DNA of 42,301 nt from Nocardioidaceae bacterium (GTDB taxonomy: Bacteria > Actinomycetota > Actinomycetes > Propionibacteriales > Nocardioidaceae). Below are positions 1-42,301 of the stretch, in pieces. A program made the translations under genes and the position numbers. Every line of letters starts with the position of its first letter. The first letter of the stretch is position 1. Under the pieces are notes generated by a model. It was given only the letters and a program-made list of their open reading frames with translations. It had not been told where the DNA came from and ran no database searches. The DNA lies in contig JAICKK010000009.1 of NCBI GenBank assembly GCA_025927955.1, positions 1 through 42,301 of the forward strand, written 5' to 3'.

Positions 1-171
1 GCCACCCCGAACTTCCGGCACCTCGAGTGGTTCCACGACCACGTGCGGATCGAGACCATGCTCTTCGACGGCGCCCGCGAGGCCCCGGGCGGCGTGGCCC
101 GGCTGAGCGACGCGCCCGGCAACGGCGTGACCTGGCGGGCGAAGGACGCGGAGCAGTACCGCGTCGCCTGA
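1..171 (+). CDS. Enolase/mandelate racemase superfamily enzyme, C-terminal 56 residues
   Basis: The window opens inside a gene read in frame 1 that stops with TGA at 169-171. The visible tail contains NFRHLEWFHDHVRIE, then LFDG, and ends in AEQYRVA. That pattern is characteristic of the C-terminus of mandelate racemase/muconate-lactonizing enzymes, where a HxExFHDHxxIE strand and a short lid close the TIM barrel. The catalytic Lys/Asp/Glu residues lie upstream of the window, so neither substrate nor completeness can be judged. The gene runs toward the 32-bp repeat block and converges on the minus-strand genes that end at 635. The family assignment rests on this short tail only. Confidence 0.6.
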   Translation, partial: ATPNFRHLEWFHDHVRIETMLFDGAREAPGGVARLSDAPGNGVTWRAKDAEQYRVA

Positions 172-200
172 CCCGGCGCCTCCGGCGCCCCCGTGTGCGC

Positions 201-378
201 CGAGGCGTCCCGTTCCGTGGTCAGGGGGGCGCCGAGGCGTCCCGTCCCGTGGTCGGGGGTGCGCCGAGGCGTCCCGTCCCGTGGTCGGGGGTGCGCCGAG
301 GCGTCCCGTTCCGTGGTCGGGGGTGCGCCGAGGCGTCCCGTCCCGTGGTCAGGGGTGCGCTGAGGCGTCTCGTTCCGT
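201..378. repeat. 32-bp tandem repeat array, left arm
   Basis: Five consecutive 32-bp units start at 201, 233, 265, 297 and 329. Each begins cgaggcgtcccg and ends around ggggtgcgc. A decayed sixth copy begins at 361. Units differ at only one to three positions (ttccg/tcccg, gtca/gtcg). There are no unique spacers. The array lies just after the stop of the enolase-superfamily gene. The 139 bases between this array and its inverted partner (379-517) hold no ORF or motif I recognise. Confidence 0.9.
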
Positions 379-517
379 TCTCCGCGACCTGTCGTGATGT
401 CTGCGATGGCGATGGTGGTCGCCCGGGGTTCAGCCAGTGCGACCCGCACCCGCGCTGGCTCGTGTCCGACGCGGCCGCCGTACGCAAGGGCCCTCGTGGC
501 TCGCTGACCTGAGATCC

Positions 518-633
518 AGGCGCCTCGGCGGTCCCGGGAGCCCGGAAAGGGACGCCTCGGCGGTCCCGGGAGCCCGGAAAGGGACGCCTCGGCGGTCCCG
601 GGACCACGGAACGGGACGCCTCGGCGTTACCGG
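518..633. repeat. 32-bp tandem repeat array, right arm (inverted relative to the left)
   Basis: Units start at 518, 550 and 582 with a partial fourth at 614, again with a 32-bp period. The unit opens ggacgcctcgg, the reverse complement of the opening of the left-array unit. The junction of the last units (about 602-626) is nearly the exact reverse complement of a left-array unit. Transcription from either side could therefore fold left and right arms together. The array abuts the stop codon (635-637) of the small minus-strand gene, which suggests a bidirectional termination or insulation zone between convergent genes. Confidence 0.88.
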
Positions 634-634
634 G

Positions 635-823
635 TCAGCCGGCGAGGTCCTCGCTGGTGTCGCGGCCGGCCAGGAAGGCGACGAGCTCCGGTGCCCCGGA
701 CGTCACCCGGGAGACCTCCTCGCCGCCGTCACAGGTGAACAGGCCGATGGTGACGCCGGCGGCGTCACGGTGCAGCACCCGCCACACCGCGCCGCTGTCC
801 TGCCAACGGCGCAGCACCTCCAC
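635..823 (-). CDS. Small conserved-looking protein of unknown function (62 aa)
   Basis: An open frame follows directly after the FAD-enzyme gene. It encodes a compact acidic protein with a VLRRWQDSGAVWRVL segment, then GLFTCDGGEEV and a C-terminal ELVAFLAGRDTSED. I recall similar small proteins of unknown function in actinobacteria but cannot name a family. The start is uncertain: no ATG lies in frame, GTG at 821-823 is the first plausible start, and a second GTG is at 815-817. No good ribosome-binding site precedes either. Homologues as I remember them begin close to this DPV segment. Translation may be coupled to the upstream stop (859-861). It is probably the last gene of the folE operon. 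Confidence 0.6.
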   Translation of the reverse strand: MEVLRRWQDSGAVWRVLHRDAAGVTIGLFTCDGGEEVSRVTSGAPELVAFLAGRDTSEDLAG

Positions 824-858
824 CGGGTCCGGGGCCGCACCGGAGGCGGGACCGCCGC

Positions 859-2100
859 TCAGGTCGCCACCTCGTCCAGGGCGACGTCCGGGTCGCGCAG
901 CGCCGAGAGGTCGACGTGTCCCGCGGCCACCACGCGGCGCACGTGGTCCATGGCGTCCCAGTCGTTGGCCTGCATGCCCGCGACGACGGTGCCGCCGTGG
1001 AGCCAGAACGCGGTGAACACCCGTCCCTCCACGTCGCCGCGCAGCACGACGTCGTCGTAGCCGTCCGGACCGACGCTCCCGACGTACTCCATGCCGAGGT
1101 CGTACTGGTCGGTGAAGAAGTACGGCAGGCGGTCGTAGCTCTCCGTCGCGCCGAGCATGTTGCGGGCCGCGGTCGCGCCCTGCTCGAGGGCGTTGTCCCA
1201 GTGCTCGACGCGCAGGTGGCGGCCCAGCGTCGGGTGGAACGCGTTGGCCACGTCGCCGGCGGCGAACACGTCGCGATGCGAGGCGCGCAGGTGCTCGTCG
1301 ACGACGACGCCGTTGTCGACGGTGAGCCCGGCGGCCTCGGCGAGCGCTGTCTGCGGCGCGATCCCGACCCCGACGACCACCAGGTCCGCCTCGACGCTGC
1401 CTCCGTCGGCGAGGTGCACGACGCCGCGGCCGCCCCTGGCCTCCAGGCCGGAGACCGACACGCCGGTGCGCAGGTCGACGCCGTGGGCGCGGTGCAGGCC
1501 CACGAACACGTCCGCGACCTCGTCGCCGAGCACCCGCAGCAGCGGCTTCTCGAGCGCCTCGAGGACGACGACGTCCGCTCCGCGGGTGCGTGCCGCCGCC
1601 GCGACCTCGAGCCCGATCCAGCCGCCGCCGACCACCACCACGGTGCGGCCCGGCTCCAGCACCGACTTGATCCGCTCGCTGTCCTCGATCGTGCGCAGGT
1701 AGGCCACCGGCGCGCCGCTGTCGTCGGCGAGCTGCAGGTGCCGCACGCGGGAGCCGGTGGCCAGCAGCAGCCGGTCGTAGCGGGTCTGGCGTCCCCCGGC
1801 GCTCACCGTGTGCGCGTCGGGGTCGAGGCCCGTCGCCTCGGCTCCCAGGCGCAGGTCGACGTGGTGCTCGTCGTACCAGGTCTCCGGCTGGACGAAGGCC
1901 CCGTCGACCGGGTCGTCGCCGGCGAGGGAGCCCTTGGACAGCGGCGGACGCTCGTACGGCGGGTGCGGCTCGGCGCACAGCAGGGTCAGCTCGCCGTCGA
2001 AGCCCTGCTCGCGCAGCACGCTCACCGCCTTGCCGGCCGCCAGGCCGCCGCCGACCACCACGATGGAGCGGGGGGCCCCCGGGGACGCAGCGGCGCTCAT
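859..2100 (-). CDS. FAD-dependent NAD(P)H ferredoxin/rubredoxin reductase-type oxidoreductase (413 aa)
   Basis: A pyridine nucleotide-disulfide-type flavoprotein of the BphA4/ferredoxin-reductase class. An N-terminal FAD-binding Rossmann motif is seen (IVVVGGGLAAGKA, residues about 10-22), a central NAD(P)H-binding motif (VVVVGGGWIGLEVA, about residue 150), the second FAD contact FAAGDVA (about residue 270), and a C-terminal reductase dimer domain of about 85 residues containing FWLHGG. It would pass electrons from NAD(P)H to a small iron-sulfur or rubredoxin-like carrier, but none is encoded nearby. ATG at 2098-2100 overlaps the folE stop (ATGA), so the two are translationally coupled. Pairing with folE is unusual and no pathway is obvious. 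Confidence 0.88.
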   Translation of the reverse strand: MSAAASPGAPRSIVVVGGGLAAGKAVSVLREQGFDGELTLLCAEPHPPYERPPLSKGSLAGDDPVDGAFVQPETWYDEHHVDLRLGAEATGLDPDAHTVSAGGRQTRYDRLLLATGSRVRHLQLADDSGAPVAYLRTIEDSERIKSVLEPGRTVVVVGGGWIGLEVAAAARTRGADVVVLEALEKPLLRVLGDEVADVFVGLHRAHGVDLRTGVSVSGLEARGGRGVVHLADGGSVEADLVVVGVGIAPQTALAEAAGLTVDNGVVVDEHLRASHRDVFAAGDVANAFHPTLGRHLRVEHWDNALEQGATAARNMLGATESYDRLPYFFTDQYDLGMEYVGSVGPDGYDDVVLRGDVEGRVFTAFWLHGGTVVAGMQANDWDAMDHVRRVVAAGHVDLSALRDPDVALDEVAT

Positions 2101-2708
2101 CGCGCGTCCCGCGGTGTGCGGGTGCCGTCGAGGAACTCCGCGCGCAGCGCCGGGTCCTCTCGCAGGCTGCCGAGGACCGCGGTGGTCCTGGTCCGGGTGT
2201 CGGGCGCGCGCACCCCGCGCAGGCTCATGCAGGTGTGCTCGGCCTCCACGACCACGCCGACGCCCTCGGTGCGCAGGTTCCGGTGCAGGTGCTCGGCGAC
2301 CTGGCGGGTCAGCCGCTCCTGGGTCTGCACCCGGTGGCTGAGGTGCTCCACGACCCGGGCCAGCTTGGAGAGCCCCACGACGCGGTCGGTCGGGACGTAG
2401 CCGACGTGCGCGACCCCGACGAACGGCAGCATGTGGTGCTCGCAGACGGACCTGACCGGGATGCCGGCCACCACGACGAGCTCGTCGTAGCCGTCCTCGT
2501 TGGGGAACGTCGTCAGGTCGGGCTCGTCCGCGCTGAGCAGCTCGGCGTAGGCGCGGGCCATCCGCCGCGGGGTCTGCGCCATGCCCGCGGAGCCGAGCGG
2601 CTGGCCGAGGGCGGCCAGGAACGCGGCCGCGGCCTGCTCGGCGGCCCGGAGGTCGACGACGGTGTCGGGGGCGACGGCGAGCTCCCAGGACACCGGTGCG
2701 GCGGTCAC
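2097..2708 (-). CDS. folE: GTP cyclohydrolase I (203 aa)
   Basis: Converts GTP to 7,8-dihydroneopterin triphosphate, the first step of tetrahydrofolate or other pterin synthesis; cytoplasmic homodecamer in known family members. The zinc-site motif SVCEHHMLPF (Cys89, His92) and the second cysteine in EAEHTCMSLRGV (Cys160) are present, as are PTDRVVGLSKLAR and QTQERLT of the active site. Length is normal. GTG at 2706-2708 is preceded by a GGGGGAGG ribosome-binding sequence and overlaps the stop of a 20-codon upstream ORF. It lies outside any folate cluster, so it may be a second, condition-specific copy controlled by the divergent regulator. That is inference. Confidence 0.93.
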   Translation of the reverse strand: MTAAPVSWELAVAPDTVVDLRAAEQAAAAFLAALGQPLGSAGMAQTPRRMARAYAELLSADEPDLTTFPNEDGYDELVVVAGIPVRSVCEHHMLPFVGVAHVGYVPTDRVVGLSKLARVVEHLSHRVQTQERLTRQVAEHLHRNLRTEGVGVVVEAEHTCMSLRGVRAPDTRTRTTAVLGSLREDPALRAEFLDGTRTPRDAR

Positions 2709-2767
2709 CGGGCCACCTCCCCCGAAGCGGGAGGACCGGGGACGGTGGGGGTGGGGCGATGGACCAT
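2705..2767 (-). CDS. 20-codon leader ORF overlapping the folE start
   Basis: ATG at 2765-2767 has a strong ribosome-binding site (AGGAG at 2773-2777, five bases upstream). It opens a 20-residue proline-rich reading frame beginning MVHRPTPTVPG. Its TGA (2705-2707) overlaps the folE GTG by the sequence GTGA. The site is better than that of many full genes in the window, and the 4-base overlap is the usual coupling arrangement here. It could be a leader peptide that sets folE translation or simply a translated uORF. No homologue is known to me. Confidence 0.5.
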   Translation of the reverse strand: MVHRPTPTVPGPPASGEVAR

Positions 2768-2780
2768 GGTGACTCCTGCG

Positions 2781-2815
2781 CTCTAAAAGAGTATGGTTTG
2801 GACAGTAGAACGCGT
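2781..2815. promoter_or_regulatory. AT-rich divergent promoter/operator island
   Basis: In otherwise GC-saturated DNA this stretch contains ctctaaaagag (a CTCT/AGAG dyad at 2781-2791) followed by tatggtttggacagtag. It lies between the divergent folE transcript and the HTH regulator gene, where shared promoters and the regulator's operator would be expected. Possible -10 elements are CATACT on the minus strand and TATGGT on the plus strand. No clean -35 pairing can be assigned, so start sites are unresolved. Confidence 0.5.
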
Positions 2816-2860
2816 TCGACGGCCCGTGTCAACGCCCGACCCCGGCAAGGAGGTGGCCTC

Positions 2861-3652
2861 ATGAGCGACGACCCGGCAGCCGGCCCCGGCCACGACCGGG
2901 CCGCGGAGATCGCGCGCCTCGGCACGCTCGCGGAGCCGTCCCGGCGCGCGCTCTACCTGTACGTCGTGGAGCAGGCCGACGCGGTCGGCCGGGACCAGGC
3001 CGCGGAGGCCGTGGGCGTGCCCTGGCACTCGGCGAAGTTCCATCTCGACCGGCTCGTCGAGGAGGGGCTGCTCGACGTGGAGTTCCGGCGGCTCTCCGGG
3101 CGCAGCGGGCCTGGAGCCGGCCGGCCCGCGAAGCTCTACCGGCGCTCGGACCGCGAGCTGCGCGTGGCGCTGCCCGAGCGCCGCTACGAGGCGGTGGGCG
3201 ACGTGCTGGCCACGGCCGTCGGCAGCGCGCTGCGCGAGGGCACGCCGGTGAGCGAGGGGCTGCGGGAGGCGGCCGAGCAACGGGGCCGCGAGCTCGCCGG
3301 GGCGCAGCAGGAGGCGGGCGACGCCGGGGACCCCGGGGACCGGCCCGTCGCCAGGCTGCTGGCGGTGCTGGCCCGAGAGGGCTACGAGCCCTCGCTCGAG
3401 GAGCCCGACCGGCGCGTGGTGCGGCTACGCAACTGCCCGCTCGACCAGCTCGCCCGCAAGCACACCGAGCTCGTCTGCGGAGTGAACCTGACGCTGCTCA
3501 CCGCCGTGGTGGACGAGCTCGCCGTGCCGGGGGCGGTCGCCGAGCTGGCTCCGCACGTCGGTCAGTGCTGCGTGCGGATCCGGCTCGACGCCTCCCCGAA
3601 CCACGACGCCGGCGACGACGCCGGCGACGACCCGGCGATGACCCGGGTCTGA
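2861..3652 (+). CDS. HTH transcriptional regulator with C-terminal cysteine cluster (263 aa)
   Basis: An N-terminal winged-helix DNA-binding region (about 15-100) has an ArsR/DeoR-like recognition segment (AAEAVGVPWHSAKFHLDRLVEEGLL) and the wing GAGRPAKLYRRS. The C-terminal half carries four cysteines in the order Cys192-x13-Cys206-x29-Cys236-Cys237, within RNCPLDQLA, LVCGVNL and GQCCVRI. This layout resembles SufR-type regulators that bind an iron-sulfur cluster or metal, so redox, NO or iron sensing is a fair inference, though spacing differs from classical SufR. The ATG has AAGGAGG at 2847-2853. The gene is divergent from folE and adjacent to the nitrate respiration block, making both candidate targets. 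Confidence 0.8.
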   Translation: MSDDPAAGPGHDRAAEIARLGTLAEPSRRALYLYVVEQADAVGRDQAAEAVGVPWHSAKFHLDRLVEEGLLDVEFRRLSGRSGPGAGRPAKLYRRSDRELRVALPERRYEAVGDVLATAVGSALREGTPVSEGLREAAEQRGRELAGAQQEAGDAGDPGDRPVARLLAVLAREGYEPSLEEPDRRVVRLRNCPLDQLARKHTELVCGVNLTLLTAVVDELAVPGAVAELAPHVGQCCVRIRLDASPNHDAGDDAGDDPAMTRV

Positions 3653-3656
3653 CTCG

Positions 3657-4226
3657 TCAGCCCAGGGCGTCGCGCACCCGGTCCACGAGCGAGGCGAAGG
3701 GCCCGACCGTCTTCTGGGCAGTGGGGCTGCCCGCGGTCGACGGGTGGGGGTGCGTCGGCGCGATGGACTCCGCTCGCTTGAGCCGCTTGCCCATCGTGGC
3801 CCGCTCCTCCTCGTCGCAGCTGGACAGGATCGTCGGGAACTCCTCGCTCTCCTCCTTCTCCGCGTGCTCGTCGACCGACTTCTCGAACGACGCCAGCTTC
3901 GCGTCGAAGTCGGCGCTCGCGACGTCCATCTTCTCCAGCTCCTTGAGCACCTCGTTCGCCTCGGCCTCCTCCTGGTTGCGCGCCTTGGCCACGGACTCCG
4001 CGCCGGCCTTCTCGGTCACCGGCCTCAGCACCATCTCCTCGGCCGTCTCGTGCACCGCCAGCAGCGCCCGCAGCTCGTCGAAGGCCTGGCTCTTGTGGTC
4101 GCCCTCGGCCGTCGTGACGTCGGCGAACAGCTCCCGGATGCGGGCGTGCTGCTCGAGCAGGATCCTGATGACGTCGCCCTCGGGAAGCTGCGCGGCCTTG
4201 GCCCGGTCCTCCTGCGCCTCGCCCAT
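3657..4226 (-). CDS. Hemerythrin HHE domain protein (189 aa)
   Basis: A four-helix HHE-type protein expected to bind a di-iron centre for O2, NO or peroxide chemistry. Candidate ligands in order are His27 (LLEQHARI), His59 and Glu63 (AVHETAEEM), and His121 with a following glutamate (DEHAEKEESEEFP). The C-terminal 30 residues are Pro/Thr-rich and probably disordered. ATG at 4224-4226 follows GGAAGGAG, 7 bases upstream. A sigma-F/SigB-type promoter lies at 4267-4291, so expression is probably part of a stress response. It converges on the HTH regulator gene with only 4 bases between stops and is divergent from narK. Confidence 0.9.
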   Translation of the reverse strand: MGEAQEDRAKAAQLPEGDVIRILLEQHARIRELFADVTTAEGDHKSQAFDELRALLAVHETAEEMVLRPVTEKAGAESVAKARNQEEAEANEVLKELEKMDVASADFDAKLASFEKSVDEHAEKEESEEFPTILSSCDEEERATMGKRLKRAESIAPTHPHPSTAGSPTAQKTVGPFASLVDRVRDALG

Positions 4227-4266
4227 GATGGTCTCCTTCCACGTCTGGTTGCGAATGCCGTGCGGC

Positions 4267-4291
4267 GTACCCGTCGCCCCTGAGGTCAAAC
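4267..4291 (-). promoter_or_regulatory. Sigma-F/SigB-type promoter for the hemerythrin gene
   Basis: Read on the minus strand, GTTT (4288-4291) is followed after exactly 15 bases by GGGTAC (4267-4272). This matches the GTTT-N14-17-GGGTA(T/C) consensus known for mycobacterial SigF and Streptomyces SigB-family promoters. The predicted start near 4260 gives a leader of about 34 bases carrying the GGAAGGAG site. A matching sigma-factor gene lies at 21690-22601. Confidence 0.7.
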
Positions 4292-4305
4292 CGTCCGCCG
4301 GACGG
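4291..4305. promoter_or_regulatory. Short perfect dyad between the hemerythrin gene and narK
   Basis: CCGTCC-GCC-GGACGG is a 6-bp perfect inverted repeat that touches the -35 side of the hemerythrin promoter and lies about 125 bases upstream of the chosen narK start. It could be an operator or a small hairpin. No clear narK promoter is visible. Confidence 0.3.
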
Positions 4306-4430
4306 GACCTTCGGCACCCCCTCCCGGTGACCTTCAGCCGCTGTGGCGGACGGGCCGCGCTGCCAGCATGGAGACCGCAGACGACGCCACCGAGGCCGGT
4401 CTGCTGCCGGCCCCGACCCCTGGAGAGACG

Positions 4431-5717
4431 ATGGAGACCACCACCGTGGAGCCACCCCGAACCGACAGCCGAACGCCATCTCGAGCCGAGACGCGGTCCC
4501 CCGGGCTGATGCTCGCCATGGCCACCGCCGGCTTCGCGGTGAACTTCTGGGCGTGGGCCCTGCTCAGCCCGCTCGGCCCGCTGTTCCGGGAGAAGGGCAC
4601 GCTGGGGGCGCTGAGCGAGTCCGACGTGGCGCTGCTGGTGGCGGTGCCCGTCATCGTCGGCTCCCTCGGCCGGATCGTCGTGGGGGCCCTCACCGACCGG
4701 TTCGGCGGGCGGGTGATGTTCCCCCTCGTCTCCGCCGCGACGATCGTCCCGATCCTCTACATCGGGTTCCTCGCGCAGACGTCGTACTGGGCCCTGATCG
4801 GGGGCGGCTTCTTCCTCGGCATCGCCGGGACCTCGTTCGCGGTGGGCGTCCCGTTCGTCAACGCGTGGTTCCCGCCGCAGCGGCGCGGCCTGGCCGTCGG
4901 CGTGTTCGGCGCCGGCATGGGCGGTACGGCGATCAGCGCGCTCACCACGGTGAGGCTGTACACCGGCGTGGGGCAGCGCACGCCGTTCCTGCTCACCGCC
5001 GCGGCGCTCGCGGTCTACGCCGTCGTCTCCTGGCTGGTGCTGCGCGACGCGCCGGGGCGCACCGTGCCGACGACCCCGCTGCTCACCCGGCTGGCGGCCA
5101 CCGCGCGGCTGCCGATCACCTGGCAGGCGGCGGTCCTCTACGCGGTGGCGTTCGGCGGCTACGTCGCGTTCTCGGTCTACCTCCCGGCCTACCTCAAGAC
5201 CGACTACGGCCTGACCCCGGCCGACGCGGCCAACCGGATGGCCGGGTTCGTGGTGGTCGCGGTGCTGTTGCGACCCGTCGGCGGCTGGCTCTCGGACCGC
5301 CTCGGTCCGGTCCCCGTGCTCGCGGCCAGCTACGCGGTCGTGGTCGCCGGTGCCGCGCTCGCCGCGACCCACCCGATCCTCGAGCACGTCGGGACCTTCG
5401 CCTTCCTGGCCATGGCCGCGGCCCTCGGCGCCGGCAGCGGTGCGACGTTCGCCCTGATCGCCCGGGTGACCGACCCGTCGCGGGTCGGCGGCGTCACCGG
5501 TCTCGTCGGCGCGGCAGGAGGGCTCGGTGGCTTCGTGCCCCCGTTGCTGATGGGCTACATCTACGGCCGCACCGCGTCGTACGCCCTCGGCCTGGGCCTG
5601 CTCTCGATCACCGCCGCGCTGACCCTCGTCCTCACCGTGACCATCATCCGGCGGACCGCGGCGACGCCCTCGGGGGACCGGGACCAGGCGGCCGTTCGGT
5701 CGATGGCGCGTGAGTAG
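4431..5717 (+). CDS. narK: NarK-type nitrate/nitrite transporter, MFS (428 aa)
   Basis: A twelve-helix major facilitator family protein with the nitrate/nitrite porter signatures. The segment GGGFFLGIAGTSFAVGVP followed by FVNAWFPPQRRG is the family's nitrate signature in helix 5 and its loop, and AALGAGSGATFALIARV is the second copy. It would import nitrate and/or export nitrite for the reductase encoded immediately downstream. ATG at 4431 has GGAG at 4422-4425 and is preferred. An in-frame ATG at 4368 would add 21 residues but lacks a good ribosome-binding site. Only 56 bases separate it from narG, so a narKGHJI operon is likely. Whether it works by nitrate/proton symport or nitrate/nitrite antiport cannot be read from the sequence. 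Confidence 0.92.
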   Translation: METTTVEPPRTDSRTPSRAETRSPGLMLAMATAGFAVNFWAWALLSPLGPLFREKGTLGALSESDVALLVAVPVIVGSLGRIVVGALTDRFGGRVMFPLVSAATIVPILYIGFLAQTSYWALIGGGFFLGIAGTSFAVGVPFVNAWFPPQRRGLAVGVFGAGMGGTAISALTTVRLYTGVGQRTPFLLTAAALAVYAVVSWLVLRDAPGRTVPTTPLLTRLAATARLPITWQAAVLYAVAFGGYVAFSVYLPAYLKTDYGLTPADAANRMAGFVVVAVLLRPVGGWLSDRLGPVPVLAASYAVVVAGAALAATHPILEHVGTFAFLAMAAALGAGSGATFALIARVTDPSRVGGVTGLVGAAGGLGGFVPPLLMGYIYGRTASYALGLGLLSITAALTLVLTVTIIRRTAATPSGDRDQAAVRSMARE

Positions 5718-5773
5718 AGTCTGACCCCTCCGGCCCCGCCAGTCCCCGCACCGAACCAGGGAGGCCATGCCAC

Positions 5774-8700
5774 GTGAGCGCCGACGTTCCTCCCGAGACA
5801 CGAGAGCCCTCCGGCAGGGAGCGCGAGACCGGACTGGACGGCGGCCTCAGCGAGGCGCTGGTGCGCAGCCGCCGGTTCTTCACCAGCAGTCGCCGGGGCG
5901 AGGTCTCCGCCGACCTGCGGACCCTGCACCGCAAGGGCGGGCGTCAGGCCGACGACTTCTACCGTGACCGGTGGAGCCACGACAAGGTCGTGCGCTCCAC
6001 CCACGGCGTCAACTGCACGGGGTCGTGCTCCTGGAAGGTCTACGTCAAGGACGGGATCATCACCTGGGAGACCCAGCAGACCGACTACCCCTCGGTGGGG
6101 CCGGACAGCCCGGAGTACGAGCCGCGTGGCTGCCCCCGCGGTGCGGCCTTCTCCTGGTACACCTACTCGCCGACCAGGGTGCGCTACCCGTACGTCCGTG
6201 GCGTGCTGCTGCAGATGTACCGGGAGGCCAAGCGGCAGAACGACGGCGACCCGGTGCGCGCCTGGGCGCACATCGTCGACCATCCCCTGCGGGCCAAGGC
6301 CTACAAGTCCGCGCGAGGGAAGGGCGGTCTCGTCCGGGCCACCTGGGACGAGGCGGTCGAGATCATCGCCGCGGCGCACGTGCACACGATCAAGAGGTGG
6401 GGGCCCGACCGGGTCGCCGGGTTCTCCCCGATCCCCGCGATGTCGATGGTCTCGCACGCCTCCGGCGCCCGGTTCGTGAACCTCATCGGCGGCTCGATGC
6501 TGAGCTTCTACGACTGGTACGCCGACCTGCCGGTGGCCTCGCCGCAGGTCTTCGGCGACCAGACCGACGTGCCGGAGTCCGGTGACTGGTGGAACGCCGG
6601 CTACCTCATCATGTGGGGGTCGAACCTGCCCGTCACCCGCACTCCGGACGCGCACTGGATGACCGAGGCCCGCTACCGCGGCCAGAAGGTGGTCGCCGTC
6701 TCTCCCGACTACGCCGACAGCGTCAAGTTCGCCGACGAGTGGCTGCCCGCGCGGCCGGGCACCGACGCGGCGCTGGCGATGGCGATGGGTCACGTGGTCC
6801 TCAAGGAGTTCTTCGTCGACCGGCAGACGCCGTACTTCACCGACTACGTCAAGAGGTACACCGACCTGCCCTACCTCGTGTGCCTCGACGAGATCTCGGC
6901 AGGCTCGACCACCGGAGAGCGGGCCTACGCGCCGGGGAAGTTCCTGACCGCGGAGGACGTCGCGGCCTTCGAGCTGGAGGAGAACGCCGCGTTCAAGCCG
7001 GTGCTGCTCGACGCGCGCTCCGACGAGCCGGTGGTGCCCAACGGGTCGCTGGGCCACCGGTTCGGCGAGAGCGGCGTGGGCCGCTGGAACCTCGACCTCA
7101 GGAACGTCGACCCCAAGCTGTCCCTGCTCGACACCGCCGCCCGCCCCGTGCAGGTCCGGCTGCCGCGCTTCGACGCTCCGGACGGCTCGGCCTCCTCGAT
7201 CTCGCGCGGGGTGCCGGTGCGCCGGGTGGGCGGCCGCCTGGTCACCACGGTCTTCGACCTCCTCCTGGCCCAGTACGGCGTGGCGCGCGACATGAACGGC
7301 GAGCGGTTGCCGGGGGAGTGGCCCTCCGGCGACAACCACGGCTACGACGACGCCTCGACGCCGTACACCCCGGCCTGGCAGGAGGCGATCACCGGCGTGC
7401 CGGCGTCGGCCGCGGCCAGGGTGGGACGGGAGTTCGCCCGCAACGCCGAGGAGTCCCGTGGCCGCTCGATGATCATCATGGGCGCGGGGACCAACCACTG
7501 GTTCCACTCCGACACGATCTACCGTGCCTTCCTGACGCTGACGAACCTCACCGGCTGCCAGGGGGTCAACGGCGGTGGCTGGGCGCACTACGTGGGGCAG
7601 GAGAAGGTGCGCCCGCTGACCGGGTACACCCAGGTGGCCAACGCCCTGGACTGGACCCGGCCGCCGCGCAACATGATCCAGACGGCGTACTGGTACCTCC
7701 ACACCGACCAGTACCGCTACGACCACTTCGGCGCCGACCAGCTGTCCGCCCACAGCCAGGCGACGTCGGGCCGCTTCAGCGGCAGGTCGACGGCGGACGT
7801 GATCGCGCAGAGCGCCCGCCTGGGGTGGATGCCGTCGTACCCGACCTTCGACCGGAGCCCGCTGGACCTGTGCGACGAGGCGCAGGCGGCGGGCCGGCCG
7901 GTCGCCGAGCATGTGGTCGAGCAGCTGAGGTCGGGGCAGCTCGGGTTCGCCGGGGAGGACCCGGACGCGCCGGAGAACTTCCCGCGGGTGCTGTCGGTGT
8001 GGCGGGCGAACCTGCTGGGCTCCTCGGGCAAGGGCAACGAGTACTTCCTCAAGCACCTGCTGGGCACGGACTCGTCGCTGCGCGCCACCGAGGCGCCGGA
8101 GGGCAGCCGCCCCCGCGACGTGGTCTGGCGGGACACCGCGCCCGAGGGCAAGCTCGACCTGCTGATGACCATCGACTTCCGGCAGACCAGCACGACGCTG
8201 TTCTCCGACGTGGTCCTCCCCGCCGCGACGTGGTACGAGAAGCACGACCTGAGCACCACCGACATGCACCCGTTCGTGCACTCGTTCAACCCGGCGATCG
8301 CACCGCCGTGGCAGACGCGCACCGACTGGGACGCCTGGCAGACCATCGCCACGAGGTTCTCCGAGCTCGCCGCCACCCATCTGGGCGTTCGCAAGGACGT
8401 GGTCGCGGTGCCGCTGACCCACGACACACCGGACGCCATGGCCAACCCCCACGGGGTGGTCCGGGACTGGAAGGCCCCGCCAGGAGGGACGGCACAGTGC
8501 GAGCCGGTGCCCGGCGTGACGATGCCGAAGCTGGTCGAGGTGGAGCGGGACTACCCGGCGGTGGGCGAGATGATGAGCGCCCTCGGCCCCCTGGTGGACA
8601 CCCTGGGCGCGACCACGAAGGGCGTCACGTTCGAGCTGGGCAAGCAGGTCGACTACCTGCGCCACAAGAACGGCGCGGTGCGCGGCGGGGCCGGTGACGG

Positions 8701-9616
8701 CCGTCCGTCGCTGGAGCGGGACGTGCACGTGTGCGAGACGATCCTGGCGCTGTCCGGCACCACCAACGGGGCCCTGGCCACGCAGGGGTTCAGGACCCTG
8801 GAGCGGCGCACGGGGACCAGGCTGGCCGACCTCGCCGAGGAGCACGAGGGCAAGCAGGTCACCTTCGCCGACACCCAGGCCGCGCCTGTGCCGGTCATCA
8901 CCTCGCCCGAGTGGTCGGGGTCCGAGACCGGCGGGCGCAGGTACTCGCCGTTCACCGTCAACGTCGAGCGGCTCAAACCCTGGCACACGCTGACCGGCCG
9001 CATGCACTTCTACCTCGACCACGACTGGATGGCCGAGCTGGGGGAGCAGCTGCCGGTCTACCGGCCCCCGCTCAACATGGCCGCGCTCTTCGAGGAGCCG
9101 GAGCTGGGCAACGTCTCCGACGGCTCCGGCAGTGGCAAAGACGGCTCCAGGGACGTCGCAGGCCTCACCGTGCGCTACCTGACGCCGCACAACAAGTGGT
9201 CGATCCACTCCGAGTACCAGGACAACCTGTTCATGCTCTCGCTGTCCCGCGGCGGGCAGAACATCTGGATGAGCGAGAAGGACGCCGCCAAGGTCGGGAT
9301 CCGGGACAACGACTGGATCGAGGCGGTCAACCGCAACGGCGTGGTCGTGGCCCGCGCCATCGTCTCCCACCGGATGCCCGAGGGGACGGTGTACATGTAC
9401 CACGCCCAGGACCGGCTGATCGACGTGCCCTTGGCCGAGACGTCCGGCAAGCGGGGCGGCATCCACAACTCGCTGACCCGCCTGCTGGTCAAGCCGAGCC
9501 ACCTCATCGGCGGCTACGCCCAGCTGTCCTACGCGTTCAACTACCTCGGGCCCACCGGCAACCAGCGTGACGAGGTCACCGTCATCCGCAAGCGCTCGCA
9601 GGAGGTGCAGTACTGA
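5774..9616 (+). CDS. narG: Respiratory nitrate reductase, alpha (molybdenum) subunit (1280 aa)
   Basis: The catalytic subunit of membrane-bound nitrate reductase: reduces nitrate to nitrite at a Mo-bis-MGD centre on the cytoplasmic side. The FS0 iron-sulfur motif is complete, with His77, Cys81, Cys85 (HGVNCTGSCSW) and Cys120 (RGCPRG); the 35-residue gap between the last two cysteines matches E. coli NarG. The Mo-ligand aspartate segment FYDWYADLPVASP is at about 245-257. The C-terminal molybdopterin dinucleotide-binding domain is intact. There is no Tat signal, as usual for NarG. GTG at 5774 has AGGGAGG at 5758-5764; an ATG at 5767 is out of frame. The stop overlaps the narH start by one base (TGATG). 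Confidence 0.97.
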   Translation: MSADVPPETREPSGRERETGLDGGLSEALVRSRRFFTSSRRGEVSADLRTLHRKGGRQADDFYRDRWSHDKVVRSTHGVNCTGSCSWKVYVKDGIITWETQQTDYPSVGPDSPEYEPRGCPRGAAFSWYTYSPTRVRYPYVRGVLLQMYREAKRQNDGDPVRAWAHIVDHPLRAKAYKSARGKGGLVRATWDEAVEIIAAAHVHTIKRWGPDRVAGFSPIPAMSMVSHASGARFVNLIGGSMLSFYDWYADLPVASPQVFGDQTDVPESGDWWNAGYLIMWGSNLPVTRTPDAHWMTEARYRGQKVVAVSPDYADSVKFADEWLPARPGTDAALAMAMGHVVLKEFFVDRQTPYFTDYVKRYTDLPYLVCLDEISAGSTTGERAYAPGKFLTAEDVAAFELEENAAFKPVLLDARSDEPVVPNGSLGHRFGESGVGRWNLDLRNVDPKLSLLDTAARPVQVRLPRFDAPDGSASSISRGVPVRRVGGRLVTTVFDLLLAQYGVARDMNGERLPGEWPSGDNHGYDDASTPYTPAWQEAITGVPASAAARVGREFARNAEESRGRSMIIMGAGTNHWFHSDTIYRAFLTLTNLTGCQGVNGGGWAHYVGQEKVRPLTGYTQVANALDWTRPPRNMIQTAYWYLHTDQYRYDHFGADQLSAHSQATSGRFSGRSTADVIAQSARLGWMPSYPTFDRSPLDLCDEAQAAGRPVAEHVVEQLRSGQLGFAGEDPDAPENFPRVLSVWRANLLGSSGKGNEYFLKHLLGTDSSLRATEAPEGSRPRDVVWRDTAPEGKLDLLMTIDFRQTSTTLFSDVVLPAATWYEKHDLSTTDMHPFVHSFNPAIAPPWQTRTDWDAWQTIATRFSELAATHLGVRKDVVAVPLTHDTPDAMANPHGVVRDWKAPPGGTAQCEPVPGVTMPKLVEVERDYPAVGEMMSALGPLVDTLGATTKGVTFELGKQVDYLRHKNGAVRGGAGDGRPSLERDVHVCETILALSGTTNGALATQGFRTLERRTGTRLADLAEEHEGKQVTFADTQAAPVPVITSPEWSGSETGGRRYSPFTVNVERLKPWHTLTGRMHFYLDHDWMAELGEQLPVYRPPLNMAALFEEPELGNVSDGSGSGKDGSRDVAGLTVRYLTPHNKWSIHSEYQDNLFMLSLSRGGQNIWMSEKDAAKVGIRDNDWIEAVNRNGVVVARAIVSHRMPEGTVYMYHAQDRLIDVPLAETSGKRGGIHNSLTRLLVKPSHLIGGYAQLSYAFNYLGPTGNQRDEVTVIRKRSQEVQY

Positions 9617-11370
9617 TGAGGGTCATGGCACAGATGGCGATGGTCATGAACCTCGACAAGTGCATCGGCTGCCACACCTGCTCGGTGACCTGCAAGCAGG
9701 CGTGGACGAACCGGTCGGGCACGGAGTACGTCTGGTTCAACAACGTGGAGACGCGTCCCGGTCTCGGCTACCCGAGGACCTACGAGGACCAGGAGAAGTG
9801 GCGGGGCGGCTGGGAGGTCACCAGGCGGGGACGTCTGCGGCTCAAGGGCGGCAACCGGTTCAAGAAGCTCGCGACCATCTTCTCCAACCCGAAGCTGCCC
9901 TCGATCAACGAGTACTACGAGCCGTGGACCTACGACTACTCCACGCTGACGGACGCACCGGCCCAGGAGCACACGCCCGTGGCGCGGCCGCGGTCGCTGA
10001 TCTCCGGGGAGAACATGAAGGTCGAGTGGTCGGCCAACTGGGACGACGACCTGGGCGGGTCCACGGCCACCGCACACCGCGACCCCATGCTGAAGAAGAT
10101 CGCGGACAAGGTGAAGTTCGAGTTCGAGCAGACGTTCATGTTCTACCTCCCGCGCATCTGCGAGCACTGTCTGAACCCGTCGTGCGCGGCGTCGTGTCCG
10201 AGCGGCGCGATCTACAAGCGCTCCGAGGACGGCATCGTGCTCGTCGACCAGGACCGTTGCCGCGGTTGGCGGATGTGCGTGTCGGGCTGTCCCTACAAGA
10301 AGGTCTACTTCAACCACCGCACCGGCAAGGCCGAGAAGTGCACGTTCTGCTTCCCGCGCATCGAGGTGGGCATCCCCACCGTGTGCTCGGAGACCTGCGT
10401 CGGCCGGCTGCGCTACATCGGGCTGATGCTGTACGACGCCGACCGGGTCCTGGAGGCCGCGTCGGTCGCGGAGGACCAGGACCTCTACGAGGCGCAGCGG
10501 TCGGTCTTCCTCGACCCGTTCGACCCGGCGGTGGTGCGGGAGGCGGAGCGGGCCGGGATCCCCCGAGACTGGCTGGACGCCGCGCAGCGCTCGCCGATCC
10601 ACGCGCTGATCAACAGGTACAAGGTGGCGCTCCCGCTGCACCCGGAGTACCGCACGATGCCGATGGTCTGGTACATCCCGCCGCTCTCGCCGGTGGTCGA
10701 CGTGGTCAAGGACACCGGTGAGGACGCGGAGGACACCGGCAACCTCTTCGCCGCCATCGACGCCCTGCGGATCCCGGTGGAGTACCTCGCCGAGCTGTTC
10801 ACCGCCGGCGACGTCGCGCCCGTCGACCGGACGCTGAAGAAGCTCGCGGCCATGCGCTCCTACATGCGCGACGTCAACATGGGCCGGGAGCCGAACGCGG
10901 CCATCCCGCAGGGTGTCGGGATGAGCGAGGAGGAGATGTACGACATGTACCGCCTCCTGGCCCTGGCCAAGTACGACGAGCGCTACGTCATACCGCCGGC
11001 GCACGCGGAGCAGGCGCACTCCCTGGAGGAGCTGGCCACCGAGTGCTCGCTCGACTACGACGGCGGGCCCGGCATGGGTGGCTCCGGGCCCTTCGGCGAG
11101 GGCTCCGGCAGCCCGACGCCGATCGCGGTCGAGAACTTCCAGATGCTGCAGAACCGGCAGTCTGCGGACACCCTGGCGGGGCCGGCCGGAAAGGCGTCGC
11201 GGGTCAACCTGCTCAACTGGGACGGCAAGGGCGCGCCGAGCGGCCTGTTCCCGCCGAAGTCGCAGGGGCCGGGGCCGGTGGCGCCGGGGTCCACCCCCGA
11301 CACCTCGGACGACGGTGCGACCGGCAGCGGTGGCACCGGCGGGCTCACCGGCGGGGCGGACCTGCGATGA
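9616..11370 (+). CDS. narH: Respiratory nitrate reductase, beta (iron-sulfur) subunit (584 aa)
   Basis: The electron-transfer subunit linking NarI hemes to NarG. Four cysteine groups are intact: Cys16/19/22/26; Cys182/185/190/194; Cys215/Cys221/Cys225, where the second position is Trp218, the hallmark of the [3Fe-4S] cluster; and Cys242/245/257/261. Residues beyond about 500 form a Gly/Pro/Ser-rich tail (GSGGTGGLTGG near the end), so the protein is longer than E. coli NarH (about 512 aa). That tail may be an actinobacterial feature. The start shares a base with the narG stop, and GGAGG lies at 9601-9605. Confidence 0.97.
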   Translation: MRVMAQMAMVMNLDKCIGCHTCSVTCKQAWTNRSGTEYVWFNNVETRPGLGYPRTYEDQEKWRGGWEVTRRGRLRLKGGNRFKKLATIFSNPKLPSINEYYEPWTYDYSTLTDAPAQEHTPVARPRSLISGENMKVEWSANWDDDLGGSTATAHRDPMLKKIADKVKFEFEQTFMFYLPRICEHCLNPSCAASCPSGAIYKRSEDGIVLVDQDRCRGWRMCVSGCPYKKVYFNHRTGKAEKCTFCFPRIEVGIPTVCSETCVGRLRYIGLMLYDADRVLEAASVAEDQDLYEAQRSVFLDPFDPAVVREAERAGIPRDWLDAAQRSPIHALINRYKVALPLHPEYRTMPMVWYIPPLSPVVDVVKDTGEDAEDTGNLFAAIDALRIPVEYLAELFTAGDVAPVDRTLKKLAAMRSYMRDVNMGREPNAAIPQGVGMSEEEMYDMYRLLALAKYDERYVIPPAHAEQAHSLEELATECSLDYDGGPGMGGSGPFGEGSGSPTPIAVENFQMLQNRQSADTLAGPAGKASRVNLLNWDGKGAPSGLFPPKSQGPGPVAPGSTPDTSDDGATGSGGTGGLTGGADLR

Positions 11371-12083
11371 CGCGCAGGGCCCCCAAGCCGACGCTGCCCC
11401 CCGAGCAGCTCGCGGTCGCGTGGCAGTCGGTGTCCCTGCTGCTGGACTACCCGGACGAGACGCTGCTGGAGCGGCTCCCGCTGCTGCGGGCCGCCTCCCA
11501 CGAGCTGCCCGAAGGCACCGGGGGGCCGATCCGCGCCTTCGTCGACCATCTCGCTGTCGCGGAGCTCCACGAGGTCCAGGCGCGGTACGTCGAGACCTTC
11601 GACAGCCGGCGGCGGTGCAACCTGTTCCTCACCTACTTCGCCTACGGCGACACCCGCAAGCGCGGCATGGCCCTGCTGCGCTTCAAGCAGACCTACCTCC
11701 GCTCCGGCTGCGTGCTCGACGACAGCTCCGAACGTGGCGGGGAGCTGCCCGACCACCTGTGCGTCGTCCTCGAGTACGCCGCGACCGTCGACCAGCGGCT
11801 CGGCCGCCAGCTGATGCTCGACCACCGGGCCGGCCTGGAGCTGCTCCGGCTGTCCCTGCACGACGCCTCGTCGCCGTGGGCCGCGCTCCTGGACGCGGTC
11901 ACCTCCACGCTGCCCCCGCTGCGCGGCGACGAGCGGGACGCCGTACGACGGCTCGCTGCGGAGGGACCGCCGGAGGAGGAGGTCGGCCTCTCGCCCTACG
12001 CCCTCCCCGAGCCCGGCGCAGCCGGAGTCCCCGCGGGTCCCGACCTGCTGCCGATGCCGTCCTTCCCTGGAGCGCGTCCATGA
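11367..12083 (+). CDS. narJ: Nitrate reductase assembly chaperone (238 aa)
   Basis: A TorD/NarJ-family cytoplasmic chaperone that binds apo-NarG, assists insertion of molybdenum cofactor and iron-sulfur clusters, and delays membrane attachment. Recognisable segments are SVSLLLDYPDE near the N-terminus and YVETFDSRRRCNLFLTYFAYGDTRKRG (about 71-97), the most conserved NarJ stretch. ATGA overlaps link it to narH upstream and narI downstream. Length fits the family, with a Pro-rich C-terminal extension. Confidence 0.95.
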   Translation: MTRRAPKPTLPPEQLAVAWQSVSLLLDYPDETLLERLPLLRAASHELPEGTGGPIRAFVDHLAVAELHEVQARYVETFDSRRRCNLFLTYFAYGDTRKRGMALLRFKQTYLRSGCVLDDSSERGGELPDHLCVVLEYAATVDQRLGRQLMLDHRAGLELLRLSLHDASSPWAALLDAVTSTLPPLRGDERDAVRRLAAEGPPEEEVGLSPYALPEPGAAGVPAGPDLLPMPSFPGARP

Positions 12084-12799
12084 GCGAGTTCTTCTTCGTG
12101 GTCTTCCCCTACATCTGCGTGACGGTCTTCGTCGTCGGGCACGTGTGGCGCTACCGCTACGACAAGTTCGGCTGGACGACCCGCTCGTCCCAGCTCTACG
12201 AGAACCGGCTGCTGCGGATCGGCAGCCCGATGTTCCACTTCGGCATCCTGTTCGTCTTCCTGGGGCACGTGATGGGCCTCGGGGTTCCGGAGTCCTGGAC
12301 GTCCGCGGTCGGGCTGTCGGAGCACTGGTACCACGTGCTCGCGATCAGCATCGGGGCGGTGGCGGGCTTCTCCACCATCGTCGGGATGGTGATCCTGATC
12401 TACCGGCGGCGCACCGTGGGGCCGGTGTTCAGCGCCACGACCAGGATGGACAAGTTCATGTACGCGGTGCTCGCCTCCGTGATCGTGCTGGGCCTGGTGA
12501 ACACCGCGGGCCAGGTCGTCGCCGACTACAACTACCGGGAGGGCGTCTCGGTGTGGTTCCGCGGCATCTGGCGCGGTGCCCTCTACCCCCAGCTGATGGA
12601 GGAGGCGCCGCTGAGCTTCCAGGTCCACGGGGTGCTCGCGATGTTCCTGTTCGCCCTGTGGCCGTTCACGCGTCTCGTGCATGTGTTCAGCGCGCCGCTG
12701 GGCTACCTCACCCGGCCCTACATCGTCTACCGGAGCCGCGACGACGCGGAGCTGGGCAGCCACCGGCCCCGCCGCGGCTGGGAGCGGATCGGCAGCTGA
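12080..12799 (+). CDS. narI: Respiratory nitrate reductase, gamma (cytochrome b) subunit (239 aa)
   Basis: A five-helix membrane subunit that oxidises quinol (menaquinol in actinobacteria) and passes electrons to NarH. The four heme-ligand histidines are in place: His53 and His63 in the second helix region, and His183 and His201 near the end. Their spacings of 10 and 18 match E. coli NarI (56/66 and 187/205). It starts within the narJ stop (ATGA) and is the last gene of the nar operon. Confidence 0.96.
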   Translation: MSEFFFVVFPYICVTVFVVGHVWRYRYDKFGWTTRSSQLYENRLLRIGSPMFHFGILFVFLGHVMGLGVPESWTSAVGLSEHWYHVLAISIGAVAGFSTIVGMVILIYRRRTVGPVFSATTRMDKFMYAVLASVIVLGLVNTAGQVVADYNYREGVSVWFRGIWRGALYPQLMEEAPLSFQVHGVLAMFLFALWPFTRLVHVFSAPLGYLTRPYIVYRSRDDAELGSHRPRRGWERIGS

Positions 12800-12839
12800 G
12801 CCGGGCACCGTCTCCGCCCGGAACAGGTCGGGACCTCCG

Positions 12840-12855
12840 GGCCCGTCGGCGGGCC
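12840..12855 (+). terminator. Possible weak terminator after narI
   Basis: GGCCCG-TCGG-CGGGCC forms a 6-bp perfect GC stem with a tetraloop 40 bases after the narI stop. There is no U tract, so it could be a partial terminator or a 3'-end stabilising hairpin. Confidence 0.35.
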
Positions 12856-12886
12856 GTTCGGCCCTGCTGTGCAGGCGTCGTTCGCG

Positions 12887-12892
12887 GATACC
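12887..12892 (+). promoter_or_regulatory. Candidate -10 element for the second hemerythrin gene
   Basis: GATACC ends eight bases before the ATG at 12901, and no ribosome-binding site is present. This is the expected arrangement for a leaderless actinobacterial transcript. The -35 region is weak (ctgctg near 12864). Confidence 0.35.
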
Positions 12893-12900
12893 TTGTCGGT

Positions 12901-13371
12901 ATGTGCGAACACTGTGGATGCCGGGGCGTGGAGCCCGTCGCCGAGCTGATGGACGAGCACTTCGCCCTGCTCGAGATCGCAGACGAGGTCCGCCGGAGCC
13001 TGGCGGCGCAGGACCGCGGCGAGGTACGACGGCTGCTCGAGAGGGCCGGCCGGATGCTCGCCCGGCACGTCTCCCGCGAGGAGGCCGGCATCTTCGCCGC
13101 CCTCGAGGAGCAGGGCGACTTCGCCGACGCCGTCCGCGAGCTCGAGGCCGAGCACGTCGACTTCGACCGGCAGCTCGCCCGCCTCGACGACTCGACCCCG
13201 GACTTCGCCGCGGCGGTCCGTCGGCTGCTCGACGAGCTGGCAGAGCACGTCGAGAAGGAGAACCTCGGGGTCTTCCCCGTCGCGGTGGTCACCCTCGGTG
13301 CGCGCGGGTGGGAGACCGTCGGGCGCGCGCACGCGGCGAAGCCGAGCTTTCTGGTCACGGCACCCTCGTAG
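12901..13371 (+). CDS. Hemerythrin domain protein with N-terminal CxxCxC (156 aa)
   Basis: A di-iron HHE-fold protein. Candidate ligands are His20 (MDEHFALL), His56 with Glu60/61 (ARHVSREEAGIF), His85 (EAEHVDFD), and His116 with Glu120 (AEHVEKENLGVFP). The first seven residues contain Cys2-x2-Cys5-x-Cys7 in MCEHCGC, a possible metal or iron-sulfur site or redox switch. It directly follows narI in the same direction after 101 bases, and a role in O2/NO sensing or detoxification during nitrate respiration is plausible. It differs from the hemerythrin at 3657-4226 in length and in this cysteine motif. No ribosome-binding site is seen, and the transcript may be leaderless. Confidence 0.88.
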   Translation: MCEHCGCRGVEPVAELMDEHFALLEIADEVRRSLAAQDRGEVRRLLERAGRMLARHVSREEAGIFAALEEQGDFADAVRELEAEHVDFDRQLARLDDSTPDFAAAVRRLLDELAEHVEKENLGVFPVAVVTLGARGWETVGRAHAAKPSFLVTAPS

Positions 13372-13411
13372 CCGCGCCCGGCCCCGGGACGGAACCGTGC
13401 CCGACCCCGCC

Positions 13412-13660
13412 GCTGGTCGAGGTGCCCGACCCCGCCGCTGGTTGAGGTGCCCGAGCCCCCGGGGCGAGGGCCTCGAAGCCATGGTCACCTGCGCGCGGAT
13501 GGTGGCCGTGGTCTCGAGGCCTCGGCTAGCGCCTCGGCACCTCGACCAACGTGGTGACGTCGCTGGTCGAGGTGCCCGTGCCCCCAGGGCGAGGGCCTCG
13601 AAACCATGCTCACCTGCGCGCGGATGGTGACCATGGCGTCGGGGCCTCGGCTAGCGCACC
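13412..13660. repeat. Long palindromic intergenic repeats (one terminal fragment plus two elements)
   Basis: A 25-bp end fragment (13412-13436) is followed by one complete element (13437-13551) and a second with its last arm decayed (13562-about 13660). Each element is itself a long imperfect palindrome. The arms begin gctggtygaggtgccc and end cacctcgaccaac. An inner stem pairs cgagggcctcgaarccatgg with ccgtggtctcgaggcctcg around a tgcgcgcg core. The same family, reversed, closes the window at 41998-42301. The remainder of this 544-base gap (13372-13411 and 13661-13915) shows no convincing gene. Near 13831-13875 there is a repeated aattgc motif and a CTCCC-TGC-GGGAG stem that may belong to the leader of the next gene. 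Confidence 0.88.
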
Positions 13661-13915
13661 ACCACCGGCCACCCAGGCGATCGGCTCCCTGGTCACGAAA
13701 TGCACCCCGGACGGGCCCTGGAAGGTGCGGATCGTGACCAGCGGCGACCGCCGGAACCCACGCGGGTCCGGCACGACGCGAACCGGACGCGGCGGTCGCC
13801 CGACGGCCTCCCCTTCCGGTCAAAGTGGACAATTGCCTACAAGTGACGCCTCCCTGCGGGAGAATTGCTTGCATGGGACACGCCTCGGCCGACGTGGTGA
13901 GCGGGTGACTCCCCC

Positions 13916-14986
13916 GTGAGCGGGGAGGGCCGACCGCCTGCCTCGACGGTCCCCGACGACCTGGTGAGCATGCTGGACCTGCTCGCCGAGACCATCGTGT
14001 CCGCTCTCGGCTTCGGGGTGGCCGTGGTCAACATCGCCCAGGCCGACGGGTCGATGGCCGTGGTGTCGGTCGCGGGCGACGCGTCGGCACGAGCGACGCT
14101 GCTCGGCTCGGTGGACAGCGCCGAGACCTGGGCCACCCTGCTGGCGGCGAGCGAGCCGTGGGGCCGGCTGCGGTTCATCGACCACTGCAACGACTCCGCC
14201 TACGTCGATGCCCTCAGCTGGGTGCCCGACGTCGAGACGGGTGACGGAGAGGACGCCTGGCACCCCGAGGACGCCCTCTTCGCGCCGCTGACCGCCACCG
14301 ACGGCCGCACGCTCGGCATCTTGTCCGTGGACCTTCCCCACGACGGGAGGCGCCCCACGGCGGTCACCTGCTCGGCCCTGGAGGCCTTCGCGATCTCCAC
14401 CGCCCTCGCTCTGGAGCACGCCACCCTGCGGGCGCGGGCCGAGGCGTCCGAGCAACGGTTCCGGGAGCTGGCCACCCGCGACTGGCTCACCGGCGTGGGC
14501 AACAGGTCCATGCTCTGGGAGCGGGCGCAGCGAGCCGTCGCGGCGGCCACGTCCTCGCTCACCGTGGTCTTCATCGACCTCGACTTCTTCAAGGCCATCA
14601 ACGACCGGCACTCGCACGAGGCGGGCGACCGGGTCCTGCGGGCCGTGGCGGAGCGGGTCCGAGACGCCGTACGCCCCGAGGACACCGTCGTCCGGTGGGG
14701 CGGCGACGAGTTCCTGGTGCTCGCCGAGGGGCCCCTCGACGAGGAGGCCGGATGGCAGCTGGCGCAGCGGGTGTCCTCGGCCGTCTCGGGCACGGTGCTG
14801 TTCGGGGACGTCCCGCTGACGGTCACGGCCAGCGTCGGCGTCGCCTTCCGGCACCCCACCGACACCTTCGACGCCGACGAGCTGGTACGACGAGCCGACG
14901 CCGCCATGTACGACGCCAAGGCCCGCGGCCGGAACCGGTGCGCGAGCTACCGGGACACCGAAGTGCCGTTGCGCCGTCCTGCCTGA
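13916..14986 (+). CDS. GAF-like sensor diguanylate cyclase (356 aa)
   Basis: Makes c-di-GMP from two GTP. The first 170 residues resemble a GAF domain (VSMLDLLAETIVSALGF; FAPLTATDGRTLGILSVDL). A short helical linker leads to a GGDEF domain with intact DLDFFKAIND and WGGDEF at 261-266. An inhibitory-site motif RxxD (RPED, 253-256) lies five residues before GGDEF, so product feedback is likely. No membrane segment is seen, so the protein is probably cytoplasmic. GTG at 13916 is the chosen start; the ribosome-binding site is weak. It converges on the CYTH-CHAD gene 36 bases away. The ligand of the GAF-like domain is unknown. Confidence 0.88.
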   Translation: MSGEGRPPASTVPDDLVSMLDLLAETIVSALGFGVAVVNIAQADGSMAVVSVAGDASARATLLGSVDSAETWATLLAASEPWGRLRFIDHCNDSAYVDALSWVPDVETGDGEDAWHPEDALFAPLTATDGRTLGILSVDLPHDGRRPTAVTCSALEAFAISTALALEHATLRARAEASEQRFRELATRDWLTGVGNRSMLWERAQRAVAAATSSLTVVFIDLDFFKAINDRHSHEAGDRVLRAVAERVRDAVRPEDTVVRWGGDEFLVLAEGPLDEEAGWQLAQRVSSAVSGTVLFGDVPLTVTASVGVAFRHPTDTFDADELVRRADAAMYDAKARGRNRCASYRDTEVPLRRPA

Positions 14987-15022
14987 GGCAAGGGCCAGAC
15001 CGATCCCGGCGACCAGGGATAG

Positions 15023-16570
15023 CTAGACCAGCCAGGAGCGTCGGCGTCCGCGCGAGGCGCGGTGCCAGCGGCGCGCGAAGCGCTGCTCGAGCCGGTCCGC
15101 GCGATGTCCCTCGCGGGCGTAGAGCGCGCCGAGTGCGAAGGTGCTGCCCGCGGCGGCCGCGAGCTCGTCCAGGCCCAGCAGCTCCGCCCGGACGACCTGG
15201 ATGTCGTGGTGCTCGCCGAGCACCGACTGCACCCGCCTGAGGCCGGTCACGAACTGCTCGGCCGGCTTGCCGTAGACCTCGACGAGCGGCTCCGCGGCGT
15301 AGCGCACCCGCTTGGCCGCCTTGCGGACCTCGTGCAACGCGCGGTCCCGCTGCTGGACACCCGCTCGAGGCTCGTCGGGTGCCTGCAGGCGGGCGACACG
15401 GTCGACCAGCCGCTTCCAGTCGTGTCGGACCCGTCGGCGCAGCACCTTGCGGACCCGCGCCTCCGCCTTCCCGGACCAGGGCGGCGCCATGGCCAAGGAC
15501 TGGAGGGCGTCCATCAGTGCGAAGTACCGGTCCTCCAGCAGGCCGTCCTGCGCCCTCGTGAGCGCCGCGTCGGCGCGGGCACCCAGCCGGTCCTCGACGA
15601 TCTGGCGCACCGGTCCCGTCGGCGCGGGCGCCACCCGTGCCAGCCCTGTCCCGAGCCGGTCGCGCAGGACCTCGGCGTCCCGGGCCTCGCCGAGACGCCG
15701 CCCCAGCCACCTCAGCTCCTCCCGCAGAGGCTCGCTCACCTCGCGGTCGAGCAGGGGGCGGAACGTGGCGAGCGCGCTGCGCAGGCGCCGTACGGCGACG
15801 CGCATCCGGTGCACCGCGTCCGGTGCTCCGCGCCGCACCAGCGGGTCGCAGCGACGCAGGTCCTCCACGAGGGCGGCCAACCGCGGCCCGAGCACGTCGC
15901 GGGCGGGCCCCTTGGGCCGCGGGCGCGGGCGCTGCGGGACGGCGCCGGCGTGGTACCGGTCGCCGAGCGCCCGCGCCAGCTTGGACTGCCACGCAGCCGG
16001 GTGCGCGCCCGCGTCCGCGAGCACGACGGCCGCCCGCCGGAGGAGCTCGGTGTCCCCGGTGACGACCTCGAGCTCCCACTCCCGCCAGGTCCGCGTCTCC
16101 GCCTCGAACCGCTCGTCGGCGGGCAGCTCCGCACGGACGCGGTCGTCGGAGAGCCGCGCGAGCACCGAGCCGTCCTCGGCCACGAGCTCGTAGTCGCGGC
16201 GGCTCGTCCGCACGGTGGCGACCGGGGTCAGGGCCTGGCCGCGGGTGAGCAGCCGCACGGCGGTCCGGTACGGCTTCGGCACGGCTCCGACCGCCCTTCC
16301 GAGCGGCTCGTGGGCCTCGTGCCGGCCGCGTCGGGTCGGCAGCTTGAGGTGCCAGCCGGCGTCGTCACCGCCGGCGCGCCGGCGCAACGTGACGCCGGCA
16401 CGGACCAGGGCCAGGTCGTGGGTGTCGAAGTAGGTCGCCTCCAGGTGGTGCTCGGTGGGGCCGTGCACCGCCGCGACCGCCTCGACGCCGGTCCACGCGG
16501 GCACCTGCGCGGAGTCCGGCACCTCGTAGGTGTCCTCGACCTCGAGATGGTCCGGGTGCGTGGAGGTCAT
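15023..16570 (-). CDS. CYTH-CHAD domain protein (515 aa)
   Basis: Residues 1-200 form a CYTH (triphosphate tunnel) domain with HLEVEDTYEVP at the start and WHLKLPTRRG. Residues about 215-505 form a CHAD helical domain with the histidine/arginine-rich helices VHRMRVAVRRLRS and LHEVRKAAKRVRYAAEP. CHAD domains bind polyphosphate; CYTH domains hydrolyse inorganic triphosphate or act on organic triphosphates. The usual CYTH ExExK motif reads EVEDT here, so its lysine is replaced by Thr14, which may weaken catalysis. ATG at 16568-16570 is the chosen start. A GGGTAT sequence nine bases upstream resembles a -10, but no GTTT -35 is seen. A role in polyphosphate metabolism is inference. Confidence 0.88.
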   Translation of the reverse strand: MTSTHPDHLEVEDTYEVPDSAQVPAWTGVEAVAAVHGPTEHHLEATYFDTHDLALVRAGVTLRRRAGGDDAGWHLKLPTRRGRHEAHEPLGRAVGAVPKPYRTAVRLLTRGQALTPVATVRTSRRDYELVAEDGSVLARLSDDRVRAELPADERFEAETRTWREWELEVVTGDTELLRRAAVVLADAGAHPAAWQSKLARALGDRYHAGAVPQRPRPRPKGPARDVLGPRLAALVEDLRRCDPLVRRGAPDAVHRMRVAVRRLRSALATFRPLLDREVSEPLREELRWLGRRLGEARDAEVLRDRLGTGLARVAPAPTGPVRQIVEDRLGARADAALTRAQDGLLEDRYFALMDALQSLAMAPPWSGKAEARVRKVLRRRVRHDWKRLVDRVARLQAPDEPRAGVQQRDRALHEVRKAAKRVRYAAEPLVEVYGKPAEQFVTGLRRVQSVLGEHHDIQVVRAELLGLDELAAAAGSTFALGALYAREGHRADRLEQRFARRWHRASRGRRRSWLV

Positions 16571-16590
16571 GAGGTCGGTATACCCCAGTA

Positions 16591-16634
16591 GCGGGCCGGT
16601 GGCGGGCCAGTGGCGGGCGGGTGGCGGGCCGGCA
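16591..16634. repeat. 11-bp tandem repeat, four units
   Basis: Four units of gcgggccggtg with minor changes (16591, 16602, 16613, 16624) lie in the divergent region between the CYTH-CHAD gene and the GGDEF-EAL gene, just upstream of the former's possible -10. Copy-number change could alter promoter spacing. The rest of this 209-base gap has no gene. Confidence 0.75.
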
Positions 16635-16779
16635 ACCCCTCAGGTGGCTGTCGTGCCGGCCGATGCAGCAGGTACGGGGACCGGCTGCTGGAGGCGACGG
16701 CATCCGGTCCCCGTCCCACGTCGTCCGAGGCGGTCTCGCCGGACGTGACATCCGAGCTCGAGCCGAGGGGGGCGGTGCG

Positions 16780-19560
16780 GTGCTGCCACGCACGCGCCGG
16801 TACGGCGTGGAGGTCGGCGTCGCCGTCCTGGCGACCGCGGCCTTCCTCGCCTGGCTGCTCAGCGACCTCGGCACCCCGCAGACGCGCGGGCTCGTCGGTG
16901 TCTGCCTCTACGTCGTGGTGCCGCTCGTGGCGGCTGGGGCCAGCCGGTCCGCGCACCGTGCGCGCAAGGGGCGGCACGACGGCTGGGCCTGGATCGCGGC
17001 CGGCTGCGTCGTGTGGTCGATGGGCGGCGTCGTGTGGACCGGGTACGCGCTTCTCGGGCAGCCGGCGGCCCACCCGTCGTACGCGGACATCTTCTTCCTC
17101 GGCTACGCCGTCCCCGTGGGCGTCGGGATCCTGCGCTTCCCCCGGGGCTCGCGACGGCCATGGCGTCGCTGGCGGCTCGCCCTGGACTCGCTGGTGACGG
17201 CGGGCTCGCTGCTGCTCTGCAGCGCCGTCTGGGTCCTCGCTCCGGTGCTGGACGGGACGCCGTGGACGCTCGCCCGGATCGACGCCCTTGCCTATCCCGT
17301 GCTCGACGTCGTGCTCGCCTCGTTGGTGCTGAGCCGCGCCATGGTCCTGCCGCACATCCGGCGGCCGATGTGGGCGCCGCTGGCCGCCGGCCTGGTCACG
17401 CTGGCGGCCACCGACAGCGGCTACGCGGCGTCGGCCCTGCGCGGGGAGTTCCGCCCCGGAGGGCTCCTGGACATCGGCTACGTCGCCGCGTTCCTGCTCG
17501 TCACGCTCGCGGCCCGCGCTCCCGAGCCGGCGCCGCGCGCCTCGGCGGACGGCCGCGCCCCGGGGACGCCCACGGTGGGTCAGCAGCTGGTGCCCTACGT
17601 CGCCGTCCTGCTCGCGGCCGCCGCCGTGGTGAGCAGCCTCGTCACCCACCACCCCACGCCGCTGCTGTGGCTCGCGGTCCCGCTGCTGGTCTGCGTCGCG
17701 GTCCGTCAGGTCGTCGCGGTGGCCGACCACGTCAGCGTCGAGAGCCACCTCGCGCACGCCGTCGCGCGCCGTACCGCACAGCTGCGGCACCGGGAGCAGT
17801 GGTGGCGCGACCTCGTCCAGAACCTCACCGATGTCGTGCTCGTCCTGGACCCCGGGGGTCGGGTCCGCTACTGCAGCTCGTCGGTCACGGCGGCCCTCGG
17901 AGCGTGGCCCCGGCTCGACACCGTGGACGGTCTGGTGACGCTGGTGCACCCCGACGACCGGGCGCCCGCGCTCGCCTCGATCCGCCCGGTCGTCGTGGGC
18001 GAGCGCCGGCGGGACCGTGTGGAGTGCCGGGTCCGGCACCGCGACGGCAGGTGGGTGTGGTTCGAGGTGACCGCCGTGGGGCAGATCAGCGAGGGCGCGC
18101 TCGAGGGCGCCGTGGTGACCCTGCACGACGTCAGCGAGCGCCGCCAGCTCCTGGACCGCCTCTCGCACCAGGCGCACCACGACGCACTGACCGGCCTGCC
18201 CAACCGGGCCCTGCTCATGGAGCGGGTCGACGCGGCACTGCAGGGTCCGTCCCCGGCGTCGTTCGCCCTGCTCCTGCTCGACCTCGACGACTTCAAGCTC
18301 ATCAACGACAGGCACGGGCACTCCGCGGGCGACGCCGTCCTCGAGGTGGTCGGCCGGCGACTGCGCAGTGTGGTGGGCGCCGGTGACCCCGCCGACACCG
18401 TGGCCAGGCTGGGAGGCGACGAGTTCTGCCTGCTGGTGCACGGGTCCGCGAAGCGCGCATGGTCGGTCGCCGAGCGGGTCCGGGAGGAGCTCTCGCGGCC
18501 GGTGCTGGTCGGCGGCCGGCGCTTCCCCGTGGGCGCCAGTGTCGGGATCGTGCTGGCCGGCGACTGCACGGGAGACGCGGTCCCCGGCCGGGAGGAGAGC
18601 GCGCAGGCCCTGCTCTCCCACGCGGACATCGCGCTCTACGAGGCGAAGGGCAAGGGCAAGGGCACCGCGGTGCTCATCCAGGGCCGCGAACGCGCCAAGG
18701 CCGCTCAGCAGGTGCAGCTGCGCGAGCAGGTCGCGGAGCCGGACCTCGACCAGTTCTCCGTCGTCTACCAGCCGGTGGTCGACCTCACGACCGGCCAGAT
18801 GCGGGGCGTCGAGGCGCTGTTGCGGTGGAGCCACCCCGAGCTCGGCCAGGTGTCGCCCGAGGCGTTCATCCCGATGGCCGAGCAGTGCGGGTCCATCCAG
18901 ACGCTCGGGTGGTACGTCCTGCGCCAGGCCTGCGAGCAGCTCGCGGAGTGGACCCGCGAGGTTCCCGGCCACCGGCTGGCCGTCGGCGTCAACGCCTCGA
19001 TCAGGCAGCTGGACGAGCCGGCCTTCGCCGACCGGTTGCTGGGACTGGTCCACGGGTACGGCGTGCAGCCGGACCAGGTCGTGCTGGAGCTGACCGAGCA
19101 GGCCCTGGCCGTGGACTTCGAGACGGCCGTCTCGGTGGTCGCCGAGCTCCGCGACGGTGGCGTCTCCGTGGCGGTCGACGACTACGGCACCGGCTACTCC
19201 TCCCTGCGCTACCTGCACCGCTTCGCCGCCGACGTGGTGAAGATCGACCGCAGCTTCGTCGCCAACGCCGCCGAGAGCGGGCACACGCAGAAGATCGTAC
19301 GGTCCGTGCTGCACATGGCCGAGTCCCTGGACCTGCAGTCGATCGCCGAGGGCATCGAGACCCCGGCCCAGCTCGAGCTGGTCCGTGCCCTGGGATGCGA
19401 CCTCGGACAGGGGTACCTGTTCTCCCGGCCCGTCCCGGCCGCTGCCATCACGCAGATGCTGCGGACCGGCGCCGACTTCACCGGCCTGACCGGCTGTCCC
19501 CGCCTTCCGGGCTCGCCGGGGCACTCCGCAGCGGCACGGCCATCGGTCCAGGCCGTCTGA
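16780..19560 (+). CDS. Membrane PAS-GGDEF-EAL protein (926 aa)
   Basis: An integral membrane sensor of about eight to nine helices (residues 8-300) is followed by a PAS domain (about 340-455), GGDEF (RLGGDEF near 544-549) and EAL (VEALLRW, Glu678). The GGDEF core DLDDFKLINDRHGH is intact but there is no RxxD inhibitory site. The EAL domain keeps the expected residues: Asn in VNASIRQ, Glu in LELTEQA, the DDYGTGYSS pair (Asp800-801), VKIDRSF, AEGIET and GQGYLFSRP. Both synthesis and hydrolysis of c-di-GMP are therefore possible. GTG at 16780 follows GAGGGG and is preferred over a longer frame from 16621, whose extra residues look non-coding. No clear downstream terminator is visible. Confidence 0.9.
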   Translation: MLPRTRRYGVEVGVAVLATAAFLAWLLSDLGTPQTRGLVGVCLYVVVPLVAAGASRSAHRARKGRHDGWAWIAAGCVVWSMGGVVWTGYALLGQPAAHPSYADIFFLGYAVPVGVGILRFPRGSRRPWRRWRLALDSLVTAGSLLLCSAVWVLAPVLDGTPWTLARIDALAYPVLDVVLASLVLSRAMVLPHIRRPMWAPLAAGLVTLAATDSGYAASALRGEFRPGGLLDIGYVAAFLLVTLAARAPEPAPRASADGRAPGTPTVGQQLVPYVAVLLAAAAVVSSLVTHHPTPLLWLAVPLLVCVAVRQVVAVADHVSVESHLAHAVARRTAQLRHREQWWRDLVQNLTDVVLVLDPGGRVRYCSSSVTAALGAWPRLDTVDGLVTLVHPDDRAPALASIRPVVVGERRRDRVECRVRHRDGRWVWFEVTAVGQISEGALEGAVVTLHDVSERRQLLDRLSHQAHHDALTGLPNRALLMERVDAALQGPSPASFALLLLDLDDFKLINDRHGHSAGDAVLEVVGRRLRSVVGAGDPADTVARLGGDEFCLLVHGSAKRAWSVAERVREELSRPVLVGGRRFPVGASVGIVLAGDCTGDAVPGREESAQALLSHADIALYEAKGKGKGTAVLIQGRERAKAAQQVQLREQVAEPDLDQFSVVYQPVVDLTTGQMRGVEALLRWSHPELGQVSPEAFIPMAEQCGSIQTLGWYVLRQACEQLAEWTREVPGHRLAVGVNASIRQLDEPAFADRLLGLVHGYGVQPDQVVLELTEQALAVDFETAVSVVAELRDGGVSVAVDDYGTGYSSLRYLHRFAADVVKIDRSFVANAAESGHTQKIVRSVLHMAESLDLQSIAEGIETPAQLELVRALGCDLGQGYLFSRPVPAAAITQMLRTGADFTGLTGCPRLPGSPGHSAAARPSVQAV

Positions 19561-19647
19561 ACCGACACCCGATGTCGCGGGATTGAGGAACACCGCGCTG
19601 GGCACCTTTCCACCTCAACCTCCAAGACTTACCAACAAGGAGGCGTG

Positions 19648-20466
19648 ATGGCGACCACAGGCGCCAACGAGTCGACGACATCGACTCCGCAGAGCCCGAC
19701 ACAGCCAGGGAGCGGTGCCAAGGAGCAGGCCCAGCAGGCAGCGGGCACCGCGGCCGACGAGACCAAGCACGTTGCCGGCGTGGCCCAGGACGAGGCGCGC
19801 CGCGTCGCGTCGGAGGCGACGTCGCAGGTGCAGGACCTGGTGGACCAGGCCACGTCCGCGCTCGACGAGCAGTCGCGTACGCAGCGCGACCGGCTGGTCG
19901 GCACCCTTCGCAGCTTCGGCGACGACCTCGAGAAGATGGCGTCCCAGGGTGAGGGGGGGCTCGCCGCCGACGTCGCCCGCCAGGCCGCCGACCGGGCCCA
20001 TGCCCTGTCCTCGCGGCTCGACGGACGCGAGCCGCGCGCCCTGCTCGACGACGTGCGCAGCTTCGCCCGACGCAGGCCCGGCACCTTCCTGCTCGGCGCG
20101 CTCGCGGCGGGTGTGGTGGCGGGGCGGTTGACCCGCGGCGCGAAGGCGTCGCACGACGACAGCGGCACCCGCAGCCTCTCGGGCGGGCACGCCGGTCTCA
20201 CCAACCTTCCGCCCGGCCGCCCGGCCGGCGACCTGTCGGCCGAGACGTATGCCCCGACGGGGCCGGTGACGCGACCCCGTCCGGCGGACGTGACATCGCC
20301 CGCGGACCCGCTGACCACCGGCGCCGGCGCGCCGTCGAGCGGCCCCGTCCTCGGGTCCGGCGGCGACGACCTCGGCACCGCGGCCGGCGACCCGCTCGCG
20401 GGGACGGGCCGGCCGGGGCAGGCCCCGGTCTACCCGGGGGGCACGGACGCGGGCGGTCGCGCATGA
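19648..20466 (+). CDS. Stress/envelope protein with helical repeats and one membrane segment (272 aa)
   Basis: An alanine- and glutamine-rich amphipathic N-terminal half (AKEQAQQAAGTAADETKHVAG, then a segment like VQDLVDQATSALDEQ) resembles coiled-coil or LEA-like stress proteins. A hydrophobic stretch (TFLLGALAAGVVAGRL, about 148-163) follows, then a low-complexity Pro/Gly/Thr tail. ATG at 19648 has AAGGAGG at 19637-19643; a GTG three bases earlier is too close. Its TGA overlaps the next ATG (ATGA). Together with the holin-family and DUF3618-type genes it forms a compact operon found widely in actinobacteria. Molecular function is unknown. No sigma-F-like promoter is visible upstream. Confidence 0.7.
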   Translation: MATTGANESTTSTPQSPTQPGSGAKEQAQQAAGTAADETKHVAGVAQDEARRVASEATSQVQDLVDQATSALDEQSRTQRDRLVGTLRSFGDDLEKMASQGEGGLAADVARQAADRAHALSSRLDGREPRALLDDVRSFARRRPGTFLLGALAAGVVAGRLTRGAKASHDDSGTRSLSGGHAGLTNLPPGRPAGDLSAETYAPTGPVTRPRPADVTSPADPLTTGAGAPSSGPVLGSGGDDLGTAAGDPLAGTGRPGQAPVYPGGTDAGGRA

Positions 20467-20891
20467 GCAGCACGGCAGACGCCTCCCGTCCCGAGCTGCC
20501 GGCCGACGCCGGGGAGACGCGCTCGATAGGGCAGATCGTCGGTGACATCAGCAAGGACATGAGCACGCTGATCAAGCAGGAGATGGACCTGGCGAAGTCC
20601 GAGCTGAAGCAGGAGGTCGCGAAGGTCGGGAAGGGTGCGGGGATGTTCGGCGGTGCCGGCCTGGCCGGCTGGTTCACGCTGTTCTTCCTCTCCTTCGCCC
20701 TGACCTACCTGCTCGACAACTGGATGCCCCTGGAGCTGGCGGCGCTGATCGTCGGCGTCCTGTGGGCCATCGTCGCCGCGGTCCTCGCGCTCGTGGGCCG
20801 CAAGGAGATCAAGGAAGCCAACCCCCAGCTGCCTGTCACGCAGCAGACCTTGAAGGAGGACGCCCAATGGGCCAAGACACAGAAGAGCTGA
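20463..20891 (+). CDS. Phage holin superfamily 6/DUF1469-type membrane protein (142 aa)
   Basis: A charged helix (DISKDMSTLIKQEMDLAKSEL, about 29-49) precedes two hydrophobic helices (about 60-82 and 88-111) and a lysine/glutamate-rich tail. This matches the actinobacterial Phage_holin_3_6/DUF1469 family, which despite its name is chromosomal and not tied to prophages. Members are thought to act in envelope stress or membrane organisation. It overlaps its neighbours on both sides: 4 bases upstream, 25 bases downstream. Confidence 0.85.
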   Translation: MSSTADASRPELPADAGETRSIGQIVGDISKDMSTLIKQEMDLAKSELKQEVAKVGKGAGMFGGAGLAGWFTLFFLSFALTYLLDNWMPLELAALIVGVLWAIVAAVLALVGRKEIKEANPQLPVTQQTLKEDAQWAKTQKS

Positions 20892-21475
20892 GCACCACGC
20901 CCGCGGACATCGAGTCGACGCGCGACAACCTGTCGCGGGACATCGACGAGCTGACCGACAAGATCAGCCCGTCGCGGGTGATGGAGCGGCGCAAGCAGGC
21001 GGCCAGGGGTCGTCTGGGGTCCCTGCGCGACAGTCTCATGGGTTCGGCGTCCAGCGCGAGGGACAGCGTTTCCTCCGCAGGGACCAGCACCACGTCGTCG
21101 GTGTCGTCGGCGTCAGGCGCCGCCTCCAGCGCCGCCACTGGCGCGGTCGACGCGATCGGGTCCAAGGCGCAGGGCAACCCGCTCGCCGCCGGGCTGGTGG
21201 CCTTCGGTGCGGGCATGCTGCTCTCCGCGCTGATCCCCGCCAGCGAGAAGGAGGCCGACCTCGCCGGTCGCGCGGTCGACGCGGCCAAGGAGCATGGCCA
21301 GCCGGTGATCGACGAGGTGAAGTCGGTCGGGCAGGACATGGGCCAGGACCTCAAGGACTCCGCGGTGGAGGCCGCCCAGCAGGTGAAGGCCACGGCCCAG
21401 GAGGGCGCCCAGAACGTCAAGCAGGAGGGACAGTCCTCCGCCGAGACGGTCAAGGAGCAGGCGAAGCCCAGCTGA
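20867..21475 (+). CDS. DUF3618-type protein (202 aa)
   Basis: The start PADIESTRDNLSRDIDELTDKISPSRVMERR (about 12-42) is the diagnostic DUF3618 motif. A Ser-rich linker (SSARDSVSSAGTSTTSSV) leads to one hydrophobic segment (AAGLVAFGAGMLLSALI, about 105-121), and the C-terminal 80 residues form a charged alanine/glutamine helix like late embryogenesis proteins. ATG at 20867 has AAGGAGG at 20853-20859 and lies inside the preceding gene. It is the last gene of the three-gene operon, followed by strong hairpins. Function unknown; probably envelope-associated. Confidence 0.85.
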   Translation: MGQDTEELSTTPADIESTRDNLSRDIDELTDKISPSRVMERRKQAARGRLGSLRDSLMGSASSARDSVSSAGTSTTSSVSSASGAASSAATGAVDAIGSKAQGNPLAAGLVAFGAGMLLSALIPASEKEADLAGRAVDAAKEHGQPVIDEVKSVGQDMGQDLKDSAVEAAQQVKATAQEGAQNVKQEGQSSAETVKEQAKPS

Positions 21476-21487
21476 GCCGACTCGCTC

Positions 21488-21512
21488 TCCCGGCCGCTCC
21501 ACGGGGCCGGGA
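21488..21512. terminator. Stem-loop after the DUF3618 operon
   Basis: TCCCGGCC and GGCCGGGA form a perfect 8-bp stem with a 9-base loop, 12 bases after the DUF3618 stop. It precedes the stronger hairpin at 21546. Confidence 0.5.
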
Positions 21513-21545
21513 GGAGCCGGTCGTCCGCGCTCGGACGCCCGTGAA

Positions 21546-21589
21546 GCGCGCCGGGGCCCGCAGGGCACTCCCTGCGGGCCCCGGCGCGC
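21546..21589. terminator. Bidirectional terminator with a 20-bp perfect stem
   Basis: Two 20-base arms (21546-21565 and 21570-21589) are exact reverse complements around the tetraloop CACT. It sits between the convergent DUF3618 operon and the sigma-factor gene, so it probably terminates both. No U tract follows on either strand, as is common in actinobacteria. Confidence 0.85.
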
Positions 21590-21660
21590 GTGCTGTGGGT
21601 GGCTCGGCCGCAGGAGGTCCCCCGCAGACCGGTGCCTCAGCGGTGCCGCAGCGCGGCGAC

Positions 21661-21710
21661 CGCACCGGTCACCGCACACCGCACACCGGTCACCGCACAC
21701 CGGCCACCGG
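21661..21710. repeat. Short tandem repeat overlapping the sigma-factor 3' end
   Basis: Units of cgcacaccggtcac (14 bp) occur at 21680 and 21694, with shorter versions at 21661 and 21673. The repeat includes the sigma gene stop (21690-21692), so slippage would change the last residues (QPVAGVR) of the protein. Confidence 0.65.
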
Positions 21711-22601
21711 CTGCCGGCCGCGCTCCGCCGAGCGCGGAGGCGAGGTCCGCTGACGGGGTGGTCGGTGCGGGCCCTGCAGGTGCTCGGGCTCCTCCGGCGT
21801 GGTGAGCGCCTCGCGGAGGTCACGCAGGATCCGGGCCAGGAGGCGGGACACCTGCATCTGCGTCACGCCGATGTCCTCGGCGATCTCCTGCTGGCTGCGC
21901 TGCTCGAAGAAGCGGAGCTCGACGATCCGCCGGTCGCGCCGGCAGAGCCGGCGCACCGCCGGGCCGAGCACGGCGCGCGCCTCGGCCGCCTCCAGCGCGC
22001 TCTCCGAGAAGCCGATGCAGTCGCCGAGGGTGACCGCGGACCCCTCGCCGCCCGGCGTCGTCGGGCGGTCCAGCGACGCGGGGCTGAAGCAGCTGTCGGC
22101 GGCGAGGGCCTCGACGACGTCGTCGACGGTGCAGGAGAGGTGGACGGCGACCTCGCTCGGCCGCGGGGAGCGGCCCAGCGTCTGCTGCAGCTCCTCGGTG
22201 GCCCGGCGGATGGCGTACTGCATCTCCTGGATCCGGCGCGGGGGACGGACCACCCACCCGCGGTCGCGGAAGTGCTTCTTGAGGGCGCCGCGGATGCTGG
22301 GGACCGCGAAGGCCATGAAGCTCTGGCCCTTGTCGAGGTCGAACGTCCGCACCACCTTGACGAGCGTCAGGTAGGCGACCTGCTCGAGGTCCTCGTCGGC
22401 GATGCCCCGGTTGCGGTACCTGCGGGCCAGGCTGCGCGCGACCTCCATGTGCAGCCGCACGATCTGGTCCCGCGCGGCCCCGGCCTCCGCCGTGTCCGCG
22501 CCGGCCCTGGCCACGTCGAACAGCCGGCGGGTCGCCTGCTCGCGCCCCGGGTCGTCGAGATCCTGCGGTGCGGGGTTCCTGTGATCCATGTGAATTGTCA
22601 T
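21690..22601 (-). CDS. SigB/SigF/SigG-family RNA polymerase sigma factor (303 aa)
   Basis: A group 3 sigma-70 protein of the general-stress type. Region 2 is seen at about 45-115 (RLHMEVARSLARRYRNRG, DLEQVAYLTLVKVVRTFDLDKGQSFMAFAVPSIRGALKKHFRDRGW), region 3 at about 120-180, and region 4 at about 215-270 (RRDRRIVELRFFEQRSQQEIAEDIGVTQMQVSRLLARILRDLR). The N-terminus and the Pro/Arg-rich tail (HLQGPHRPPRQR) are variable. ATG at 22599-22601 follows GGGAGG; a GTG ten codons earlier is less likely. No anti-sigma or anti-anti-sigma gene adjoins it, which is unusual. It is the natural candidate to read the GTTT-N14/15-GGGTAC promoters at 4267 and 39668. Confidence 0.93.
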   Translation of the reverse strand: MTIHMDHRNPAPQDLDDPGREQATRRLFDVARAGADTAEAGAARDQIVRLHMEVARSLARRYRNRGIADEDLEQVAYLTLVKVVRTFDLDKGQSFMAFAVPSIRGALKKHFRDRGWVVRPPRRIQEMQYAIRRATEELQQTLGRSPRPSEVAVHLSCTVDDVVEALAADSCFSPASLDRPTTPGGEGSAVTLGDCIGFSESALEAAEARAVLGPAVRRLCRRDRRIVELRFFEQRSQQEIAEDIGVTQMQVSRLLARILRDLREALTTPEEPEHLQGPHRPPRQRTSPPRSAERGRQPVAGVR

Positions 22602-22709
22602 GAGCCTCCCATCGCGCGATCGGGAGGCCACCGACTTCTTCAGCGGCCCGGTCGGGCCCTCAGCCCGGCAGCCGTGTCGGCTTCCGGGACGTCCAGGTCC
22701 GACATGGCC

Positions 22710-22739
22710 AGGCTAGGGCCACTCGTTGCGTTCGCGCAA
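22710..22739 (-). promoter_or_regulatory. Candidate housekeeping promoter for the sigma-factor gene
   Basis: On the minus strand TTGCGC (22734-22739) and TAGCCT (22710-22715) are 18 bases apart. Transcription would begin near 22703 and give a leader of about 100 bases. The -35 overlaps a TTGCG-TTCG-CGCAA dyad (22726-22739) that could be an operator. Confidence 0.4.
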
Positions 22740-22825
22740 GTTTTGCATCGCCTGTGAGGGCCGGGCGGCGGTCCGCCGCGCGGCGTTTATCCCTAGTAGG
22801 GTCCCCGTCTTGGGACCTTCCAAAC

Positions 22826-22855
22826 GTTTGTTCTTCCGCAAATGTTGCGTAGAGT
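22826..22855 (+). promoter_or_regulatory. Candidate promoter for the membrane protein at 22864
   Basis: TTTGTT (22827-22832) and TAGAGT (22850-22855) are 17 bases apart, and the -10 ends eight bases before the ATG. This suggests a leaderless or nearly leaderless transcript. A weak stress-type reading (GTTT-N17-GCGTAG) overlaps it but matches the -10 at only four of six positions. Confidence 0.45.
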
Positions 22856-22863
22856 TGGTGAGC

Positions 22864-23568
22864 ATGACAACCCACGACGTGACAGAGAGCCACGAGGACC
22901 ATCGGATCCACTCGCGCTTCGTGTGGGCGGGCGTCGCGGGCGCCCTGGTCGGCATGGTGCTCATCGGGCTGGGCATGGTCCTGGGCCTCGCCTGGCTCGC
23001 GTGGCTCGGGGTCGCCCTCCTGCTCGCCGGCGCGCTGGTGGCCTGGCGGTCCGGCATCCTGTACGACGTCCACTCCAGCGGGTCGCTGGCCCACGAGAAG
23101 GCGGCCCTCGCGGCCGGCGGCACGGTGCCGGGCCACGCGCCGGGCGACCTGGAGCACGACGAGGCCGCCAGCAGGCACGCCGAGGTGGTCTCCGAGGAGT
23201 CCCGGGTCGCGCTCGCCCGCTCGACGGGTGCGCCCATGCCGCCGCTCGCCCCGGCCGCCTCCCTGGTGCTGCTCGTGCTGGGCGTCTGGACCTACGTCGA
23301 CCAGTTCGTGCTGCACTACACGATGACGATCCGTGGACAGAACACCGCGCTGCGCGACACCGGGCTGGCGGCCGCCATCATCTTGACCGCGCTCTTCCTT
23401 CGACACGTCGGGCCGAGCCGCATCGCCTCGTCGCTGGCCCTCGCCTGGGGTGGACTGCTGGTGCTGGCCGGGGTGGTCGCGCCGCACGCCTCGTCCCAGT
23501 CGGCCGTGAACGAGATCGTGACCGGGTGCCTGGTGGCGCTCTGCGCCGTGGGGACGTGGCGACGCTGA
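22864..23568 (+). CDS. Small polytopic membrane protein of unknown function (234 aa)
   Basis: Predicted helices lie at about 17-37 and 40-59, then a soluble His/Glu-rich loop of about 55 residues (ASRHAEVVSEESRVALARS), and four further hydrophobic stretches at about 122-140, 160-176, 184-203 and 214-230. The VLLVLGVWTYVDQFVLHY segment vaguely recalls SPW-repeat membrane proteins, but the match is too weak to name a family. ATG at 22864 is chosen because the likely -10 lies just upstream. It is followed in the same direction by another small membrane protein. No function can be stated. Confidence 0.7.
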   Translation: MTTHDVTESHEDHRIHSRFVWAGVAGALVGMVLIGLGMVLGLAWLAWLGVALLLAGALVAWRSGILYDVHSSGSLAHEKAALAAGGTVPGHAPGDLEHDEAASRHAEVVSEESRVALARSTGAPMPPLAPAASLVLLVLGVWTYVDQFVLHYTMTIRGQNTALRDTGLAAAIILTALFLRHVGPSRIASSLALAWGGLLVLAGVVAPHASSQSAVNEIVTGCLVALCAVGTWRR

Positions 23569-23579
23569 GCGCCCGAGGC

Positions 23580-24050
23580 ATGCGGGGCATCGAGGTGGTG
23601 CGCGTCGGCTACGGGGTGGCCGTCGTCGTCGCCCCGCGACGGATGCAGCGGCTGCTGGGACTGGCGCCGGGCGGTCACGCCGACCCGACCACGACGGCCG
23701 TGGCCCGCGTGCTGGGCGCCCGCCAGGTCGCGCAGGGCCTGCTGTCCGGTGTCGCGCCGAGCCCGGAGGTGCTGGCCCTCGGTGTCTGGGTCGACACGCT
23801 CCACCTGCTCTCGATGGTCGCGCTCGCGGGCCTCGACCCGCGCCGCACCCGCGTGGGGCTGACCGACGCGGCGGTCGCCGGCACCTTCGCCGCCCTCGGC
23901 TGTCGTGACCTGGTCACGGGCTCGCCCGCGAGCCCGCCGTACCAGGGCCTGCGCGACGAGCTGGCGCGACTGGTCCTGCGGCGCGTGCCCGGTGGCAGCG
24001 CGGTGCTGCGGCTGGCCGGCCGACGTCGCCGGGGCTCAGCGACGGGGTAG
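23580..24050 (+). CDS. Small membrane protein, DUF4267-like (156 aa)
   Basis: The protein begins RGIEVVRVGYGVAVVVAPRRMQRLLGL and continues ARVLGARQVAQGLLSG and GVWVDTLHLLSMVALAGLDPRR, a layout of three to four short hydrophobic helices typical of DUF4267-like actinobacterial proteins. The start is ambiguous. ATG at 23580 is used here; GTG at 23556 would overlap the previous gene by 13 bases and suit translational coupling. Its 3' end overlaps the convergent histidine kinase gene by 15 bases. Function unknown. Confidence 0.65.
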   Translation: MRGIEVVRVGYGVAVVVAPRRMQRLLGLAPGGHADPTTTAVARVLGARQVAQGLLSGVAPSPEVLALGVWVDTLHLLSMVALAGLDPRRTRVGLTDAAVAGTFAALGCRDLVTGSPASPPYQGLRDELARLVLRRVPGGSAVLRLAGRRRRGSATG

Positions 24051-25355
24051 GCGCACGCGGAACGTCGTGGGTGACCGGCTGGAGCGGACCTCGATCGACC
24101 CGCCGATGCTGACGGCGACCCGCTGGGCGAGCGGCAGGCCGAGCCCGGCACCGTCGCTGCCCGGGGAGCGGACCCCCGCCTCGAAGATGCTGTCCGCGTC
24201 GGCCTGCTCGATGCCCAGGCCGTCGTCGGACACGTCGACCACGAGGTCGTGGCCCACAGCGGCGACCTCCACCAGGACCCGGCTGCGGGCATGGCGGACG
24301 GCGTTGTCGAGCACCGGGGCCACGACCCGCTCGACGAGCTCGTCGGGGGCGCCCACCTCCATCGCGCCCGCCCCGGCGGCCGGTGCGACGGCGAGCTCCA
24401 CCGGCCGCGTTCCCACCAGCTCGCGGAGCACCCGCGCGAGGTCGGCCCGGTCGTGGCTGCCGGTCTCGTGCCGGGCGACCGCCAGCAGCGTGCTGATGGT
24501 GCCGCTGAGCCGGTCGACCTGGCGCACGATGCGCTCGAAGCGCTCGGTCGAGTCAGCGTCGATGTCGCTCATCAGGCCGAGCTCGGCCTCGGCGCGGATG
24601 GCGCTCAGCGGCGTGCGGAGCTCATGGGCGAGCTCGGAGGTCAACCGCTGCTCGCTGCGGATCGCCTGCGCTACCCGGTCGAGCAGCACGTCCAGGGTGT
24701 CGCCCAGCTCGGAGAGCTCGTCCTCGCCGGCCACCAGCTCGAACCGGGAGTCGAGGTCACGCTCGCTCCACTCCGCGGCGAGCTCGGTCATCCGCCGCAC
24801 GGGGGCCAGGGTGCGTCCGACGGTCCACCACGTGGCCGCCGCGGACCCGGCACTGACCACGACGCCGAGGGCGACCAGCCCGCCGACCAGGATGATGCGG
24901 GTCGACTCGTAGGGCTCGATGCTCTCGGACGCGACGGCGACCCCGACGGACCGGTGCGAGTCGCCGACATGGAGCGGCTGCGCGAGGTAGACCCGCTCGC
25001 GCCGCTCGAGCCGGGTCACGCCCTGGACCGACGCCAGGCGTCGCACCGTCCCGCGCACCCGGCTGCCGGCCTCCGGTCCGGACAGCTGGCGGCCCTGGTC
25101 GTCGAAGATCCACACGCTGTCGGTGACCTCGTCGGGGTTCTCCTGCGCCATGTGCACCGAGCCGTCCGGACGGATTTTCAACGACGCCTGCGCCGCGGCG
25201 ATCCGGTCGTGCAGGGAGGCGTCCACGCGGGCGTGGGTGAGCCGGGTGGCGATGACCGCGACCGCGGCGGCCATGATCGCGACCACCGCCGCGCTGAGCG
25301 CCGCCGTCGACCAGACGATGCGGGCCCGCAGCCCGCGTCGCCACGTCAGGCTCAC
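24036..25355 (-). CDS. Sensor histidine kinase (439 aa)
   Basis: An integral membrane HisKA/HATPase kinase. Helix 1 is at about 13-37, the extracytoplasmic sensor at about 40-152, helix 2 at about 154-176, HAMP at about 177-230, the phospho-accepting histidine His244 in SELAHELRTPLSAIRAEAEL, the N box VLDNAVRHAR (about 345), and the ATP lid motifs VSDDGLGIE and GAGLGLPLAQ. The sensor carries no motif I can link to a ligand. GTG at 25353-25355 overlaps the response-regulator stop (GTGA), so both proteins are made together. Its last 15 bases overlap the convergent small membrane gene. Confidence 0.93.
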   Translation of the reverse strand: MSLTWRRGLRARIVWSTAALSAAVVAIMAAAVAVIATRLTHARVDASLHDRIAAAQASLKIRPDGSVHMAQENPDEVTDSVWIFDDQGRQLSGPEAGSRVRGTVRRLASVQGVTRLERRERVYLAQPLHVGDSHRSVGVAVASESIEPYESTRIILVGGLVALGVVVSAGSAAATWWTVGRTLAPVRRMTELAAEWSERDLDSRFELVAGEDELSELGDTLDVLLDRVAQAIRSEQRLTSELAHELRTPLSAIRAEAELGLMSDIDADSTERFERIVRQVDRLSGTISTLLAVARHETGSHDRADLARVLRELVGTRPVELAVAPAAGAGAMEVGAPDELVERVVAPVLDNAVRHARSRVLVEVAAVGHDLVVDVSDDGLGIEQADADSIFEAGVRSPGSDGAGLGLPLAQRVAVSIGGSIEVRSSRSPTTFRVRLPRR

Positions 25356-26014
25356 TGCAGCACGAACCCGACCCCGCGCACGGTCGTGAGGGCGACCGGA
25401 GAGTCCACGGCCTCGAGCTTGACGCGCAGCCGGCGGATGTAGGAGTCGATGGTGTTCTCGTTGACGATCGCGCCGTCCGGCCAGCCGGCGGCGACGACGG
25501 CGCGGCGGCGCACCACGGCGCCCGGCCGGGCGGCCAGCGCGGCGAGCAGGCGGAACTCCGTGGGCGTCAGCTTCTCCTCGCCGGTGGGGGTGCGCACCGA
25601 GAACCGCTCGGGGTCGAGCATGAGCCCGCTGACCTCCTGCGGCTCCGGCCGGGTACGGCGCAGCAGCGCCTCGATTCGCACCAGCACCTCGCCGAGGGAG
25701 AACGGCTTGCCGACGTAGTCGTCGCCGCCTGCGCGGAAGCCGGAGATCCGCTCGTGCACGGCGTCGAGGGCGGTCAGGAACAGCACGGGGGCGTGCTGGC
25801 CGGAGGCCCGCAGGGCCTGGCAGACGTCGCGGCCGTCGGCGTCGGGAAGGCCGATGTCCATCACCACCGCCTGCACCCCCGAGTCGGTCGACAGGTTCGC
25901 GACCGCCTCCCGACCGTTGCGGGCGAGCACCACCTCGTGCCCGGCCCGGCGCAGCGCCTCCGTCAGCACCCGACGGACGTCGGCGTCGTCCTCACACACT
26001 CCGATGCGCGCCAT
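25352..26014 (-). CDS. OmpR/PhoB-type response regulator (220 aa)
   Basis: The receiver domain (1-115) has the acidic pair in CEDDAD, phospho-acceptor Asp53 (VVMDIGLPDADG), a Thr switch region (FLTALDA) and Lys103 (YVGKPF). The winged-helix DNA-binding domain (about 128-220) contains LTPTEFRLLAALAARPGAVVRR and NTIDSYIRRLRVKLE. It is the partner of the kinase encoded directly downstream. ATG at 26012-26014 is used; earlier in-frame starts fall in repetitive low-quality sequence. The regulated genes are unknown; the divergent glycosyltransferase gene is one candidate. Confidence 0.93.
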   Translation of the reverse strand: MARIGVCEDDADVRRVLTEALRRAGHEVVLARNGREAVANLSTDSGVQAVVMDIGLPDADGRDVCQALRASGQHAPVLFLTALDAVHERISGFRAGGDDYVGKPFSLGEVLVRIEALLRRTRPEPQEVSGLMLDPERFSVRTPTGEEKLTPTEFRLLAALAARPGAVVRRRAVVAAGWPDGAIVNENTIDSYIRRLRVKLEAVDSPVALTTVRGVGFVLQ

Positions 26015-26116
26015 GGCGCCATGCTGCCACCCGGCGGCCGCCTGGGCTGCGGGAGGAGGGCCGCCTCCCACGTGCACTCAGGTCGCGGTCAGGTGCCCCG
26101 GCCGACGGTGGGGACC

Positions 26117-27646
26117 GTGGGCGACCTGGACGGCGGCCGTCGTCGCACCCTCCTGCGCGACCCGGTCGTGCTGGCGTGCGCCGTGCTCGCGGTCGGGGTG
26201 CGGCTCGTGGCCGTGGCCCGCCCGCTCGGCCCCGACGAGGCCGGCTACCTCGCGGTCGGCCGTCAGTGGGGGAGCGCCGGGACGTCGCTCTACGGCGACT
26301 ACTGGGTGGACCGTCCGCCACTGCTGGTCGGCCTGTTCCGGCTCGCCGCTCTCGCCGGCGGCACCGTTCCGCTGCGACTGCTGGGCTGCCTGGCCGTGGT
26401 GGTGTCCATCCTCGCCGTCGCCCGTGCCGCCGGGTCAGCCGGCGGGCCGCCCGCCGCCCGGGTGGCCGCCATCGTCGCCGGCGCGCTCCTGGTGACGCCG
26501 ATGACCGGGGCGCTCGAGGTCGACGGCGAGCTGCTGGCGGCACCCTTCATCGCGGTGTCGCTCGCCGCTGCGCTCGAGGCGCTGGCCGTGGTGCCGCGCC
26601 GCCGCGCCGTGACCGCGTCCGTCCTGTGCGGCGCCAGCGCCGTGGCCGCGGCGCTGGTGAAGCAGAACATGGTGGACGGGCTGGTGATGGTGCTCGCCCT
26701 CGCAGTGGGGCTGCGTGCCGGCGGCCACCGCCGGTTCGCGCGCCCGGTGCGGCGGCTGGTCGCCGGGACGGTCGTCGGCGGCCTGCTGACCGCCGGCCTG
26801 GTCGCCGCCTGGACCGCCGCGCACGGCACCTCGGTGCCGCAGGTGCTGTGGGCGATGTACCCGTTCCGGCTCGAGGCGAGCCGGGCGATCGCCGCGCACC
26901 CCTCGGCCGGGGCGCTGGGCCGCATCCAGGGCCTGGTGGCCAACGCCGCCGGCAGCGGGCTCGTCGTGCTGGCCGGCACGGCGGCGGTCCTCGTCACCCG
27001 GCGAGGCCCCTCCTGGCGCCCCGCTTCCGGCGACCCCACCGGGCCGCCGCCGCGCGTGGTGACGGCGGCCCTGCTCGTGGTGGCCGGCTACGGTGCCGTG
27101 TCGATCGCGATGGGCGGGAACTCCTGGCTGCACTACCTCCTGGAGCCGGTCGCCCCGCTTGCGGTCGCGCTTGCGGTCGCGCTCGCGGTCGCCGCCGCGT
27201 CCCTGCCCCGGACCACGCGGGCGGTCGCCGGGCTCGTCGTGGTGTCCGCCGCGCTCGCCCTGGTGGGCGGCCTGCAGCCGCACGGGGACGGCGCCGACCG
27301 GCTCGGGGCCGAGATCGGCGCGGTCTCCCGCCCGGGCGACTCCATCGTCACGGGGTTCGGCCATGCCCAGGTCACGTCCGTCAGCGGGCTGCCCTCGCCG
27401 TACCCCTACCTGTGGAGCCTGCCCGCGCACGTCCTCGACCCGCACCTGCGCCTGCTGGACCGGGTCCTGGCCGGCCGCCGTGCGCCCACGTGGTTCGTCC
27501 TCTACAGCAGCCCGGGACCGCGCTCGTGGACCGCGCGGACACAGCACGAGCTGGACCTTCGCTACCACGAGGTGGACGACGTGTCCGGCCACCTGGTCTA
27601 CCTGCGCGACGGCCTGCACCGCGCGCCGCCGGTGCCGTCGGCGTAG
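26117..27646 (+). CDS. ArnT/PMT-like GT-C membrane glycosyltransferase (509 aa)
   Basis: A many-helix protein with the GT-C hallmark near the first external loop: ARPLGPDEAGYLAVGRQW (Asp-Glu pair at about residues 40-41) and YWVDRPPLLVGLFRLA. These resemble the catalytic DE and the DRPP motif of ArnT/PMT-family enzymes, which use polyprenyl-phosphate sugars. The C-terminal 130 residues form a soluble extracytoplasmic domain. The likely role is transfer of a sugar to lipid, protein or glycan outside the membrane; donor and acceptor are unknown. GTG at 26117 is chosen after GGTGGGG; GTG at 26108 is also possible. Confidence 0.72.
   Translation: MGDLDGGRRRTLLRDPVVLACAVLAVGVRLVAVARPLGPDEAGYLAVGRQWGSAGTSLYGDYWVDRPPLLVGLFRLAALAGGTVPLRLLGCLAVVVSILAVARAAGSAGGPPAARVAAIVAGALLVTPMTGALEVDGELLAAPFIAVSLAAALEALAVVPRRRAVTASVLCGASAVAAALVKQNMVDGLVMVLALAVGLRAGGHRRFARPVRRLVAGTVVGGLLTAGLVAAWTAAHGTSVPQVLWAMYPFRLEASRAIAAHPSAGALGRIQGLVANAAGSGLVVLAGTAAVLVTRRGPSWRPASGDPTGPPPRVVTAALLVVAGYGAVSIAMGGNSWLHYLLEPVAPLAVALAVALAVAAASLPRTTRAVAGLVVVSAALALVGGLQPHGDGADRLGAEIGAVSRPGDSIVTGFGHAQVTSVSGLPSPYPYLWSLPAHVLDPHLRLLDRVLAGRRAPTWFVLYSSPGPRSWTARTQHELDLRYHEVDDVSGHLVYLRDGLHRAPPVPSA
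27157..27192 (+). repeat. 12-bp tandem repeat inside the glycosyltransferase gene
   Basis: Three units of gcttgcggtcgc (27157, 27169, 27181; the last has one change) encode repeated LAVA in a transmembrane helix. In-frame expansion or contraction would lengthen or shorten the helix by four residues without breaking the gene. Confidence 0.7.
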
Positions 27647-27677
27647 TCCGCGCCTGCGTGGAGGACGATGACGCTGC

Positions 27678-27690
27678 TAACTTCGAGACG
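27678..27690 (+). promoter_or_regulatory. Candidate hmgA promoter (-10)
   Basis: TAACTT at 27678-27683 is the only AT-rich element upstream of hmgA and would start transcription near 27690, giving a leader of about 50 bases before the GTG at 27741. The -35 region is poor. Confidence 0.35.
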
Positions 27691-27740
27691 TGGGCGCCGG
27701 ACCCCGGAGCGCAGCCCACGGCACGCTGGAGGAGGGCACA

Positions 27741-28931
27741 GTGGCGTACTACCGGGCCGTCGGCGAGATCCCGGGCAAGCGACACACCCAGCTGCGCAAC
27801 CCCGAGGGCAGCCTCCTCCGCGAGGAGCTGATGGGTGAGGAGGGGTTCTCCTCCGACTCCTCGCTGCTCTACCACCGGGGGGTGCCGTCGGCCCTGGTCG
27901 CCTCCGAGGTCTGGGACCTGCCCGACCAGACGCGGACCCCCAACCATCCCCTCAAGCCGCGACACCTCCGGCTGCACTCCCTGCCCGCGGCCGACGGGGG
28001 CGCGGACGCCGTCGAGGGCCGGCGCCTGGTGCTCGGCAACTCCGACGTCCGGATCTCCTACGTCGTCACCGGGACCGGCCCCTCGGCCTACTACCGCAAC
28101 GCCACCGGCGACGAGTGCGTGTTCGTCGAGTCGGGCGCGGGCACGGTCGAGACGGTCTTCGGGATGGTGCCCTTCCGCGCCGGTGACTACGTCCTGCTGC
28201 CGCGGGCGACCACGCACCGCTGGGTCCCGGCCGAGCCGTGCCGGCTCTACGCCATCGAGGGCAACAGCCACGTCTCGCCGCCGCGGCGCTACCTCTCCCG
28301 CTTCGGCCAGCTCCTCGAGCACGCGCCGTACTGCGAGCGCGACCTGCACGGGCCCGGGGAGCCGCTGCTCGTCGACGGTGAGGACGTGGAGGTGCTGGTC
28401 AAGCACCGTGGCGCCGGCCCCGGGGGCGTGGTCGGCACCCGGATGACCTACGCCGGCCATCCGTTCGACGTGGTCGGCTGGGACGGCTGCCTGTACCCCT
28501 ACACGCTCAACGTCGAGGACTACATGCCGATCACCGGCAAGATCCACCAGCCGCCGCCGGTCCACCAGGTCTTCGAGGGCCGCGGCTTCGTGGTGTGCAA
28601 TTTCCTGCCTCGCAAGGTCGACTACCACCCGCTGGCGATCCCGGTGCCCTACTACCACTCGAACGTCGACAGCGACGAGGTGATGTTCTACGTGGCCGGC
28701 GACTACGAGGCGCGCAAGGGGTCCGGGATCGGGCTGGGCTCGATCTCGCTGCACCCCGGCGGCTTCGCCCATGGTCCTCAGCCGGCCGCCATCGAGGCGT
28801 CGCTGGGCGCCGAGCAGTTCGACGAGACGGCCGTCATGGTCGACACCTTCGCCCCTCTCGAGCTGGGGGAGGGTGGCCTGGCGGCCGAGGACGCGTCGTA
28901 CGCCTGGTCCTGGGCCGGGCGCGGCGGCTAG
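27741..28931 (+). CDS. hmgA: Homogentisate 1,2-dioxygenase (396 aa)
   Basis: Opens the aromatic ring of homogentisate to maleylacetoacetate in tyrosine/phenylalanine catabolism, using Fe(II). The N-terminal YYRAVGEIPGKRHTQ and ELMGEEGFSSDSSLLYHRG are typical of the shorter actinobacterial family. Probable iron ligands are His306 (PVPYYHSNV), Glu313 (DSDEVMFYV) and His344 (GGFAHGPQP). GTG at 27741 has GGAGGAGGG just upstream and gives the expected N-terminus; a longer frame from 27690 is less likely. No fumarylacetoacetase or isomerase gene adjoins. The preceding pathway enzyme Hpd is at 40431-41636. Confidence 0.93.
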   Translation: MAYYRAVGEIPGKRHTQLRNPEGSLLREELMGEEGFSSDSSLLYHRGVPSALVASEVWDLPDQTRTPNHPLKPRHLRLHSLPAADGGADAVEGRRLVLGNSDVRISYVVTGTGPSAYYRNATGDECVFVESGAGTVETVFGMVPFRAGDYVLLPRATTHRWVPAEPCRLYAIEGNSHVSPPRRYLSRFGQLLEHAPYCERDLHGPGEPLLVDGEDVEVLVKHRGAGPGGVVGTRMTYAGHPFDVVGWDGCLYPYTLNVEDYMPITGKIHQPPPVHQVFEGRGFVVCNFLPRKVDYHPLAIPVPYYHSNVDSDEVMFYVAGDYEARKGSGIGLGSISLHPGGFAHGPQPAAIEASLGAEQFDETAVMVDTFAPLELGEGGLAAEDASYAWSWAGRGG

Positions 28932-28938
28932 CCACGGG

Positions 28939-28966
28939 CCAGCCCGAGCCAGCCCGAGCCAGCCCC
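28939..28966. repeat. 10-bp tandem repeat between hmgA and the EAL gene
   Basis: agcccgagcc is repeated at 28941 and 28951 with partial copies on each side, filling the 36-base convergent gap after the hmgA stop. Confidence 0.7.
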
Positions 28967-28967
28967 G

Positions 28968-31524
28968 TCAGCCGGCATTCCGCCCCGAGGGTCGGTCGTG
29001 CGCCAGCAGCGGGCGCACGACGGCCACCGGGCCGGCCAGGTGGGCGCGGCGGCGATCCAGCCAGCCCACCACGTCGCCCGCCGGCATCGGCCGCGCCAGG
29101 CCGAACCCCTGGATCAGGTCGCAGCCCATGTCGGTGACCAGCCGGGTCGCGAGCTCGCTCTCGACGCCCTCGGCGACCACGCGCAGCCCCAGCTCGTGGG
29201 CGAGCGCCACCGTGGCCCCGCACGATGGTGGCGTCGCCGGCCGCCTTCTCCAGCCGGAAGACGAACGACTGGTCGATCTTCACCTCGTCCACGGGGAGCC
29301 GGTCGAGGTAGGCCAGGCTCGAGTAGCCGGTGCCGAAGTCGTCGATGCTGAGCTCGATGCCGAGCCCCGCCAGCGCCTCCATCACCGCCAGCGCCTTCTC
29401 CGGGTCCCCGAGGGCGTCGCTTTCCACGATCTCGAGGACCAGCGAGGTGGCCGGGACGCCGGCGTCCGCCAGCGCGTCCCGGACGCGGTCGGCCAGCGTC
29501 GGGTCGACGATGTCGTCCGGGGTCACGTTCACCGACACCGTCAGGTCGTGCCCGGCGCGCCGCCACTCCTGCCGCGCCGCGAGCGCGCCGCCGACGACCC
29601 GGTCGGTGAGCGCCGCCAGCAGGCCGGTCCGTTGGGCGACCGCGACGACCTCCGGCGGCGGCACCCAGCCGTACGTCGGGTGCGACCACCGCAGCAGCGC
29701 CTCGAAGCCGGCCACCTCGCCACTGCCGGAGCGTGCCTGGGGTTGGAAGAACAGGTCCAGCTCGCCCCGGGCGAGGGCACCGGGAAGGTCGGCGGCCAGC
29801 ACCAGGCGCCGGGCCGTCGAGATGCCGTCCTCGGTGCGGTAGACCTCCACGCCGGTCCGCGCCCTCTTCGCCGCCACCATCGCCACGTCGGCGTTGGCGA
29901 GCAGCTCCTCGGCGGAGCAGGACGCGCTGCGGAAGGTGGCGACCCCCACGCTCGAGGCGGCGGCCAGCTCGACGCCCAGCAGGGGGACGGGCCGGGTGAC
30001 CGCCTGCTGCAGCGCCCGGGCCGTCTGCACCGCGGAGGCCGTGTCGGCCCCGGGGAGCAGGATCGCGAACTCGTCGCCACCGAGCCTGGCCACCGTCCCG
30101 GGGGACAGCGTGCGCAGCCGCTCCCCGGTCACGCTGAGCAGGCCGTCGCCGGCACTGTGCCCGAGCGTGTCGTTGACGTCGCGGAAGTCGTCGATGCCCA
30201 GCAGCAGCACCGCTCCGGACTCGTGCCGGACCATCGCCGCCTCGACCGCCTCGTGGAAGGCGCGCCGGTTGGGCAGCCCGGTCAGCGCGTCGTGCAGGGC
30301 GTCGTGCTCGCGCTCGGTCACCAGGCGGCGCAGCCGGTCCACCACCCGGGCCTTGTCCAGGGCGACCGCGGTGTGCGCGGCGAGCGTCTCGAAGACCCGC
30401 ACGTCCTCGCGGTTGAAGGACTCCTCCTCGAACATGCGGTCGCAGACGGTGAGCACGGCGACCACCTCGTCGTCCTCTCGCAGGGGGACCGCGATGCCGT
30501 TGCGAACCTCGAGCGTGCGCGGGTGCTGGCGGACCTCGGGGGCGTGCGTCTGCAGCACCACCTCGCCGGAGCGGGCAGGGGCCCACCAGGCCCTGCTCGC
30601 GAGGTCTGGGTCCATGGTGTCCTCGCGCAGGAGGCCGTCCTCCCAGGTGCTGACGCGGGCACCGGCCGAGCCGGGCACCAGCGTCACCATCTGGGCCCGC
30701 GTCGCGTGCAGGAGCTCGGCCGCCTCCGACAGCACGGTGGGGACGACCTCGTCCAGCTCGGCGGTGCGGCCCGCCGTGCCGACGAAGCGGTAGAGCAGCT
30801 GCAGCTGGGCGTAGCCGCGGGCCAGCCCCATGTACACCCGGTAGCCGAGAACCAGCAGCACCACGGCCACGCCGAGGAGCGCCAGCGCGGACGGCCGGGC
30901 CACCAGGAGCGTCGCGCACAGCAGCGCGACGCAGGTGTTCACCATGGCGGCCGGGATCCCCGAGCGCAGCGCCTCGCGCAGCACCCCGCCGTCGAACGCG
31001 CCCTCGGTGAGGCTGATCGCGAGGGTGACCGCGGCGGCCGAGACCAGGTCGGTGACCAGCATCGCGCAGACCGCCGCCAGCCACGCCGGGGGCGCGATCG
31101 GGTCACCCCCGCCGAGCACGAGGTGGTAGGTGGTCAGCCCGAGGGCGGCCTCGAGGGAGAACATCGACACGTTCATCGAGAGCTTGAGCCCGCGCTGGTG
31201 TGACCACAGCATCAGTGCCAGGCCGGCGCCGACGACGTACGCGGTGAGGTACTGCTGAGGCGCCAGGAAGGTGAGCCCGACGACGGCCGGGATCTCCCGC
31301 AGTGTGTGGCTGTGGGAGCTGCGCTGCGCGGGCAGGTGGATGACGACGACCTCGGCCAGCGCGAACAGCGGTGCCAGCACCGCCCAACCGGTCGAGGGCA
31401 CGGCGGCCCGCGGGTCCGCGACGAGCACGGGCACGGCGAGGCAGGCGGCGCCCACGGCCATCAGGGCGGCGAGCTGCCACACCCGGCGCTCGGGGCGGCT
31501 CGTCCGGACCGGCTGCGCGCTCAT
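28968..31524 (-). pseudogene. Membrane GAF-GGDEF-EAL protein, frameshifted late in EAL
   Basis: About eight membrane helices (to about residue 235), a GAF domain (about 255-410), GGDEF (482-486) and EAL (FEALLRW, Glu608) are readable. After VKIDQSFVFRLEKAAGDATIVR the frame breaks: the run cccc at 29216-29219 has one base too many. Removing one restores ATVALAHELGLRVVAEGVESELATRL and GCDLIQGFGLARP, the missing EAL end, with a stop at 28968. Unrepaired, the frame runs Arg-rich to 28834, into hmgA. In the GGDEF core the first Asp of DxDxFK is Gly (LGIDDFRDVND) and no RxxD site exists, so cyclase activity is doubtful. ATG at 31524 or GTG at 31533 could start it. The subtilase gene lies 33 bases upstream in the same direction. 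A sequencing error is possible. Confidence 0.85.
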
Positions 31525-31557
31525 GCCGGCCACGGGCGCCGCATCGTCGCGCTCACG

Positions 31558-33255
31558 TCACGACAGCAGTCCGCGCCAGCTGCGCGCCGACCAGGACTCC
31601 TCGCGCCAGCTGCGCGCGCTCCATCCCTGGTCACGCCAGCTGCGAGCCTGCCACCGGGCGTCGGACCAGACGTGCTCGCTCCACGGCAGACCGCTCCACG
31701 ACGTCCCGGCCCAGGCGGTCGGCGCGACCTGGTTGCCGACCCAGGTCTCGCTGCTGAGCCGGTGACCGTTCCAGACGCCGTGGTCCCAGGCCTCGCCGGT
31801 CCGCGAGGCCGCGGCCCACACGGTGGCCGGCCACGGGTCGCCGTACGCGTCGGTCTCGCCGGTCAGGACGTCGCCGGTCGTCGGGTCGACGACGTGCTCG
31901 CCACCGCGGGACGCCTCCAGCGAGCCGGTGCCGGTCGAGTGGCGGAGGCCGGCGGCCGGGTCGGCGGCGAGGTGCCTGCCGGTGCGTACGGCGGTGATGG
32001 CCGCTGGCACGTCGACGAGGCCGGCGCCCATCGCGGGGTTGCGGTGGTGCAGCCGGCGCGCGGTCGAGGTCAGGGCGCTGCGGACCTGGTCGGGGGTCAG
32101 CGACGGCCGGGCGTCGAGCAGCAGCGCCGCCACACCGGACATCACGGCGGCGGCCTGCGAGGTCCCGCTGCCGCGGAAGAACCGGCCGGAGACGTTGCCG
32201 GTCACGAGCCCCTCGGGGTGCGTCCGGTCGACGTACGAGCCGCGGACCCGCAGGGAGACCACGGACTTGCCCGGGGCCAGGAGGTCGGGGCGCCGCTGGG
32301 CGTCGCCGCCGCTGGTGAAGTCCGCGACCGTGTCGTCGGCGATGGTCGTGGTGCCCTGATGGTCCTCGGCGCCGACGGCCAGCACGTGCGGGTCGACTGC
32401 CGGCATCAGCAGGTGGGGCGCGGCGAGCCCGTCGTTGCCGGCGGCGGTGACGACGACCAGGCCGTGGTCCCAGGCGTTCTCGACGGCGTGTGCGAGCGGG
32501 TCGACCTGCCACGGCTGCACCGACTCGGTGCCGTAGGCCAGGTTGACCACGCGCACGTTCATGCCGTGGTCGTGACGGTGCGCCACCACCCAGTCGAGGG
32601 CGGCGATGACCTGGGACACGTCCACGCCGCCGTCGGCGGTGCCGACCTTCATGTTGAGCAGCTGCGCCTCGGGGGCGACACCGGCGAACATCGACGGCGA
32701 CGGCTTGCGCGGGTCGAACCGGTCGTCCTCGCCCGCGATGATGCCGGCGAGGTGGGTGCCGTGGCCGAAGCCGTCGAGGTTCGCGGTCGCGGGCGACTGG
32801 CTCTCGAAGGACAGGTCCGGTCCGTTCATCACCTTGGTGGCGCTCCGGTCGAGACCGGCGACGGGAGCCACGCCGGTGTCGATCAGCGCGACGGTCACGC
32901 CTCGGCCGGTGTAGCCCCGGTGCCACGCGTCCTGGGCGCCGATCGTGCTCGTCAGCGAGTACAGCGACCCGTGGTCGGCCCGGGCGTCCCAGCGGCTGCC
33001 GTTGGCCGATGCCCTCCTCCCCTCGCGGGTGTCGTCGTCGCCCCAGCGCGTGCCCAGCGCCCTGGACGCGGACGTGCCGGAGGGCCCCCGGGTCGGCTGG
33101 GTGGTCGGCGCGTACGTGCCGGTGCCGGCGCCGGCGCCCGGCGTCGCGTGCACGGGCGCGGCGCCGACGAGCGCGAGCCCGAGGGCCGTCGCCAGCGACA
33201 GCGACGCCCGGACCAGCCGTGGCGACGTGGATGGGCTACGCCCCGCAGACGTCAT
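31558..33255 (-). CDS. Secreted S8 subtilisin-like protease with tryptophan pentad tail (565 aa)
   Basis: A Sec signal peptide (about 1-37, ending APVHA) precedes a low-complexity pro-region and a subtilase domain (about 105-425). The catalytic triad is Asp126 (VALIDTGVAP), His165 (GHGTHLAGI) and Ser366 (GSGTSQAAAVM), with the oxyanion Asn274 (AAGNDG). Residues 475-560 carry Trp at almost every fifth position, unbroken from 515 to 560, in units such as WSARS and WREES. This tail may fold as a repeat or attach the enzyme to the envelope; its role is unknown. The ATG lies 7 bases after a possible stress-type -10, suggesting a leaderless transcript. The frameshifted EAL gene follows 33 bases downstream. 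Substrate unknown. Confidence 0.9.
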   Translation of the reverse strand: MTSAGRSPSTSPRLVRASLSLATALGLALVGAAPVHATPGAGAGTGTYAPTTQPTRGPSGTSASRALGTRWGDDDTREGRRASANGSRWDARADHGSLYSLTSTIGAQDAWHRGYTGRGVTVALIDTGVAPVAGLDRSATKVMNGPDLSFESQSPATANLDGFGHGTHLAGIIAGEDDRFDPRKPSPSMFAGVAPEAQLLNMKVGTADGGVDVSQVIAALDWVVAHRHDHGMNVRVVNLAYGTESVQPWQVDPLAHAVENAWDHGLVVVTAAGNDGLAAPHLLMPAVDPHVLAVGAEDHQGTTTIADDTVADFTSGGDAQRRPDLLAPGKSVVSLRVRGSYVDRTHPEGLVTGNVSGRFFRGSGTSQAAAVMSGVAALLLDARPSLTPDQVRSALTSTARRLHHRNPAMGAGLVDVPAAITAVRTGRHLAADPAAGLRHSTGTGSLEASRGGEHVVDPTTGDVLTGETDAYGDPWPATVWAAASRTGEAWDHGVWNGHRLSSETWVGNQVAPTAWAGTSWSGLPWSEHVWSDARWQARSWRDQGWSARSWREESWSARSWRGLLS

Positions 33256-33262
33256 GACAGGA

Positions 33263-33287
33263 GTATCCCCGGCATAGCCGGCAAAAC
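33263..33287 (-). promoter_or_regulatory. Probable sigma-F/SigB-like promoter for the subtilase gene
   Basis: On the minus strand GTTT (33284-33287) is followed after 15 bases by GGATAC (33263-33268), one mismatch from GGGTAC. The -10 ends seven bases before the ATG at 33255, with no ribosome-binding site between, which fits a leaderless transcript. The 77-base gap to the next gene contains nothing else. Confidence 0.5.
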
Positions 33288-33332
33288 GGGCATCAGCACG
33301 ATTTCTTTACTCACCCGACGGGCGGCAGCCGC

Positions 33333-34889
33333 TCAGGCGGGCAGCACGTGCGCGACGATGCAGTACGGCTCGCCGTCGGCGGTCCGCACGCTGGCGGCGT
33401 GCACCTCGACCGGCACCACCTGGCCGTCCGGGCGCAGGTACCTCTTGCGGACCAGGTGCTGCTCCGCGGCGCCCTCGCGCACCTCGGTGAGGTTGACCTC
33501 GTCGCGGCGCACGTCGTCGGGATGCGTGATGTCCGCGACGCTCATCTCCAGCAGCTCCTCGACGCTGCGGCCGACCAGCTCGGCCATCGCGGGGTTCACG
33601 CGCAGCAGCCGGCCGCCGAAGTCGCTGAGCGCGATCCCGATGGGAGCGCCGTGGAAGGCGCTGCGGAAGAGCTCCTCGCTGTCGGCGAGCTCCTTCTCCC
33701 GGCGCAGGGCGCTGGTCACGTCGGTCAGCACGCAGAGCACCTCGCGCACCTGGCCCGCACCGTCGGTGAGCGACTGGACGATCCCGCGCACCCAGCGGAA
33801 GTCGTGCTCCTTGTGCTCGAGCCGGATCGTCACCGGCCCGTCCTCCGGATCGTCGCCGAGCACGTCCGCCAGCGGCCGGCCGACCAGCTCCGACGGCATC
33901 CGGCCGAGGATCCGCCGGCAGGACGCGGACACGTAGGTCACCCGCCGTCCCCGGTCGGCCACCAGCACCAGGTTCTCGCTGCCGCTGAGCGGGACCAGCT
34001 CGCTCTCGGTCGGCTGGAGCCAGCTGCCGGCCCCCGAGACCGGGCCCCAGCTGTGGTCGAGGTCCGGCATCGGCACCGGGCGGCCGAACAGCCAGCCCTG
34101 GCCGGTGTCGCAGCCCATGGCCACCAGCTGACGGGCCTGGACCTCCTCCTCGACCCCTTCCGCGCACACGCGCAGACCGAGCGTGTGCGCGGCGTCGATG
34201 ACGAGCTGGACGAGCACCGCGTCCTGGGCGTCGACGGCGACCCTCCGGATCAGGGAACGGTCGATCTTGACGATCTGGAGCGGCAGGTTGCGCAGCAGGG
34301 TGAGGGAGGAGTGACCGGTGCCGAAGTCGTCGAGGGCGAACTGGACGCCGAGGTCCCGCAGCCGCCACAAGGTCGCGGCGACCTCGGCCACGTCGCTGAC
34401 GATCGCGGTCTCGGTCACCTCCAGGCACAGGCGGTGGGCGGGCAGCCCGCTCTCCTCCAGCGCGGCGGTCACGTCGTCGGGGAACGACTCCTCGCGCAGC
34501 TGGACGGGGGACACGTTGACCGAGAGCAGCAGGTCCTCCCTGTCGGCCGTGGTCCAGTCCACGGCTCGTCGGCAGGCCTTGCGCAGCACCCAGCGCCCCA
34601 GGTCGACGACCATGCCGGTGGACTCGGCAAGGGCGATGAACCGGTCGGGCGGGACGTGGCCGAGCTCCTCGTCGTACCACCGGGCCAGGGTCTCGACGCC
34701 GACGGTCGCGCCGTCGGAGAGGTCGAGGACGGGCTGGAAGTGCACGTCGAGGCGCTGCCCGGCGATCGCGGCGCGCAGCCGCTCCGCCATCATGGGCGCC
34801 TCCGAGTCCGCCATGCCCGTCCGCCGTGTCGTCGCTGCCGGAGCGTGCGCCCGGACACGCACGGACACATCCCGAGCAGGTGCACGCAT
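33333..34889 (-). CDS. EAL-PAS-PAS c-di-GMP phosphodiesterase (518 aa)
   Basis: The EAL domain comes first (about 35-275), then two PAS domains (about 300-405 and 420-518), the reverse of the usual sensor-then-output order. The signature is ETLARW (Glu66) instead of EALLRW, but the other expected catalytic residues are present: Asn125 (VNVSPVQ), Glu157 (LEVTE), Asp187-188 (DDFGTGHSS), Lys208 (VKIDRS), Glu244 (AEGVEE) and Gln264 (GQGWLFGRP). Hydrolysis of c-di-GMP to pGpG is therefore likely. No GGDEF and no membrane helix are seen. ATG at 34889 lies just after a GATACT -10 and could be leaderless; ATG at 34814 is the alternative start. The PAS ligands are unknown. Confidence 0.88.
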   Translation of the reverse strand: MRAPARDVSVRVRAHAPAATTRRTGMADSEAPMMAERLRAAIAGQRLDVHFQPVLDLSDGATVGVETLARWYDEELGHVPPDRFIALAESTGMVVDLGRWVLRKACRRAVDWTTADREDLLLSVNVSPVQLREESFPDDVTAALEESGLPAHRLCLEVTETAIVSDVAEVAATLWRLRDLGVQFALDDFGTGHSSLTLLRNLPLQIVKIDRSLIRRVAVDAQDAVLVQLVIDAAHTLGLRVCAEGVEEEVQARQLVAMGCDTGQGWLFGRPVPMPDLDHSWGPVSGAGSWLQPTESELVPLSGSENLVLVADRGRRVTYVSASCRRILGRMPSELVGRPLADVLGDDPEDGPVTIRLEHKEHDFRWVRGIVQSLTDGAGQVREVLCVLTDVTSALRREKELADSEELFRSAFHGAPIGIALSDFGGRLLRVNPAMAELVGRSVEELLEMSVADITHPDDVRRDEVNLTEVREGAAEQHLVRKRYLRPDGQVVPVEVHAASVRTADGEPYCIVAHVLPA

Positions 34890-34895
34890 GGCAAC

Positions 34896-34901
34896 AGTAT
34901 C
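34896..34901 (-). promoter_or_regulatory. Candidate -10 for the EAL-PAS-PAS gene
   Basis: GATACT on the minus strand ends six bases before the ATG at 34889. No ribosome-binding site intervenes, suggesting a leaderless transcript. The -35 is not recognisable. Confidence 0.4.
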
Positions 34902-34980
34902 TGCAGAACCTTTACGAAGCCGCAGCGAAACCGGTGAAGCCGGTCCCGAGCGCGTGCGCGGCGGAGGCGGACACAGAAGA

Positions 34981-35012
34981 GCTCCGCGACAGTCTCGGGT
35001 CTGCCGCGGAGC
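34981..35012. promoter_or_regulatory. 8-bp inverted repeat in the divergent promoter region
   Basis: GCTCCGCG and CGCGGAGC, exact complements 16 bases apart, lie midway in the 256-base region between the divergent EAL-PAS-PAS and acyl-CoA synthetase genes. It could be a regulator site or a leader hairpin. A weak CACAAT -10 for the synthetase gene is at 35101-35106. Nothing else stands out in this gap. Confidence 0.4.
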
Positions 35013-35145
35013 AGGACCAGCATAGGGGACCGGCCACCAGCCGCCACATGGCCCGGACGGGGGGTTCCGGACCGCCCGCGTGGGGCACCCGTGCGCCGCG
35101 CACAATGGCTGCGTCCCGCACCGTGAACGCGTGAAGGAGCCCTGC

Positions 35146-36717
35146 GTGTACAACCTGGCTGCCCTGCTCGAGGAGAGCGCCCGCTCCTACCCGACCCGGG
35201 ACGCCGTCGTGCTGGGCACGGCACGGCTGACCTACGCGGAGGTCGACGCCGCGGCCAACCGGGTCGCGGGCCTGCTCGTCGAGCGTGGCGTGGTCCCCGG
35301 CGACAAGGTGGCGCTGAGCTGCCCGAACCTGCCGCACTTCACGGCCGCCTACTTCGGCATCCTCAAGGCCGGTGCCACCGTCGTGCCGCTCAACGTGCTG
35401 CTCAAGGCGCGTGAGGTCGCCTACCATCTGCGCGACGCGGACGCGAAGGCCTACCTCTGCTTCGAGGGCACCCCGGAGCTGCCCATCGGCCGGGAGGGGT
35501 ACGACGGGTTCCGGGACGCGCCGGGATGCGAGCACCTCTTCGTGGTCACCGCCGACCCCGCCGCCGGCTCGGCCCTGGAAGGGGTCGAGACGCTGGGCGC
35601 GGCGGTGGCGGGGCGGCCGGCCACGTTCGACACCGTGGAGACCGACGAGGACGACACCGCGGTCATCCTGTACACGTCGGGGACCACCGGGCAGCCCAAG
35701 GGCGCCGAGCTGCGGCACCGCAACATGCGCGACAACGCGCTCGCGGGCGCCGAGGTGTTCCGGGCGGACCCCGCCCGCCCCGACACCTACCTGTGCGTGC
35801 TGCCGCTGTTCCACTCCTTCGGCCAGAGCGTCGTCCAGAACGGCGCGTTCGCGTTCGGTGGGACGGTCGTGATGCTGCCGCGCTTCGAGGCGGGTGCCGC
35901 CCTCGCGCTCATGCAGCGAGAGCGGGTCACCTTCTTCGCCGGGGTGCCGACGATGTACTGGGCCCTGCTCGGTGCCCTCGACGCGGCCGGGGGCGAGTCG
36001 GCGGTCGACGTACGCCTGATCGCGGGGAGCCTCCGGATGGCCGCCGCCGGCGGCTCCGCCCTGCCGGTGGAGGTGCACAAGGAGTTCGAGCGGAGGTTCG
36101 GCGTGACGATCCTCGAGGGCTACGGGCTGTCGGAGACCTCTCCGGTGGCCAGCTTCTCGCACTACGGCGAGCCGGCGCGTCCCGGCTCGATCGGGACGCC
36201 GATCCCCGGGGTCGAGATGCGGCTGCTGCGTCCCGAGGGCTGGGACGACGTCGAGGACTCCCCGGACGCCGTCGGGGAGATCGCCATCAAGGGCCACAAC
36301 GTCATGAAGGGCTACTACCGCCGCCCCGACGCGACGGCCGAGGTCATCCGCGACGGCTGGTTCCGCTCCGGCGACCTGGCCCGCCGGGATCCGGACGGCT
36401 GGTACTACATCGTCGACCGCTCCAAGGACATGATCATCCGCGGCGGCTTCAACGTGTACCCGCGAGAGGTCGAGGAGGTCCTGATGACCCATCCGGACGT
36501 GTCCCTGGCCGCGGTGGTCGGCGTGCCGCACGAGAGCCACGGCGAGGAGGTCAAGGCGTTCGTCATCCTCCGAGACGGCTCGACGGCGACCGCCGAGGAC
36601 CTCCTGGCCTGGGGCAGGACGCAGATGGCCGGCTACAAGTACCCGCGTCTGGTCGAGGTGGTGGCGTCCCTCCCGATGACGGCGACCGGAAAGATCCTCA
36701 AGCGCGACCTCGGCTGA
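35146..36717 (+). CDS. Acyl-CoA synthetase (AMP-forming), long-chain fatty acid/aromatic type (523 aa)
   Basis: Activates a carboxylic acid with ATP to acyl-AMP and then acyl-CoA. The adenylate-forming motifs are complete: P-loop YTSGTTGQPKGAELRH (about 176-191), GYGLSETSP (about 326), RSGDLARRDPDGWYYIVDRSKDMIIRGGFNVYPREVEE (about 406-443) and the C-terminal catalytic lysine in TGKILKRDLG (514-523). GTG at 35146 has AAGGAG six bases upstream. No other fatty-acid or aromatic-acid gene adjoins, so the substrate cannot be chosen; FadD-like long-chain acids are the default guess. A possible terminator follows at 36742. Confidence 0.9.
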   Translation: MYNLAALLEESARSYPTRDAVVLGTARLTYAEVDAAANRVAGLLVERGVVPGDKVALSCPNLPHFTAAYFGILKAGATVVPLNVLLKAREVAYHLRDADAKAYLCFEGTPELPIGREGYDGFRDAPGCEHLFVVTADPAAGSALEGVETLGAAVAGRPATFDTVETDEDDTAVILYTSGTTGQPKGAELRHRNMRDNALAGAEVFRADPARPDTYLCVLPLFHSFGQSVVQNGAFAFGGTVVMLPRFEAGAALALMQRERVTFFAGVPTMYWALLGALDAAGGESAVDVRLIAGSLRMAAAGGSALPVEVHKEFERRFGVTILEGYGLSETSPVASFSHYGEPARPGSIGTPIPGVEMRLLRPEGWDDVEDSPDAVGEIAIKGHNVMKGYYRRPDATAEVIRDGWFRSGDLARRDPDGWYYIVDRSKDMIIRGGFNVYPREVEEVLMTHPDVSLAAVVGVPHESHGEEVKAFVILRDGSTATAEDLLAWGRTQMAGYKYPRLVEVVASLPMTATGKILKRDLG

Positions 36718-36741
36718 GCGGAGCGGTTCGGCTCAGGTCGT

Positions 36742-36766
36742 CCCGGACCCCGCCGATCGGACCGGG
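36742..36766 (+). terminator. Possible terminator after the acyl-CoA synthetase gene
   Basis: CCCGGACC and GGACCGGG pair at seven of eight positions around a 9-base loop, 25 bases after the stop. No U tract. Confidence 0.45.
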
Positions 36767-36816
36767 GAACCGGCTGGCGGACGGCGCCCCGGACAAACCG
36801 CTCGGACGGTGATCGC

Positions 36817-38772
36817 GTGGCAGGCAGGAGGCTCGTGCTCCCCGGGACCCCGGAGACCGCGCGCGTCGGTGCCGGGGTCATCGTCGTGGTCTACCTGCTC
36901 CTCGCGCCGGTCCACCTGCTGCTGATGCACGGCGCCGCCCGCGTCACGATGGTGGCCGCGGCCCTGGTCACGGCCGGCGTCGCGGCGCTCGCCCTGCGGC
37001 ACGACAGCCCGGTCGACGACCGGCGCTCCGCCGGGCTGGTGTGGCTGGTGTGCGGCGCTCCGCTCGTCAACAGCCTGCTCCAGCTCCTGGTCACCGGCCA
37101 GCTCGAGCAGACCACGCTCGTGATGCTCTCGGTGGTCGCCATCGGGGCGGTGATGACCCGCCCGCTGCACGCCGCCGGGCTCGTCGCCCTCGGATGTCTC
37201 AGCTGGGCGTTCGTGGTCGTGACCACCCACCCCGGACCCGGCGACGACACCGTGCACTACGTCATCCAGCTGCTGCTGTCGTGCACGCTCAGCGCGGCCG
37301 TGATGGGGATCCGGTCGCTGGTCGGACACCGGCTCGCCGCCAGCGAGACCATGCTCGTCGAGCAGCTGCTGAAGATGGAGGGCGTGCGCACCCGGCTGTC
37401 GGAGTCCCTCACCCGGTTCCGCGGCGTGTTCGACGACAGCCCCGTGGGGATCGCCCTCGCCGACGAGCACGGGCACTTCGCGCAGGTCAACGATGCCCTC
37501 TGCCGGCTGATGGGCCGCACGCCCGAGGAGCTCCTCGGCCGCAGCTCGCTGGAGTTCACCCACCCCGACGACCGCGAGATGCACGCGGACGCGACCAGGA
37601 TGATCGAGGAGGCCGAGGACGGGATCGGCCGGGTGGAGAAGCGGTACGTCAGGCCCGACGGCGAGGTGCGGTGGGCGTGGCTCACCTTCACCCACATCGA
37701 GGGCCCGCACGGCGCCAGCTGGACGCTCGCCCACGTGCAGGACGTCACCGTGCGCAAGCAGGCCGACGAGGCTCTGGCGCGGACCAGGGAGGCGCTGCGC
37801 GCCGCGGCCGAGATCGCCCGGGTGACCCAGCTCGGTGGCGACCCGCGCCCGGTGGTCCTCGACCGCCTCCAGGCGCTGGCCCGAGCCGCCTCCGTGATGC
37901 TCATCGAGCCGACGGTCCCCGGTCGGCTGGAGGTGACCGCGACCTGCGGCCTGCCCCAGCTGCGCGGCGTCGAGTTCGACCTGAGCGAGCCGACCGCCAC
38001 CGCCCACGTGTGGGAGACCGGTGAGCCGCTGTTCGTCTCCGACACGGCGGCGCATCCGCTCGTGAGCCGGCGGCTGACCGAGCTGTCGAACGCGCACAGC
38101 ATCCAGTGGCAGCCGGTCGGGCTCGACGGTGTGACGCACGCCGTACTCGCGATCGTGTGGGACCGCACCCTGCCCGAGGTCACGGAGGTGGACCGCTCGG
38201 TCATCGAGGTGCTCGCGACCGAGACCGGTGCCGCCCTGACCGGGGAGCGCCTGCGACGTGAGCTCGAGGACCTGAGCATCCGCGACCCGCTGACCGGGCT
38301 GCTCAACCGCCGTGGCTGGGACCGTGAGGTGGCGGCCATGCGCAGCCGCTGCGAGCGCGACGGTGCACCGCTGACCTTCGCGATCGCCGACCTCGACCAC
38401 TTCAAGGTCTACAACGACACCTATGGTCACCGGGCCGGCGACGACCTGCTCGCCGGCTTCGCGCAGGCCGCCTCCGCGGTGCTCCGGGAGACCGACGCGA
38501 TCGCCCGCTGGGGCGGGGAGGAGTTCGTGCTCGCGCTGCCCGGCTGCGACGAGACGCAGGCCGCGGACACCGTCGCCAGAGTGCGACACGCGGTGCCGGG
38601 TCCGTCGACCTGCTCGCTGGGGTTCGCCAGGCTGCTGCCGGGCGAGACCATCGGCGACTGCCTCGTGCGCGCCGACGGCGCGCTCTACCGGGCCAAGGGC
38701 CTCGGGCGCGACTGCGCGGTCGACGCGGGCATCCCCGTGGGCGAGGCCGGGCTGCTGAGGGTGCCGGCCTGA
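36817..38772 (+). CDS. Membrane PAS-GAF diguanylate cyclase (651 aa)
   Basis: About five to six N-terminal helices (about 15-165), a PAS domain (about 200-320: FRGVFDDSPVGIALADEHG, EFTHPDDREMHADA), a GAF domain (about 335-475) and a C-terminal GGDEF domain. The core DLDHFKVYNDTYGHRAGDD and RWGGEEFVLAL (GGEEF at 566-570) are intact, and an inhibitory RxxD motif (RETD, 557-560) lies five residues upstream, so an active, feedback-inhibited cyclase is expected. There is no EAL domain. GTG at 36817 is the chosen start with only a weak ribosome-binding site. It converges on the 2H phosphoesterase gene with a 4-base gap. Confidence 0.9.
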   Translation: MAGRRLVLPGTPETARVGAGVIVVVYLLLAPVHLLLMHGAARVTMVAAALVTAGVAALALRHDSPVDDRRSAGLVWLVCGAPLVNSLLQLLVTGQLEQTTLVMLSVVAIGAVMTRPLHAAGLVALGCLSWAFVVVTTHPGPGDDTVHYVIQLLLSCTLSAAVMGIRSLVGHRLAASETMLVEQLLKMEGVRTRLSESLTRFRGVFDDSPVGIALADEHGHFAQVNDALCRLMGRTPEELLGRSSLEFTHPDDREMHADATRMIEEAEDGIGRVEKRYVRPDGEVRWAWLTFTHIEGPHGASWTLAHVQDVTVRKQADEALARTREALRAAAEIARVTQLGGDPRPVVLDRLQALARAASVMLIEPTVPGRLEVTATCGLPQLRGVEFDLSEPTATAHVWETGEPLFVSDTAAHPLVSRRLTELSNAHSIQWQPVGLDGVTHAVLAIVWDRTLPEVTEVDRSVIEVLATETGAALTGERLRRELEDLSIRDPLTGLLNRRGWDREVAAMRSRCERDGAPLTFAIADLDHFKVYNDTYGHRAGDDLLAGFAQAASAVLRETDAIARWGGEEFVLALPGCDETQAADTVARVRHAVPGPSTCSLGFARLLPGETIGDCLVRADGALYRAKGLGRDCAVDAGIPVGEAGLLRVPA

Positions 38773-38776
38773 GGCG

Positions 38777-39427
38777 CTACGCGCGCGCAGCGGCCTGCGG
38801 GACCTGCACCTGGGACCGCACGGTCCACTGGTAGTGCCGGTCCAGCCTGGTCACCGACGCCAGGACGACGGCCGGTGGCGAGACCTGCACCTCGTCGTCC
38901 GAGACGGACCGGAGCAGGTCCATCAAGGGCGCCTCACGGCACGGTCGGTTGACGTACGCGAACGAGACGTGCGGCTCGAACCTCTCCAGCGCCGGCAGCG
39001 CCCGGGACCCGAGAACCGACACCGTGGCCTCGCGCAGGACCTCCCTCAGAGCGGTCAGCTCGGCGGTCGGTCGAGCCTGGAGGACGAGCGCGTCGTGCAT
39101 CGGGGCCGCCGGGCCGAGGGTGAGCGCCGGGACGGTCAGGCCCCGCAGGGCCTGCTCGCCGGCGAGCGCGACGCGCCCCACCTGCTCGGCCGTGAGCTCG
39201 TCCACGAACCCGACGTCGTCGACGGTGCAGTGCAGCCACGGCTGGGGTATGACGTCGAGCCGCTCCTCACCGGCGAGGCAGCCCCGCGCCGTACGCAGCC
39301 AGGCGTACAGCGCCGGCTCGTGGCCGAAGGTGAGGTACCACATGAGGTGAGGCCGGTCGGCACGCCAGTCCGGGCGCCACGTCCAGTGGTTGCCCAGGTG
39401 CCTCGACCCGATGTCCCCGGTCGACAC
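38777..39427 (-). CDS. 2'-5' RNA ligase/2H phosphoesterase family protein (216 aa)
   Basis: Two HxT/S motifs, LHCTVDD (His66-Cys-Thr68) and PHVSFAY (His153-Val-Ser155), are the catalytic signature of the LigT/2H phosphoesterase fold. Family members act on 2'-5' or cyclic phosphodiester bonds in RNA ends or nucleotides. The protein has an N-terminal extension with HWTWRPDWRADRPHLMWYLTF. GTG at 39425-39427 is the farthest supportable start. The 46-codon gene lies 90 bases upstream in the same direction but is separated by a hairpin. The natural substrate is unknown. Confidence 0.82.
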   Translation of the reverse strand: MSTGDIGSRHLGNHWTWRPDWRADRPHLMWYLTFGHEPALYAWLRTARGCLAGEERLDVIPQPWLHCTVDDVGFVDELTAEQVGRVALAGEQALRGLTVPALTLGPAAPMHDALVLQARPTAELTALREVLREATVSVLGSRALPALERFEPHVSFAYVNRPCREAPLMDLLRSVSDDEVQVSPPAVVLASVTRLDRHYQWTVRSQVQVPQAAARA

Positions 39428-39494
39428 GGATATCCCGTTGCCCTTCGTGCTGTGCTCCGTCGCGTTCCCCGCCAGTGTGGGGGTTCGACCCGCC

Positions 39495-39512
39495 GCGCGT
39501 CCCGCGACGCGC
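39495..39512 (-). terminator. Hairpin after the 46-codon gene
   Basis: GCGCGTC-CCGC-GACGCGC is a perfect 7-bp stem, five bases after the small gene's stop (39518-39520) in its own direction. It supports a short, separately ended transcript. Confidence 0.5.
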
Positions 39513-39517
39513 AGAAC

Positions 39518-39658
39518 TCACCGACGGACGGGCTCGCTGTTGATGTCCTGGCGAGGTTGCGCCTGCTCGATCGGGTGTCGCCAACAGTCCCAGGCCAGGG
39601 CCGCCGTCAGCCCGGCGCCGAGCAGGGAGCCGATCATCGTGGGGAGTGCGACATGCAT
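39518..39658 (-). CDS. 46-residue putative small membrane protein
   Basis: ATG at 39656-39658 opens a 46-codon frame that stops with TGA at 39518. The N-terminal half is hydrophobic (LPTMIGSLLGAGLTAALAW, about 5-23), the C-terminal half is polar (WRHPIEQAQPRQDINSEPVRR). This is a plausible one-pass membrane peptide or cleaved product. Support comes from context: a consensus sigma-F/SigB-type promoter whose -10 ends nine bases before the ATG, no competing gene in the interval, and a hairpin just after the stop. It lacks a clear ribosome-binding site, as expected for a near-leaderless message. No homologue is known to me. Confidence 0.6.
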   Translation of the reverse strand: MHVALPTMIGSLLGAGLTAALAWDCWRHPIEQAQPRQDINSEPVRR

Positions 39659-39667
39659 GGCGCCGTG

Positions 39668-39691
39668 GTACCCATCGCCGCGGAATCAAAC
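39668..39691 (-). promoter_or_regulatory. Sigma-F/SigB-type promoter upstream of the 46-codon gene
   Basis: On the minus strand GTTT (39688-39691) and GGGTAC (39668-39673) are exactly 14 bases apart, matching the group 3 stress-sigma consensus in full. The -10 ends nine bases before the ATG at 39658. Confidence 0.7.
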
Positions 39692-39733
39692 GGGTCACTC
39701 ACGGCAAAAAGTTCCCGTCGCCTCAGGGGCCGG

Positions 39734-40267
39734 TCACGTCCCGCGCGGCTGGCGGGGACGTCTGTAGGCCGGTGCCCGGGTGCCCGGCCGCAACGGGGAG
39801 GACTCGAGCAGCGGCAGGATCCGGGGCGCGACCAGCACCGACAAGGTGACGACGCTGGTCGAGCGGACCACGGCGGGAGACCCGTTGATCCGTAGCAGGG
39901 TGGTCTGCAGCTCCGCGTGCGACGGTGTCGCCACCTTGCACAGCACGTCGGCAGAACCGGTGGTGACGTAGGCCTCGAGCACGTGCGGGATGTCGGCGAG
40001 GTCGCGGGTGACCCGGTCCAGGGCGCCCTGTGCGATCTCGAGGGTCACGAACGCCTGGACCGGGTGGCCGGCGGCGGCCGGGTCGATGCTCGGCCCCCAG
40101 TCAGCGATGACGCCGGCCTCCTCAAGGCGCCGGAGCCTGCTCTGCACCGTGGCCCGCGCCACCTGGGTGGCGCGCGCGAGGTCGACGTCGCCGGCGCGCG
40201 GATGGTCCCGGAGCGCGGCCAGCAGCGCGACGTCCAGCTCGTCGAGCGGGTATCCGGCATCGACCAT
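39734..40267 (-). CDS. Lrp/AsnC-family transcriptional regulator (177 aa)
   Basis: An N-terminal winged helix (DELDVALLAALRDHPRAGDVDLARATQVARATVQSRLRRLEEAGVI, about 9-53) is followed by an AsnC/RAM ligand-binding domain (about 70-150, with AYVTTGSADVLCKVATPSHAEL). Such regulators commonly bind amino acids or related acids. Divergent orientation to hpd, with dyads between, points to control of tyrosine catabolism, probably with an aromatic metabolite as effector; that is inference. ATG at 40265-40267 follows a GGGGG stretch. Confidence 0.88.
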   Translation of the reverse strand: MVDAGYPLDELDVALLAALRDHPRAGDVDLARATQVARATVQSRLRRLEEAGVIADWGPSIDPAAAGHPVQAFVTLEIAQGALDRVTRDLADIPHVLEAYVTTGSADVLCKVATPSHAELQTTLLRINGSPAVVRSTSVVTLSVLVAPRILPLLESSPLRPGTRAPAYRRPRQPRGT

Positions 40268-40280
40268 GCCCCCAAGGTAG

Positions 40281-41636
<1,356 letters not shown>

Positions 41637-41997
41637 GGTCGTGGTGCCGGCCGCGCTCGCACCCGTGGGGCGGACGCTCGACGTCGCGCGCTTCACGCCC
41701 TCCACCGGGCAGCGGTAGTCGCTGAGCAGAGCCCGGGCGGTCCCGGGCCGTCCACCAGCGGCTGCTCCGAGCTGTCGCGGCCCAGGCGGAGGTCCGGCGA
41801 GGCGCGCGGACCGGCGTCCGGGACGATGGTCCGGAACGCTCAAGAGCTGCCCGCCTGCACGAGCGCGGGCCACTCGCCGAGGGCCACCCGACTGAGGTGC
41901 CGGCAGCAGCGCGCGCCGGGGCGCTCCAGACCCTCCTTCTGCACGGTCGGCACCCTGGTGGGCGTGTTCGGCTGGGGGCAGGTGTGTCGGGGGTCGG
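41637..41997. other. Non-coding stretch after hpd
   Basis: No convincing gene. A minus-strand open frame (41840-42187) runs through the palindromic repeats; only about 41840-41970 (QKEGLERPGARCCRHLSRVALGEWPALVQ) looks protein-like, and it has no start or ribosome-binding site of its own. It may be a decayed gene fragment. Confidence 0.4.
41731..41748 (+). terminator. Terminator-like hairpin after hpd
   Basis: GCCCGGG-CGGT-CCCGGGC forms a perfect 7-bp stem with a tetraloop about 95 bases after the hpd stop. No U tract. Confidence 0.5.
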
Positions 41998-42301
41998 GGA
42001 CCTCGACCAGCGTCGTCACCACGTCGGTCGAGGTGCCGAGGCGCCAGCCGAGGCCTCGAGACCAGCGGCGGGGGTCCGGGTCACGTTGGTCGAGGTGGTG
42101 AGGCGCTGGCCGAGGCCTCGAGACCATGGTCAGGTCTGCGCGCAGGTGGCCATGGTTTCGAGGCCCTCGCCCTGGGGGCTCGGGCACCTCAACCAGCGGC
42201 GGGGGTCCGGGTCACGTTGGTCGAGGTGGTGAGGCGCTGGCCGAGGCCTCGAGACCATGGTCAGGTCTGCGCGCAGGTGGCCATGGTTTCGAGGCCCTCG
42301 C
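41998..42301. repeat. Palindromic intergenic repeats with a 131-bp direct duplication
   Basis: A partial element (about 41998-42060) is followed by a 131-bp unit (42061-42191) and its direct copy (42192 to the window end). The visible 110 bases of the two copies are identical. Each unit is the reverse complement of the family at 13437-13551: arms with ttggtcgaggtgg and cacctcaacc, and an inner stem around accatgg with a ctgcgcgcag core. The block continues past the window. Confidence 0.9.

Follow-up and report, generated by a model that had tools for sequence, protein, structure and literature searches.

The window analysed here is the whole of a 42,301 nt stretch of DNA from a Nocardioidaceae bacterium, contig C188 of genome G000 (3.79 Mb, 87% complete). 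Near its right end an Lrp/AsnC-type regulator gene and a 2H-phosphoesterase / 2′-5′ RNA ligase-like gene lie on the minus strand, and a short unlisted reading frame with a putative promoter of its own is located between them. The features considered in the following are:

39734–40267, minus strand: Lrp/AsnC-type regulator gene, 5′ of the small gene and on the same strand
39688–39691, minus strand: GTTT, −35-like box of the putative SigB/SigF-type promoter
39668–39673, minus strand: GGGTAC, −10 box, separated from GTTT by 14 nt (N14)
39518–39658, minus strand: small gene of 46 codons, predicted to be leaderless, product MHVALPTMIGSLLGAGLTAALAWDCWRHPIEQAQPRQDINSEPVRR
39493–39514, minus strand: GC-rich hairpin behind the small-gene stop, with a 9-bp stem and a 4-nt loop
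38777–39427, minus strand: 2H-phosphoesterase / 2′-5′ RNA ligase-like gene, 90 nt 3′ of the small-gene stop
21690–22631, minus strand: gene for a sigma factor of the SigB/F/G family, also in the window and a candidate for recognising promoters of this type

The ATG of the small gene is at position 39658, 9 nt after GGGTAC (N9), and its TGA stop codon occupies 39520–39518. The regulator gene ends 75 nt upstream of this ATG, and a 4-hydroxyphenylpyruvate dioxygenase-like gene (40431 onward) is oriented divergently to it. Promoter, ATG, 46-codon frame and hairpin were all recovered on the minus strand in the layout given for them in a preliminary description of this DNA.

Comparison with a second genome indicates that the 46-codon frame is very likely a real protein-coding gene. 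G006, a member of the same genus, encodes MHLALSSMVGSLLGTGLISALAWDWWRHPLEPQRVREQNDSARR at the equivalent locus (record JAICLD010000128.1; E 1.1e-12, 58–59% identity), and the gene order AsnC regulator, peptide, 2H-phosphoesterase is common to both. Over the 43 aligned codons the two sequences differ 13, 7 and 18 times at codon positions 1, 2 and 3, respectively; within the first 31 codons the counts are 7, 1 and 13. The corresponding Nei-Gojobori dN/dS values are ~0.44 and ~0.23. The sole indel comprises two whole codons, the annotated frame obtained the top score among the six possible frames, and the similarity at the protein level was equalled in only 1 of 2000 column shuffles. Nucleotide identity amounts to 69% inside the frame and to 31% past the stop codon. 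The GC content by codon position (0.70/0.53/0.83) is similar to that of the neighbouring genes, and a comparable hydrophobic ATG frame of 27–60 codons appeared in ~0.06% of trials with one strand of composition-matched random DNA of 306 nt, a size equal to the interval between the genes that flank the small gene. Because the frame is conserved in relatives, and with a substitution pattern of the coding type, the earlier suggestion of an unannotated gene holds. It had been proposed that relatives keeping the promoter but not the frame would speak for a non-coding RNA or chance; in G006, the single close relative at hand, this was not the case.

More diverged relatives were found at loci other than that shared by the window and G006. 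The one in G005 (MLTVIGSIVTIGTVSALIWDWWSHP..., E 6e-4) resides on a 3-kb contig that lacks the AsnC gene; next to the AsnC gene of G005 there is no copy of the peptide gene, and a glycosidase-like gene follows there. A profile built from the window, G006 and G005 peptides added MLTFALALAITVPLVAALGLDWWRHP... in G004 and MLAMIIGTTVTAGTVAALVRDWLLHPDL in G003, both remote and, at E ~2e-5 per genome among 341 genomes, marginal by themselves. A five-member profile recovers its own members by construction, and we did not count this as proof of homology. The G004 relative is supported independently of its profile score, because the joint pattern GGGTA-N10-ATG-N42..72-D(W/C)W-x-HP matches there as well: it was present in 3 of 335 family genomes (the own genome, G006 and G004, all in the genus), and the reversed control of the GGGTA-N10-ATG and D(W/C)WxHP pattern gave no match in the same 335. 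The G004 frame continues without an early stop for ~120 codons, the later part of which is not coding-like. No relative was detected in G001 and G002, two near-complete genomes of the genus, and beyond the genus the three- and five-member profiles yielded weak matches only, mostly within long frames, which we took as chance. There was also no plasmid match to the small gene. No model of Pfam, NCBIfam or PHROGs scored above its cut-off (the best Pfam hit, PepSY_2 with E 0.21, was far below), in agreement with the initial view that the peptide may not have been described before. Since the small gene fits, on the testable features, the general kinds of a SigB/SigF-type regulon gene, a leaderless small protein and a small single-pass membrane protein, and matches no curated family, it is a new family of a known, ordinary kind that is undescribed in the libraries searched.

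The putative promoter resembles those of known SigB/SigF regulons. The SigF consensus of M. smegmatis is GTTT-N14-19-GGGTA (PMC4694148), and promoters of the SigB homologues of S. coelicolor have a −10 element with nearly invariant GGG and A and a less conserved −35 element (PMC8346170). The GTTT and GGGTA boxes are shared with these regulons and the spacer is inside the M. smegmatis range; the differences are the distance of 9 nt from the −10 box to the start codon, the position of N14 at the short end of that range and an undescribed target family. The exact GTTT/GGGTAC string with spacers of 13–17 nt occurs at 15 sites in the 3.79-Mb genome and at 6 in the reversed control, so that the two boxes alone are ~2.5-fold above chance and constitute weak evidence. 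Among the spacers seen across the family N14 is the least used (8 of 104 sites, vs 48 each for N15 and N16), and no clear preference for N9 was seen among the N14 sites (2 of 8). To call the promoter a consensus was therefore slightly generous, although N14 falls within published spacer ranges. GGGTA is found at the same distance from the ATG in G006 and G004, in the latter as GGGTAC with the ATG 9 nt on, and in G003 the arrangement is GTTT-N15-GGGAAC, a variant −10, followed by the ATG after 9 nt. The G005 relative is without a −10 at N9, and the −35 GTTT is degenerate in both G006 and G004.

Strong evidence for the promoter of the small gene comes from its distance to the start codon. In the seven genomes of the genus, the boxes were followed by an ATG 4–16 nt downstream at 14 distinct sites, vs 1 in the control, and in 10 of these 14 the ATG stood exactly 9 nt after the −10 box. 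With even placement and correction for the 13 possible offsets the chance of this is ~7e-8 with the window site included and 7e-7 without it, bearing in mind that the 14 sites are partly orthologs and therefore not fully independent. The same distance recurred in 41 of 104 sites in 74 further family genomes. A leaderless layout with GTTT-N15/16-GGGTAY exactly 9 nt before an ATG thus recurs throughout the family (e.g., L095–L109). The genus genes behind such sites include those for Dps-like ferritins, for DUF3072 proteins and for acidic proline-rich proteins that form a family without a Pfam model, the sort of genes that a general stress response would be expected to comprise; the small gene shares its promoter geometry with these stress-type genes. 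Its start is predicted from this geometry to be leaderless, and it is not preceded by a Shine-Dalgarno sequence. In M. smegmatis about one transcript in four is leaderless (PMC6448022). Mycobacterial small proteins translated from leaderless mRNAs (PMC4633059, PMC6448022) likewise have a short frame that opens at, or close to, the expected transcript 5′ end and lacks a Shine-Dalgarno sequence; no sequence relation to them is known, and here the leaderless start is deduced from geometry.

Sigma factors that might read such a promoter are present in the genome, with two matches to the SigB/F/G family that exceed the TIGR02980 cut-off and three that narrowly miss it. Among the latter is the gene at 21690–22631 (minus strand) in the window, which scored 230.7 bits against a curated cut-off of 234.35 and is one candidate among several for acting at the small-gene promoter. 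With these factors and the family-wide N9 geometry, the assignment of a stress-sigma promoter with a near-leaderless ATG is supported.

Several further genes with this type of promoter were observed. DUF3072-type genes start 9 nt after it both in the own genome (L109, G000:C246:285) and in G006 (L099, G006:C83), which suggests that DUF3072 proteins function in the general stress response. A family of acidic, proline/glycine-rich proteins of ~95–121 residues (DAPAPPGGPLR...ENAxTSLDQPSDG) lies behind the leaderless promoter in five genus genomes (L100 at G000:C112:3500, L095, L097, L098 and L106); the one member scanned had no Pfam match. The window itself harbours a second such promoter, GTTT-N15-GGGTAC at 4267–4291 on the minus strand, followed after 40 nt by an ATG that is preceded by GGAAGGAG; the gene that starts there looks hemerythrin-like, a weak assignment below the Pfam cut-off for the first 60 residues, which were scanned.

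The product of the small gene is predicted to form one hydrophobic helix of residues 4–27 (mean pLDDT of the model 69, core 78–86), long enough to span the membrane as in single-pass proteins. KD17 hydropathy is moderate in the window peptide (1.54) and ranges from 1.54 to 2.41 across it and its four relatives. A polar basic tail (R27, H28, R36, R45 and R46) and the motif AL-x2-D(W/C)W-x-HP complete the peptide. Taken together, promoter type, hydropathy and predicted helix are what suggests a stress membrane peptide.

The best reading is that the small gene probably encodes a leaderless, stress-induced single-helix membrane peptide, which may be co-transcribed with the 2H enzyme; location and function are deduced from the features above. 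We assign a probability of roughly 0.72 to the full explanation, comprising a SigB/SigF-type promoter, leaderless translation and a single-helix membrane peptide that would bind or tune a partner. Transcription would occur from the SigB/SigF-type stress promoter under general stress or in stationary phase, and the transcript would start at or a few bases from the ATG at 39658, in which case translation would be leaderless. Residues ~3–23 would cross the membrane and leave the nearly uncharged N-terminus outside. According to the positive-inside rule the basic tail would be cytoplasmic, and the D(W/C)WxHP motif would be positioned at the membrane interface. Many small stress membrane proteins bind or tune partner proteins, and the peptide would most likely act in the same manner under stress, by binding a partner through this motif. 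The mRNA may extend into the downstream 2H-phosphoesterase gene, whose product is a positional candidate for the partner, although the G003 and G005 relatives are not beside such a gene. The peptide can be likened to Prli42 of Listeria, which is tied to the stressosome (e.g., PMC9840623), by the common form of a very short protein with one helix and a charged tail in a stress context; it is not classed as a member. We consider it quite improbable, as a further step, that a genus-restricted family of leaderless stress-induced membrane peptides uses a conserved D-(W/C)-W-x-H-P motif at the interface to dock a soluble protein to the membrane during stress, perhaps the 2H-phosphoesterase encoded next door. 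If true, the peptides would represent a new type of small protein that regulates the turnover of RNA or cyclic nucleotides in actinobacteria.

The hairpin right after the stop codon, also reported in the preliminary description, is present, beginning 3 nt past it, and its stability is not above chance (z −1.7 over 30 nt, −1.1 over 60 nt; an equally stable hairpin occurs in 10% of random 60-mers with the composition of the window). It lacks a T-run, no intrinsic terminator was called at the small gene, and its stability is near chance; it is probably not a terminator, and this reading was rejected. Because the hairpin is not terminator-like and only 90 nt separate the stop from the 2H gene on the same strand, the idea of a complete, autonomous transcription unit could not be upheld. 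The small gene may instead head a stress operon with the 2H-phosphoesterase, in which the peptide would be the membrane partner of the enzyme or an upstream regulator acting by translational coupling. This arrangement is a realistic possibility that we rate somewhat below even odds: the two genes are on the same strand at a distance of 90 nt in the window and 60 nt in G006, with no terminator between them, and their order is conserved, but in two genomes only. In G003 and G005, peptide relatives and 2H genes are found at separate places, and peptide and 2H gene therefore need not depend on each other.

Expression mainly together with the upstream Lrp/AsnC regulator, with a coincidental GGGTAC and a gene outside the stress response, appears unlikely. 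It draws on G006 (L002 1420–1501), where the regulator frame is about ten codons longer than in the window and stops at the TAG of GGATGGGTAG. The regulator frame thus terminates inside the −10-like box GGGTAG, at a distance of 9 nt from the start of the peptide gene, and in G006 the peptide is possibly co-transcribed with the regulator. The non-conserved GTTT and the atypical N14 spacer are also compatible with this view. On the other hand, GGGTA-N10-ATG is present in G004 at another locus, N9 is favoured for leaderless starts across the family, and in the window 75 nt separate the regulator from the peptide.

Type I toxin peptides are small and have a hydrophobic helix and a basic tail, and in size, its single predicted helix and its short basic tail the window peptide is alike in general form. 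A hydrophobic toxin silenced by an antisense RNA is nevertheless very unlikely here, as there is no second copy in the own genome, no Rfam match and no sigma-70-type promoter call on either strand, and a fixed place next to ordinary chromosomal genes in G006; within these searches neither an antisense RNA nor repeats were found at this conserved locus. That the frame is open by chance or belongs to a non-coding RNA, a view for which its shortness and the slightly stable 30- and 60-nt folds behind it might be cited, is the least probable alternative and is already largely refuted by codon-level conservation (third-position bias, two-codon indel, start and motif conserved in relatives), the ordinary folding of the whole transcript (z +0.6) and the lack of an Rfam match.

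Promoter geometry can reveal short genes that length cut-offs skip. A sigma-B-type −10 element exactly 9 nt before the start marks leaderless genes family-wide, including genes without a known family, and the N9 rule offers a testable route to small stress proteins that have stayed hidden in non-model actinobacteria. At the right end of the window, a perfect 110-nt direct repeat (42061–42170 and 42192–42301) with related 45-nt units was observed, the second copy of which ends at the contig end and is probably the reason why the assembly stopped there.
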